Positions 1 through 48,064 of a stretch of 48,064 nt of DNA are shown here, piece by piece (positions within the stretch are counted from its first letter, which is position 1; every line of letters begins with the position of its first letter). The notes below the pieces were generated by a model that did no database searches, had not been told where the DNA came from, and saw nothing but the letters and a program-made list of their open reading frames with translations. The stretch covers positions 1 to 48,064 of the forward strand of contig NZ_LRRB01000203.1 of NCBI RefSeq assembly GCF_001646865.1. The letters are read 5' to 3'. The stretch comes from Aldersonia kunmingensis. GTDB taxonomy: Bacteria; Actinomycetota; Actinomycetes; Mycobacteriales; Mycobacteriaceae. The position numbers were made by a program, and so were the translations under genes.

Positions 1-414
1 CCCCGCGCTGCGATCGCCTCCGCATGGGAGTTCGTGAACGGCGCGAAAAGGACCAAGCTGCAGCGCATCACCTCGCTCGACGCGCACCGAGCTGCCAAGG
101 ATACACCGACCGAGGCGTCACGGCTGGCCGCGCGCTGTGCCGGCGATGCAGCTTCTGCCGCCTACTTGCACCCGATTGCGAAAGCCCACCAGGTCGGCCA
201 CATTCTGCGGGCAGCCGCGAGCGCGGCCCGGATTGCGGAACTGAACGCAGCCGACGACCCCGCGGTTGGTGCGAGAGAGATCGAGCGCGCTCGACTGCGC
301 GCGACACCGGTGCTCGTCGATGTTCTCCGTCGCTACCCACCCGCGCTCAGCGGCAGAAGCCGTGTCGCACAGTTGATGACCGCGCTGGATACCTCGCTGC
401 GCGCATCGGGATGA
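1..414 (+). CDS. Putative immunity protein (Imm5-like), 5' end outside window
   Basis: The reading frame is open from base 1 and ends with TGA at 412-414, so the gene begins upstream of the window. A GTG at 34 is in frame, but the residues before it (AIASAWEF) fit the helical repeats of the family, so it is probably internal. The protein is alanine-rich and helical, with the motif AYLHPIAKAHQVGHILRAAA typical of actinobacterial proteins annotated 'putative immunity protein'. Such proteins are thought to neutralise toxins, but many occur without a toxin and the function here is unknown. No toxin gene is visible on the window side. Family assignment rests on recalled sequence resemblance. Confidence 0.6.
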   Translation, partial: PRAAIASAWEFVNGAKRTKLQRITSLDAHRAAKDTPTEASRLAARCAGDAASAAYLHPIAKAHQVGHILRAAASAARIAELNAADDPAVGAREIERARLRATPVLVDVLRRYPPALSGRSRVAQLMTALDTSLRASG

Positions 415-416
415 GC

Positions 417-475
417 GCGCACTTTTGCAGCGAGCGCGCATGCCTGGGCGTGCGCGGTGACCTGAAATGGTACGC
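417..475. repeat. Palindromic intergenic repeat, copy D
   Basis: This 59-bp element lies between the immunity-like gene and gluD, both of which end here. Its left arm GCGCACTTTT and right end (AAATGGTACGC) are imperfect inverted repeats. Its core GCGCATGCCTGGGCGTGCGC, and the TGACCTG that follows, are shared with the copy at 45556-45627, which marks it as a dispersed repeat. It may also act as a terminator for either gene, although no T-run follows. Confidence 0.6.
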
Positions 476-486
476 ACTGGCCGCGA

Positions 487-1392
487 CTACTTCTGGGCGA
501 GATCGATACCGGGTGCCCCGGTGCCGGGGACACCGGTCACCTCGACCTTGAGCACGTCGCCCTCGCCGCGCCGACGGCGTGTCCGGCGCAGTCGGGCCTC
601 GAGGGTTGTCGCGACGTAGCTGAGCGTGGAGTTCAGCACAATCATGATCGCGGCGACCACGAGCAATGCCGGGAGGTAGTTGCCGTAGTACGAGCCGAGT
701 TGCTGGCCGGAGCGCACCACTTCGATGTAGCCGATGAGGTAGCCGAGGGCCGAGTCCTTCAGTGCGACAACCATCTGCGAGACGATCGCCGGCAACATCG
801 CGGTTATCGCCTGGGGGAGTAAGACCTCCCGCATCATCTGGCCCTTGCGCATACCAAGCGCCTGGGCCGCCTCCGCCTGCCCCTTGGGTAGCGAGCGGAT
901 CCCGGCGCGCACGATCTCGGCGATCACCGAGCCGTTGTAGAGGGTCAAGCCCGTCACCACAGCGGCGAGTGCGAGGTCCTTCGACTTGAAGACGTTGTAC
1001 TCGGCATAGATCTGATACGTGAAGATCATCAGGATCAGCACCGGAATGGCGCGGAAGATCTCGACGAACGTGCCGGACACGGCTCGGACGCTGCGATGGC
1101 CGGAGAGTCGGCCGATGCCGAGGATCGACCCCAGGATGAGCGCGAGCACGATCGAGAGCGCCGCGGCGATCAAGGTGCCCTTGATGCCGGGCAGCAGATA
1201 CGTGGTCCACGAAGAGGATTCGAGGAACGGGTCCCACTTCTCGGAAGTGAGCTGGCCGTTGTCATCGAGTGCCCGGTACACCAGCCAGGCAACAGCGAGG
1301 AGCACAATCGCGACGACCACTGACAGCACGTTGTTGCGGATTCGCGCCCGGGGTCCGGGCGCGTCGTAGAGGACCGTGGCCTTGGCGCTCAT
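487..1392 (-). CDS. gluD: Glutamate ABC transporter permease GluD
   Basis: One of two integral membrane subunits of the glutamate (polar amino acid) importer; with GluC it forms the channel that GluA energises. The 301-residue protein starts [10 protein letters not shown], has one N-terminal membrane helix, a block of further helices and the EAA-type loop ([10 protein letters not shown]) of the HisM/GlnP family that contacts the ATPase. The start was chosen because its ATG overlaps the gluC stop in an ATGA (1389-1392), implying translational coupling. Longer upstream codons in frame lie inside gluC. It is the last gene of gluABCD, a gene order known from Corynebacterium glutamicum and relatives. 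Confidence 0.88.
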
Positions 1393-2069
1393 TGGGCCAC
1401 CCGGTATCGCTGGCTGAGCCAACCGAATAGATAGCCCATCGGCAGGGTGAGGCACACGAACCCGGCGGCGAAGATCCCGCCGACCGCGAAGATCGCCGCC
1501 TCGTTCTCGATCATGGTCTTCATGAGCAGCGAGGCCTCGGCGACACCGATCACCGACGCGATCGTGGTGTTTTTGGTGAGCGCGATGAGCACGCTACCCA
1601 GCGGGGCGATCACCGCACGAAATGCCTGCGGCAGCACGATGAGTCGCAAGTTCTGGAAGAACGTCAGGCCCAGCGAGCGACCCGCCTCGGCCTGACCGAC
1701 CGGGACCGTGTTGATGCCGGAGCGCAGCGACTCACATACGAAGGCCGCGGTGTAGACGCTCAGGCCGAGCACGGCGAGGCGGAAGTTGTTGTCCACCAGG
1801 AACGTGGGCGAATCCTCCCGCGCGAGGTTGACGTGCAGGGTCTGCGAGAGCACGAACAGGCAGAAGATGATGATCAGGGTGAGCGGGGTATTGCGGAACA
1901 CGGTCACGTACGCCGCGCCGATCCAGCGTGCCACCGGTATAGGCGACACCCGCATCCCGGCCAGGATGGTGCCGATGATCAAAGCGCAGATCGCCGAAGC
2001 GGCAGTCAACTTGATCGTGATCCAGAACGCATCGATCAGTTGATCGTCGTACTTCGAGAGCAGATCCAC
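1389..2069 (-). CDS. gluC: Glutamate ABC transporter permease GluC
   Basis: Membrane subunit of the amino-acid importer, 226 residues, starting [10 protein letters not shown] with GTG as start codon. An AGGAGG sequence lies 6 nt before the GTG on the minus strand. About five hydrophobic helices are visible, with the EAA loop ([10 protein letters not shown]) around residue 130 that docks on the ATPase GluA. It follows gluB after a strong hairpin and overlaps gluD by 4 bp, so GluC and GluD are probably made in equal amounts and below the level of the binding protein. Confidence 0.88.
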
Positions 2070-2099
2070 CCATTCCCTCCTCGCTTGCCCTCACGCACG

Positions 2100-2130
2100 C
2101 CGGGTGGGGCGGTGTGCCCGCCCCACCCGG
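2100..2130 (-). terminator. GC-rich hairpin between gluB and gluC
   Basis: A perfect 12-bp stem (CCGGGTGGGGCG at 2100-2111 with its complement at 2119-2130) and a 7-nt loop lie just after the gluB stop and before gluC. No U-run follows. In ABC operons such hairpins commonly cause partial termination or protect the upstream mRNA from 3' decay, so that the binding protein exceeds the permeases. That role is inferred here. Confidence 0.6.
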
Positions 2131-2139
2131 TCGTGGTTG

Positions 2140-2973
2140 TCAGTACCGGTCGACCTGCGGTGGCGCCGGCATCGGGTAGCCCGACGGCCCGATGGTGGAC
2201 TCGAACGCCTCGTTCCACGCGCCGGACGCGATCATTTCTTCGATCGCGTCGTTGATCTTGTTGCGGGTTTCGGTGTCGCCCTTGGCAAGTCCGATGCCGT
2301 AGTTCTCGGTGGAGAACGTGTCACCCACGACCTTGAGCTGGCCCGGGTACTGCGCGGCGTAGCCGGCGAGGATGACCGCGTCGGTGGTGACCGCGTCGAT
2401 CGCACCGTTCCGCAGCGCTTCGACGCACGCCGAGTAGGTGTCGAACTCCTGCAGCTGCACGTCCTGTGCGTACTTCTCCTTCACCCGCTGCGCCGGTGTG
2501 GAACCCGTCACCGAGCAGAGCTTCTTGCCACCATTGAGCGACTCGGGTCCGGTGATATCGGTGTTGTCCGCACGCACCAGCAGCGACTGGCCCGTCGTCA
2601 GGTACGGCCCCGCGAAATCGACCTTCTCCTTGCGGGCGTCGGTGATCGAGTAGGTCGCGACCACATAGTCGACCTCGCCGTTCTCGATGAGCGTTTCGCG
2701 TTGCGCGGAAGGGGATTCCTTCCAGGTGATGCCGTCGGGCTGCACGCCGAGCTTGTCCGCGACGTACTTGGCGACCTCGACATCGAAGCCGCTGTACGTG
2801 CCGTCGGGATTGCGCTGCCCGAGCCCGGGCTGGTCGAACTTGATGCCGACCGTCAGCGTCCCTCCCTGGGCGCTTTCGCTTGCGCTCTTTTCCTCGTCAC
2901 CGCCACACGCCGTGGCAACGAATGCGAGTGCAGCAACGACGACACCGACACGTGCCGCGCGGTTCATCCTCAT
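2140..2973 (-). CDS. gluB: Glutamate-binding lipoprotein GluB
   Basis: Extracellular substrate-binding protein of the glutamate importer, 277 residues. The N-terminus is a lipoprotein signal with basic residues, a hydrophobic run and the lipobox VATAC (Cys23), so the mature protein should be lipid-anchored outside the membrane. The rest matches the family-3 periplasmic binding fold, including the GFDVEVAKYVADKLG segment that follows the first strand and the DAVTTDA motif near residue 195. The start at 2973 has GGAGG 6 nt upstream; a second ATG two codons on is less well placed. It is preceded by gluA and followed by a hairpin and then gluC. Confidence 0.9.
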   Translation of the reverse strand: MRMNRAARVGVVVAALAFVATACGGDEEKSASESAQGGTLTVGIKFDQPGLGQRNPDGTYSGFDVEVAKYVADKLGVQPDGITWKESPSAQRETLIENGEVDYVVATYSITDARKEKVDFAGPYLTTGQSLLVRADNTDITGPESLNGGKKLCSVTGSTPAQRVKEKYAQDVQLQEFDTYSACVEALRNGAIDAVTTDAVILAGYAAQYPGQLKVVGDTFSTENYGIGLAKGDTETRNKINDAIEEMIASGAWNEAFESTIGPSGYPMPAPPQVDRY

Positions 2974-3012
2974 CGGATCCCTCCATACCTGTCGACAAAC
3001 ACGGGGCTCGAG

Positions 3013-3036
3013 GCGCTGCGCCGACGGGCGCAGCGC
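3013..3036 (-). other. Hairpin between gluA and gluB
   Basis: A perfect 9-bp inverted repeat (GCGCTGCGC at 3013-3021 with GCGCAGCGC at 3028-3036) sits directly after the gluA stop in the gluA-gluB gap. No T-run follows on the transcribed side. It may stabilise the gluA end or separate gluA expression from gluB. Confidence 0.4.
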
Positions 3037-3040
3037 GTGG

Positions 3041-3847
3041 TCAGTGGCTGAGGATCTTCCCGAGGAAGTCCTTGGCGCGCGTGGACGCCGGGTTGGTGAA
3101 AAACGTGTCCGGGTCGGTGTCTTCGACGATTTGGCCGTCGGACATGAACAGCACGCGGTTCCCCGCCTTGCGGGCGAAACCCATTTCGTGGGTGACCACG
3201 AGCATCGTCATCCCGTCGCGGGCCAGCGCAACCATCACGTCGAGCACCTCGTTGACCATCTCCGGGTCGAGTGCGGACGTGGGCTCGTCGAAGAGCATCA
3301 CCTTGGGGTTCATCGCGAGTGCGCGCGCAATGGCGACGCGCTGTTGCTGGCCACCCGACAGTTGCGCCGGAAACTTCTCGGCTTGATCGGCGATGCCGAC
3401 GCGGTCGAGAAGTTCGAGCGCGCGGGTGCGGGCGTCGTCCTTCTTGACCTTGCGGACCTTGGTTGGCGCGAGCATGACGTTCTGCAGGATCGTCTTGTGC
3501 GCGAACAGATTGAACGACTGGAACACCATGCCGACGTCCGCGCGTAGGGCCGCGAGCGCCTTGCCCTCGGCGGGCAGCACCAGTCCGTCGATCGCGATGG
3601 TGCCCTCGTCGATCGGTTCGAGGCGGTTGATCGTGCGGCACAGCGTCGACTTGCCGGACCCGGACGGTCCGATCACGATCACGACCTGGCCGCGCGGGAT
3701 CTCGATATCGATATCGCGCAACACGTGAAGGTCGCCGAAGTGCTTCTGCACGCCGTGCATGGCGATCATCGGGTGCTCGGGTCGGTGCGCTGGCTCCGCT
3801 CCTGAGGGGCGTTCGGCGGCGGCGTCAGCGTCGTCGACGTGCGTCAT
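3041..3847 (-). CDS. gluA: Glutamate ABC transporter ATP-binding protein GluA
   Basis: Cytoplasmic ATPase of the glutamate importer, 268 residues from [10 protein letters not shown]. It has Walker [10 protein letters not shown] (60-68), the Q-loop (VFQSFNLF), signature LSGGQQQR (163-170) and Walker B VMLFDEPT (183-190) followed by the H-loop (VTHEMGF). The family core begins near residue 27, so about 26 residues form an unusual polar extension. The start at 3847 is supported by a TAGAGT -10 box ending 8 nt upstream, which suggests a leaderless mRNA; an ATG at 3853 and one at the core (MIAMHG) are alternatives. It is the first gene of gluABCD. Confidence 0.9.
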
Positions 3848-3855
3848 AGCCATTG

Positions 3856-3861
3856 ACTCTA
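3856..3861 (-). promoter_or_regulatory. -10 box for gluA, leaderless start
   Basis: On the minus strand TAGAGT (TANNNT type) ends 8 nt before the ATG at 3847, placing the likely transcription start at or very near the start codon. No convincing -35 or ribosome-binding site is seen. Confidence 0.5.
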
Positions 3862-3944
3862 GGCCGATTCGCGCCATTTGCCGCGTGGAGCGTCGTTTCC
3901 CGTCGTAGCGTGCGGCATACACGGTTCTCTGCAAGGCGGTGGCG

Positions 3945-5711
3945 ATGAGACGAGGTTGGCTCGCGACACTCCTGGCGGTGATCGCGGTGGTCTTCTCCTC
4001 GGGTGCCGTCGCCACGGCCGGTCCGAGCGGCTACACCAGCGAACTCCTTCATTTCTCGGTGCGGGTCGGCCCAAACGCGCAGCAGTGCACGATCATCGGA
4101 GAACTGTTCGTCCCCGACAGTGCCAGTCCGACGGCGCGCGTTCCCACGGTACTCACCACCCACGGCTTCGGGCAGTCCTACGAGGTACAGGTGCCCACGG
4201 CCAAGTGGTTGGCCAGTCACGGCTACGTGTCGCTGGCCTACTCCGGACTGGGATTCGGTGGTTCGACGTGCAAGGTGTCCCTCGACGATCGCGACTACGA
4301 CGGCGTCGCCGCAGCCCAACTGGTGAGCTTCCTCGGCGGCGCCGGCGGTATCGCGTTCACCGATCCGGGGCTCACGAGTCCGCGCGCGCCGCTCGACGTG
4401 GTCGTGCACGATTCGACCGACCACGTCGGTCGGCCGTCGGTCAACGACCCGCGGGTCGGCATGGTCGGCGGGTCCTACGGTGGCGGGGTTCAATTGGGCG
4501 CGGCGGCCGTCGACCCGCGCATCGACACCATCGTGCCGCTCATCACGTGGAACGACCTTTCCTACTCGCTCACCCCGAATGGCACGTCCACGATTACCGG
4601 CGTCACGACGGCGGTGCCCGGCGCGGCGAAGGTTCTGTTCTCGACTTTGCTGTTCGGCCTCGGCGTGACCAATCCCGGGACCAAGGGGTATATCGCGGAT
4701 CCGGCGCGTGCCGTGGGCTGCCCCAACTACCGCGACTACATGTGTCCGGCGATCGCGGAGTCGGTGACCATCGGCGAGCCGTCGCCGTCCGTCACCGCCC
4801 ATTTGCGGCACGCCTCGGTCGCGACCTTCCTCGACGACATTCACGTCCCCGTACTGCTCGGGCAGGGGGAGCAGGACACCCTGTTCACGCTCAACGAGGC
4901 GGTGGCGACCTACCAGGGACTGAAATCCCGTGGCGTTCCGGTGAAGATGATCTGGCATTCGTGGGGGCACAGTCACATCGAACCGGCGCCCGGTGAATTC
5001 GACCCCAAGGCACCGGATCCCGTGGCGCAGTACGAAACCGGCCGGATCCTGGACTGGTTCGATCACTATCTGAAGAACGACGCCAACGCGAGCACCGGGC
5101 CGGAATTCGCGTACTTCCAGCCCTGGGTGTCCTACTCGGGCAATGCGCGACCGGCCTACGGCACCTCCACTTCGTTCCCGGTCGGCGCGAGGTCGGACTT
5201 ATTCCTCTCGGGCGATGCCCGGCTCGTGGGCGATCCGGCGAGCGCACGGCCCGGGTCCGCGGTGCTGTACACCATCCCTGGCGGGCTACCGAACGGCGCC
5301 GCGCCGCCGAACATCGACCCGACTGCCAAGGTGGCGGCCACCGACATTCCGGGCACCGCACTGGCCTGGACCACGCCACCCCTTGCCGCACCGCTCGACG
5401 TCGCGGGCATCCCGACGCTGCGGCTGCGGGTGGATGCGCCCGGCCGCCCGGTCATCTTCGTCAAGGTCTACGACGTCGACCCGAACGGGGTCGCGACTCT
5501 GATCAACGGGCTGGTGCAGCCGGTGCGGATCACCAACCCGGCAGCGCCGGTCGAGATCGCGTTGCCCGGTTTCGTGCACCGTTTCGCGCCTGGGCATTCG
5601 CTACGGCTCGCCGTCACCAGCGGCGACGTCAGCTTCCGCGGCGGGCTCGAAGCGATGCCGGTGACCGTGCACGCAGACGGATCTGTGCTCACACTCCCAG
5701 TCGTCGGATAG
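3945..5711 (+). CDS. Secreted CocE/NonD-type hydrolase (S15 peptidase-like)
   Basis: A 588-residue exported alpha/beta hydrolase. The N-terminus is a Sec signal peptide ([10 protein letters not shown], cleavage likely after AVATA near residue 24). The catalytic domain follows, with the nucleophile elbow GGSYGG (Ser about 177), the acid region QGEQDTLFT and the histidine region WGHSHIE. The last ~220 residues resemble the jelly-roll domain of X-Pro dipeptidyl-peptidase and cocaine esterase. The substrate cannot be told: peptides, acyl esters and amides are all possible. The ATG at 3945 was chosen over the GTG at 3939 because AAGG lies 8 nt before it. It diverges from gluA and is followed by miaB. 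Confidence 0.75.
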
Positions 5712-5774
5712 GCCGGGACGGCGGCTCTGCGTAGGGTGCTTACCCGCGATTCCAGGATGCGCACCCCCGCGCCG

Positions 5775-5780
5775 TACCCT
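5775..5780 (+). promoter_or_regulatory. -10 box for miaB, leaderless start
   Basis: TACCCT ends 6 nt before the GTG at 5787. The GGAG between them is only 2 nt from the start, too close to serve as a ribosome-binding site, so a leaderless mRNA is the simpler reading. Confidence 0.55.
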
Positions 5781-5786
5781 GGAGCT

Positions 5787-7313
5787 GTGGAAACGATCGA
5801 CCGGGTGACCCGCAGCTACGAGGTGCGAACCTACGGCTGCCAGATGAACGTGCACGATTCCGAGCGGCTGTCGGGCCTGCTCGAGGACGCCGGCTATACG
5901 CCCGCAGCACCCGGTGCGACTCCGGATCTGGTCGTTTTCAACACCTGCGCGGTGCGCGAGAACGCCGACAACAAGCTCTACGGGAACCTCAGCCATCTCG
6001 CTCCGGTGAAGGCCTCGACGCCCGGTATGCAGATTGCCGTCGGCGGCTGTCTGGCGCAGAAGGACCGCTCCACCGTGGTCAAGAAGGCGCCCTGGGTGGA
6101 CGTCGTGTTCGGCACGCACAACATCGGTTCGCTGCCCGCGCTGCTCGATCGTGCACGGCACAACGAGCAGGCCCAGGTTGAGATCCTCGAGTCGCTCGAG
6201 GCGTTCCCTTCTACGCTTCCAGCCAAGCGCGACTCGGCCTACTCGGGCTGGGTTTCCATCTCGGTCGGGTGCAACAACACCTGCACGTTCTGCATCGTGC
6301 CGTCGCTGCGCGGCAAGGAGGTGGACCGCCGCCCGGGCGACGTGCTCGCCGAGGTGCAGGCACTGGTGAACGAGGGCGTGCTCGAAGTGACGCTGCTCGG
6401 CCAGAACGTCAACTCCTACGGCGCGAACTTCGCCGACCCTGAACTCGACCGCAACCGCGGCGCGTTCGCCGAACTGCTCGCGGCGTGCGGAAAGATCGAC
6501 GGGCTCGAGCGCGTCCGGTTCACCTCTCCGCATCCCGCCGAATTCACAGATGACGTGATCGACGCGATGGCCATCACGCCGAACGTGTGCCCGCAGCTGC
6601 ACATGCCGCTGCAGTCCGGCTCGGACCGTGTGCTCAAGGCCATGCGCCGCTCGTACCGGAAGGCCCGATTCCTCGGGATCATCGAGAAGGTGCGCGAGGC
6701 CATGCCGCACGCCGCGATCACGACCGACATCATCGTCGGCTTCCCGGGCGAGACCGAGGAGGACTTCCTCGAGACCCTCGACGTGGTTCGCCAGGCCCGG
6801 TTCTCGAGCGCGTTCACATTCCAGTACTCCAAGCGCCCAGGCACACCGGCGGCCGAGCTCGACGACCAGATCCCGAAGCACATCGTGCAGGAGCGCTACG
6901 ACCGGCTGATCGCGCTGCAGGAGGAGATTTCGCTCGACGAGAACCGCAAGCTCGTCGGCACCGAGGTCGAACTCCTCGTCGCGGAGGGCGCGGGCCGCAA
7001 GAACGCCGCAACTGCGCGGATGAGCGGCCGGGCCCGTGACGGACGGCTCGTGCACTTCCGCCCCGCACCCGATGCGGCAATCCGGCCCGGCGATGTCATC
7101 ACCGTCGACATCACCGACGCGGCGCCGCATCACCTCATTGCTGACGGCGAGGTCCGGACGCACCGGCGCACTGCCGCGGGCGATGCGCACGAACGCGGGA
7201 TCACCCCGAAGACACCACCGATCGGAGATGTACCGAACGTGACCGGCCTCGGACTGCCCAGCATTGGTGCGCCCATCGCGGTGCCCGTGGCGACGAGCGG
7301 GTGCTGCGAATGA
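5787..7313 (+). CDS. miaB: tRNA-2-methylthio-N6-dimethylallyladenosine synthase MiaB
   Basis: A radical-SAM enzyme that adds a methylthio group at C2 of i6A37 in tRNAs reading UNN codons, the step after MiaA. The 508-residue protein has the N-terminal methylthiotransferase domain with Cys18 (YGCQMN), Cys54 and Cys88, which hold the auxiliary 4Fe-4S cluster. The radical-SAM CxxxCxxC is at Cys162, Cys166 and Cys169, and a TRAM RNA-binding domain begins near residue 390. About 50 residues beyond TRAM, ending SGCCE, form a lineage extension. The GTG start sits where homologues begin and has a -10 box 6 nt upstream. It overlaps the next gene by 4 bp. Confidence 0.95.
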
Positions 7314-7888
7314 GCGAGCAGCCCGCCAGCGAACAGCCCTACGAGGACCTTCGCCGCGACGTCGATGCGGTCGAGAAGAAGATGGCCGGCGAGATCGACC
7401 CCGGTGCGCGTGCCGTCGTCGTCGCGGTCCTCGTGTTCGCGGTCCTCGGCGCGATCGCGCTGCCGCACACCGGGCATGCGCACGGCTTCGACGTCCTGGC
7501 GGGGAATGACATCGCCCTTTCCGAATCCATTCAGCTGCCCTCGCGGCTGTTCGCGTGGTTCTCCCTGGTGTTCGCGGTGGGCTTCTCGATGCTCGCGCTG
7601 CTCACCCGCCGTTGGGTCTTCGCGTGGATCGCCCTGGCCGGCTCGGCCGTCGCGTCCGTGCTCGGCATGCTCGCCATCTGGACGCGGCAGACACTCGCAC
7701 CGAACCTGCCCGGCGCCGGACCCGGTATCGGCCTGGTCATCGGTTGGATCGCGGTGATGGTGCTGACGTTCCACTGGCTGCGCGTGGTGTGGAGTCGCAC
7801 CGCGGTTCAGCTCGCAGCCGAGGAACAGCGCCGGCTCGCCGCCGCCGAAGAGGAGCGCCGCCAGCAGGAGTGGCGCCAGAAGGGCTGA
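7310..7888 (+). CDS. Conserved membrane protein downstream of miaB (Rv2732c-like)
   Basis: A 192-residue protein, start ATG overlapping the miaB stop as ATGA. About residues 1-35 are polar, followed by four hydrophobic segments (near 36-56, 78-98, 103-124 and 137-157), then a basic/acidic C-terminal tail rich in Glu, Gln and Arg (about 165-192) that is likely a short cytoplasmic coiled coil. Position and topology match the uncharacterised membrane protein next to miaB in mycobacteria. No catalytic motif is seen and the function is unknown; coupling to miaB may be only translational. Confidence 0.75.
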
Positions 7889-7931
7889 GCCCGGGTTTCC
7901 CCGGTCGGCCCAGCCCACCCAGCTTCAGGCG

Positions 7932-9383
7932 TCAGCGGTTGCTGACTGCCCCCTCCGCTGCCTCGGCCCACTCACGCCACTGCTTGGCCTGCTCACGGGC
8001 CTGTTCGGCGTCCCGGGTCTTGCCTGCGGCCTCGGCCTTCGCGGCCTGTTCCTCGAACGCCGCGACCCGCTCACGGAACTGAGCGGCACGGGCGAGTGCC
8101 TCCGGGTCGCTGCGCCGCCACTGTGAGTCGGCGGCATCGCGCACGCGCTTCTCGATCGCGCGCAGCCGGCCCTCGAGATCGTGCATGCGTTCCCGCGGGA
8201 CCTTGCCGATCTCTTCCCACTTCTCCTGCAGGTCGCGCAGGGCGGCGCGGGCGGCGTCGATGTCCTGCGACGGGTCGATCCGCTCGCCGTTCTCGAGCAG
8301 CTTCTCCTTCGCCTTGGCGTGCTCCTCGAACTCCGCGTCCCGCTCGGACGATGCCGCGTTGCGAGCCGCGAAGAAGACGTCCTGCGCGCCCTTGAACCGG
8401 CGCCACAGTGCGTCGTCGGCCTCGCGAGGCGCGCGTCCGGCGGCCTTCCACTCACCGAGCAAGTCGCGGAAGGTTGCCGCCGTAGCAGCCCATTCGGTGG
8501 AGCTGGACAGCTCCTCGGCGCGGACGCACAGCTCTTCCTTGCGGACCTTCGCGGCGGCGCGCTCGCGGTCGAGTTCGGCGAAATGGGCGCCACGACGCCG
8601 GTTGAAGCCCTCACGTGCCTTCGAGTAGCGCTTCCACAGGGCATCGTCCACCTTGCGGTCGACGCCCTTGATCGTCTTCCACTCGTCGAGGATTTCGCGC
8701 AGCCGATCACCGGCTGCCTTCCACTGCGTGGATTCGGTGGCGATCTGCTCGGCCTCGGCTGCGAGGTGTTCCTTGCGCGCGGTCTGTTCGGTGCGGAACT
8801 TGTCCCGCTCCTCCTTGGCCGCGGCCGCGGCCTCGTCCGAGTGCTCGATGATGGCCTGCAGCCGAACCGCGAGCCCGTCGACGTCCCCGATCACCGCAGC
8901 GGTCGGCAGTGATTCGGCGAGTGCCTGGGCGGCGGCCTTCGTCTTGCGGGCGTCCCCGACGTGAGTCGCGAGCCGGCCCTCGAGCAACGCGACCTCGGTG
9001 GCGAGATCGTCGAAACGGCGTCCGAAGTGCGCCAAACCCTCCGCCGCGTCGCCGGCCTGCCATGACCCGACCTGCCGCTCACCCTCCGCGGTGCGGACCC
9101 ACGCGGTGCCGTCCTCGTCGACCCGGCCGAACTTGCTGGGGTCGCTCGCGACAGGCAGGTGGGCCAGCGTCGGGTCGTGGGCGTGCGCATGCGGGATCGG
9201 ATGCGGCTTGTCCGACTCTTCTTCGCGCACGACCGGCCCGGGAGCGGGGCGCGCGCCGGCACTATTGCCGGGACGAGGGCCATTCGCGCTGGGTACCGGT
9301 CTGGGCGCTCCGGGCTTGGGTGCCGAAGGTTTCGGTGCGTCCGTCTCGGTGGCGGTGGGATCGGTTCCGTTGCTCTCGGTCAT
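7932..9383 (-). CDS. DUF349 domain protein (Rv2731-like)
   Basis: A 483-residue, highly charged, mainly helical cytoplasmic protein. The first ~90 residues are Pro/Ala-rich and probably disordered; a segment with [12 protein letters not shown] follows, and then about 390 residues of Glu/Lys/Arg/Ala-rich coiled-coil helices. Several of these carry the DUF349 signature, in which W-x-x-A/I-G and W-x-R-F/Y recur ([30 protein letters not shown]). Function is not established. The ATG has AGGAG just upstream. It converges on the miaB membrane neighbour with a 43-bp gap and diverges from the LigB-like gene. Confidence 0.8.
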
Positions 9384-9637
9384 GGCTCCTCGTCTCTGCC
9401 GCGCGGCACGGCTGCCTGTCAGCGTTGGTCGGAGCGCGTCACTTTTGCGGACGCGACCCTTGTCGCATCGTGGAGAACGACCCGCCGTCGCTCCGCGACC
9501 CCGACTCTTGCGGTCCTGCTCGATCCTATTGAACCTGCTCCGAGCAATTCATTCCATTGAAACGGGCATAAGCGGGTGCTGGCTCCGCCGGGCGGGCGGG
9601 CGCGAGGTGAACGCGCGACGCTACTAGCGTTGGCGAT
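9384..9637. other. 254-bp divergent intergenic region
   Basis: Contains promoters for the leftward DUF349 gene and the rightward LigB-like/miaA operon. A segment near 9434-9450 (CGTCACTTTTGCGG) resembles one arm of the dispersed palindromic repeats but has no matching second arm. No open frame with a credible start was found. Confidence 0.5.
9625..9630 (+). promoter_or_regulatory. -10 box for the LigB-like gene / miaA operon
   Basis: TAGCGT ends 7 nt before the GTG at 9638 and no ribosome-binding site is present, suggesting a leaderless transcript. Confidence 0.5.
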
Positions 9638-10354
9638 GTGTTGACCGCTGCGGCTCTCGTGCCTTCGCCTCCGATCGTCGTTCCCGAGCTCAACGGTGCC
9701 GATGCGAGCGAGTCCGAGCCGCTGCGCGCGGCCGCTCTCGCCGCGGTTGCCACCCTTGGCTCCCTGGCCTCGCGCTGGACTGTGATCGGTGTCGGCGATA
9801 CCGAGTGCGAACTGGCCGAGAACGCGGTGGGCACGTTCCGGGGCTTCGGCGCCGACGTGCGTGCCGGGCTGGCAGCGGCCGCGACCGGCGCCGCTGATCC
9901 GATGCTGCCGCTGGCCGCACTCGTCGCGGGTTGGTTGCGCGAGCACGCGGCGCCGCAGGTCACCGCCACGGCGCGGATCGTGGCCGCCGACACCTCGCCG
10001 GTGTACTGCACCGAACTCGGCCGCAAACTGCGCGCAGAAATGGACCGTGACGAGACCGCCCACGGCCTGCTGGTGGTCGCCGACGGCGCCAACACCCTGA
10101 CCCTGAAGGCGCCGGGTTCCTTCGATCCGCGTGCGGGCGAGGCCCAGACCGAACTGGACGATGCGATCGCGGCTGGTGATCCGTCGGGACTTGCCGGCCT
10201 GGACCCGGTGGTGTGCGCGGAGCTCGGGATCGGGGGGCGGGCCGCCTACCAGGTGCTCGCGGGGGTGTTCGAGACACCGCCCGCGCGGGTGGAGAGCCGG
10301 TACCGGGACGCTCCGTTCGGCGTCGGCTACCACGTGGCCGTGTGGTTCCCGTGA
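9638..10354 (+). CDS. LigB-like (class III extradiol dioxygenase fold) protein, Rv2728c-like
   Basis: A 238-residue alanine-rich protein starting with GTG (residues [10 protein letters not shown]). Homologues upstream of miaA in Mycobacteriales are annotated as LigB/MEMO-type, and the openings [14 protein letters not shown] and [12 protein letters not shown] fit that fold. The metal-binding histidines of active ring-cleaving dioxygenases are not evident, so dioxygenase activity should not be assumed. It overlaps miaA by 4 bp (GTGA), so the two are probably translated together, but a role in tRNA modification is not known. Confidence 0.65.
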
Positions 10355-11250
10355 CGCGTCCCATCGCTGTCGTCGGCCCAACTGCCACCGGCAAATCCGA
10401 CCTCGGTCTCGATCTGGCGGAACGGCTCGGCGGCGAAATCGTGAACATCGACGCGATGCAGCAGTACCGCGGCATGGATATCGGCACCGCCAAGCTGCAT
10501 GCCGAGGACCGCCGCGGCATCGCGCATCACCAGCTCGACGTGCTCGACGTGACCGAGACGGCCACCGTTGCGCGCTACCAGGCGGCCGCGGTCGCCGATG
10601 TCGAGGCGATCCGCGCCCGCGGCGCGGTGCCGGTGATCGTCGGCGGATCGATGATGTACGTGCAGGCGCTCCTCGACGAATGGGCGATTCCGGACACCGA
10701 TCCGTCGGTGCGGGCGAAATGGGAGGCGGTCCTCGCCGAGGGCGGTGTCGCCGCCGTGCACGAGGCGCTGCGTGCCGTCGATCCGCAGGCCGCAGCCACG
10801 ATCCTGCCCACCGATGGACGGCGCATGGTGCGTGCGCTCGAGGTTGTCGAGATCACCGGTGCGCCCTTCGCGGCATCGGCACCGCAGATCGGTACGCCGC
10901 GCTGGGACACGATCATCGTCGGTGTCGACCGGGAGACCGAGGAACTCGACGAGCGGATCCGGTTGCGCACCGAGCTGATGTTCGAAACCGGCCTCGTCGA
11001 CGAGGTCACCGCGCTGACCGAACAGGGGTTGCGTGCGGGTGTCACCGCGCGCCAAGCCATCGGATACGCGCAGACCCTGGCGTATCTCGACGGCGAGTAC
11101 GACCTCGCGGAGGCGCAGGAACGGACCTTCATCGGCACCCGGCGTTATGTGCGCCGGCAGCGATCGTGGTTCCGGCGTGACAAGCGGGTCTGTTGGGTGG
11201 ACGCGGCGCGGCCGGACCTTACCGAGCACGTGCTGACCCTCACGGGCTAG
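10351..11250 (+). CDS. miaA: tRNA dimethylallyltransferase MiaA
   Basis: Transfers the dimethylallyl group from DMAPP to N6 of A37 in tRNAs reading UNN codons, providing the substrate of MiaB encoded 3 kb upstream. 299 residues. The P-loop GPTATGKS (9-16) opens the protein, followed by the conserved [16 protein letters not shown] and [14 protein letters not shown] motifs (family DxxQxYxxxxIGTAKP and GGTGLY; here GGSMMY). The tRNA-binding region near the C-terminus carries ARQAIGYAQ and [17 protein letters not shown] start overlaps the previous stop. Family length is about 300, so it is complete. Confidence 0.95.
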
Positions 11251-11310
11251 CGCTTCGCGGCGGCAATACTTGTTCGTGGGCGCGAAACTTTGCCCCCATT
11301 TACACAACTT

Positions 11311-11353
11311 GACTCGTTTGGGAGTCGGTCGGCCGCGCGAACAGCGGGTTCGC
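11311..11353. promoter_or_regulatory. Inverted repeats upstream of dapF
   Basis: Two inverted repeats lie in the 125-bp gap before dapF: GACTC-N6-GAGTC (11311-11326) and GCGAAC-N5-GTTCGC (11337-11353). The second is centred about 19 bp before the -10 box, in the usual -35 position, and could be a regulator site. Its 5-nt spacer differs from the 4-nt spacer of the SOS box. Confidence 0.3.
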
Positions 11354-11363
11354 CGCCGCTCAT

Positions 11364-11369
11364 TAGACT
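11364..11369 (+). promoter_or_regulatory. -10 box for dapF, leaderless start
   Basis: TAGACT ends 6 nt before the dapF ATG at 11376. No purine-rich ribosome-binding site lies between them, so a leaderless mRNA is likely. Confidence 0.55.
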
Positions 11370-11375
11370 CGAATC

Positions 11376-12251
11376 ATGGAGTTCAGCAAGGGCCACGGCA
11401 CGCAGAACGATTTCGTGGTGCTGCCCGACGAGGACGTGCGGCTCGACCTGCGCCCCGACGCCATCGCCGCGCTGTGCGACCGGCAGCGCGGTCTGGGCGC
11501 CGACGGTGTGCTGCGGGTTGCGAGGGCCGGTGCGCTGCGCGATGCCGGTGTCCTCACCGAACTCCCGGACGGCACTGCCGCGGACGACTGGTTCATGGAC
11601 TACCGCAATGCCGACGGCTCGATCGCGGAGATGTGCGGAAACGGTGTACGCGTCTTCGCTCATTACCTCGCCGCGAGCGGGCTCGAATCGCGATCGGATT
11701 ATGTGGTCGGCTCGCGGGCGGGCGCCCGGCCGGTCATCGTCCACTCGGTCGATGGTTACCGCGCAGACGTGAGCGTGGACATGGGCGTTGTGCGCGAGCT
11801 CGGCACCTCGACCGCGACGGTCAACGGGCGAGTGTTCACCGGTCTCGGTATCGACGTCGGCAATCCACACCTGGCGTGCGTCGAGCCGCAACTCTCTGCA
11901 ACGACCCTCGCCGAGCTGGACCTGACCGTGGCGCCCGGATACGACCCTGCGCTGTTCCCGTCGGGAGTGAACGTCGAGCTGCTCACGCCGCTCGCGGACG
12001 GTGCCGTTGACATGCGCGTTTACGAGCGCGGGGTAGGCGAGACCCGCTCCTGCGGCACCGGCACCGTCGCGGCCGCGGCGGCCGCGGTTCGCTACAACGG
12101 CGGAGAACAGGACGGCAGCCAGGTCACCGTGCGGATCCCGGGCGGCGCGGTCACCGTCCGGTTCGCCGATGGGCGGGCGTTTCTGCGCGGCCCGTCGGAG
12201 CTCGTCGCGACCGGCCGGATCGACGAGCGCTGGTGGCGCGAGCTGGGCTGA
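11376..12251 (+). CDS. dapF: Diaminopimelate epimerase DapF
   Basis: Converts LL- to meso-diaminopimelate, used for lysine and for peptidoglycan cross-links, by a two-base mechanism. 291 residues in two similar halves. The two catalytic cysteines are Cys87 in EMCGNGVR and Cys226 in RSCGTGT, with further conserved motifs [11 protein letters not shown] and [10 protein letters not shown]. The ATG at 11376 has a -10 box 6 nt upstream and begins exactly where homologues do ([10 protein letters not shown]). It lies between miaA and hflX as in M. tuberculosis. Confidence 0.95.
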
Positions 12252-12314
12252 CGGCGCCCACCTCGAAATAACCCGATGCGGGTGCCCGCCGGCTCGTGGG
12301 ACCATGGAGCCTGT

Positions 12315-13835
12315 ATGACGAAACCAGAGAGCGCCGACTCGTTCGGCGCAGAAGAAGACGAATCGGACTGGACGGACGAACCGCAGCGCGGTGGTGTCGA
12401 GTCCATTAGAGATGGCGGGGGACGGCGCTGGTCGGTTGACCGCGATTCCTCCGATCCCACAACCGGTGACCTGCAGCTCGAGGAGCGCAGCGCACTGCGC
12501 CGCGTCGCGGGTCTGTCCACCGAGCTCACCGATGTCACCGAGGTCGAATACCGGCAGCTGCGACTGGAGCGTGTCGTCCTCGTCGGTGTGTGGACCGAGG
12601 GAACGGCCGCCCAGGTCGACGCCAGTCTCGCCGAACTCGCGGCGCTGGCCGAGACGGCCGGGTCCGAGGTGCTCGAGGGCCTGATCCAGCGGCGCGACCG
12701 GCCTGACGCCGCTACCTACATTGGCTCGGGCAAGGCCGAGGAACTGCGCGAGGTCGTGCTCTCGACCGGCGCCGACACGGTGATCTGCGACGGTGAACTG
12801 ACGCCTGCCCAGCTGACAGCGCTGGAAAAGATCGTCAAGGTCAAGGTGATCGACCGCACCGCGCTGATCCTGGATATTTTTGCTCAGCACGCCACGTCCC
12901 GAGAGGGTAAGGCGCAGGTCTCGCTCGCGCAGATGGAATACATGCTCCCGCGACTGCGCGGCTGGGGTGAGTCGATGTCCCGGCAGGCCGGTGGCCGTGC
13001 GGGCTCCAACGGCGGTGTGGGCCTGCGTGGTCCGGGTGAGACCAAGATCGAGACCGACCGGCGCCGGATCCGCGAGCGGATGGCCAAGCTGCGTCGCGAG
13101 ATCAAGGAGATGAAGACCGCCCGAGACACCAAACGCACACGCCGGCAGCGTAATTCGGTGCCATCTGTCGCGATTGTCGGATACACCAATGCCGGCAAAT
13201 CGAGCCTGCTCAATGCGCTCACAGGAGCCGGTGTGCTGGTGCAGGACGCGCTGTTCGCGACCCTGGACCCGACCACGCGGCGCGCCGAACTGCCCGACGG
13301 CCGCGGCTTCGTGCTCACCGACACGGTCGGTTTCGTGCGGCATCTGCCCACCCAACTCGTCGAGGCATTCCGCTCGACGCTCGAGGAAGTCACCGACGCC
13401 GACCTGCTGCTGCACGTCGTGGACGGCTCGGATCCGTTCCCGGCCGGGCAGATCAAGGCCGTGCGCGAGGTGATCACCGACGTGCTGCGCGAAACCGATT
13501 CGCCCGCACCGCCGGAACTGATCGTGGTCAACAAGATCGACGCCGCCGACCCGGTGATGCTCACCGAATTGCGCGGCACGCTGCGCGGGGCCGTGTTCGT
13601 GTCCGCGCGCACCGGTGAGGGCGTCGCCGAGTTGCGCGATCGGCTCGCCGAAATGCTCGGTGGTCTCGACGTTGAGGTGAGCGTCCTGCTGCCCTACAGC
13701 CGTGGGGATCTGGTCGCCCGCATCCATTCGGACGGAACGATTCTGCAGTCCTCGCACGAGGCTGAAGGCACCGCTATGCAGGCGCGAGTGCCCAAGGCGC
13801 TTGCGTCGGCGCTGCTCGAGTACGCGCGCGGCTGA
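12315..13835 (+). CDS. hflX: GTPase HflX
   Basis: A ribosome-associated GTPase that in other bacteria splits stalled or heat-damaged 70S ribosomes; in mycobacteria it is linked to ribosome control in low oxygen and macrolide tolerance. 506 residues. An acidic N-terminal stretch of ~60 residues precedes the HflX N-domain (GTEGTAAQVD-type region, RPDAATYIGSGKAEEL), the Gly-rich linker GLRGPGETKIETDRRRI, and the G domain with P-loop GYTNAGKS (289-296), DTVGFVRHLP (G3), NKID (G4) and VSARTGEG (G5). The ATG at 12315 has GGAG 5 nt upstream; GTG/ATG codons further up were not used. The next gene begins 2 nt after its stop. Confidence 0.93.
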   Translation: MTKPESADSFGAEEDESDWTDEPQRGGVESIRDGGGRRWSVDRDSSDPTTGDLQLEERSALRRVAGLSTELTDVTEVEYRQLRLERVVLVGVWTEGTAAQVDASLAELAALAETAGSEVLEGLIQRRDRPDAATYIGSGKAEELREVVLSTGADTVICDGELTPAQLTALEKIVKVKVIDRTALILDIFAQHATSREGKAQVSLAQMEYMLPRLRGWGESMSRQAGGRAGSNGGVGLRGPGETKIETDRRRIRERMAKLRREIKEMKTARDTKRTRRQRNSVPSVAIVGYTNAGKSSLLNALTGAGVLVQDALFATLDPTTRRAELPDGRGFVLTDTVGFVRHLPTQLVEAFRSTLEEVTDADLLLHVVDGSDPFPAGQIKAVREVITDVLRETDSPAPPELIVVNKIDAADPVMLTELRGTLRGAVFVSARTGEGVAELRDRLAEMLGGLDVEVSVLLPYSRGDLVARIHSDGTILQSSHEAEGTAMQARVPKALASALLEYARG

Positions 13836-13837
13836 GG

Positions 13838-14866
13838 GTGCGCAGAATCGTTGCGGCGCTACTTGGCGCCGCTGCCGTAGCCGCATCGGCGGGGCCGGCC
13901 GTTGCCCAGCCGCCGACGACGTCCGTCGCGGGTCCGAGTGATTTCGAAGTCTATTGTCAGCCAACCGATCCCGGGCTGAACGAGCTCTCCGGTATGGCGT
14001 ACCTGAACGACACACTCTACGCCATCGGGGACAGTGGCACGGATGACAAGATGGCCGAGCTCGACGCGAATTGTGCAGTGCAGCGATGGATTCCGGTTCC
14101 GGTCGATCCATACGACATCGAGGACATGTCGGCCTATGGCGACTCGATCTGGCTGTCCGACACCGGCGACAACCTCCGCCGGCGCGACACCGTCGCGTTG
14201 ACTCGTCTCGACCCCTCGAGCGGGGCGGGGGAGTTGTACCGACTGACCTATCCGGATGGTCCGCACGATGCCGAGTCGCTCATTGTCGAGCCGGGCGGGC
14301 GCCCGGTGATCATCACCAAGGAGTTCTCCGGAAACTCGGGCGTCTATGTGCCCGATGCCGATACGGCTGCCGACAAGTTGCCGACCCCCGGCCCGTCCGG
14401 ATTGCGCCGGGTGGGCGCGCTGAACCTCAACACCGCGGCCGGTGTTCCGGTTCCCGGTGAACTGGTGACCGGCGCCGCGCTCAGTGCCGACGGCCGGGCG
14501 GCCGCGGTGCGCACGTATTCGCAGGTGTATCTCTACCCGGTGCGCGATGGTGACGTCGCGGCCGCGCTCACCAACGAAACCCCGGTGGTGGTTACCGCGC
14601 CGAAGCAACCGCAGGGCGAGAGTGTGGAATTCACCGTGCCGGGCGATCTGATCGTCGCCTCCGAGACCGGCGGTGAGCTACGGCCGCTGCCGCCGATTCT
14701 CGTGCTGAGCGACGCCGCAAACCTGGTGGCCCCGTCCGACACAGCCGAGAACCCGATTGAGGCTCCTGGGTCCAGCGCCACCTGGTGGTGGGTGGGCGGG
14801 GCGGCAGTCCTCATCGGGCTCACGGTGCTGGGTGTCGGTGCCATCGCACGGCGACGGCGGCGCTAG
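13838..14866 (+). CDS. Secreted, membrane-anchored propeller-like protein of unknown function
   Basis: A 342-residue protein with a Sec signal peptide (MRRIVAALLG, cleavage near AVAQ at residue 24), an extracellular domain of about 285 residues and a C-terminal membrane helix (about 317-336) followed by RRRRR. The ectodomain has repeated short motifs such as LNDTLYAIGDSG, GDSIWLSDTGDN and AESLIVEPGGRPVIITKE, the pattern of a beta-propeller (SMP-30/esterase-like). GTG start 2 nt after the hflX stop, so translation may be coupled. No catalytic residues can be named; a role at the cell surface is inferred only from topology. Confidence 0.65.
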   Translation: MRRIVAALLGAAAVAASAGPAVAQPPTTSVAGPSDFEVYCQPTDPGLNELSGMAYLNDTLYAIGDSGTDDKMAELDANCAVQRWIPVPVDPYDIEDMSAYGDSIWLSDTGDNLRRRDTVALTRLDPSSGAGELYRLTYPDGPHDAESLIVEPGGRPVIITKEFSGNSGVYVPDADTAADKLPTPGPSGLRRVGALNLNTAAGVPVPGELVTGAALSADGRAAAVRTYSQVYLYPVRDGDVAAALTNETPVVVTAPKQPQGESVEFTVPGDLIVASETGGELRPLPPILVLSDAANLVAPSDTAENPIEAPGSSATWWWVGGAAVLIGLTVLGVGAIARRRRR

Positions 14867-14874
14867 CTAGCGCG

Positions 14875-15132
14875 TCAGGCGTCGAGGTCCTCGGCGACCA
14901 GCTTCGCGATCTTGTCCAGCGTGGCCTGATCGTCGGCAGTTACCGTGACCTCGGTGCCCACGGTCGCGCCGAGGGTCATGATCAGTAGCGCGGATCCGGC
15001 GTCGACCGGTTCGTCTCCACCGACCGAGAGGAACACCGGGACACCGGATTCGGTGACGGCGTCGGCGATGATCGCGGCGGGACGGGCGTGCAGGCCGATC
15101 GAGGATCCGACGACGACGTTGGTGCTTGGCAT
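14875..15132 (-). CDS. ptsH: Phosphocarrier protein HPr
   Basis: Small cytoplasmic carrier (85 residues) that takes phosphate from EI at His15 (GLHARPA) and passes it to EIIA of FruA. The region DAGSALLIMTLGA contains Ser47, which aligns with the regulatory serine of Gram-positive HPr; whether an HPr kinase exists cannot be seen here. AGGAG lies 5 nt before the ATG. It is the last gene of deoR-fruK-fruA-ptsH, 68 bp after fruA, and converges on the propeller-like gene with an 8-bp gap. Confidence 0.95.
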   Translation of the reverse strand: MPSTNVVVGSSIGLHARPAAIIADAVTESGVPVFLSVGGDEPVDAGSALLIMTLGATVGTEVTVTADDQATLDKIAKLVAEDLDA

Positions 15133-15200
15133 TGCTACTCCTTGTGTTCGTAAATGATTCGTGCGGTTGGTGCGCCGGTTGGCAAGCCTGCCGATGCGGG

Positions 15201-17288
15201 TCAGGCAGGCACCGCCTCGAAGTTCGCCTCCGCCTCGATCTCCTCGGTCGAGCGGCGGAACTGCTTGGCCGCCACCACGAGTGCCGCGCTGAGCACCGTG
15301 CCTGCTGTGAGTGCGACCAGGAACAACGGCCAGCTGCTCATCGCGAAGAAGACGAAGACGCCGCCGTGCGGGGCGCGCAGTTCCACGCCGAAGGTCATGA
15401 TCAGCGCGCCGGCGAGGGCGCCGCCGGCCATCATCGAGGGGATGACGCGGAACGGGTCGACCGCGGCGAACGGTATGGCGCCCTCGGAGATGAACGACGC
15501 ACCCAGTAGCCAGGCCGCCTTGCCGTTCTCGCGTTCGGGCTCGGCGAACAGCTTGGGCCGCAGCACCGTCGAGGCCAGTGCCATTGCGAGCGGCGGCACC
15601 ATGCCGGCGCACATGACCGCAGCCATGATCTGGAACTGGGCCGGGCCGGCCGTCGCGATGTCGGCGATACCGGCGGTCGCGAACAGGTACGCGGTCTTGT
15701 TGACCGGGCCGCCGAGGTCGAAGCACATCATCAGGCCGAGGACGATGCCGAGCGCGATCGCCGAACCGCCGGACATGCTTTCCAGGCCGCTGTTCATCTG
15801 TTCGGTGAGCCAGGCCAGCGGCTTGCCGAGGACCATGTAGAGCAGCCCACCGACGATCATGCTGCCGAACAGCGGGATGATGACGACGGGCTGTAGTCCG
15901 CGTGCCCACTGCGGCAACGGGATTCGGGCGATCCAGAGGCAGGCCACACCGGCCACCAGGCCGCCGATGAGGGCGCCGATGAAGCTGGCTCCGACGGCGA
16001 GTGAGACGAGACCCGCGACGAAGCCGGGGGCGATGCCGGGGCGGTCGGCGATCGCGAACGAGATGAATCCGGCGAGCACCGGGACGGCGAGGCTCATCGC
16101 GGCTGCGCCCACGGCGAAGCTGACCGCGCCGAGGTATTGCATCAGCCCGCCCGACGGGAGATCCCAGAGACTGTTGTGCAGCGCGATGTACGCGCCATCG
16201 CTCAACGTCTCCGACGCGTCGAGTGTCGTGTTGGCGATCTCGTAACCGCCGAGCAGGAAGCCGAGCGCGATGAGCAGACCACCCGCCGCGACGAACGGAA
16301 TCATGTAGCTGACGCCGGTCATCAGGGCCTGCCGGATCTGGCCACCGAGGCCGACGCCGCTCGGTGCGGTGGCGCTTGCAGCGGCCGCACCCGCGCTGCC
16401 GCCCACCCGGGCGGCACCGGGGTCGAGGCTGGCGCGTAGCGCATCGGCGATCATCGTGTCCGGCTCGTTGATCGCGCGCTTGACGCCGGAAGCCACGAGG
16501 GGCTTGCCGGCGAACCGCTCGCGCTCCTTGACGCCGACATCGGTGGCGAAGATGACCGCGTCCGCACCGGCGATGACGTCGGCTGCGAGCTTGGAACCGC
16601 CGCTGGAGCCCTGGGTTTCGACATGCACCTTCACCCCGGCACGCTCGCCGGCGGCGGTGAGGGCGTCGGCGGCCATGTAGGTGTGTGCGATACCGGTCGG
16701 GCAGGCGGTGACCGCGACGATGTTCTTCGCTGCCTCGGGCGGTGTTTCACCGACCGCCTGCGTTTCGGGTTCAACCTGTACCGGTGCCGCGGCAGCTGCT
16801 TTGGGCGCTGGGTTCAGCACGCCGTCGACCAGCGCGACCACGTCGTCCGGACGCTCCGCCGTACGCAGTGCTGAAACGAAATCGGGCTTCACAAGCGCGC
16901 GGGCGAGGCTGGAGAGCAGCTTCATGTGCTCGGCGCCGGCGCCCTCCGGTGCCGCGATAAGGAACACCAAGTCGGCGGGTCCGTCGGGCGCGCCGAAGTC
17001 GACCTTCGGTGCGAGCCGGGCGAATCCGAGCGAGGCCGCGGAAACCGCGCCGCTGCGGCAGTGCGGGATGGCGATGCCGCCCGGCAGGCCGGTGGCGGAT
17101 TGCGCCTCACGGGCCATTGCCGCGCCACGTAGCGCCTCGACGTCATCGCTGCGTCCGTCGTCGGCGAGGCGCTGTGCCAAGGCCGCAATCACGGCCTCCT
17201 TGTCGTTACCCAGGTCGACGTCGAGGGTGATCGTCGCCGGACTGATGATCGCCGGCGGTGAGCCGGGTCGAGTCGTCGCGTTCGACAT
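15201..17288 (-). CDS. fruA: PTS fructose transporter EIIABC, FruA
   Basis: Imports fructose and phosphorylates it to fructose 1-phosphate. The 695 residues combine three domains in one chain: EIIA (about 18-160) with phospho-acceptor His76 in AIPHCRSG; EIIB (about 187-285) with Cys196 in ACPTGIAHTYMAADAL; an Ala/Gly linker; and EIIC (about 308-680) with some nine membrane helices, containing the FDLGGPVNKTAY motif of the fructose family. AAGGA lies 8 nt before the ATG. Phosphate flows PEP to EI (19247) to HPr (14875) to FruA, and FruK uses the product. Confidence 0.95.
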   Translation of the reverse strand: MSNATTRPGSPPAIISPATITLDVDLGNDKEAVIAALAQRLADDGRSDDVEALRGAAMAREAQSATGLPGGIAIPHCRSGAVSAASLGFARLAPKVDFGAPDGPADLVFLIAAPEGAGAEHMKLLSSLARALVKPDFVSALRTAERPDDVVALVDGVLNPAPKAAAAAPVQVEPETQAVGETPPEAAKNIVAVTACPTGIAHTYMAADALTAAGERAGVKVHVETQGSSGGSKLAADVIAGADAVIFATDVGVKERERFAGKPLVASGVKRAINEPDTMIADALRASLDPGAARVGGSAGAAAASATAPSGVGLGGQIRQALMTGVSYMIPFVAAGGLLIALGFLLGGYEIANTTLDASETLSDGAYIALHNSLWDLPSGGLMQYLGAVSFAVGAAAMSLAVPVLAGFISFAIADRPGIAPGFVAGLVSLAVGASFIGALIGGLVAGVACLWIARIPLPQWARGLQPVVIIPLFGSMIVGGLLYMVLGKPLAWLTEQMNSGLESMSGGSAIALGIVLGLMMCFDLGGPVNKTAYLFATAGIADIATAGPAQFQIMAAVMCAGMVPPLAMALASTVLRPKLFAEPERENGKAAWLLGASFISEGAIPFAAVDPFRVIPSMMAGGALAGALIMTFGVELRAPHGGVFVFFAMSSWPLFLVALTAGTVLSAALVVAAKQFRRSTEEIEAEANFEAVPA

Positions 17289-17368
17289 GTCGGTTTCCTT
17301 TGTTCTCTACCGGGTTTCGGTCGCCGGGGGTTCCCGGTAGCCGGAATCTGTGGCTGCGATGGTGTTCA

Positions 17369-18343
17369 TCACAGGTGAGTGGGGGACAGGGCCGTGACGG
17401 TGACGGCGTTGGGATCGGTGTGGTGGGGGCTCGGTACCGCGGTGCCAGGGAGTGCCGCCGCGGCGCTGCCATAGGCGACGGCGTAGGCGAGGCGGCGCGC
17501 GGGGTCCGCGCCATCGAGGTCGGCGATCAGGTAGCCCGCCAGCGACGAGTCGCCTGCGCCGACGGTGCTGCGTGGCGTGATCGGCGGCGAGGCGGCGTAC
17601 CACGCGCCCTCAGCGGTGGCGAGCACCGCGCCGGCCGAACCGAGTGTCGCGAGGATCGCGGCCGGGCCGCCCTGCTCGATCAGCGCCCGGGCGGCACGGG
17701 CCGTTGGGGCGGGATCGCCCTCGTGGGCAGCGAGTTCCAGCGCGTGGCCGTCGAGTCCGGTGAGCTGACCTAGTTCTTCGGCATTGGGCTTGATCAGATC
17801 GGGGGCGGCGGTGCCGAATCCGGCGGCGAGCGCGAGGAGTGGCGCCTCCGAGGTGTCGACCGCGATCCGCGCCGGTAGTGGGCGCAGGGTCGCGACGAGT
17901 TCGGCGTACCAGTCGTCCGGTACGCCGGGGGGCAGCGAACCGGACAGGGCGAGCCAGGACGCCGTCGCCGCCGCCTCGCGCAGGATCTCGGTGATTGCCG
18001 TGCGGCAGTCGGCCGGCAGGGTCGGCCCGAGATCATTGATCTTGGTGGTGGTGCCGTCCGGTTCCGTGATCGCGAGGTTGACCCTGGCCCTGCCGGGGCA
18101 TGCCACCAGGCGATGGTTGATCTCGGCTTCGATCAGTGAGTTCGGTAGCGGATCACCGGCATTGCCGGGCAGCACCGCGGTCACGGGTACCCCGGAGGCC
18201 GTGATGGCGCGCGCGACGTTGATGCCCTTGCCGCCGGGATGCGACGTGCTCGCCACTATGCGGTGCACCTCGCCTCGGCGGAGTTGGCCACCCAGCATCA
18301 CGGTCCGGTCGATGCTCGGATTCGCGGTAAGTGTGACGATCAT
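17369..18343 (-). CDS. fruK: 1-phosphofructokinase FruK
   Basis: Phosphorylates fructose 1-phosphate to fructose 1,6-bisphosphate, feeding glycolysis. A PfkB/ribokinase-fold protein of 324 residues with the N-terminal signature PGGKGINVARA (36-46) and the C-terminal anion-hole motif GAGDSSLAGYL with catalytic Asp265. The opening MIVTLTANPSIDRT is typical for FruK. ATG overlaps the deoR stop by 4 bp, so repressor and kinase are co-translated. An 80-bp gap separates it from fruA. Confidence 0.94.
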   Translation of the reverse strand: MIVTLTANPSIDRTVMLGGQLRRGEVHRIVASTSHPGGKGINVARAITASGVPVTAVLPGNAGDPLPNSLIEAEINHRLVACPGRARVNLAITEPDGTTTKINDLGPTLPADCRTAITEILREAAATASWLALSGSLPPGVPDDWYAELVATLRPLPARIAVDTSEAPLLALAAGFGTAAPDLIKPNAEELGQLTGLDGHALELAAHEGDPAPTARAARALIEQGGPAAILATLGSAGAVLATAEGAWYAASPPITPRSTVGAGDSSLAGYLIADLDGADPARRLAYAVAYGSAAAALPGTAVPSPHHTDPNAVTVTALSPTHL

Positions 18344-19104
18344 GCGGTCACCACCTCGACGTCGGCGGCGAGCAACTCGTCGCGATCGGACGGGCGCAGG
18401 TCGGTGTCGGTGATGATCGTGTCGACCTGGGCGAGCGGGGCGAAGCTGACGAAGTCCTCGCGGCCGACCTTGCTGGAGTCGGCGAGCACGACCACCTGCC
18501 GCGCGGCGGCGACGATCGCCCGCTTGACGGCTGCCTCGTCGCTGTCGGGGGTGGAGAGCCCGTGCCGGGTGGTGATGCCATTCGTGCCGACGAAGGCGAC
18601 GTCGACGCGCAGGTGGGAAAGCACGCCAAGGGCCTCGTCGCCGACGGCGGCGAGGGTGACGCCGCGGACTCGTCCGCCGAGTAGGTGCAGCCGGATCCCG
18701 CCGAATGCGCTGACCCGCGACGCGATCGGGATCGAGTTCGTCACCACCAGCAGGTCGCGGTCGGTCGGCAGGTAGAACGCGGCCCGGTCGGTGGTGGTGC
18801 CTGCGTCGATGAGGACGCTGCCCCCGGTCGGCGGCAGGTATTCCAGCGCGGCCTTGCCGATCCGATCCTTCTCCGCGGTCCGGCTCTGCTCGCGCTCCGC
18901 CGTGCCGAGCTCGATGGTGAGTGCGTTGGCGGGGATCGCGCCGCCGTGTACGCGCCGGATGAGCCCGGCCTTCTCCAGCACCGCGAAGTCGCGGCGCACC
19001 GTTTCCGTCGTGACGCCGTACAGATCCGAAAGCTGCGTGACGGCCATGCGGCCGCGCTGCGCAATCAGCGCGGCGATGGCCTGCTGGCGCTCCTCTGCGT
19101 ACAT
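18340..19104 (-). CDS. DeoR-family repressor of the fructose PTS genes
   Basis: A 254-residue regulator with an N-terminal helix-turn-helix (LSDLYGVTTETVRRDFAVLE, about 25-44, then IRRVHGGA) and a sugar-phosphate-binding domain of the DeoR C-terminal type, with TDTDLRPSDR near the end. Relatives in fructose operons release DNA when fructose 1-phosphate or fructose 1,6-bisphosphate binds. It is the first gene of the leftward operon and lies 12 bp from a run of four 10-bp direct units (19116-19155), the likely operator, implying autoregulation. The name fruR would fit, but the gene has no single accepted symbol. Confidence 0.85.
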   Translation of the reverse strand: MYAEERQQAIAALIAQRGRMAVTQLSDLYGVTTETVRRDFAVLEKAGLIRRVHGGAIPANALTIELGTAEREQSRTAEKDRIGKAALEYLPPTGGSVLIDAGTTTDRAAFYLPTDRDLLVVTNSIPIASRVSAFGGIRLHLLGGRVRGVTLAAVGDEALGVLSHLRVDVAFVGTNGITTRHGLSTPDSDEAAVKRAIVAAARQVVVLADSSKVGREDFVSFAPLAQVDTIITDTDLRPSDRDELLAADVEVVTA

Positions 19105-19115
19105 GGTCCGTCCTT

Positions 19116-19155
19116 GTTTGTGTTGGTTTATGTTGTTTTATGCCTGTATGTGTTG
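19116..19155. promoter_or_regulatory. Four contiguous 10-bp direct units, probable operator
   Basis: Reading the plus strand, GTTTGTGTTG, GTTTATGTTG, TTTTATGCCT and GTATGTGTTG follow each other without gaps; units 1, 2 and 4 share GTWTRTGTTG with few changes (unit 2 lacks one G). The AT-rich block is unlike the surrounding GC-rich DNA, has the period of one helical turn, and sits between the DeoR regulator and ptsI, so DeoR dimers could bind on one face of the DNA and control both directions. Confidence 0.6.
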
Positions 19156-19246
19156 CTTTGTCAAGGTTTCTGAGTAATATTCATCACAGATACACATCTA
19201 GAGCGGTGTAGATCACCCGCTCGCCAACCCGCCCGGAGGAGGGCAG

Positions 19247-20938
19247 ATGTCGAGTTCAGTGCGAGTTCCCACGGCGAAGGCCGTGCTGACAGGTACCCCG
19301 GTGGTGCCGGGCGTGGTGGCAGCCCCAGTGGTCCGGCCGGGTGTGCGACTGCAGCCGACCATCGACAATGTGGAAATCGCCCTCGATGATCGGCCCGCCG
19401 AGTTGGATGGGTTCCGTGCGGCCGCCGCCACGGTCGCGCAGCGGCTGCGTGATCGTTCGGCACATGCCTCCGGTGCCGCCGCCGAGGTTCTTGCCGTGAA
19501 TGCGGCCATGGCCGAGGATCGCGGCTGGCGCACATCGGTGGAGAAGCTGATCGGATCGGGAAGCCACGCGGTATCGGCTGCGGCCGCCGCCACCGAGCAG
19601 TTCGCCGCGATGTTCACCAAGCTCGGCGGGCTTATGGCCGAACGAGTCACCGACCTGCACGACGTGCGGGACCGGGTCGTCGCGGAACTCCTCGGTGCGC
19701 CCGAGCCCGGCGTCCCGACACCCGATGTGCCATCGGTTCTGCTCGCCGATGACCTCGCGCCGGCGGACACGGCCGGCCTCGACCCGAGCATCGTTGTCGG
19801 GCTGGCCACCACCCTCGGCGGCCCAACCAGCCATACCGCGATCATCGCCCGGCAGCTCGGGATCCCTTGTGTGGTCGCGGTTCCCGGCCTCGACAATGTC
19901 GATGCCGGGGTATTCGTGTTGCTCGACGGCACGTCCGGCGAAGTGAGTGTCGCGCCGGATCCGGCTGTCGCTGCGGCGGCGGTCGAGGAATATCGAGTGC
20001 TGGCCGAACGAAGCGCCGGCTGGGCGGGACCGGGCGCCACAGCGGACGGTCACGCCGTCGATGTGCTCGCCAACGTGCAGGACGGTGCCGGTGCCCGCGC
20101 GGCCGCAGAAACCGCCGCCGCGGGCGTCGGACTGTTCCGCACCGAGCTGTGCTTCCTCAATCGCGAGACCGAACCATCGGTGGAGGAACAGGCCCGGATC
20201 TACGGCGAGGTGCTCGCCGCGTATCCGGACGCCAAGGTGGTGCTGCGCACCCTCGATGCCGGGTCGGACAAGCCGCTCAAGTTCGCCGATCATCCCGATG
20301 AGGCCAACCCGGCCCTCGGTGTGCGTGGCATCCGGATCGCGGTCGGGAATCCCGGTTTGCTCGACCGCCAGCTCGACGCGATCGCCGCCGCGGTCGCCAG
20401 TGAGGCGAGCACGCGCAAACCGTGGGTCATGGCGCCGATGATCTCGACCCCGGCGGAGGCAGCGGCTTTCGCGGCGAAGGTCCGCAGCCGCGATCTGGTG
20501 CCGGGCGTGATGATCGAGGTGCCCGCCGCCGCGCTGCTCGCCGACCGGATCCTGGCCCACGTCGACTTCCTGTCCATCGGGACCAACGACCTCGCGCAGT
20601 ACACGATGGCGGCCGACCGGATGTCGTCCGACCTCGCCGCGCTCACCGACCCGTGGCAGCCCGCGGTGCTGGCGCTCGTCGCGCAGACGGCGAAGGCCGG
20701 TGCCGCTGCGAACAAACCGGTCGGTGTCTGCGGCGAGGCCGCTGCCGATCCACTGCTCGCCTGTGTGCTTGTGGGACTCGGCATCACGTCGCTGTCGGCG
20801 GCCGCATCGGCCGTCGCCGCGGTTGGCGCCAAGCTCGCGTCGGTGACGCTCGCGGACTGCCGCACGGCTGCCGCCGCCGTGCTGGAAACCTCCGACCCGA
20901 ATACGGCACGCGAAGTCGCGCGCAGGGTGCTCGGCTGA
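19247..20938 (+). CDS. ptsI: PTS enzyme I
   Basis: Phosphoenolpyruvate-protein phosphotransferase, the first PTS component, which takes phosphate from PEP onto His196 (GGPTSHTAII) and hands it to HPr. 563 residues: an N-terminal HPr-binding helical part, the phosphohistidine domain, and a C-terminal PEP-binding barrel with FRTELCFL, the DAGSDKPLKF segment, the second signature IEVPAAALLADRIL..FLSIGTNDLAQYT and catalytic Cys495 in GVCGEAA. A GGAGGAGGG site lies directly before the ATG. It is transcribed away from the deoR-fruK-fruA-ptsH operon across the shared operator. Confidence 0.95.
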   Translation: MSSSVRVPTAKAVLTGTPVVPGVVAAPVVRPGVRLQPTIDNVEIALDDRPAELDGFRAAAATVAQRLRDRSAHASGAAAEVLAVNAAMAEDRGWRTSVEKLIGSGSHAVSAAAAATEQFAAMFTKLGGLMAERVTDLHDVRDRVVAELLGAPEPGVPTPDVPSVLLADDLAPADTAGLDPSIVVGLATTLGGPTSHTAIIARQLGIPCVVAVPGLDNVDAGVFVLLDGTSGEVSVAPDPAVAAAAVEEYRVLAERSAGWAGPGATADGHAVDVLANVQDGAGARAAAETAAAGVGLFRTELCFLNRETEPSVEEQARIYGEVLAAYPDAKVVLRTLDAGSDKPLKFADHPDEANPALGVRGIRIAVGNPGLLDRQLDAIAAAVASEASTRKPWVMAPMISTPAEAAAFAAKVRSRDLVPGVMIEVPAAALLADRILAHVDFLSIGTNDLAQYTMAADRMSSDLAALTDPWQPAVLALVAQTAKAGAAANKPVGVCGEAAADPLLACVLVGLGITSLSAAASAVAAVGAKLASVTLADCRTAAAAVLETSDPNTAREVARRVLG

Positions 20939-21007
20939 TCGCCCGCAATCGCCGAAACCCGTTGTGAACGCGGGCGCATAAGCTCGGCCGGCGCCGCGTG
21001 CGCCGGA

Positions 21008-21013
21008 TACCGT
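21008..21013 (+). promoter_or_regulatory. -10 box for the NCS2 permease gene, leaderless start
   Basis: TACCGT ends 8 nt before the ATG at 21022. This supports that ATG over the in-frame GTG at 20998, which lies upstream of the box. Confidence 0.45.
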
Positions 21014-21021
21014 TGCCAGGC

Positions 21022-22314
21022 ATGAGCCAACAGGGCACCAGGGGTCTGCGCTCGCGAGTTCCGCGCTGGACGCTGGCCGGCGACGGACGCTCCATACCCA
21101 CCGGCGCCGTCGTTGCGCCGGACGAGCGATTGAGCTGGCCGCGCACGGTCGGCATCGGGATGCAGCATGTTGTCGCGATGTTCGGGGCCACGCTGTTGGT
21201 GCCGACGATCACCGGCTTCCCGGTCACCACGACGCTGCTGTTCTCCGGCATCGGCACGATGATCTTCCTGCTGCTCACCCGGGGCCGGATTCCGAGCTAT
21301 CTGGGCTCGTCGTTCGCGTTCATCGCGCCGCTGACCGCTTCGGCCGCCGATGGCCAGGCGGCCCAGTTGGGTGCGGTCTTATGCGTCGGCGTCGTGCTCG
21401 CTGCCGTTGGCGTGATCGTCCGGCTCGCGGGCTCGCGGGTGATCGACGCGGTCATGCCGCCGGTGGTGACCGGCGCGATCGTCGCGCTCATCGGCCTCAA
21501 CCTCGCACCGACCGCCGTCGCCTCGTACGAGGCGCAGCCGCTCGTCGCGACCGTGACGCTGCTCGTCATCCTGCTTGTCACTGTGCTCGGGCCGGGCCTG
21601 CTGGGCAGACTGGCGATCCTGGTCGGCGTGATCGTCGGCTGGATGTTCGCCTGGGCCGCCGGTGATCTGGCGCAGGACCGTGTGGACGCGATGCGCAGCG
21701 CTGCGTGGGTGGGGCTGCCGGAATTCAACGGTCCCACGTTCGATATCTCTGTGATCGCGCTCGCACTTCCGGTGGTCATCGTGTTGATCGCCGAGAACGT
21801 CGGGCACGTGAAGGCCGTCGCCGAAATGACCGGTCGTTCACTCGACGACGTAGCGGGGACGGCGATCTTCGCGGACGGAATTGCGACCACTTTGGCGGGC
21901 CTCGGGGGCGGCTCGGGAACAACCACTTACGCCGAGAACATCGGAGTCATGGCGGCGACCCGGGTGTACTCGACCGCGGCCTACTGGGTCGCCGCGGCGA
22001 CGGCGGTCGCACTGGCCTTCTCGCCGAAGTTCGGCGCGCTGGTTTTCACCATTCCCGACGGTGTGCTCGGCGGTGCAACGCTCGTGCTGTACGGCCTGAT
22101 TGGGCTGCTCGGAGTACGGATCTGGATGGATGCGCGGGTCGACTTCACCGACCCCGTGAACCTGACGGTCGCGGCGGCCGCGTTGGTTGCCGGGATCGGT
22201 GATCTGACGCTGTCCATCGGCAGCGTCGAACTGGGCGGCATCGCGTGGGGTTCGATCGGCATCCTGGTCGGCTATCCGGTCATGCGGCGGCTCGCTCGGA
22301 TGCGCGGAGACTAG
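21022..22314 (+). CDS. NCS2-family nucleobase permease (uracil permease-like)
   Basis: A 430-residue membrane transporter with about 12-14 hydrophobic segments. The first ~40 residues are polar, followed by the family opening GIGMQHVVAMFGATLLVPTI. The NCS2 substrate motif is present as EMTGRSLDD with the preceding IAENVGHVKAV (Glu of the uracil-binding site), and the GGGSGTTTYAENIGVMAATRVYS stretch typical of UraA is seen in part. These features favour uracil over xanthine or urate, but substrate choice is inferred. It is preceded by ptsI with an 83-bp gap and seems to have its own promoter. Confidence 0.82.
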   Translation: MSQQGTRGLRSRVPRWTLAGDGRSIPTGAVVAPDERLSWPRTVGIGMQHVVAMFGATLLVPTITGFPVTTTLLFSGIGTMIFLLLTRGRIPSYLGSSFAFIAPLTASAADGQAAQLGAVLCVGVVLAAVGVIVRLAGSRVIDAVMPPVVTGAIVALIGLNLAPTAVASYEAQPLVATVTLLVILLVTVLGPGLLGRLAILVGVIVGWMFAWAAGDLAQDRVDAMRSAAWVGLPEFNGPTFDISVIALALPVVIVLIAENVGHVKAVAEMTGRSLDDVAGTAIFADGIATTLAGLGGGSGTTTYAENIGVMAATRVYSTAAYWVAAATAVALAFSPKFGALVFTIPDGVLGGATLVLYGLIGLLGVRIWMDARVDFTDPVNLTVAAAALVAGIGDLTLSIGSVELGGIAWGSIGILVGYPVMRRLARMRGD

Positions 22315-22333
22315 CCATTTGCGCCACCGTTGT

Positions 22334-22352
22334 GGCACCCTTTCCGGGTGCC
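22334..22352 (+). terminator. Weak hairpin after the permease gene
   Basis: GGCACCC (22334-22340) and GGGTGCC (22346-22352) form a 7-bp stem with loop TTTCC, 20 bp after the permease stop. There is no T-run, so termination is only possible. Confidence 0.35.
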
Positions 22353-22430
22353 GAAGTGAACCGGGATTCGCATTTGCAGTACCGTATGAGGCATTCTTTA
22401 GGTGTCAGCGATCACGATTGAGGAGCACAG

Positions 22431-23576
22431 GTGGAGCGCACCATTTTCGAACCCGAACACGATTTGTTCCGGGAGTCGTACCGCAAGTTTCTCGACCAGT
22501 ACGTAGCGCCGAACCACGCCAAGTGGGAAGAGCAGCACATCGTCGATCGCGACGTCTGGATCGAAGCAGGTAAGCAGGGATTCCTCGGCATGGACGTGCC
22601 GGAGGAGTTCGGCGGCGGCGGCGTGAAGGACTTCCGCTACAACGCGGTCGTCACCGAAGAGTCCACCGCGGGCGGCTACAGCGGCCTCGGCTTCGTGCTG
22701 CAGAACGACGTCATCTCGCCGTACCTGAACGAGCTGTCCACCGATGAGCAGAAGCAGCGCTGGCTGCCCGGCTTCGCCTCCGGCGAGATCATCACCGCCA
22801 TCGCGATGACCGAGCCCGGCACCGGTAGCGACCTGCAGGGCATCAAGACCCGCGCGGTCCGCGACGGCAGCGACTGGGTGCTCAACGGCAACAAGACCTT
22901 CATCACCAACGGCATCAACTCCGACCTGGTGATCGTCGTCGCGCAGACCGACCCGGAGAAGGGCGCACAGGGCTTCAGCCTGCTGGTTGTCGAGCGCGGC
23001 ATGAAGGGCTTCGAGCGCGGCCGCAACCTGGACAAGATCGGCATGCCGGCCCAGGACACCGCCGAGCTGAACTTCGACAACGTGCGCATCCCGGCCGAGA
23101 ACCTCCTCGGCCAGGAGGGCATGGGCTTCATCCACCTGATGCAGAACCTGCCGCAGGAGCGCCTGTCCATCGCCGTCGGTGCCGCCGCTGGCATGGAGCG
23201 GGTCCTCGAGCAGACCAAGCAGTACGTGCGCGATCGCCACGCCTTCGGCAAGCCGATCGGTGCGCTGCAGAACACCCGCTTCGAGCTCGCCGAGCTTGCC
23301 ACCAAGGCCACCGCGGTGCGCGTGTTCGTGGACAAGTGCATCGAGCTGCTCAACGAGAACAAGCTCAGCGTGCAGGAAGCCGCGATGGTCAAGTGGTGGA
23401 GCACCGAGGAGAACCTCTCGCTCATCAACCGCTGCCTGCAGCTGCACGGTGGCTACGGCTACATGAAGGAATACCCGATCGCGAAGGCGTACATGGACGC
23501 CCGCATCACCACGATCTTCGGTGGCACCACCGAGATCATGAAGGAGATCATCGGCCGTGGGCTGAACTTGGCCTGA
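22431..23576 (+). CDS. Acyl-CoA dehydrogenase (FadE20-like)
   Basis: FAD enzyme of the first step of fatty-acid beta-oxidation, introducing the 2,3 double bond. 381 residues, GTG start with AGGAG 6 nt before it. FAD and substrate motifs ITAIAMTEPGTGSDLQGI, RHAFGKPIG and LHGGYGYMKEYPI are present. The MCAD-type glutamate position near the C-terminus is Gly (IFGGTTEIM), whereas Glu243 in LPQERLS occupies the place of the catalytic base in long-chain and isovaleryl-CoA dehydrogenases, so a long-chain or branched substrate is likely. It corresponds in context to Rv2724c, between hflX and lexA. A strong terminator follows. Confidence 0.88.
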   Translation: MERTIFEPEHDLFRESYRKFLDQYVAPNHAKWEEQHIVDRDVWIEAGKQGFLGMDVPEEFGGGGVKDFRYNAVVTEESTAGGYSGLGFVLQNDVISPYLNELSTDEQKQRWLPGFASGEIITAIAMTEPGTGSDLQGIKTRAVRDGSDWVLNGNKTFITNGINSDLVIVVAQTDPEKGAQGFSLLVVERGMKGFERGRNLDKIGMPAQDTAELNFDNVRIPAENLLGQEGMGFIHLMQNLPQERLSIAVGAAAGMERVLEQTKQYVRDRHAFGKPIGALQNTRFELAELATKATAVRVFVDKCIELLNENKLSVQEAAMVKWWSTEENLSLINRCLQLHGGYGYMKEYPIAKAYMDARITTIFGGTTEIMKEIIGRGLNLA

Positions 23577-23614
23577 CGGCCGGGAGGGCCTGAACCTGGC
23601 CTGATCACCGATCG

Positions 23615-23660
23615 AAACGAGGAACCCCGGGACAGCGACGCTGTCCCGGGGTTCTCGTTT
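23615..23660. terminator. Bidirectional terminator between fadE and lexA
   Basis: A 15-bp perfect stem (23622-23636 with 23640-23654, loop GAC) is extended by about 6 further pairs after one bulged G, and is flanked by AAA on the left and TTTT on the right. It can stop transcription from both convergent genes. Confidence 0.88.
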
Positions 23661-23703
23661 TGTGGCGACCGATCGCATCGCGGCCGGTCGCGCCGATTCA
23701 CGT

Positions 23704-24384
23704 TCAGATCTTGCGGATAACCGTGACGACCTTGCCGAGGACCGCGGCATCGTCACCGGGGATCGGCTCGAACAGCGGGTTGTGCGGCAGCAGCCAGACG
23801 TGCCTGCCGTCGTTCTTGAAGGTCTTCACGGTGGCCTCGCCGTCGATCATCGCCGCGACGATATCGCCGTTGTCGGCGACGTTCTGCTGGCGCACCACGA
23901 CCCAGTCGCCGTCGCAGATCGCGGCATCGATCATCGACTCACCGACGACCTTCAGCAGGAACAGCGAACCCTCGCCGACCAGCTCGCGCGGCAGCGGAAA
24001 GACGTCCTCGACGGCCTGTTCGGCCAAGATCGGGCCGCCGGCCGCGATCCGGCCCAGCACCGGCACGTAGGTGGGCGAGGGGAGCTGCTCGGTGTCGACG
24101 GCCTTGCCCGCGTCCTGCGGGCCGACAACCATGTCCTCGAGCCCGCGCACGTCCACCGCGCGGGGGCGGTTCGGATCACGGCGCAGGTAGCCCTTGCGTT
24201 CGAGCGTCCGCAGCTGGTGCGCAACCGAGGAGGTGGAGGTGAGGCCGACCGCGTCGCCGATCTCGCGGATGCTCGGGGGATAGCCACGCTCCACGACGGA
24301 GGCGCGGATTACCTCGAGTACCTTGCGCTGGCGGTCGGTCAGACCTGCGGCGATATCGGGGCCGTCGCTGCCCTGCTCCTTCAT
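23704..24384 (-). CDS. lexA: SOS repressor LexA
   Basis: Represses DNA-damage genes until RecA filaments trigger its self-cleavage. 226 residues. The winged helix-turn-helix is at about 15-80 ([23 protein letters not shown]), the cleavage site is Ala115-Gly116 (GRIAAGGP), and the catalytic dyad is Ser150 (VGESM) and Lys187 (ATVKTF). The start [10 protein letters not shown] was taken at 24384; no better upstream codon exists. Its promoter region holds SOS boxes, so it represses itself, and it is divergent from the LysM gene as lexA is from Rv2719c in M. tuberculosis. Confidence 0.95.
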
Positions 24385-24468
24385 CTCCGAACACCCTCCA
24401 TCGCGATCCCCTCACTGCTCGACCAGGCAAACGTTCGCCCTCGAACTTAGCCTCGGAAACACACTCTT

Positions 24469-24484
24469 TCAAACATTTGTTCGA
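24469..24484. promoter_or_regulatory. SOS box 1 (LexA site)
   Basis: TCAAACATTTGTTCGA matches the actinobacterial SOS consensus TCGAAC-N4-GTTCGA at 11 of 12 conserved positions. It lies 85 bp upstream of the lexA ATG. Confidence 0.85.
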
Positions 24485-24521
24485 GAGTGTCGCGATTTTG
24501 TCGGTGCCGCGTGGTAGAAAT

Positions 24522-24537
24522 TCGAACATCCGTTCAT
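24522..24537. promoter_or_regulatory. SOS box 2 (LexA site)
   Basis: TCGAACATCCGTTCAT matches the SOS consensus at 10 of 12 conserved positions. It lies about 50 bp before the LysM gene start and abuts box 3. Confidence 0.8.
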
Positions 24538-24552
24538 CGAACGCATGATCGA
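24537..24552. promoter_or_regulatory. SOS box 3 (candidate LexA site)
   Basis: TCGAACGCATGATCGA matches at 11 of 12 conserved positions. It overlaps box 2 by one base, so the two centres are 15 bp apart. It could give cooperative or alternative binding over the LysM gene promoter. Confidence 0.6.
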
Positions 24553-24587
24553 ACGCCGTGCGACAGCCCGCGGAGAGGGGAAAGTCC

Positions 24588-25103
24588 ATGAGCACCACGA
24601 GCACACACTTCATGAGCGCAATCGAGGCGCGGTCCACCGGCCGTCGCCCCCAGGAATCCGATGCGTGCGGCCGAGTCCTCGCACCCGCCCGAGCGCCGCG
24701 GCCCGTGGCGCGCCGCCGCCCGGCGGGGCGGCCGGTCGCGTACGGCACCCGCCCTGCCGTCGTGCACCGTGGCGCTCACCCGCTCGCGGCGGGCTCGCGG
24801 CACAGCGGCGACGGCCAGGAAATCGGCATCACCGGGTTGATCGCTGCCGCATTGGCGACCTTCCTCGTGATGGCGGCGCTTTTCGGCCTCGCACACCTGC
24901 GGGCGGGGACGCCGGCCGCCGCGCCGGCCAACACGACGGTCGTCGCTGTCCGCGACGGCGAAACCCTGTCCGATATCGCGAGCAGGATCGCGCCCGAGGC
25001 CGGAGTGGGCGCGGTTATCGATCGGATCGTCAATCTCAACGACATGACCGACGCGGGCGTGCGGCCCGGGCAACTGCTCGTGGTTCCCGCTTCAGGCCAG
25101 TGA
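24588..25103 (+). CDS. LysM-domain membrane protein, SOS-linked (ChiZ/Rv2719c-like)
   Basis: A 171-residue protein: a basic, proline-rich N-terminal region of ~80 residues, presumably cytoplasmic; a membrane helix (about 81-103); and an external LysM domain (about 117-166, [14 protein letters not shown] ... [12 protein letters not shown]) for peptidoglycan. The M. tuberculosis counterpart Rv2719c (ChiZ) lies divergent from lexA, is induced by DNA damage and slows cell division. The ATG at 24588 follows GAGAGGGG; an upstream in-frame codon at 24558 would lengthen it by 10 residues. SOS boxes 2 and 3 lie immediately upstream, so DNA-damage control is likely. Confidence 0.85.
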
Positions 25104-25324
25104 TCCCACTGCGTGGGTCGGCACCGCTGGCCTACGCCGGATCTGCGCTGGTCCCGCTGACGCCGTGTGCTCCGGCGCGACGGGTATCCTCGGATGCTGT
25201 TGGCGAGACCTCGCCAAGCGGCCGTGTCGATCTCGCGCTTCTCGGACGCGACGTGCGTTGGATTGGGTTGGCGTCGAATGCGCGAGTCGGCCAACGACCG
25301 CTCGGCATCGACGAAGGAACTGAC

Positions 25325-25789
25325 ATGCACTGCCCGTTCTGCCGGCACCCCGATTCCCGAGTGGTCGATTCCCGCGAGGCGGACGAGGGCACGGCCATTC
25401 GCCGGCGGCGTTCGTGTCCGGAGTGTGGACGCCGCTTCACCACGGTGGAGACGGCCGTACTTGCGGTCGTCAAGCGCAGCGGCGTCACCGAACCGTTCAG
25501 CCGCGAGAAGGTGATTCGCGGTGTTCGCCGCGCATGCCAGGGCCGCGAGGTGGACAACGACGCGCTGAACCTGCTTGCTCAGCAGGTGGAGGACTCGGTC
25601 CGCGCCTCCGGGTCGGCGGAAGTGCCGAGTCACGAAGTCGGTCTGGCGATCCTGGGACCGCTGCGCGACCTCGACGAGGTGGCGTACCTGCGATTCGCGT
25701 CCGTATATCGGTCTTTCACCTCGGCCGACGATTTCGAGCGCGAGATCGAGGACATGCGCGCCCGCCGCGAAGCCGCAGCCGCCGAATAG
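25325..25789 (+). CDS. nrdR: Transcriptional regulator NrdR
   Basis: Represses ribonucleotide reductase genes, sensing ATP/dATP. 154 residues. The N-terminal zinc ribbon has Cys3, Cys6, Cys31 and Cys34 (HCPFC ... CPECG), followed by an ATP-cone domain (about 49-139) with [20 protein letters not shown] and the closing ASVYRSF. AAGGA lies 7 nt before the ATG; the frame is open further upstream, but homologues start here. The 221-bp gap before it includes an 8-bp hairpin (25200-25217) and no NrdR box was recognised in it. A strong terminator follows. Confidence 0.95.
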
Positions 25790-25813
25790 CGCGCACCAGC
25801 ACACTCGACGTTG

Positions 25814-25841
25814 AGGACGAGCCCTGCCGGGCTCGTCCTTT
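25814..25841 (+). terminator. Terminator of nrdR
   Basis: An 11-bp perfect stem (AGGACGAGCCC at 25814-25824 with its complement at 25829-25839), loop TGCC and a short T-run, 24 bp after the nrdR stop. Confidence 0.85.
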
Positions 25842-25892
25842 CGCGTTAGTGCAGCGGAGCGGTCCGCGTGAGGTGCAGTGCCGCGCGCCAAA

Positions 25893-25951
25893 CGGGTGCA
25901 AACCTTGTTCCCGGGGCCGAAGTTCGCACTCGTGAGCACAATTTGCACCCG
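25893..25951. repeat. Palindromic intergenic repeat, copy A
   Basis: A 59-bp element with perfect 10-bp arms CGGGTGCAAA (25893-25902) and TTTGCACCCG (25942-25951), between nrdR and the 3' end of hrpA. Its length is close to that of copies B and D, but its arms differ in sequence, so it may belong to a separate subfamily. Confidence 0.55.
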
Positions 25952-25995
25952 TGAAGCACCCCGAATGGGTGCGAACCTTGTTCCCGGAGCCGAGG
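25894..25995. repeat. 29-bp direct repeat pair next to hrpA
   Basis: The 29 bp at 25894-25922 recur at 25967-25995 with three changes (common part AACCTTGTTCCCGG). The first copy is the left half of palindrome A; the second ends 2 bp before the hrpA stop codon and has no opposing arm. It looks like a partial duplication of the palindrome. Confidence 0.65.
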
Positions 25996-25997
25996 AT

Positions 25998-28900
25998 TTA
26001 CGCCCGGTTCGCCGCAGCTATCGCCTTCTCGATTCGCTTCTCCGACACCGGCATCGGTGTGCCGAGTCGCTGGGCGAACAGGCTGATGCGCAGTTCCTCG
26101 ATGAGCCAGGAGATAGCGACCACGTCCGACGCGGACTTTCGGTGCGACGGCAGTCCCGCGAGTAGGCGGTCGTATTGCGCGTACACGCGGTCGAGCACGG
26201 CCATTCCGGCTCGGTCGCGCGCGGCGCTCGACGGGAGCGCCTGCACGCGTGCGAGCGCGCCTTCGAGGTACCGCGGCAGTTCGCGCAACCGAGCGGCGCC
26301 GAGTTCGGCGACGAACCCGTCGAAGACGAGGTTGGCCAGCTGATCACGGACGTCGTCGGCGATATCGGCTGGTGCGGCTTCGAGTTCGGAGCGGACCTCG
26401 GTCGCTATCCGCAACGCGGGGAGGACCAGGCGCACGATCTCGCTGACCCGCGCGGCGAGCCGTGGCCGGACCGTTGCCAGGAGGGCATCGAAGCGTTCGG
26501 GCGTCCGCACCTCGCCTGCGGCCGAGACAAATTCGTCGATCGCGCACACCCGGCAATCGGCCACGAGGGCATCGAGGCTGGCGTACGGGCTCTGGCTCAG
26601 CGCAAGCCGGTCCGCGGTCCCGACGCCGGCGATCGCGGCCTTTGTCGAGGTATCGACCGCGCGCAGGATCAGTTCGCGCACGCCGCTGCGCATCGCCGAG
26701 GCCTGCTCGCGCGGCGTACTCAGCACCCGCACGGCCACACCGCCGTTCTCCGACACCAGCGCGGGGTAGCCCGTGATCGACTGCCCGCCGATGGATTCGG
26801 TGACGGTCGGCTCGAGCGTGCCCAGCGTCTCGCTGGTCCACACGGTTGCGGCAGCGCGTTCGGTTGTTGCAGTCGCCGCGGCCACCGCGGCATTGGTTTG
26901 GCGGGCGAACCGCGATTTCAGATCCGCGAGGCGCTTACTCGTGCCGAGCACCTCGCCCTTGTCGCCGAGCGCGGCGAAGGTCATTCGCAGGTGGGTCGGC
27001 AGTGCGGACACGTCGAAGTCGGTGGGCGTCATAGGGGCGCCGCCGAGCCGGGTCAGTTCGCGGGCCAGTCCGATCGTCAGCGGCTCGGTGCGCGGGGACA
27101 GCCCGGCCAGCGCCGCCCGGGCGAAATCGGGTGCGGGAACCACATTGCGGCGCAGTTGCTTCGGCAGCGACTTCACCAGCGCGACCGCAAGCTCCTCGCG
27201 CAAACCCGGGACCAGCCAGTCGAATCCGACATCGCGCACGTGGGCGAGCTGGGCGACCGGGATGCGCGCGGTCACACCATCATCCTCGGCGCCGGGCTCG
27301 AAGTTGTAGGCGAGCCCGAACTGCAGTTCGCCCTGCCGCCACGCATCCGGATAGTCGCCATCGAGGACTGCTGCGGCGTCGCGGTTCACCACGGTGTCCG
27401 GGGTGAAGTCCAGTAGATCGGGTTGCTTGCGTCGCGTGACCTTCCACCACGAGTCGAAATGCCTGGCCGACACGGCTTCCGGGCCGACTCGTTTGTCATA
27501 GAAGTCGAACAGCGTTTCGTCGTCGACCAGGATGTCGCGGCGACGTGCACGGCTCTCCAGCTCCGACACGTCCTCCATGAGCGCGCGATTGCGGTGGAAG
27601 AAGTGGTGATTGGTGTGCCACTCGCCCTGCACGAGCGCGTGCCGGATGAAGAGCTCGCGCGACTGCTCCTCGTCGACGCCGGAGAAGGGGATGAGCCGCC
27701 GCGCGACGATCGGAACCCCGTACAGCGTCACTCGCTCGTAGGCCATTGCCGCGCCGCGCTTCTCAGACCAGTGCGGTTCGGAGTACGTGCGTTTGAGCAG
27801 GTGCGGTGCGAGCGCTTCGGCCCACTCCGGTTCGATCCGGCCGACCATGCGGCCCCACAGCCGCGAGGTCTCCACGAGCTCGGCTGCCATGACCCACTTC
27901 GGAGGCTTGCGGGCCAGGCTGGAGCCGGGGAAGATCGCGAACTTCGCGCCCCGGGCGCCGAGGTATTCGCGTGCGCCGCGTGGGCGGCCCTCGCCCTTGC
28001 GCGGATCTCCCTTCGCGTCGCTTCGCTCGCGCTCGTCGAGCTGTCCGATATGCGACAACATGCCTGCCAGCAGCGCGCGGTGCACCGAGTTCTCGTCGGC
28101 GGCAGTCTCGTTCACCGTCCAGCCGAGCCCGCGGGTGATTGTGCGCAACTGGCCGTGCAGGTCCTGCCACTCCCTGATGCGCAACCAGTGCAGGAACTCC
28201 GTCCGACACATCTTGCGGAACTGATTGGACGACAGCGCGTTCCGCTGCTCGCGCAGGTACTCCCACAGCTTCAGGTACGCGAGGAAGTCGGACCCGGGCA
28301 CGTTGAAGCGGGCATGCGACGTGTCGGCGGCCTGCTGCTGATCCGCCGGGCGCTCACGCACGTCCTGAATGGACAGGGCCGCCACAATCACCAGCGTTTC
28401 GCGTAAACACCCACTGCGGTGCCCCTCCACCAGCATGCGCGCCATCCGCGGGTCGACCGGCAGTTGAGCCAGGTCCCGGCCGGTGGGGGTCAGGGTGGGC
28501 GCGCCGAGCGCCGGGGCGACGCTGATGGCATTGAGTTCCTCGAGCAGGGCGATGCCGTCGCGGATGCTGCGCTTGTCGGGCGCCTCCACGAACGGGAAGC
28601 TCTCGATGTCGCCGAGTCCGAGTGCGGTCATCTGCAGGATCACCGCGGCGAGGTTGGTCCGCAGGATCTCGGGTTCGGTGAACGCGGGCCGCGCCTCGAA
28701 GTCTTCCTCGGAGTAAAGCCGGATGCAGATACCGTCCGCGACACGCCCGCAGCGGCCCGCGCGCTGCCGGGCCGAGGCCTGCGACACGGGTTCGATCGGG
28801 AGTCGCTGCACCTTTGTGCGTACGGAGTATCGCGATATGCGTGCGGTGCCCGGATCGACGACATAGCGGATGCCCGGCACCGTGAGCGAGGTCTCGGCGA

Positions 28901-29957
28901 CGTTGGTGGACAGCACGACTCGCCGTCCAGTGTGCGACTCGAAGACCTTGTGCTGCTCGGCGGCCGACAGTCGCGCGTACAGCGGCACGATCTCGGTCCG
29001 CGGCAGCCGGAGGTCGCGAAGGGCATCCGCGGTATCGCGGATCTCCCGCTCGCCGGACAGGAACACCAGGATGTCGCCGTCGCCCTCGGCGCACAGCTCC
29101 ATGACGGCCTCGCCGACGGCTTCGACCGGATCCCGGTCGAGCAGCTGGTCGCCAACCTCGACGGTGAGCGGCTGATAGCGAACCTCGACGGGGTACGACC
29201 GCCCGGAAACCTCGACAATCGGCGCCGGTTCGTCGCCGATTGCGAAATGCCGTGCGAAGAGCTCGGGGTCGATGGTTGCCGAGGTGATGATCACCTTCAG
29301 GTCGGGCCGGCGGGGGAGCAGTTCGCGCAGGTACCCGAGCAGGAAGTCGATGTTGAGGCTGCGCTCGTGCGCCTCGTCGATGATGATCGTGTCGTATCCG
29401 CGGAGCAGCCGGTCGCGCTGGATCTCGGCGAGCAGGATGCCGTCGGTCATGAGCTTGACCAGAGTGTTGGGTGACGCCTGGTCGGTGAACCGGACCGTGT
29501 AGCCGACAACGTCCCCGAGTTCGGTGCCCAACTCCTCGGCAATGCGTTCCGCGACCGTGCGCGCCGCGAGGCGCCGGGGCTGCGTGTGCCCGATCATGCC
29601 GCGGATGCCGCGGCCGAGTTCGAGGCAGATCTTCGGGATCTGCGTGGTCTTGCCGGACCCGGTCTCGCCGGCGACGATCACGACTTGATGCTCGGCGATC
29701 GCCTTTGCGATATCGGCACGCCGAGCAGTTACGGGCAGTGCCTCGGGGTAGACGATCTTGGGGACGCTGGCCGCCCGCGCCGCCATTCGTTCGCGGGCCC
29801 GGTCGATTTCACCGGCGATTGCCCGCAGCGCTTTGTCGTCGCGCGCTTTCTCGAGCCGACGGCGAAGCCGGTGCGCATCCTTGTCGGAAACCTCGGCCAA
29901 TGCCGATCGCAGGGCGCGTCGGTTCGGGCCGGTCGGCGCCGCAGAGCTGGAAGACAT
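25998..29957 (-). CDS. hrpA: ATP-dependent RNA helicase HrpA
   Basis: A DEAH-box helicase of 1319 residues acting on RNA; in Escherichia coli it rescues stalled ribosomes. A charged N-terminal stretch (~70 residues) is followed by the helicase core with Walker A GETGSGKT (97-104), DEAH (194-197), SATID, the TNVAETSLTVPG motif and QRAGRCGR, then the helicase-associated and OB-fold region and a long C-terminal DUF3418-type part. The length matches full HrpA. On the minus strand TAGGCT ends 10 nt before the ATG, giving a very short leader. It diverges from the aminotransferase gene and faces nrdR across repeat elements. Confidence 0.93.
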   Translation of the reverse strand: MSSSSAAPTGPNRRALRSALAEVSDKDAHRLRRRLEKARDDKALRAIAGEIDRARERMAARAASVPKIVYPEALPVTARRADIAKAIAEHQVVIVAGETGSGKTTQIPKICLELGRGIRGMIGHTQPRRLAARTVAERIAEELGTELGDVVGYTVRFTDQASPNTLVKLMTDGILLAEIQRDRLLRGYDTIIIDEAHERSLNIDFLLGYLRELLPRRPDLKVIITSATIDPELFARHFAIGDEPAPIVEVSGRSYPVEVRYQPLTVEVGDQLLDRDPVEAVGEAVMELCAEGDGDILVFLSGEREIRDTADALRDLRLPRTEIVPLYARLSAAEQHKVFESHTGRRVVLSTNVAETSLTVPGIRYVVDPGTARISRYSVRTKVQRLPIEPVSQASARQRAGRCGRVADGICIRLYSEEDFEARPAFTEPEILRTNLAAVILQMTALGLGDIESFPFVEAPDKRSIRDGIALLEELNAISVAPALGAPTLTPTGRDLAQLPVDPRMARMLVEGHRSGCLRETLVIVAALSIQDVRERPADQQQAADTSHARFNVPGSDFLAYLKLWEYLREQRNALSSNQFRKMCRTEFLHWLRIREWQDLHGQLRTITRGLGWTVNETAADENSVHRALLAGMLSHIGQLDERERSDAKGDPRKGEGRPRGAREYLGARGAKFAIFPGSSLARKPPKWVMAAELVETSRLWGRMVGRIEPEWAEALAPHLLKRTYSEPHWSEKRGAAMAYERVTLYGVPIVARRLIPFSGVDEEQSRELFIRHALVQGEWHTNHHFFHRNRALMEDVSELESRARRRDILVDDETLFDFYDKRVGPEAVSARHFDSWWKVTRRKQPDLLDFTPDTVVNRDAAAVLDGDYPDAWRQGELQFGLAYNFEPGAEDDGVTARIPVAQLAHVRDVGFDWLVPGLREELAVALVKSLPKQLRRNVVPAPDFARAALAGLSPRTEPLTIGLARELTRLGGAPMTPTDFDVSALPTHLRMTFAALGDKGEVLGTSKRLADLKSRFARQTNAAVAAATATTERAAATVWTSETLGTLEPTVTESIGGQSITGYPALVSENGGVAVRVLSTPREQASAMRSGVRELILRAVDTSTKAAIAGVGTADRLALSQSPYASLDALVADCRVCAIDEFVSAAGEVRTPERFDALLATVRPRLAARVSEIVRLVLPALRIATEVRSELEAAPADIADDVRDQLANLVFDGFVAELGAARLRELPRYLEGALARVQALPSSAARDRAGMAVLDRVYAQYDRLLAGLPSHRKSASDVVAISWLIEELRISLFAQRLGTPMPVSEKRIEKAIAAANRA

Positions 29958-30033
29958 CTCGTTTGTCAGCCTAGCGTGCGTATTCGAGGGCCCTACGATG
30001 GCGCATAGCCAGCAATCCGTGATGGGAGCAGCA

Positions 30034-31257
30034 ATGGGTGCGTTGTGGCATGGTTTCGCCGATATGGGCGCTGTCGAGCGAGACGGCGCGTTCGTAATCG
30101 AACGTGGTGAGGGTGTCTACATCTGGGACACCGCCGGCACGCGCTACATCGATGCGACGGCGGGACTGTGGTTCGCCAATGTCGGGCACGGGCGGCGCGA
30201 GATCGCCGATGCGGTCGCCGGTCAGTTGTCCGCGCTCGCGCACTACTCGAACTTCGGTGACCTGGCCTCGACCGCGACGGTCGGGCTCGCCGAGCGGCTC
30301 GCGGCGATCGCCCCCGAACCCGGCAGCAAGATCTTCTTCACCTCGGGTGGGTCCGACTCGGTCGAGACCGCGGCGAAACTCGCCCGCCGGTACTGGCACG
30401 AGCTCGGTCGCTCGAGTAAGCGCGTCGTCGTGGGTAGGCAGAAGGCTTATCACGGCATGCACGTTGCCGGAACCGCACTGTCCGGCCTGGCACCGAACCG
30501 GGAGGGCCACGGCGAGCTGATGGCAGACGCACGCTCGGTCGACTGGGACGACGCGAAAAGCCTGCTTGTGCTGATCGAGGAGATCGGTGCCGAATCGATC
30601 GCGGCGTTCTTCTGCGAGCCCATCATCGGCGCGGGCGGCGTCTACCTGCCGCCGGAGGGCTACCTCGAAGAGGTGCGCAAGATCTGCCGCGAGCACGACA
30701 TCCTTTTCGTCGTCGACGAGGTGGTGACCGGGTTCGGCAGGATCGGCGGAAGCTGGTTCGCGGCAACGCGATTGGGTCTAGAACCCGATATTGTCACCAC
30801 CGCGAAGGGGCTGACTTCGGGCTACGTGCCGATGGGTGCTGTGTTCATCTCACCGGTGATCGCCGAACCGTTCTTCTCGGGTGGCACCTGGTGGCGGCAC
30901 GGCTACACCTACGGCGGGCATGCCGGTGCTGCCGCGGCGGCAATGGCGAACCTCGACATCATCGAGCGGGAAGGCCTGCTTGCAGAGTCGAAGCGGCTCG
31001 AGGCGACGCTGCACGCCGAGTTGGCGCCGCTCGCAGAGCTGCCCGCTGTGGCGGAGGTGCGCAGCGGTTTTGGAGCCGTCGCGGCGGTGCAGCTCGCCGA
31101 TCCCGCCGACGCGCTCCAGGTGGTGCGGCGAATACGGGCACACGGTGTGTCGACCCGTGCGGCCGGGCAAGGCGCGCTGCAGTTCTCGCCCGCGTTCGTG
31201 ATGACCGATGAGCAGGTCGCCGCGATGGCGGAGGCGACGCGTGCGGCGCTCACCTGA
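30034..31257 (+). CDS. Class-III pyridoxal-phosphate aminotransferase
   Basis: An omega-amino acid/polyamine-type aminotransferase of 407 residues. Visible motifs: GLWFANVGHGR near the start, TSGGSDSVETA (103-113, phosphate binding), YHGMH, DEVVTGFGR with Asp228 for the PLP nitrogen, and Lys258 in TTAKGLTSGY as the PLP lysine. Relatives use amino donors such as beta-alanine, GABA, taurine or putrescine with pyruvate; the substrate cannot be told. The ATG at 30034 has GGAG 5 nt upstream and fits the family start (ALWHGFADM); ATGs at 29998 and 30022 are alternatives. Confidence 0.82.
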   Translation: MGALWHGFADMGAVERDGAFVIERGEGVYIWDTAGTRYIDATAGLWFANVGHGRREIADAVAGQLSALAHYSNFGDLASTATVGLAERLAAIAPEPGSKIFFTSGGSDSVETAAKLARRYWHELGRSSKRVVVGRQKAYHGMHVAGTALSGLAPNREGHGELMADARSVDWDDAKSLLVLIEEIGAESIAAFFCEPIIGAGGVYLPPEGYLEEVRKICREHDILFVVDEVVTGFGRIGGSWFAATRLGLEPDIVTTAKGLTSGYVPMGAVFISPVIAEPFFSGGTWWRHGYTYGGHAGAAAAAMANLDIIEREGLLAESKRLEATLHAELAPLAELPAVAEVRSGFGAVAAVQLADPADALQVVRRIRAHGVSTRAAGQGALQFSPAFVMTDEQVAAMAEATRAALT

Positions 31258-31275
31258 CCAGAAGGATGCTGGGGA

Positions 31276-31446
31276 TCAGGGCTTCTTCGCGCGGTCGTAG
31301 CGCTCGTGCAGGCGCTCGCGGACCTCGTCCGGGGTATAGGCGCGGCGCTGCCGCTCGGAACGGACAACCATTGCACCGGTTGCCGCAACACCGACCAGCC
31401 CGGCGATACCGGCCAGCTTCCATGCCGTCGAGCGCGTGAATCGCAT
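31276..31446 (-). CDS. Small single-helix membrane protein
   Basis: A 56-residue protein with a short basic N-terminus (MRFTRSTAWK), one hydrophobic segment (about 11-28) and a charged C-terminal tail with YTPDEVRERLHERYDRA. Proteins with this layout (helix plus TPDEVR-L-ERY tail) are common in actinobacteria and uncharacterised. The ATG at 31446 has GGAC a few bases upstream; the frame extends 14 codons further upstream without a better start. It converges on the aminotransferase gene (18-bp gap) and diverges from the YiiX-like gene. Confidence 0.65.
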   Translation of the reverse strand: MRFTRSTAWKLAGIAGLVGVAATGAMVVRSERQRRAYTPDEVRERLHERYDRAKKP

Positions 31447-31496
31447 ACCGTCCAGATTGGCATATAACCCTCCGTGTGAGGGTTGCACATGAGCTT

Positions 31497-31502
31497 TAGG
31501 GT
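31497..31502 (+). promoter_or_regulatory. -10 box for the YiiX-like gene, leaderless start
   Basis: TAGGGT ends 6 nt before the ATG at 31509. Confidence 0.5.
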
Positions 31503-31508
31503 GAGGGC

Positions 31509-32171
31509 ATGTCGAGCTCCATAGTCAGTCTCGGTGCCGCGGTGGACAACGCCCGCACCGGCGACATCTGGATCTTCCGCGGCACATCGGGGCCGGACCG
31601 AGCGATCCAGACCTTGACCAACAGCCCCGTCAATCACGTCGGGATGGCCGTTGTTCTCGACGACCTGCCGCCGCTGATGTGGCATGCAGAGCTGGGAAAG
31701 TCGCTGCAGGACATGTGGACCGGCAAATTCCAGCGGGGCGTGCAGCTGCACGACCTGCGGCAGTCCGTTCAGGTCTGGTACGGACGTTACGGCCAGCGTG
31801 GCTGGGTGCGGCAGTTGAGCCCGCTGGTCACACCCGAGCAGGAGGACGCGGTGCTGCGCACGATCGCGCGCATGGACGGCACGCCGTTCCCGTCGACGGC
31901 GCGCGTGACCGGACGCTGGTTCGCGGGTCGGGTGCCCAGGCCCAAACGGCGGGAACCGAGTCCTGAGCTCGAGGTGGCCTATTGCGCCGAAGTGGTCGGT
32001 TCGACCTACGAGGCAATGGGTCTGATGCGCAAAGAGCGCCGGTCGAACTGGTACGACCCCGGAAAGTTCTGGAGCGGTGATCATCTGGGGCTTGCGGACG
32101 GGTTCACGCTCGGCGACGAGATCGAGGTCGAGCTAACGGACGCTGAGATTGAGGCTGGGAAAAACCACTGA
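31509..32171 (+). CDS. Permuted papain-fold (YiiX/NlpC-P60 superfamily) protein
   Basis: A 220-residue protein without a signal peptide. The order of motifs is that of circularly permuted NlpC/P60 hydrolases such as YiiX: GDIWIFRG near residue 18, then SPVNHVGMAVV with a candidate catalytic His, and later VAYCAEVVGSTYEAMGL with the candidate catalytic Cys. Family members include amide hydrolases and lipid acyltransferases; the substrate is unknown. The leaderless -10 box fixes the start. It ends before a strong bidirectional terminator shared with qcrB. Confidence 0.65.
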   Translation: MSSSIVSLGAAVDNARTGDIWIFRGTSGPDRAIQTLTNSPVNHVGMAVVLDDLPPLMWHAELGKSLQDMWTGKFQRGVQLHDLRQSVQVWYGRYGQRGWVRQLSPLVTPEQEDAVLRTIARMDGTPFPSTARVTGRWFAGRVPRPKRREPSPELEVAYCAEVVGSTYEAMGLMRKERRSNWYDPGKFWSGDHLGLADGFTLGDEIEVELTDAEIEAGKNH

Positions 32172-32182
32172 CCCGAACATGC

Positions 32183-32220
32183 GAAAGGGCCCCGAGTCGC
32201 AAGCGACTCGGGGCCCTTTC
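32183..32220. terminator. Bidirectional terminator between the YiiX-like gene and qcrB
   Basis: An 18-bp perfect stem (32183-32200 with 32203-32220) around AA, with AAA at the left and TTT at the right of the stem ends, so it can act in both directions for the convergent genes. Confidence 0.92.
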
Positions 32221-32231
32221 ATTTGGAACTT

Positions 32232-33890
32232 CTAGTGGCTCTTCTCGGAACCGTTGCCGGAGGAACCGTTGGTGTCGAATCCGTGCACGCGGTCCTGGTA
32301 GGCCTGCAGCACTGCGAGCTGCTGGTGCTCGGCAGCGTGCTCGGCAGCGGCGAGGGCATCGCTTTCGCTGACCGGGTCCGGGGTTAAGAAGCTGCCGGAG
32401 CCGGGCTGGCCGGCCGAACCGAGCTTGTTCATCCTCTTCGGGATCGCTGCGCCCTGGTACTCCAGCGGGAGCGGGTGGCCATGATCGTCGACCGGGCCGA
32501 GCGGCTGGTGAACCTCGATGTACTCACCGTGCGGTAGACGCTTGATCACGCCGGTCTCGATGCCGTGCTCGAGCACCGCGCGGTCCGCCCGCTGCAGGCC
32601 GAGGGCCCAGCGGTAGGCCACGTAGTACGCGATCGGGGGAACGATCAGCAGACCGATACGTCCCATCCAGGTGGTCGCGTTCAGCGAGATGTCGAACTTC
32701 AGGGCGACGATGTCGTTGACACACGAGAGCGTGAGCACCAGGTAGAAGCCGATGGCCATCGCACCGATGCCGGTACGGACCGGCACGTCGCGCGGACGCT
32801 GCAGCAGGTTGTGGTGAGCATCGTCCTTGGTCAGACGCTTCTCGATCCACGGGTAGGCGATCAGCACCGTGAACACCAGACCCATGATCAGCGCGACCCA
32901 GAACACAGCTGGGATCATGTAGCGGCCGAAGTGCAGCTCCCACGCCGGCATCAGGCGGGCCATGCCGTCGGTCCACATCATGTAGAAGTCGGGCTGCGAA
33001 CCGGCCGAGACCTGCGATGGGTTGTACGGACCGAGGTTCCACACGGGGTTGATCTGCAGCAGACCACCCATCAGGGCGACAAGACCGGTCACCATGGCGA
33101 AGAAAGCGCCACCCTTGGCCGCGAAAATCGGCATGATCCGGATTCCCACGACGTTCTGTTCCGTGCGGCCGGGGCCGGGGAACTGGGTGTGCTTCTGGTA
33201 CCACACCAGCGCGAGGTGCGCCGCGATCAGCGCGAGGATGATGCCCGGGAACAGCAGGATATGGGCAACGTACAGGCGCGGAATGATGATGTCGCCGGGG
33301 AAGTCACCGCCGAAGATCAGCCAGTGCATCCAGGTGCCGATGAGCGGGATGCCCATCGTGATACCGCCGAACGCGGCGCGAAGGCCGGTGCCCGAGAGCA
33401 GATCGTCCGGGAGCGAGTAACCGAAGAAGCCTTCGAACATCGCCAGGATGAGCAGCAAGCAGCCGATCACCCAGTTGGCCTCGCGCGGCCGGCGGAACGC
33501 GCCGGTGAAGAAGATGCGCAGCAGGTGGACGATGATCGCGGCTGCGAAAAGCAGCGCGGCCCAGTGATGGACCTGGCGGACGAACAGACCGCCGCGGACC
33601 TCGAAGGAGATGTCGAGGGTCGTGGCGTAGGCCTGCGACATGTGCACGCCGCGCAGCGGCTGGTAGACGCCGTCGTAGACGACCTCCTGCATGGAGGGGT
33701 CGAAGAACAGCGTCAGGTACACACCCGACAGAAGGAGAATGAGGAAGGCGTAGAGCGCGACCTCGCCGAGCAGGAATGACCAGTGCGTCGGGAAAACCTT
33801 GTTGATCTGGCGCTTCACGCCCGCCGCCAAGTGGTAGCGGGAGTCGATCGCCTGGGCCTGTCCGGCCCCAATGGTGGCTAGCTTGCTCAT
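32232..33890 (-). CDS. qcrB: Menaquinol-cytochrome c reductase cytochrome b subunit QcrB
   Basis: Membrane subunit of the actinobacterial bc1 complex that oxidises menaquinol and passes electrons via two b haems. 552 residues with about eight helices in the first ~420 residues. The haem-ligand helices carry [11 protein letters not shown] and [22 protein letters not shown], and the quinol-oxidation-site motif appears as PWIE (in AYPWIEKR), the actinobacterial form of PEWY. A hydrophilic C-terminal extension of ~120 residues is typical of actinobacteria. The gene starts directly before the qcrA stop with no gap, so translation is coupled. This is the subunit targeted by telacebec-type inhibitors. 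Confidence 0.95.
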
Positions 33891-35057
33891 TTATGCGCTC
33901 CCAGCGTCGGAGGGAACATGAACGCCGGCCGGACGCTCCCAATATGCCGGGCCGAGGGGTTCGATGAAATCGCCATTGGCGACGAGGTAGCCCTCTTCAT
34001 TCACTGTAATCGGCAGCTGCGGCAGCGCACGGGCTGCCGGACCGAAGATCGGCTTGGCGTACTCGAGCGCGTCGAACTGCGACTGGTGGCACGGGCAGAG
34101 AATCCGGTTGGTCTGCTGTTCGAACAGCGACGTCGGGCAGCCCAGGTGGGTGCAGATCTTCGAGTAGGCGAAGTAATCGCCGTAATTGAAGCTCTCCTGG
34201 CCCTTGCGCTTGATGACCTTGGCGGTGTCTTCGGTACGCAGACGAATCAGCATGACCGCGTTGCGGACTCCTCGCAGCGCCTCGAACAGCGCTTCCTCAT
34301 TGCCGCGATCGGACTCGCGGAACGGGAAGACGGTCTCCATGGCGCCGGCGTCGAGATCCTCCGGACGCACCAGGACGACGTCGTGAGGACGGCCGGTGTC
34401 GCGGCGGATGTAAATGGTCTCGCCCGGGTAGTTCGGCGTCCAGCCGGACACCCACAGCGGCGACTTGTCGCCCTCGGCCCACGGGTTCTTGATCATGCCG
34501 CCGATGAACGGCAGGATCGCGCCGACACCGAGCAGGCCGACGCCGACACCTGCGGAGCGGGTGATCAGCTTGCGACGGCCGATGGTCGTTGTTTCGCCCG
34601 CATCCGCCATGATCGCGACCATGGTGCGGCGGTCGACCTCGGACGACTGGCCATCGTGGCGGTCCTGGATGGACAGCTCTTCGGGAATGAACTTCTTGGT
34701 GAGCTGCACCATGCCGATGCCGAACGCCAGGACCGCGAGGCCAAGGGTCAGACCGTAGAGCGGGGTCGCGAGCGAGTAGGCGAAGTTGCCGTCGTCGCCC
34801 TCGCCCTTGTACTCCCAGGGCCAGAAGAGGTAAATCCCGATGAAGGCGACCGACGACAGCCCGGCGAGACCGAGCCAAGCCGCCACGTGACGCTCCGCGC
34901 GCTTCTCGGCGCGGGTCCCCTCGACCGCCCAGCGGTTACGGCGGAACGCGATGTCGACGCCGTCGAGCTCGGTACCGAGCTCGACCAGCTCGTCGCGGCT
35001 CATCGCGTCGAGTTCGGCGTCCGTGTAGTCCTTCTTGGGGGTATCCCCGCCACTCAT
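33891..35057 (-). CDS. qcrA: Rieske iron-sulfur subunit QcrA
   Basis: Carries the 2Fe-2S cluster that moves electrons from menaquinol to QcrC. 388 residues from [10 protein letters not shown]. Three membrane helices (about 57-78, 96-118, 168-188) replace the single helix of other Rieske proteins, as usual in actinobacteria. The cluster ligands are Cys302-His304 (CTHLGC) and Cys321-His324 (CPCH), with Cys307 and Cys323 for the disulfide. A twin-arginine pair (GRRKLITRS, 161-162) precedes the third helix; Tat export of the folded cluster domain is known for the Streptomyces protein. ATG overlaps the qcrC stop by 4 bp. Confidence 0.95.
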
Positions 35058-35917
35058 GACCTTGCTCCGATCCACATAGCCGCGCCGACGACGGCGACGA
35101 TGCCGACTGCCCACATGGCCAGGCCCTCAGTGGCCGGGCCGAACCCGCCGAGCCCCCAGCCGCCCTGCGGCAACGTCTCGGTCGCGTCCTTCACGTAGGC
35201 GATGATGTCGCCCTTCTCCTCCGGGCTGAGCTGGCGATCGGAGAACTTCGGCATGTTCTGCGGGCCGGTCAGCATCGCGGTGAGGATCTGCTGCTCGTTG
35301 GCGGCGCCAAGCGGCGGCGCGTACTTACCGGAGGACAGCGCGCCGCCCTTACCGGTGAAGTTGTGGCACGACGCGCAGTTCAGGCGGAACAGCTCGCTGC
35401 CACGGCCGATGTCATTGCCACGCAGGGAGGCCTGGGCGATTTCGCCGTTCTCCTCGCGGACCACGACGGGGCCGCCGCCGTTGGCCTGCACGTAGGCGCC
35501 GAGGGCGTCGGTCTGCTCGGAGGTGAACTTCGGGTCCTTGCGCTCGGCCTGGGCCTCGTTGCGCACGGCCGGCATACGGCCGGTGGACACCTGGAAGTAC
35601 ACCGCGGCCTCGCCGACACCGATCAGGCTCGGGCCGCGATCCTGCACACCCTGCAGGTTCGCACCGTGGCACGTGATGCACGACGTGTCGTACAGCTGCT
35701 GACCCTCGCGGATCAGCGCAGCGTCGTCATCATGCGCGGTCGCGACCTGCGGGGACGGCGTCAACGCCGCCGCGAGCAGTCCGGCACCGACCAAGCCCAC
35801 CATGAGCGCAAGTGCACCGGCGACGCGCCGGCGGATTTTGCGCTGCCGGCGCAGCTTTCGCGCGGTCGCCGCGGACGGGGCGTCCGGTGCGGATGCGGAT
35901 GGGGGAGATGAACTCAT
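35054..35917 (-). CDS. qcrC: Di-haem cytochrome c subunit QcrC
   Basis: Electron-transfer subunit linking the bc1 complex directly to cytochrome aa3, replacing a soluble cytochrome c. 287 residues: an N-terminal helix (about 32-52), two haem-binding sites CITCH (80-84) and CASCH (181-185), and a C-terminal membrane anchor (about 265-284). The N-terminal tail is rich in Ser, Ala and Pro. GAGGG lies upstream of the ATG. It sits 49 bp downstream of ctaE in the ctaE-qcrC-qcrA-qcrB order normal for the group. Confidence 0.95.
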
Positions 35918-35966
35918 CTGTATCCCTCTTTGTTAGGACCGACTCTGATCTGGACCGACCGTTGGG

Positions 35967-36578
35967 CTAGCGGACGAAGTAGATCGTTCCGAACAGGGCG
36001 ATCCACACGATGTCGACGAAGTGCCAGTAATACGAGACGACGATCGCCGCGGTGGCCTGTGCGGGCGTGAACTTACTGAGCTTGGTACGTACGAGCAGGA
36101 AGACGAACGCGATCAGACCGCCGATGACGTGGAGGCCGTGGAAGCCGGTGGTGATGTAGAACACCGAGCCGTACACGCTGGTCGAGATCGAGGTGCCCTC
36201 GTGCACGAGGTTGTAGTACTCGTACGCCTGACCGAGCACGAAGAAGGTGCCCATGATCAGGGTGACCACGTACCAGCGGCGCAGGCCGAAGACGTCACCC
36301 TTCTCGGCTGCGAACACACCCATCTGGCACGTGAAGGACGACGCGATGAGAATGGCCGTCACCGGCACCGCGAGCTTCATGTTGAGCTCGGTCGGCTCCG
36401 GCGGCCAATTGCCGTCTGCCTGGGCCCGAGCGGTGAAGTACATCGCGAACAAACCCGCGAAGAACATCAACTCGCTCGACAGCCAGACAATGGTCCCGAC
36501 ACTGACCATGTTGGGTCGGTTCAGCGAGTGCACACGCTGGGTGATTGCCGATCCTGGAGTCCCTACTGCCGTCGTCAC
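35967..36578 (-). CDS. ctaE: Cytochrome c oxidase subunit III CtaE
   Basis: Subunit III of the aa3-type terminal oxidase, stabilising the core and its proton uptake. 203 residues with five membrane helices, starting [10 protein letters not shown] and containing [22 protein letters not shown] and [12 protein letters not shown], all typical of the short actinobacterial form. Start codon is GTG. On the minus strand CATACT lies 7 nt before it, a weak -10 for a leaderless mRNA. An inverted repeat (36594-36611) precedes the box. It heads ctaE-qcrCAB. Confidence 0.95.
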
Positions 36579-36593
36579 AGACGCAAGTATGAC

Positions 36594-36611
36594 CCTTCGT
36601 AGTACCGAAGG
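36594..36611. promoter_or_regulatory. Inverted repeat upstream of ctaE
   Basis: CCTTCG-N6-CGAAGG (36594-36611) is a perfect 6-bp inverted repeat, immediately upstream of the candidate -10 of ctaE. It could be an operator for the respiratory genes; no known regulator consensus was matched. Confidence 0.35.
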
Positions 36612-36730
36612 CTAAGCCGGGTACGAAAGTCGCTGGCCGATGTCGTGTCTCGGGCCCGTTGTGGCCGGTAAATGGCCTCTCCGGGCGGCGAGAAAGTTCT
36701 CCCTCGATGGTGCATGAAAGGGTGAGCGGC

Positions 36731-37156
36731 ATGAGTTCCGGCCCCGGTTGGCTTGCCCGTCTGTTGCGCCGCGGGGGGCGTGAAGCCCCGCTCGACCCGG
36801 ATCGGGCGGACCTCGTCGTGGTCGCGGAGTGCTGCGATGACGTCGAGGCGGCCTCGACCACGCTGGAACGGGCATCTGCCACGATGCCGGCCTGGCGTGC
36901 GGACCAACCGGCCGTGCTGCGCCACCACCTGCGTGTTCCCGCTGGACGGGTCGAGGCGGTCGTCGATATCGCCGCCCAGGACGGCTATATCGCCAGGGTC
37001 GCCGCGGAAGCAGACGGCGTGGTGGACGTCGATCTGTACCGCGTGCAGGTGCTCGATGCGCTGCATTGCTCGCAGGAACGGTCCCGCATGGCCGGATTGG
37101 CGCAGCGGCATGAGGGAGATGTCCTCGGTTGGGATGCGCTGCAGCCGGAGAGCTGA
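36731..37156 (+). CDS. Small protein with an RraB-like pattern
   Basis: A 141-residue soluble protein divergent from ctaE and upstream of trpD. After a basic N-terminus (WLARLLRRGGRE) it has alternating strands and helices (ADLVVVAECCDDVEAAST ... RVEAVVDIAAQDGY) and ends LAQRHEGDVLGWDALQ. That ending resembles the closing GEYDGW part of RraB, an inhibitor of RNase E, but similarity is weak and function is not established. The ATG at 36731 was preferred because AAGGG lies 8 nt upstream; in-frame ATGs at 36659 and 36707 exist. Confidence 0.5.
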   Translation: MSSGPGWLARLLRRGGREAPLDPDRADLVVVAECCDDVEAASTTLERASATMPAWRADQPAVLRHHLRVPAGRVEAVVDIAAQDGYIARVAAEADGVVDVDLYRVQVLDALHCSQERSRMAGLAQRHEGDVLGWDALQPES

Positions 37157-37162
37157 GTCCTC

Positions 37163-37220
37163 GCGCCCACTTTTCGCGGGTTCGCGCGGAATCCCGTGCC
37201 GACGGTCCAAAAGTGGGCGC
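37163..37220. repeat. Palindromic intergenic repeat, copy B
   Basis: A 58-bp element with perfect 12-bp arms GCGCCCACTTTT (37163-37174) and AAAAGTGGGCGC (37209-37220), between the small RraB-like gene and trpD. Arm sequence resembles copies C and D. It could end transcription of the upstream gene. Confidence 0.7.
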
Positions 37221-37264
37221 TGACGACCGGGCTATGCAGTACAGCCGCAATCAATCCCGGTGGC

Positions 37265-37270
37265 TAAGCT
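37265..37270 (+). promoter_or_regulatory. -10 box for trpD, leaderless start
   Basis: TAAGCT ends 7 nt before the ATG at 37278, favouring this codon over the GTG at 37260. Confidence 0.5.
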
Positions 37271-37277
37271 TCGCGGA

Positions 37278-38339
37278 ATGAGCGCAGGACAGAACGGAAT
37301 CGAGCGCAGCTGGCCGCTGGTGCTCGGCGCCCTCGCCGATCGCCAGGACCTCACCGCCGACGACACGGCGTGGGCGATGGACGAGATCATGTCCGACAAC
37401 GCCACGGCCGCACAGATCGCCGCGTTCGGCGTCGCGCTGAAGATGAAGGGCCCGACCTCGGCCGAACTGACTGGTCTGGCCGCTTCGATGCTCGCGCACG
37501 GGCGCAAGGTCGACCTCGACATCCCTGCGGTCGACATCGTCGGTACCGGCGGTGACCGGTCCGGCACGGTCAATATCTCCACGATGTCCTCGATCGTCGT
37601 CGCGGCGGCCGGTGTGCCGGTGATCAAGCACGGCAATCGCGCTGCCTCTTCCAAGAGCGGCGGCGCGGACGTGCTCGAGGCGCTCGGCGTGCACCTCAAT
37701 GTCGGCCCGGCCTCGGTGGCCCGCTGCGTGCGGGAGGTGGGGATCGGCTTCTGTTTCGCGCCCGTCTTCCACCCCGCGTTCCGGTTCACGGCCGCGCCGC
37801 GCAAGGAAATCGGCATCCCGACCGCGTTCAACGTGCTCGGCCCGCTCACCAACCCGGCCCAGCCCGGCGCCGGCCTGGTCGGGTGCGCCTTCGCCGACCT
37901 GGCCCCGGTCATCGCCGGCGTGCTGGCCGAGCGTGGCAGCAATGCGCTGGTGGTTCGCGGCAACGACGGGCTCGACGAAATCACCACGTCGGCGACCACC
38001 GATGTGCACGTGGTCGCCGGTGGCCGGGTACGCAACGTGACGCTCGATCCGGTCGATCTCGGTATTCAGCGCGTGCCGCTCGATGCGTTGCGTGGCGGTG
38101 ACGCCAAATTCAACGCAGAGGTCGCCCACCGGTTCCTCGCCGGGGAACCCGGCGCGGTGCGTGATGCGGTGCTGCTGAACTCGGCCGCCGCGTTGGTTGC
38201 CTTCGAGGGGCCCGGCGAGGACCTCAACGGACAGCTCGCGCGTGGAATCGAGCGCGCCGCAGCCGCGGTGGACAGCGGCGATGCCGCTGCGCTCCTGACC
38301 AAGTGGGCGGCGCTGACCGCCGAACTCGGGCCGGATTAA
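37278..38339 (+). CDS. trpD: Anthranilate phosphoribosyltransferase TrpD
   Basis: Second step of tryptophan synthesis: joins anthranilate and PRPP. 353 residues with a helical N-domain and a PRPP-binding domain showing GTGGD (89-93), the NISTMSSIV motif and KHGNRAASSKSG (117-128), then GVHL and FCFAPVFHPAF. It stands apart from other trp genes, as in M. tuberculosis where trpD lies beside ctaE. The leaderless -10 box decided the start. Confidence 0.95.
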   Translation: MSAGQNGIERSWPLVLGALADRQDLTADDTAWAMDEIMSDNATAAQIAAFGVALKMKGPTSAELTGLAASMLAHGRKVDLDIPAVDIVGTGGDRSGTVNISTMSSIVVAAAGVPVIKHGNRAASSKSGGADVLEALGVHLNVGPASVARCVREVGIGFCFAPVFHPAFRFTAAPRKEIGIPTAFNVLGPLTNPAQPGAGLVGCAFADLAPVIAGVLAERGSNALVVRGNDGLDEITTSATTDVHVVAGGRVRNVTLDPVDLGIQRVPLDALRGGDAKFNAEVAHRFLAGEPGAVRDAVLLNSAAALVAFEGPGEDLNGQLARGIERAAAAVDSGDAAALLTKWAALTAELGPD

Positions 38340-38348
38340 CAGCCGCGG

Positions 38349-38624
38349 CTACTCGCCGATGGAGAACGCGCCCTCTACATCAGCGCGCGAATACGCCTTG
38401 AACGCGATGTGGGTGGTGGTCGCGAGTACGCCGGTGACCTTGTTGATCCCGCCGGTGACGACGCCGGCGATTTCCTCGTGGTCGCGGCACCGCACGATCG
38501 CGATCAGGTCGATATCGCCTGCGCAGGAATAGACTTCGCCCACGCCGGGGGTGTCCGCGACCGCCTGCGCGGTCTCCGCAATGAGGTTGGCCTCGGCGTT
38601 GATCAGGACGATGGCGGTGATCAT
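38349..38624 (-). CDS. Stand-alone Lrp/AsnC ligand-binding (RAM) domain protein
   Basis: A 91-residue protein consisting only of the ACT-like RAM domain of Lrp/AsnC regulators, without a DNA-binding helix-turn-helix. Motifs ITAIVLINAEA, VYSCAGDIDLIAIVRC and TTTHIAFKAYSR are characteristic. Such proteins form ring oligomers and bind amino acids; their targets are mostly unknown. AGGAG lies 5 nt before the ATG. It converges on trpD with a 9-bp gap, so a link to amino-acid supply is tempting but unproven. Confidence 0.85.
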   Translation of the reverse strand: MITAIVLINAEANLIAETAQAVADTPGVGEVYSCAGDIDLIAIVRCRDHEEIAGVVTGGINKVTGVLATTTHIAFKAYSRADVEGAFSIGE

Positions 38625-38694
38625 GGTGCTCCTCGGCAGTCGCGTTCGCGGGGTCGGGAACAGCCTATTGGTCCACGGCGGCGAGCCGCCCCGG

Positions 38695-40521
38695 TTACAC
38701 CGTGTAGCGACGCTCCGATTGCACCGCTTCCTCGGCGAGCCCGGACCAATCGAGCCAGCGTCCGGCGCCGTGGGCCGGTTCGAGATAGCCGTCGCTGGTC
38801 GAGACGATCCGGGCGCCGGGCGCCTCGAGCCAGCGGGCGATGAGCCCGACCTCCTCCGCGGACGCGCCGCGCAGGGGGGCGTCGTCCGGGGTCACCGTCT
38901 CCGCGCAGGCGACCAGCATGTCGACCACCGGCATCGGTGCCACGCCTCGTGCGGCGACTCCCGCGGAGGCGAGCCGGCCGTGGCGCACGACCGCGAGCTC
39001 CCAGCCGCCCTCGAAGGCGGGTCGGGCGGCGACCAGCTCCTGGATTGCGCACAGCGCGGCGAGGCGCTGTACGCGGCGTAGCGCCCGGATCAGCGCGGCG
39101 GCTCGGTCCCGTAGCCGCGCTGCGCTCTCGAACAGTTCGATCTCGGCGAGGTGGTCGATGCGCTGGCTCAGCTCGGTGAGAACGTGATCGGCCTGCCCGG
39201 TGACGAGCGCACGCACCGCCTCGGGCGCCGCGCGGTAGGTGATCTCGTCGATCGGTCCGTCGGGTCGGCTCGCCGGGCACCCGCCGACCGGGACCACTGG
39301 GCAGGTATGCCGTCCGTCGCGTCCGATCCGGCCGGTGCACGTGCGCAGCCCGCAGTACTCGGCGATCGTGTCCGCGACCGCGGCGGCGTCGCCGCGCGCG
39401 CCGAATGGTCCGAGGGCGTCGGGCGCGGCGGTCCTGGTGATCGACAGCCGGGGGAAGGCCTCGTCGGTGAGGTTGACCCACCAGGCTCGTTTCGGGAACT
39501 TCGAGCGGCGGTTGTAGGGCGGCGCGTGCGCGACGAGCAGCCTCAGCTCTCGAACCCCTGCCTCGAGCGAATGGGCGCACTCGACGTGGTCGACCCTGGT
39601 TGCGAGGGCGACCATCTCCTTCATCCGTCCCCGGGTCTCCGAACCGGTGAAGTAGTTGCGCACCCGGCGCTGCAGGTTGACCGCCGTACCGATGTAGAGA
39701 ACCTCGTCGGCGGGACCGCGGAACAGATACACACCGGGAGTCCGGGGAAGGTCGCCGGCGAGGAAGCGCTTCGCACGCTGCCCAGCGGAGACCTGCGGCA
39801 GGTAATCAACCAGTTCGGCGTAGCTGTGGACGCCCTGGTTGCCGACCCGGCCGATCAGCTCGTGCAGTACCTCGACCGTGGCCCGGGCATCGTCGAGTGC
39901 GCGGTGAGTGGGCTGGTTGGAGACCTGGAACAGGTCGGCGAGCGCGGAGAGCCGCACCGAGGGTGCCTCGTCGCGGGTGAGGACGCGGCGGGCGAGTTTG
40001 ACCGTGCACAGCACTTTGAACTTCGGCCATGGCACGCCCATGCGTTCGGCAGCAGCTCGGAGAAAGCTCATGTCGAACCCGGCGTTGTGCGCGACCAGCA
40101 CACAGTCCTTCGCGAACTCGAGGAAGCTCGGCAGGACCTGCTCGATGCGCGGGGCGCCGACCACCATCGCCGTCGTGATCCCGGTCAGTTCCACGACGTA
40201 GGTAGGGATATCGCGGCCGGGGTCCACCAGAGTGCCGAGCTCGCCGATCACTTCGCCGCCGCGCACCTTCACCGCGCCGATCTCGGTAATGGCGTCATCG
40301 CCGGCGCTGCCACCAGTGGTTTCGAGGTCGACGATCACGAACGTCGTGTCGAAGAGCGGGGTATCGAGCTGGTCGAAGGTCAGTTGTCCGGTGGCGATCG
40401 GGCTGGCCGATCGGCTCCGCGGGCGCCGCGTCGTAGGCGCTGAACTGGGACGTTGCCTGGCCGGAAGGGGTGTCGACCGGGTCACCCGTGGATCGAGTGG
40501 CAGCGGCATCGGCAAGGTCAC
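38695..40521 (-). CDS. DnaQ-type exonuclease fused to a UvrC-like GIY-YIG domain (Rv2191-like)
   Basis: A 608-residue fusion. The N-terminal DEDDh 3'-5' exonuclease has Asp65 and Glu67 (VDLETTG), Asp150 (AHNAGFD), His206 and Asp211 (HRALDDA). It is followed by a GIY-YIG nuclease domain (GVYLF about 263, LYIG about 276) and a UvrC-like region with a cysteine-bearing middle ([11 protein letters not shown]) and a UVR-like helix. The UvrC C-terminal RNase H-like and HhH parts are lacking, as in Cho. Its role is not settled; DNA repair is likely. On the minus strand TACGCT lies 6 nt before the GTG at 40521, which decided the start. Confidence 0.85.
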
Positions 40522-40527
40522 GGCGTC

Positions 40528-40533
40528 AGCGTA
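40528..40533 (-). promoter_or_regulatory. -10 box for the exonuclease/GIY-YIG gene, leaderless start
   Basis: On the minus strand TACGCT ends 6 nt before the GTG at 40521. It excludes the longer in-frame start at 40584. Confidence 0.5.
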
Positions 40534-40700
40534 TGAGCGCGCACCGACAGACCCGGGGGTCGACACGCGCCGCCGGATTGCCAAGTGAGCGTCTGGCGCC
40601 TACGCGCGGATTTTTGTCGGGGGTGCGAATTACCGTGCGCCGCGAAGGCCGAAATTTCCGCGTATGGCAGCCATATGCACCGGAAGAGACGGGGATCACA

Positions 40701-40982
40701 ATGATTGTCGATTGCAATGAATGCGCGGTGCGCGGGCCGGCATGCGCGGACTGTGTTGTCACCGTTCTGCTCGGTATGCCGACGGTCTCCGCGGCGCCTA
40801 AATCGGGCGTCCGTGCAACTTCGGTGCCAATCCACTTGGAGCAGGAAGAATGCGCGGCAATCGACGTACTTTCGGCCCAGGGATTAGTCCCGCGATTGCG
40901 TCTTGTCACTTCAAGAATTCCCACGGCAATTTCGAAAGATAACGGCATCGTGACCAAGAGTGATCAGAAGCACATCGTCTGA
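40701..40982 (+). CDS. Small cysteine-rich protein
   Basis: A 93-residue protein with two closely spaced CxxC pairs near its start (MIVDCNECAVRG then CADC at about residues 5-18), which could bind zinc or an iron-sulfur cluster. It continues with a hydrophobic patch (VVTVLLG) and a mixed C-terminal half. Proteins with this N-terminal pattern occur next to NlpC/P60 genes in Mycobacteriales (from memory), but the function is unknown. Base composition is slightly less GC-rich than in neighbours. No clear ribosome-binding site; GGGG lies ~9 nt upstream. The riboswitch and hydrolase genes follow on the same strand. Confidence 0.65.
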   Translation: MIVDCNECAVRGPACADCVVTVLLGMPTVSAAPKSGVRATSVPIHLEQEECAAIDVLSAQGLVPRLRLVTSRIPTAISKDNGIVTKSDQKHIV

Positions 40983-41104
40983 CCTGCGCCAATCGATCAC
41001 GCATAAATTCAGCAGTTTCGATTGGGAGTCTTCGATATCCGTTCGTAATCTCGTTGAGACCTTCGCGGAGGTTGACGCGCCAAACCGGCGCGGCGTCGCG
41101 AAGT

Positions 41105-41243
41105 GACCGCCTAATCGTTTCGGGCGATATTCGCCAAAACGAGCCGGGGACCCAATTTCCCTGGGGTGAATCCCGCCGCTGGAAACGTGGTGGGTAGGGC
41201 CAACTTCCCGGCCCGAACCCGACAGCTAACTCGGTAGGCGGGT
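41105..41243 (+). ncRNA. ydaO/yuaA-type c-di-AMP riboswitch
   Basis: The aptamer shows the conserved blocks of the class in order: CCGGGGACCCA, GGGGTGAATCC, GGTAGGGCC, and CCCGAACCCGACAGCTAAC ending in GTAGGCGG. An outer helix can form between CCGCCT (41107-41112) and AGGCGG (41236-41241), and TCGTTT pairs with AAACGA around an inner hairpin. In actinobacteria such switches control cell-wall hydrolase genes, normally lowering expression when c-di-AMP is bound. It lies 28 nt before the NlpC/P60 start, close to the GGAG ribosome-binding site, so control may be at translation. Confidence 0.9.
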
Positions 41244-41270
41244 GAGCGGAAGAAGTGGAGTACCCCCTTC

Positions 41271-41825
41271 GTGGCTACCCAGCTGTCCAAGCGTTCTATT
41301 TGTCGAGCAGGCGTTGCCAGTGCCGTTGTGCTGGGCGCGATCGTCGTGCCCGCCGCCCCCGCGATGGCCGCCCCCGTGAACATCCCCGGTGTGGGCACCT
41401 TCGACATCCCCGAGATCCCGGCCATCCCCGCGATCCCCGGCATTCCGGCCCCCGCCCCGGCCCCTGCGCCCGCTCCGGTGGAGACCGCCGGTGAGAAGGC
41501 CCTGCACGCTGCCGAGTCCAAGATCGGCTCCCCGTACGTCTACGGCGCTGCGGGCCCGAGCTCGTTCGACTGCTCCGGTCTGGTCCAGTGGGCCTACAAG
41601 CAGGCCGGCCTGAACCTGCCGCGCACCAGCCAGGCGCAGCTCGGCGCCGGCGCTCCGGTCTCGCAGGGCGACCTTCGCCCCGGCGATGTCGTCTCCTTCT
41701 ACGGCGGCGGCCACTCCGGGATCTACGCCGGCAACGGCAACGTCGTGCATGCGTCGACCTCCGGCCAGCCGGTGAAGGTCGCGGCCCTGTCGTCGATGCC
41801 GTTCACAGGCGCTCGCCGCTACTGA
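41271..41825 (+). CDS. Secreted NlpC/P60 peptidoglycan hydrolase, short form
   Basis: A 184-residue exported enzyme likely to cut D-Glu-meso-Dap bonds in peptidoglycan stems. Signal peptide about 1-33 (cleavage after AMAA), a proline-rich linker of repeated IPxIP/APAP units (about 36-70), then the NlpC/P60 domain with catalytic Cys101 (DCSGL), His148 and His160 (VVHAST). GTG start with GGAG 10 nt upstream. The upstream c-di-AMP riboswitch ties expression to cell-wall or osmotic state. The domain closely resembles that of the next gene, so the pair arose by duplication. A strong terminator follows. Confidence 0.9.
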   Translation: MATQLSKRSICRAGVASAVVLGAIVVPAAPAMAAPVNIPGVGTFDIPEIPAIPAIPGIPAPAPAPAPAPVETAGEKALHAAESKIGSPYVYGAAGPSSFDCSGLVQWAYKQAGLNLPRTSQAQLGAGAPVSQGDLRPGDVVSFYGGGHSGIYAGNGNVVHASTSGQPVKVAALSSMPFTGARRY

Positions 41826-41837
41826 TAGTCACCGCGT

Positions 41838-41866
41838 AAAGCGCCCGTGAGAGTCACGGGCGCTTT
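41838..41866 (+). terminator. Terminator after the short NlpC/P60 gene
   Basis: A perfect 13-bp stem (41838-41850 with 41854-41866, loop GAG) that begins AAA and ends TTT, 13 bp after the stop. It isolates the riboswitch-controlled gene from the next hydrolase. Confidence 0.9.
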
Positions 41867-41972
41867 CGCTGTCTCGGTGGGACCCCAGGTGGACACCCAT
41901 GGTTGCCATTCCGTAATCTTTCCGAGACCAATCAGAGTCCAAAAACCGACGAGGAAACGGAGTGCGAGTCGC

Positions 41973-43025
41973 GTGGCGCCTCATCGCATCCGCCGACCGG
42001 CGGCGGGAATTTTCGCAGCAGCGCTACTTGGGCTAGGCCTCGCGGCCGGCCCCAGCGCCGCAGGCGCGGACCCGGTGGCGATTGGCAGCCCCAGCGAGGC
42101 CATGACGCGCCTATCCGACCTCGCCCGGCAGTCCGAGCAGACCAATGAGGCCGTGCACGCCGCACAGGCCCAATTCGACGGCAAACTTGCCGAGCAGCGA
42201 TCTGCCGAGGAGCAGCAGGTCCGTGACCGGGCCGCGCTCGAAAGCGCGAAGGCCAGGATCACCGAGCTTCAGCCGATGATCGACCGCGCCGCCGCAGCCA
42301 CCTACCGCGGCGCACGCAGCAACCCGCTGCTGGCGATGGTGATGAGCGATTCGCCGCAGCAGGTGCTCGATCAGATGTCCGCGATCGACGTGATCTCGTC
42401 CGAGACGGGCGCGAAGACCGCAGAATTCAAGCGTGCGATTGCCGATGCCGCCGCAGCCGAAGAGTCCTCACGCCAGTCCGCAGCCGCTGCCGGGGAGGCA
42501 GCCGAGCGGTCGCGCAAGGATCGCGATGACCTCGCCGCCAAGCGTTCGACCCTCGACGTCGAGATCGGCCACGTCACCCAGGCCTGGGCTTCGATGTCGG
42601 GCAACGAGCAGGCCATGTACGCGGCGCAGGGCGTGATGTCCGGGTTCAGCGTGGAGACGCTGCTGCGCGGCCTCGTCCCGGGCAGCACAACCGGTGCGCT
42701 GCAGGCCGCTCTCACCCGTACCGGTGCGCCGTACGTGTGGGGCGCGACGGGGCCATCCGCGTTCGACTGCTCCGGTCTCGTCCAGTGGGCCTATCGCCAG
42801 GTGGGTAAGTCCCTGCCGCGGACGAGTCAGGCGCAGGCCGAGGCGGGCACCCCGGTAAACCGCGAGGATCTGCAGCCAGGCGATGTGGTGACGTTCTATT
42901 CGGACGCATCGCACGTGGGCCTGTATGCCGGAAACGGGTTGGTGCTGCACGCCTCGACCTTCGGTGTGCCCGTCGGCGTCTCGCCGATGTCGCGCATGCC
43001 GTTCCACAATGCCCGCCGGTACTGA
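41973..43025 (+). CDS. Secreted coiled-coil NlpC/P60 hydrolase (Rv2190c/RipA-like)
   Basis: A 350-residue exported hydrolase. Signal peptide about 1-33 (RRPAAGIFAAALLGLG, cleavage near GADP), a long helical coiled-coil region (about 42-215), and a C-terminal NlpC/P60 domain with Cys266 (DCSGL), His314 (SHVGLY) and His326 (LHAST). In RipA-type enzymes the helical part can block the active site until processed. GTG at 41973 was chosen because the signal peptide begins there; GGAG lies 10 nt upstream and the longer frame adds no signal. It overlaps the next gene by 17 bp. It is not downstream of the riboswitch terminator, so it is probably regulated separately. Confidence 0.88.
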   Translation: MAPHRIRRPAAGIFAAALLGLGLAAGPSAAGADPVAIGSPSEAMTRLSDLARQSEQTNEAVHAAQAQFDGKLAEQRSAEEQQVRDRAALESAKARITELQPMIDRAAAATYRGARSNPLLAMVMSDSPQQVLDQMSAIDVISSETGAKTAEFKRAIADAAAAEESSRQSAAAAGEAAERSRKDRDDLAAKRSTLDVEIGHVTQAWASMSGNEQAMYAAQGVMSGFSVETLLRGLVPGSTTGALQAALTRTGAPYVWGATGPSAFDCSGLVQWAYRQVGKSLPRTSQAQAEAGTPVNREDLQPGDVVTFYSDASHVGLYAGNGLVLHASTFGVPVGVSPMSRMPFHNARRY

Positions 43026-44388
43026 GCGAGACCCCGACCAACCAACCAAGCGCCGTGGCCTCGAGGGGCGCGAACGCACAGCGTTGGTCGGTCTGGTTGT
43101 CGCATTTGCCGCTGTCCTGCTCGTTATCGCCCTTGCCGTCCCCGAGTCGGAGAGCGGCGACAGCGGTGCGGCCAACTCGACCGCGCCGGCAGAGCCCTCG
43201 GATCCGTATCAGCAGCAGCGCCGGGCCGCCGTGCAAGACCTGCTCGACCGCTGGGCGACCGCGCTGCGCTCGGGTGATGCCGAGGCGCTGAGCGAACTGT
43301 TGGACCCGAATGCCGACGCCGCATTCCGTACCGCGGAGCTGAACCGCGCGGCGAGCGTCAGCGAGGTCCCACTTTCGGATTGGGGCTTCGAGATCCTCGA
43401 CGAACCAGAGATCCCGGTGCCGCCCGCTGCTTTCGCCGCGCTCGATGCCGCCGACGCGTGGTACGCGCCGGTGATGCTGCGTTACGCGGTTGACGGTCCC
43501 GACGCGCAACCGACGCGAAAACCGGTGGCGCTCACCGTCGCCCGGCACGGCGACGACTGGTACCTGGTGTCGGACGCGCCCGTCGCAGGCCGCACCACCT
43601 GGCGCGGGCCATGGGATTTCGGCCCGGTCATCAGTCGGCGCGTGCCCGGCCCCGACGGGCGGTCGTCCGTGGTCATCGGGCATCCGGAGCAGGCCATCGA
43701 GGTGAATGCCCTGGCCGGCGAGGTTGCCTCCGCAGAGAGTGCCGTGACCGATGTCTGGGGCCCCGCGTGGTCGCGGTCGGTACTCGTCGAAGCGGCCGGG
43801 GACCAGGCGGAATTCGCCGCACTCGCGGGCGACTCGCGCGACTCCGACCAGGTCGCGGCGGTCACCGTCGCGGACGCCGTGGATCTCGAACACGGGACCG
43901 CGACAGGCCAGCGAATCGTCTTCAGCCCCGCGGCGGTCGCCGGATTGACCGATACGACGCGCCGGTCGGTGCTGCGCCACGAACTCACGCACGTCGCCGC
44001 TCGAGCGAGTACCAAGGACGGCTCGCCGATGTGGGTCCTCGAGGGCTTCGCCGACTACGTCGGATACCGCGAAAGTGGCCGGGGTTTTGCCGAGATCGCG
44101 CCCACATTGAGCGGGGAAATCCACGCCGGAACACTGCCGTTGGCCTTACCGCAGGATGCGGACTTCACGGGTGAGCGCGCTGTGCTCGCCTACGAGTGGG
44201 CGTGGTCGATGAACGCGTTCGTCGCCGACCAGTATGGGGAAGCCACGCTCACCGAGTTGTATCGCGAGTTGTCCGGCGGGCCCGCCGGACCACCGGAGAT
44301 CGACGCCGCCCTGCACAACGTGCTCGGTGTCGGCACCGGAGAATTCTTGGACCGCTGGCACGACTGGGTGACCCGACAGGCCCGCTGA
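43009..44388 (+). CDS. Membrane-anchored HExxH peptidase-like protein
   Basis: A 459-residue protein. A short basic N-terminus precedes one membrane helix (about 25-45); the rest lies outside. Residues about 65-190 look like an NTF2-like domain (LLDRWATALRSGDAEALSEL ... HGDDWYLVSDAP). A metallopeptidase-like domain follows, with His324-Glu325-Leu-Thr-His328 and Glu345 in WVLEGFADYVG, fitting a gluzincin HExxH-x16-E zinc site. Substrate is unknown; the setting suggests envelope proteins. ATG at 43009 lies inside the end of the NlpC/P60 gene, so translation is coupled to it. Confidence 0.75.
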   Translation: MPAGTERDPDQPTKRRGLEGRERTALVGLVVAFAAVLLVIALAVPESESGDSGAANSTAPAEPSDPYQQQRRAAVQDLLDRWATALRSGDAEALSELLDPNADAAFRTAELNRAASVSEVPLSDWGFEILDEPEIPVPPAAFAALDAADAWYAPVMLRYAVDGPDAQPTRKPVALTVARHGDDWYLVSDAPVAGRTTWRGPWDFGPVISRRVPGPDGRSSVVIGHPEQAIEVNALAGEVASAESAVTDVWGPAWSRSVLVEAAGDQAEFAALAGDSRDSDQVAAVTVADAVDLEHGTATGQRIVFSPAAVAGLTDTTRRSVLRHELTHVAARASTKDGSPMWVLEGFADYVGYRESGRGFAEIAPTLSGEIHAGTLPLALPQDADFTGERAVLAYEWAWSMNAFVADQYGEATLTELYRELSGGPAGPPEIDAALHNVLGVGTGEFLDRWHDWVTRQAR

Positions 44389-44407
44389 GCTGTCCTGGCC
44401 CGGTCGG

Positions 44408-44413
44408 TACGGT
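44408..44413 (+). promoter_or_regulatory. -10 box for pimB, leaderless start
   Basis: TACGGT ends 7 nt before the ATG at 44421; no ribosome-binding site is visible. Confidence 0.5.
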
Positions 44414-44420
44414 GTCCCAC

Positions 44421-45548
44421 ATGCCGCGGACGCTGCTGGTGACCAATGACTTCCCGCCGAGGCCCGGCGGTATCCAGTCGTATCTGCACGCGCTGGCCAC
44501 CCGGTTGCCCGCGGACGACCTCGTCGTCTATGCGCCGCGGTGGCGCGGCGACAGCCACAAGCGCTTCGACGAGAAGCAGCCGTACGAAGTGGTCCGGCAT
44601 CCGACGACCCTGATGCTGCCGACTCCGCTGGTGGCCCGTCGCGCGGCGAAGCTGATCGCCTCGCGCGAATGCGACTCGGTGTGGTTCGGCGCTGCGGCAC
44701 CGCTCGCGCTGCTCTCGCCGGTGCTGCGCTCCGCCGGTGCGCGCCGCATCGTGGCCAGTACCCACGGTCACGAGGTCGGCTGGTCGATGCTGCCCGGAGC
44801 GCGCCAGGCGTTGCGCGTGATCGGCGACCACACCGATGTCGTCACCTACGTGAGCCGCTACACCCGCGGACGGTTCGCCTCGGCCTTCGGGCCGCACGGC
44901 GCACTGGAACATGTGCCGCCCGGCGTGGACAGCGACAAATTCCGGCCGGATTCCGGTGCTCGTGCCGAACTGCGCGCACGGTACGGACTCGGTGACCGGC
45001 CGACCGTGCTGTGCTTGTCTCGGCTGGTGCCGCGAAAGGGGCAGGACGCCCTGATTCGGGCTCTGCCCAAGGTTCGCTCCCGGGTGGATGGCGCAGTTCT
45101 GGTGATCGTCGGTGGCGGGCCCTATGAGGACGCGTTGCACCGCCTCGCGCAGAAGTGCGGGGTCGCCGAGCACGTCGTGTTCACCGGCGGCGTGCCCAGC
45201 GCGGAACTTGCCGCACACCACACGATCGCGGACGTGTTCGCCATGCCCTGCCGGACCAGGGGAGCGGGTCTGGACGTGGAGGGGCTCGGGATCGTCTTCC
45301 TGGAGGCCTCCGCGAGCGGGGTGCCCGTCGTTGCGGGCACCTCGGGTGGCGCACCCGAAACGGTTATCGAGGGCAAGACCGGCCAGGTCGTGGACGGTCG
45401 TTCGCTCGACGCGATCGCGGATGCGGTCGCCGATCTGCTCGCCGACCCCGATCGGGCAGCAGCCATGGGCAAGGCTGGGCGGGCCTGGGTCGAACGGGAC
45501 TGGCGCTGGGACACCATGGCCGGCCGATTGGACGACCTGCTGCACTGA
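44421..45548 (+). CDS. pimB: Phosphatidylinositol monomannoside mannosyltransferase PimB
   Basis: A GT4-family enzyme (GT-B fold) adding the second mannose from GDP-mannose to PIM1 at the inner face of the membrane, needed for PIM, LM and LAM lipoglycans of Mycobacteriales. 375 residues from MPRTLLVTND with the FPPRPGGIQSY opening, HGHEVGW acceptor region, CLSRLVPRKG of the donor domain and the EGLGIVFLE motif (Glu287 and Glu295). Context matches Rv2188c; the adjacent fadD15 of M. tuberculosis is absent. Leaderless -10 supports the start. Confidence 0.9.
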   Translation: MPRTLLVTNDFPPRPGGIQSYLHALATRLPADDLVVYAPRWRGDSHKRFDEKQPYEVVRHPTTLMLPTPLVARRAAKLIASRECDSVWFGAAAPLALLSPVLRSAGARRIVASTHGHEVGWSMLPGARQALRVIGDHTDVVTYVSRYTRGRFASAFGPHGALEHVPPGVDSDKFRPDSGARAELRARYGLGDRPTVLCLSRLVPRKGQDALIRALPKVRSRVDGAVLVIVGGGPYEDALHRLAQKCGVAEHVVFTGGVPSAELAAHHTIADVFAMPCRTRGAGLDVEGLGIVFLEASASGVPVVAGTSGGAPETVIEGKTGQVVDGRSLDAIADAVADLLADPDRAAAMGKAGRAWVERDWRWDTMAGRLDDLLH

Positions 45549-45555
45549 CGCCCGG

Positions 45556-45627
45556 CGCGCACCTTCTCGCGCTGCCGCGCATGCCTGGGCGTGCCTGGGC
45601 GTGCGCGATGACCTGGAAAGGTGCGCG
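45556..45627. repeat. Palindromic intergenic repeat, copy C
   Basis: A 72-bp element between pimB and the SRPBCC gene with perfect 10-bp arms CGCGCACCTT (45556-45565) and AAGGTGCGCG (45618-45627). Inside, TGCCTGGGCG is tandemly doubled (45582-45601), so without the second unit its length is 62 bp. The core matches copy D at 417-475. Confidence 0.7.
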
Positions 45628-45667
45628 GCGAGATCAGGGCGCAACCGGTCCGGGCACGGCGTGGCGA

Positions 45668-45673
45668 TAGGCT
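45668..45673 (+). promoter_or_regulatory. -10 box for the SRPBCC gene, leaderless start
   Basis: TAGGCT ends 7 nt before the GTG at 45681. Confidence 0.5.
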
Positions 45674-45680
45674 CCGTGGG

Positions 45681-46055
45681 GTGAGCAGCATTCAGGTCGC
45701 CGATCAGACCTTCGTCGCCGGCCCGCCCGAGCGGGTTGCCGAGGTGATCGCATCCCCGTCGAAATGGCGGCAGTGGTGGCCCGACCTCGTCCTCGACGTG
45801 CGAGAAGACCGTGCGGAGAAGGGAATTCGCTGGTCGATCGGGGGCCCGTTGGACGGGACCATGGAGATCTGGCTCGAGCCGTCGCTCGATGGCGTGATCC
45901 TGCATTACTTCCTGCATGCCGAGCCCGCACCCGAGCATCCGCTGCGGAATCTCGCTGCCGCCAACAAGCAGCGCCGGGTCGCCGGAAAGCGGATGTCGTT
46001 CGAGGTCAAGGCCAAGATCGAGGCCGGTCGCCCGGCTGGTGAGCCCGCCGCCTGA
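45681..46055 (+). CDS. SRPBCC-fold protein (Rv2186c-like)
   Basis: A 124-residue small protein starting with GTG (SSIQVADQTF). The pattern TFVAGPPERVAEVIASPSKWRQWWPDL is typical of START/polyketide-cyclase folds, which bind hydrophobic ligands. It ends in a basic helix with GKRMSFEVKAKIEAGR. No catalytic residues stand out, and function is unknown. It precedes a second SRPBCC protein (TB16.3-like) and an ArsA-like ATPase in an order kept in mycobacteria. Confidence 0.75.
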   Translation: MSSIQVADQTFVAGPPERVAEVIASPSKWRQWWPDLVLDVREDRAEKGIRWSIGGPLDGTMEIWLEPSLDGVILHYFLHAEPAPEHPLRNLAAANKQRRVAGKRMSFEVKAKIEAGRPAGEPAA

Positions 46056-46091
46056 CAAGCGAAGGTGACGCGACTCGCTCCGCGCCGAACT

Positions 46092-46172
46092 GTGGCTTCA
46101 TCGCTCGCCCGTATTACCGTGGCTTCGCCCCTCGACGGGAATCGGCGCGAGTGGCTCCGCCCTCGACGGGCG
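46092..46172. repeat. Three imperfect ~30-bp direct repeats
   Basis: Units beginning GTGGCTTCATCG (46092), GTGGCTTCGCCC (46119) and GTGGCTCCGCCC (46151) are spaced 27 and 32 bp apart; the last two share GTGGCTYCGCC and CTCGACGGG. They lie in the 178-bp gap before the TB16.3-like gene, which holds no credible gene. Confidence 0.5.
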
Positions 46173-46233
46173 CATGCGCGATCGTGTGAGATAGGCAGTC
46201 TGACCGACCTGTCGGAAAGGAAGCGTTGCCGCA

Positions 46234-46671
46234 ATGGCCGACAAGACCAAGAGATCGATCGACATCGACGCGCCCTCGGACAAGGTCATGGACGTCATCG
46301 CCGACCTTGCCTCGTACCCCGAGTGGGTGTCCGCGGCGCAGTCGGTCGAGGTGCTCGAGTCCTACCCCGATGGCCGCCCCGCGACCGCACGGTTCGTACT
46401 CGATGCGGGAATGCTCAAGGACACCTACGATCTGCGGTACGAATGGGCACCGGACGGCAAATCCGTGCGGTGGCATCTCATCGCGGGCGGCCTGCAGAAG
46501 GCCCAGGACGGGGAGTACACCCTGGTGGATGCGCCGGGCGGGCAGACTTCGGTCACCTATGAGCTCACCGTTGACGTGAACATCCCGATGATCGGCATGT
46601 TCAAGCGCAAGGCCGAGAAGATGATCACCGACGCCGCCCTGAAGGAACTCAAGAAACGGGTCGAGGGCTGA
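46234..46671 (+). CDS. SRPBCC-fold protein (TB16.3/Rv2185c-like)
   Basis: A 145-residue polyketide cyclase/dehydrase-type START-fold protein. The opening KRSIDIDAPSDKVMDVIADLASYPEWVSA and the later VRWHLIAGG are typical of the family, which forms a hydrophobic cavity. The C-terminal helix (ALKEL-KKRVEG) closes the fold. Homologue TB16.3 of M. tuberculosis is abundant but its ligand is unknown. GGAAAGGAAG lies ~10 nt before the ATG. The next gene begins 38 bp after its stop, so the two are likely co-transcribed. Confidence 0.85.
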   Translation: MADKTKRSIDIDAPSDKVMDVIADLASYPEWVSAAQSVEVLESYPDGRPATARFVLDAGMLKDTYDLRYEWAPDGKSVRWHLIAGGLQKAQDGEYTLVDAPGGQTSVTYELTVDVNIPMIGMFKRKAEKMITDAALKELKKRVEG

Positions 46672-46709
46672 GCAAGACAACGGGCGGCGCACCGGGCCGA
46701 AGGACCGCA

Positions 46710-47972
46710 ATGGTCTCCAGCAAAGTCGAGTTCTTCGTCGGTAAAGGCGGGGCGGGCAAGACAACCCTCGCCTGTGCCGCCGCGATCGGCCATGCTGAGC
46801 GCGGCCGCCGGGTCCTGCTCGTATCGATTGACCAGGCGCATTCGGTCGCCGATGCGCTCGGCACGCGGATGGCCCACATGCCGGGCACCACGCCGGGCAT
46901 CCACCGGATCGCCGAAGGTTTCGACGCCCTCGAGATCGACTCGCTGGCACTGCTCGAACAGCGCTTCCGCGACATCGCCCGGTTGCTGAGTGCCGGCGGC
47001 GGTCATGAGCACGGCATCGACCTCGGGGCGCTCGACCCCGCCGAGATCACCGGATTGCCCGGCGTACAGGAACTACTTGCGCTCGGCGAGATCGTCGACC
47101 TCGCCGGCAGTGACGAGTGGGACGTCGTGATCGTCGACTGCGGCGCCACCGCGGACCTGCAGCGCACCATCGCCGCCCCGGCCTCGGTGCTCGGGTATCT
47201 CGAGCGGATCTGGCCACAGCACGAACGGGTCGGCGCCGCCATCGGCCAGGACCTTCGGCTCGCGGTCGTGGTGGCGACGCTCGAACGCGCAGTGTCGGCC
47301 GTGAGCGCCATCCGGGACCTGCTTGCCGACCGCGATCGGACGGGCGCGCAGCTTGTCACCGTGCCCGAACGGGTGGCGCTCGCCGAAGCCGCACGCACGC
47401 GCTCGGCGCTGGCGTTGCTCGGCCTGCGTCTCGACGCCGTGATCGTGAACAAGGTTCTCGACCAATTGGATTCGGCGTCGAACCCGACAACGGACCCGAT
47501 CGTCCGCTGGTACACCGAGCGCCGCCGGGAACAGCTCGAGGTGATCGGCGAGCTCGAGCGCGCGATGGCCGACGTGCCGATCATCGTCGCCGTACACACA
47601 GGCGCGGAGCCGGTAGGGTTGGCGTCTCTGGGGGAGCTCGCCGGAACCGTCTGTGAGGACTTCGCGGGTGGCGACGGTGCAGCGGGCGATACGTCGCCGT
47701 CGACGGTTCGGCTGGAATCCGGCGCTGGGGTGGACTCGATCTACGCCATGCGCCTGCACCTGCCACTCGTGGATCCTTCGAGTCTGAGCTTGGGTCGAGC
47801 GGAGGACGACTTGATCGTGGGGGCGGACGGTGTCCGGCAGCGTGTGCGGCTGGCATCGGTATTGCGCAGGTGCGACGTGGACAGTGCGGAACTCGACGGA
47901 CACAGCCTCGTCGTGCGGTTCCGGCCCAACCCCGACATCTGGCCGGCGAACGGAGACGGGGGTCCGCGGTGA
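46710..47972 (+). CDS. ArsA/Get3-type ATPase (Rv2184c-like)
   Basis: A 420-residue P-loop ATPase of the ArsA/Get3 group. The deviant Walker A KGGAGKTT (12-19) holds the signature lysine, and other motifs are IDQAHSVADAL (switch I) and VVIVDCGATADLQR (switch II). The C-terminal ~100 residues are a small beta-rich part as in related actinobacterial proteins. Arsenite-binding cysteines are not apparent, so arsenic export is unlikely. Get3-like membrane-protein handling is possible but unproven; in mycobacteria it follows TB16.3. It overlaps the next gene by 4 bp (GTGA). Confidence 0.8.
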   Translation: MVSSKVEFFVGKGGAGKTTLACAAAIGHAERGRRVLLVSIDQAHSVADALGTRMAHMPGTTPGIHRIAEGFDALEIDSLALLEQRFRDIARLLSAGGGHEHGIDLGALDPAEITGLPGVQELLALGEIVDLAGSDEWDVVIVDCGATADLQRTIAAPASVLGYLERIWPQHERVGAAIGQDLRLAVVVATLERAVSAVSAIRDLLADRDRTGAQLVTVPERVALAEAARTRSALALLGLRLDAVIVNKVLDQLDSASNPTTDPIVRWYTERRREQLEVIGELERAMADVPIIVAVHTGAEPVGLASLGELAGTVCEDFAGGDGAAGDTSPSTVRLESGAGVDSIYAMRLHLPLVDPSSLSLGRAEDDLIVGADGVRQRVRLASVLRRCDVDSAELDGHSLVVRFRPNPDIWPANGDGGPR

Positions 47973-48064
47973 GCGACGACCCGCACGGCGAGCTCGCGGA
48001 GGAGCTGCGGCTGCTCGTGGAATCCGTGCTCGCGCGCATGGAACCCGCCCTGCGCCGCGCCGCG
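47969..48064 (+). CDS. Start of a hypothetical protein (Rv2183c-like), cut by window end
   Basis: The GTG at 47969 overlaps the stop of the ATPase gene and the frame stays open to the window end. The 32 visible residues (starting VSDDPHGELAEELRLLVESV) are charged and helical. In M. tuberculosis a small conserved protein occupies this place. Function is unknown. Confidence 0.6.
   Translation, partial: MSDDPHGELAEELRLLVESVLARMEPALRRAA

Follow-up and report, generated by a model that had tools for sequence, protein, structure and literature searches.

A predicted c-di-AMP riboswitch, most likely acting on translation, precedes the first of two adjacent NlpC/P60 hydrolase genes in Aldersonia kunmingensis

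The closest described system is that of Corynebacterium glutamicum, for which Reich et al. (2023; PMC9960051) reported a riboswitch before cg2402/nlpC, crediting its prediction to Nelson et al. 2013. In that study, functional DisA lowers reporter output from this riboswitch in E. coli, a C. glutamicum pdeA mutant shows reduced output although its transcript level is equal, and there is no significant effect on a second reporter carried by that message; the authors' conclusion is an OFF switch, most likely on translation. The c-di-AMP aptamer of Streptomyces coelicolor rpfA also lies before an actinobacterial cell-wall hydrolase gene, but the available text on it (PMC10117811) reports premature transcription termination, unlike the translational switch proposed here for nlpC, and Bacillus subtilis ydaO/kimA, as summarized in PMC9960051, uses the same aptamer family to control a potassium importer through a terminator, unlike the locus described here. 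The crystallised ydaO sequence, in the section of PMC5393176 consulted and read by eye, has the same kind of loop-tail complementarity as the one described below. According to PMC10986025, phage-infected Rhodococcus erythropolis up-regulates a ydaO/yuaA leader, and among the partial records returned by a literature search on Rhodococcus we found no study of this nlpC gene.

Here, we analysed 48,064 nucleotides of an A. kunmingensis contig (the window), in which nlpC is judged to be the counterpart of cg2402 by gene arrangement rather than by alignment. The C. glutamicum locus described in PMC9960051 likewise has two NlpC genes side by side with an RF00379-type aptamer before the first, lacks a canonical terminator and has a glycosyltransferase gene farther downstream; the overall design is already known in C. 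glutamicum. Our main reading, to which we give a probability of roughly three in four, is that nlpC is controlled by a c-di-AMP OFF riboswitch acting mainly on translation, and that its neighbour shares an upstream element with it while escaping c-di-AMP. The features on which this reading draws are the following.

41022..41051, + strand: putative nlpC promoter, TTGGGA (41022-41027), 18 nt, TAATCT (41046-41051); picked by eye, a weak sigma-70 match missed by the scan
41044..41061, + strand: element copy 1, CGTAATCTCGTTGAGACC, an MtrA-box-like direct repeat with an 11-nt period, before the aptamer
41098..41253, + strand: c-di-AMP riboswitch aptamer (RF00379, 85.6 bits), P1 5' strand 41108-41111 and 3' strand 41237-41240
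41204..41208, + strand: predicted pseudoknot loop strand CUUCC, pairing with 41248-41252
41248..41252, + strand: predicted pseudoknot tail strand GGAAG, ending 18 nt 5' of the start codon
41257..41260, + strand: Shine-Dalgarno GGAG of nlpC, 4 nt 3' of the pseudoknot strand and 10 nt 5' of the start
41271..41825, + strand: nlpC, NlpC/P60 peptidoglycan hydrolase (Pfam PF00877) of 184 aa with a signal-peptide-like N-terminus, GTG start
41838..41866, + strand: hairpin after nlpC, 13 pairs with loop GAG, a possible terminator without a U-tract
41890..41919, + strand: putative paralogue promoter, TGGACA (41890-41895), 18 nt, TAATCT (41914-41919); picked by eye, conserved in Aldersonia sp. NBC_00410
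41912..41929, + strand: element copy 2, CGTAATCTTTCCGAGACC, before the paralogue
41973..43025, + strand: RipC-like NlpC/P60 paralogue of 350 aa, GTG start at 41973 picked by eye, no aptamer 5' of it

A covariance-model search of the window matched RF00379 (c-di-AMP, ydaO/yuaA) over the full model (1-134) with an E-value of 1.1e-18 and a score well above the gathering threshold of 38 bits, and this was the sole Rfam match exceeding gathering in the whole window. The sequence-only reading that preceded this work had proposed a well-formed ydaO-type aptamer and had named this search as one way to check it, and here it was borne out; its aptamer and gene are real, but its starting position, 41105, falls 7 nt inside the aptamer match. 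The loop-tail pseudoknot CUUCC/GGAAG, also typical of the family, is present as well. The fold of the whole leader (41098-41300) is not unusually stable (z -1.25; 20 of 200 shuffles matched or exceeded its stability). Judged by its sequence, the nlpC leader is a complete c-di-AMP riboswitch of a known type before a target of a known type.

That target carries an NLPC_P60 domain at residues 86-175 (E 1.6e-22, 79.9 bits against a cut-off of 23), preceded by the signal-peptide-like N-terminus and a proline/alanine-rich linker. The closest named relative, among 80 of 221 confirmed relatives, is 73% identical. C101, H148 and H160, which we take to be the catalytic residues, appear in the translation, and the one relative aligned has them too. 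The paralogue is 65% identical to the nlpC product over 109 aa of the catalytic domain, and its top NCBIfam match is RipC (NF038345), nearly full length; because the score of 320.8 bits lies under the curated cut-off of 425, we call it RipC-like only. The two genes had been described as duplicated enzymes, but they are not equal copies, since the paralogue has a long additional N-terminal part that the nlpC product lacks. The best PDB match of the short NlpC is "NlpC/P60 family protein | Probable endopeptidase MT2245" (8idc and others), and it covers only the C-terminal part of the chain, residues 225-385 of 385. These entries appear to be FtsEX-RipC complexes; if so, RipC would be gated at the protein level through the N-terminal part that the short NlpC lacks, and c-di-AMP control of expression would suit the ungated short enzyme. 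Farther upstream, the neighbour at 38695-40584 (- strand) combines an RNase_T exonuclease domain with a GIY-YIG match slightly under cut-off, and the gene order around it presumably resembles the mycobacterial ripC-pimB region.

Only 17 nt separate the end of the aptamer match from the nlpC GTG, which leaves no room for a terminator before the start, and a scan of 40580-43200 on both strands found no terminator-like site (shuffled sequences gave 1.9 on average). With the terminator absent between aptamer and start, nlpC most likely has an OFF switch acting on translation, the kind of platform that the sequence-only reading had suggested and that the consulted part of PMC9960051 considers most likely for the C. 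glutamicum counterpart. Control of transcription, in which the ligand-bound aptamer would cause premature termination in the leader or early coding region, through Rho or an intrinsic terminator lacking a U-tract, has a precedent in the termination reported for S. coelicolor rpfA (PMC10117811, in part), and the C. glutamicum riboswitch sequence is described as lowering transcript whatever the c-di-AMP. Against it stand the missing terminator-like site, the lack of space 5' of the start codon and, in the same portion of PMC9960051, a C. glutamicum transcript level that c-di-AMP does not change and an unaffected second reporter on that message, and we regard this alternative as clearly improbable.

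In the translational reading, the nlpC message would start shortly 5' of the aptamer, from a promoter bearing the MtrA-box-like element. DisA-made c-di-AMP would then bind the aptamer, P1 would close and CUUCC would pair with GGAAG, so that a rigid pseudoknot would be locked 4 nt 5' of the Shine-Dalgarno and 18 nt 5' of the GTG, where it may hinder the 30S subunit and lower the amount of small hydrolase made. The RipC-like neighbour, with a promoter of its own, the same element and no aptamer, would share the transcriptional input and escape the c-di-AMP input. Of this scheme, the sequence shows the aptamer, the loop-tail covariation, the geometry, the paired elements and the DisA gene. The OFF response at unchanged transcript was shown by others in C. 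glutamicum; that the ligand binds in this strain, that the pseudoknot acts sterically, that the factor is MtrA and that the two genes are transcribed separately are proposals.

The pseudoknot can be followed through at least 151 loci, those fetched among the better-scoring matches listed, with 105 before an NlpC gene and 46 before an rpf gene; related genomes in these counts are not independent. Its pairing is kept over the 151 loci through paired changes of loop and tail, such as UGUUUC/GAAACA, CUUUCUG/CAGGAAG, CACUC/GAGUG and a 9-pair version in one locus (L102). The mean score of the best loop-tail helix was 15.2; shuffled loops, a control used because a best-helix search favours pairing, gave 9.4 (sd of the mean 0.3). 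Exchanging loops between the two classes lowered the values as well, from 15.1 to 10.3 when nlpC tails were given rpf loops and from 15.6 to 13.0 when rpf tails were given nlpC loops.

The two classes of leader differ in geometry. Of the 46 rpf leaders, 42 have a pseudoknot strand that overlaps the Shine-Dalgarno, and the two are separate in 94 of 104 nlpC leaders (one of the 105, L109, was left out). The locus L113, whose loop was misread, is counted as non-overlapping. In these 104 nlpC leaders, the distance from the end of the pseudoknot to the start has a median of 18 nt, with quartiles of 17-19 and a range of 6-23, a tight spacing that fits a positional block of the ribosome. In the part of the c-di-AMP riboswitch literature covered by our search, we found no description of this difference. 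Hiding of the Shine-Dalgarno by plain secondary structure was considered and set aside as a general explanation: its calculated openness was 0.40 with the pseudoknot locked and 0.44 with it free, and the locked state was the more open in 38 of 94 loci, so there is no general switch of this kind. At this nlpC locus the calculated values were 0.25 locked and 0.50 free. In three nlpC leaders of one genus (L046, L048, L063), GGAG is replaced by GAAAGG followed by CCTTTC, and a 6-bp hairpin seen by eye could hide the Shine-Dalgarno there.

Pairing of an aptamer CUCC with the GGAG was proposed as a possibility for C. glutamicum in the available text of PMC9960051, and CTCC does occur somewhere in 35 of 105 nlpC aptamers. 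However, it falls in the pseudoknot-loop region in 0 of 105 and the aptamer of the window, unlike that of cg2402, has none at all, so at this locus CUCC-GGAG sequestration is unsupported and we find it scarcely credible.

An RF00379 match was found in 105 of the 121 genomes of the family sample, and the aptamer core stands before nlpC in 50 of the 80 named relatives (80 of 221 confirmed). The remaining 30 comprise 29 Nocardia loci and one contig whose upstream part is limited to 30 nt; when 7 of these Nocardia nlpC loci were run through cmscan, no c-di-AMP aptamer was found, and the same cmscan gave 74 bits for the Rhodococcus koreensis nlpC locus. Since the aptamer is missing there and a short-motif test places another NlpC gene 3' of the first in 78 of the 80 loci, Nocardia, on this sequence evidence, keeps the nlpC gene pair without the switch. 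The Nocardia nlpC loci (L167, L184, L186 and 26 more) keep the gene and a CGTAAYCT element.

Indirect support for c-di-AMP as the ligand comes from the DisA gene of this genome and from the co-occurrence of aptamer and diadenylate cyclase. In the family sample, 103 genomes have both, 16 neither, 2 the aptamer only and none the cyclase only, and in a genus that we name Corynebacterium by inference the corresponding figures are 36, 63, 22 and 0 of 121 genomes, with the aptamer and cyclase screens assumed from matching identifiers to cover the same 121, although 43 and 65 genomes are absent from the two lists. A strict rule of cyclase if and only if aptamer was rejected; it has only the 2 exceptions in the family sample, but it fails more widely, in the 22 aptamer-only Corynebacterium-type genomes and in 7 Nocardia genomes that have a cyclase but no switch in their nlpC leaders. 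Both groups speak against the mechanism, as 22 of the 58 aptamer-bearing genomes of putative Corynebacterium have no detectable cyclase, and 7 of 21 named Nocardia genomes have a cyclase though 0 of 29 Nocardia nlpC loci have the switch; the cyclase was present in all 8 non-Nocardia genomes of the same test.

The genomes with an aptamer before nlpC and no detectable diadenylate cyclase number 23, namely the 22 of putative Corynebacterium and G033 (loci L241-L261, L078 and L104), and tblastn with the DisA of the window genome found no match in any of the 23, with 4 of 4 positive controls matched. An nlpC gene follows the fetched leader in all 23, and in 13 of 19 cyclase-bearing controls, the other 6 being rpf. 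The median best RF00379 score was 54.0 bits in the 22 cyclase-less genomes and 67.8 in the 36 cyclase-bearing ones, in which the best place may be an rpf leader. A crude motif test found an AAUC-type motif 5' of the core in 6 of 23 orphan leaders and GUGAAU in 10 of them; among the 13 cyclase-bearing nlpC leaders of the genus the counts were 12 and 10, respectively, and in the wider family 82 and 101 of 103. Often the orphan aptamer has its 5' half missing or rebuilt, with a shortened form common to L255-L260; CAGCUAAC is kept in 22 of 23, and all 23 have a GGAG close to the start.

The plain reading of these leaders is decay after loss of the messenger; an altered signal, or a cyclase of unknown kind, is possible. 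We also put forward, as a doubtful proposal, that nlpC leaders form a separate platform class, in which the locked pseudoknot about 18 nt from the start would block the ribosome by its position and leave the Shine-Dalgarno uncovered, and that this platform half may be under selection of its own, possibly for another signal, since it persists before nlpC in genomes lacking a detectable cyclase, in which the aptamer 5' half erodes or is rebuilt.

Whether nlpC is a transcription unit of one gene bears on how far the switch reaches. The sequence-only reading had closed the gene with a strong terminator. The hairpin itself is strong, as the 70 nt containing it have a z of -4.0 with 0 of 200 shuffles as stable, but it is followed by CGCTGTCTCG with no U-run, the terminator scan was negative and the aligned region between the two genes in Aldersonia sp. 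NBC_00410 has no such hairpin. In 43 of 81 sequences, against 12.9 (sd 3.2) in 20 rounds of shuffling, the 80 nt 3' of nlpC include a stem of 8 bp or more, and among the 60 of 81 rows listed the stem sequences vary between lineages.

A more informative feature is the pair of promoter-like elements. The pattern CGTAAYCTNNNNGAGAYC has exactly 2 matches on both strands of the 5.6-Mb assembly, which are the two copies in the window, and its backward control has zero matches in the same assembly. With up to 2 mismatches, the element occurs upstream of nlpC in all 80 loci that could be tested and between the two genes in 72 of 81, both counts including the window; since it was first read from the window, these comparisons test conservation rather than discovery. 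The best match in shuffled 310-nt stretches had 5.7 mismatches on average, and with 2 mismatches allowed at least two matches also arise in 7 of 100 shuffles of the window. The sole hit of the sigma-70 scan, at 41802-41829, lies inside the end of nlpC and was set aside.

The MtrA direct repeat given in PMC6265350, c-G-T/A-n-A-C/T-c with 4-nt spacing, is matched by the letters of both copies, and MtrA binding is a prediction. The sections seen of PMC3353115 give a similar repeat period for MtrA, list nlpC as an MtrA target and describe MtrA repression, which the position of the element over the putative -10 fits; direct repression by MtrA is stated in PMC9599347, as far as its available text goes. 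The same portion of PMC9599347 gives a different, TCG-rich motif for the Dietzia MtrA, which speaks against easy naming of the element as an MtrA site. With two copies in the genome, the element is far more specific than expected of a degenerate MtrA box, and it may be a composite of a -10 region and a regulator site.

With a putative promoter for each gene, nlpC and its paralogue probably share the input of the element from separate promoters, and of the pair only nlpC would receive the c-di-AMP input. The earlier suggestion of a one-gene unit is accordingly plausible on the basis of the paired elements; the hairpin on which it had leaned is a weak basis, and the C. glutamicum pair cg2402-cg2401 lies in one seven-gene operon (PMC9960051, in the part considered), in contrast to the promoter-like element per gene and the hairpin between them in the window. 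That operon, together with a hairpin that has no U-tract and is missing in Aldersonia sp. NBC_00410, would favour a mainly joint message of nlpC and the RipC-like gene, with the hairpin read through and the second gene only partly independent. The second conserved element before the paralogue, seen in 72 of 81 loci and limited to two copies in the genome, argues against it, and we hold such a joint operon to be possible, if somewhat unlikely.

At the scale of the genome, the switch is not confined to one enzyme. It had been proposed that c-di-AMP would control only one of two duplicated enzymes, and within the adjacent pair the aptamer does stand only before the first gene, but the genome has three RF00379 matches: that of nlpC in the window, a second before another NlpC gene and a third before an rpf gene. 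The second aptamer (contig 29, 44802-44952, - strand) precedes a gene for 226 aa (8108-8788, - strand, within L155, which spans contig 29 36000-45872), and the third (contig 117, 7910-8089, - strand; L003/L156) has a pseudoknot strand that overlaps the Shine-Dalgarno, unlike nlpC leaders and like the sampled rpf leaders. After the 226-aa NlpC gene come a short gene, S4-like as judged by eye, and a very long one resembling biotin carboxylase. NlpC/P60 matches number 6 in the genome and diadenylate cyclase domains 1, the latter in a DisA-like gene adjoining a radA-like gene, names that we assign from the translations. Because the genome holds three aptamers and a DisA-like gene, c-di-AMP probably acts on three wall hydrolases rather than on a single one.

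The analysis of this locus extends the control reported for C. glutamicum to the Rhodococcus-Aldersonia group with a clear anatomy, in which adjacent hydrolase genes share a promoter-like element and the aptamer stands only before the gene without the long RipC-type N-terminal part. The cyclase-less lineages offer places to watch a riboswitch decay or change, and the comparison of leaders suggests, as a rule that can be tested, a possible way in which translational c-di-AMP switches operate.
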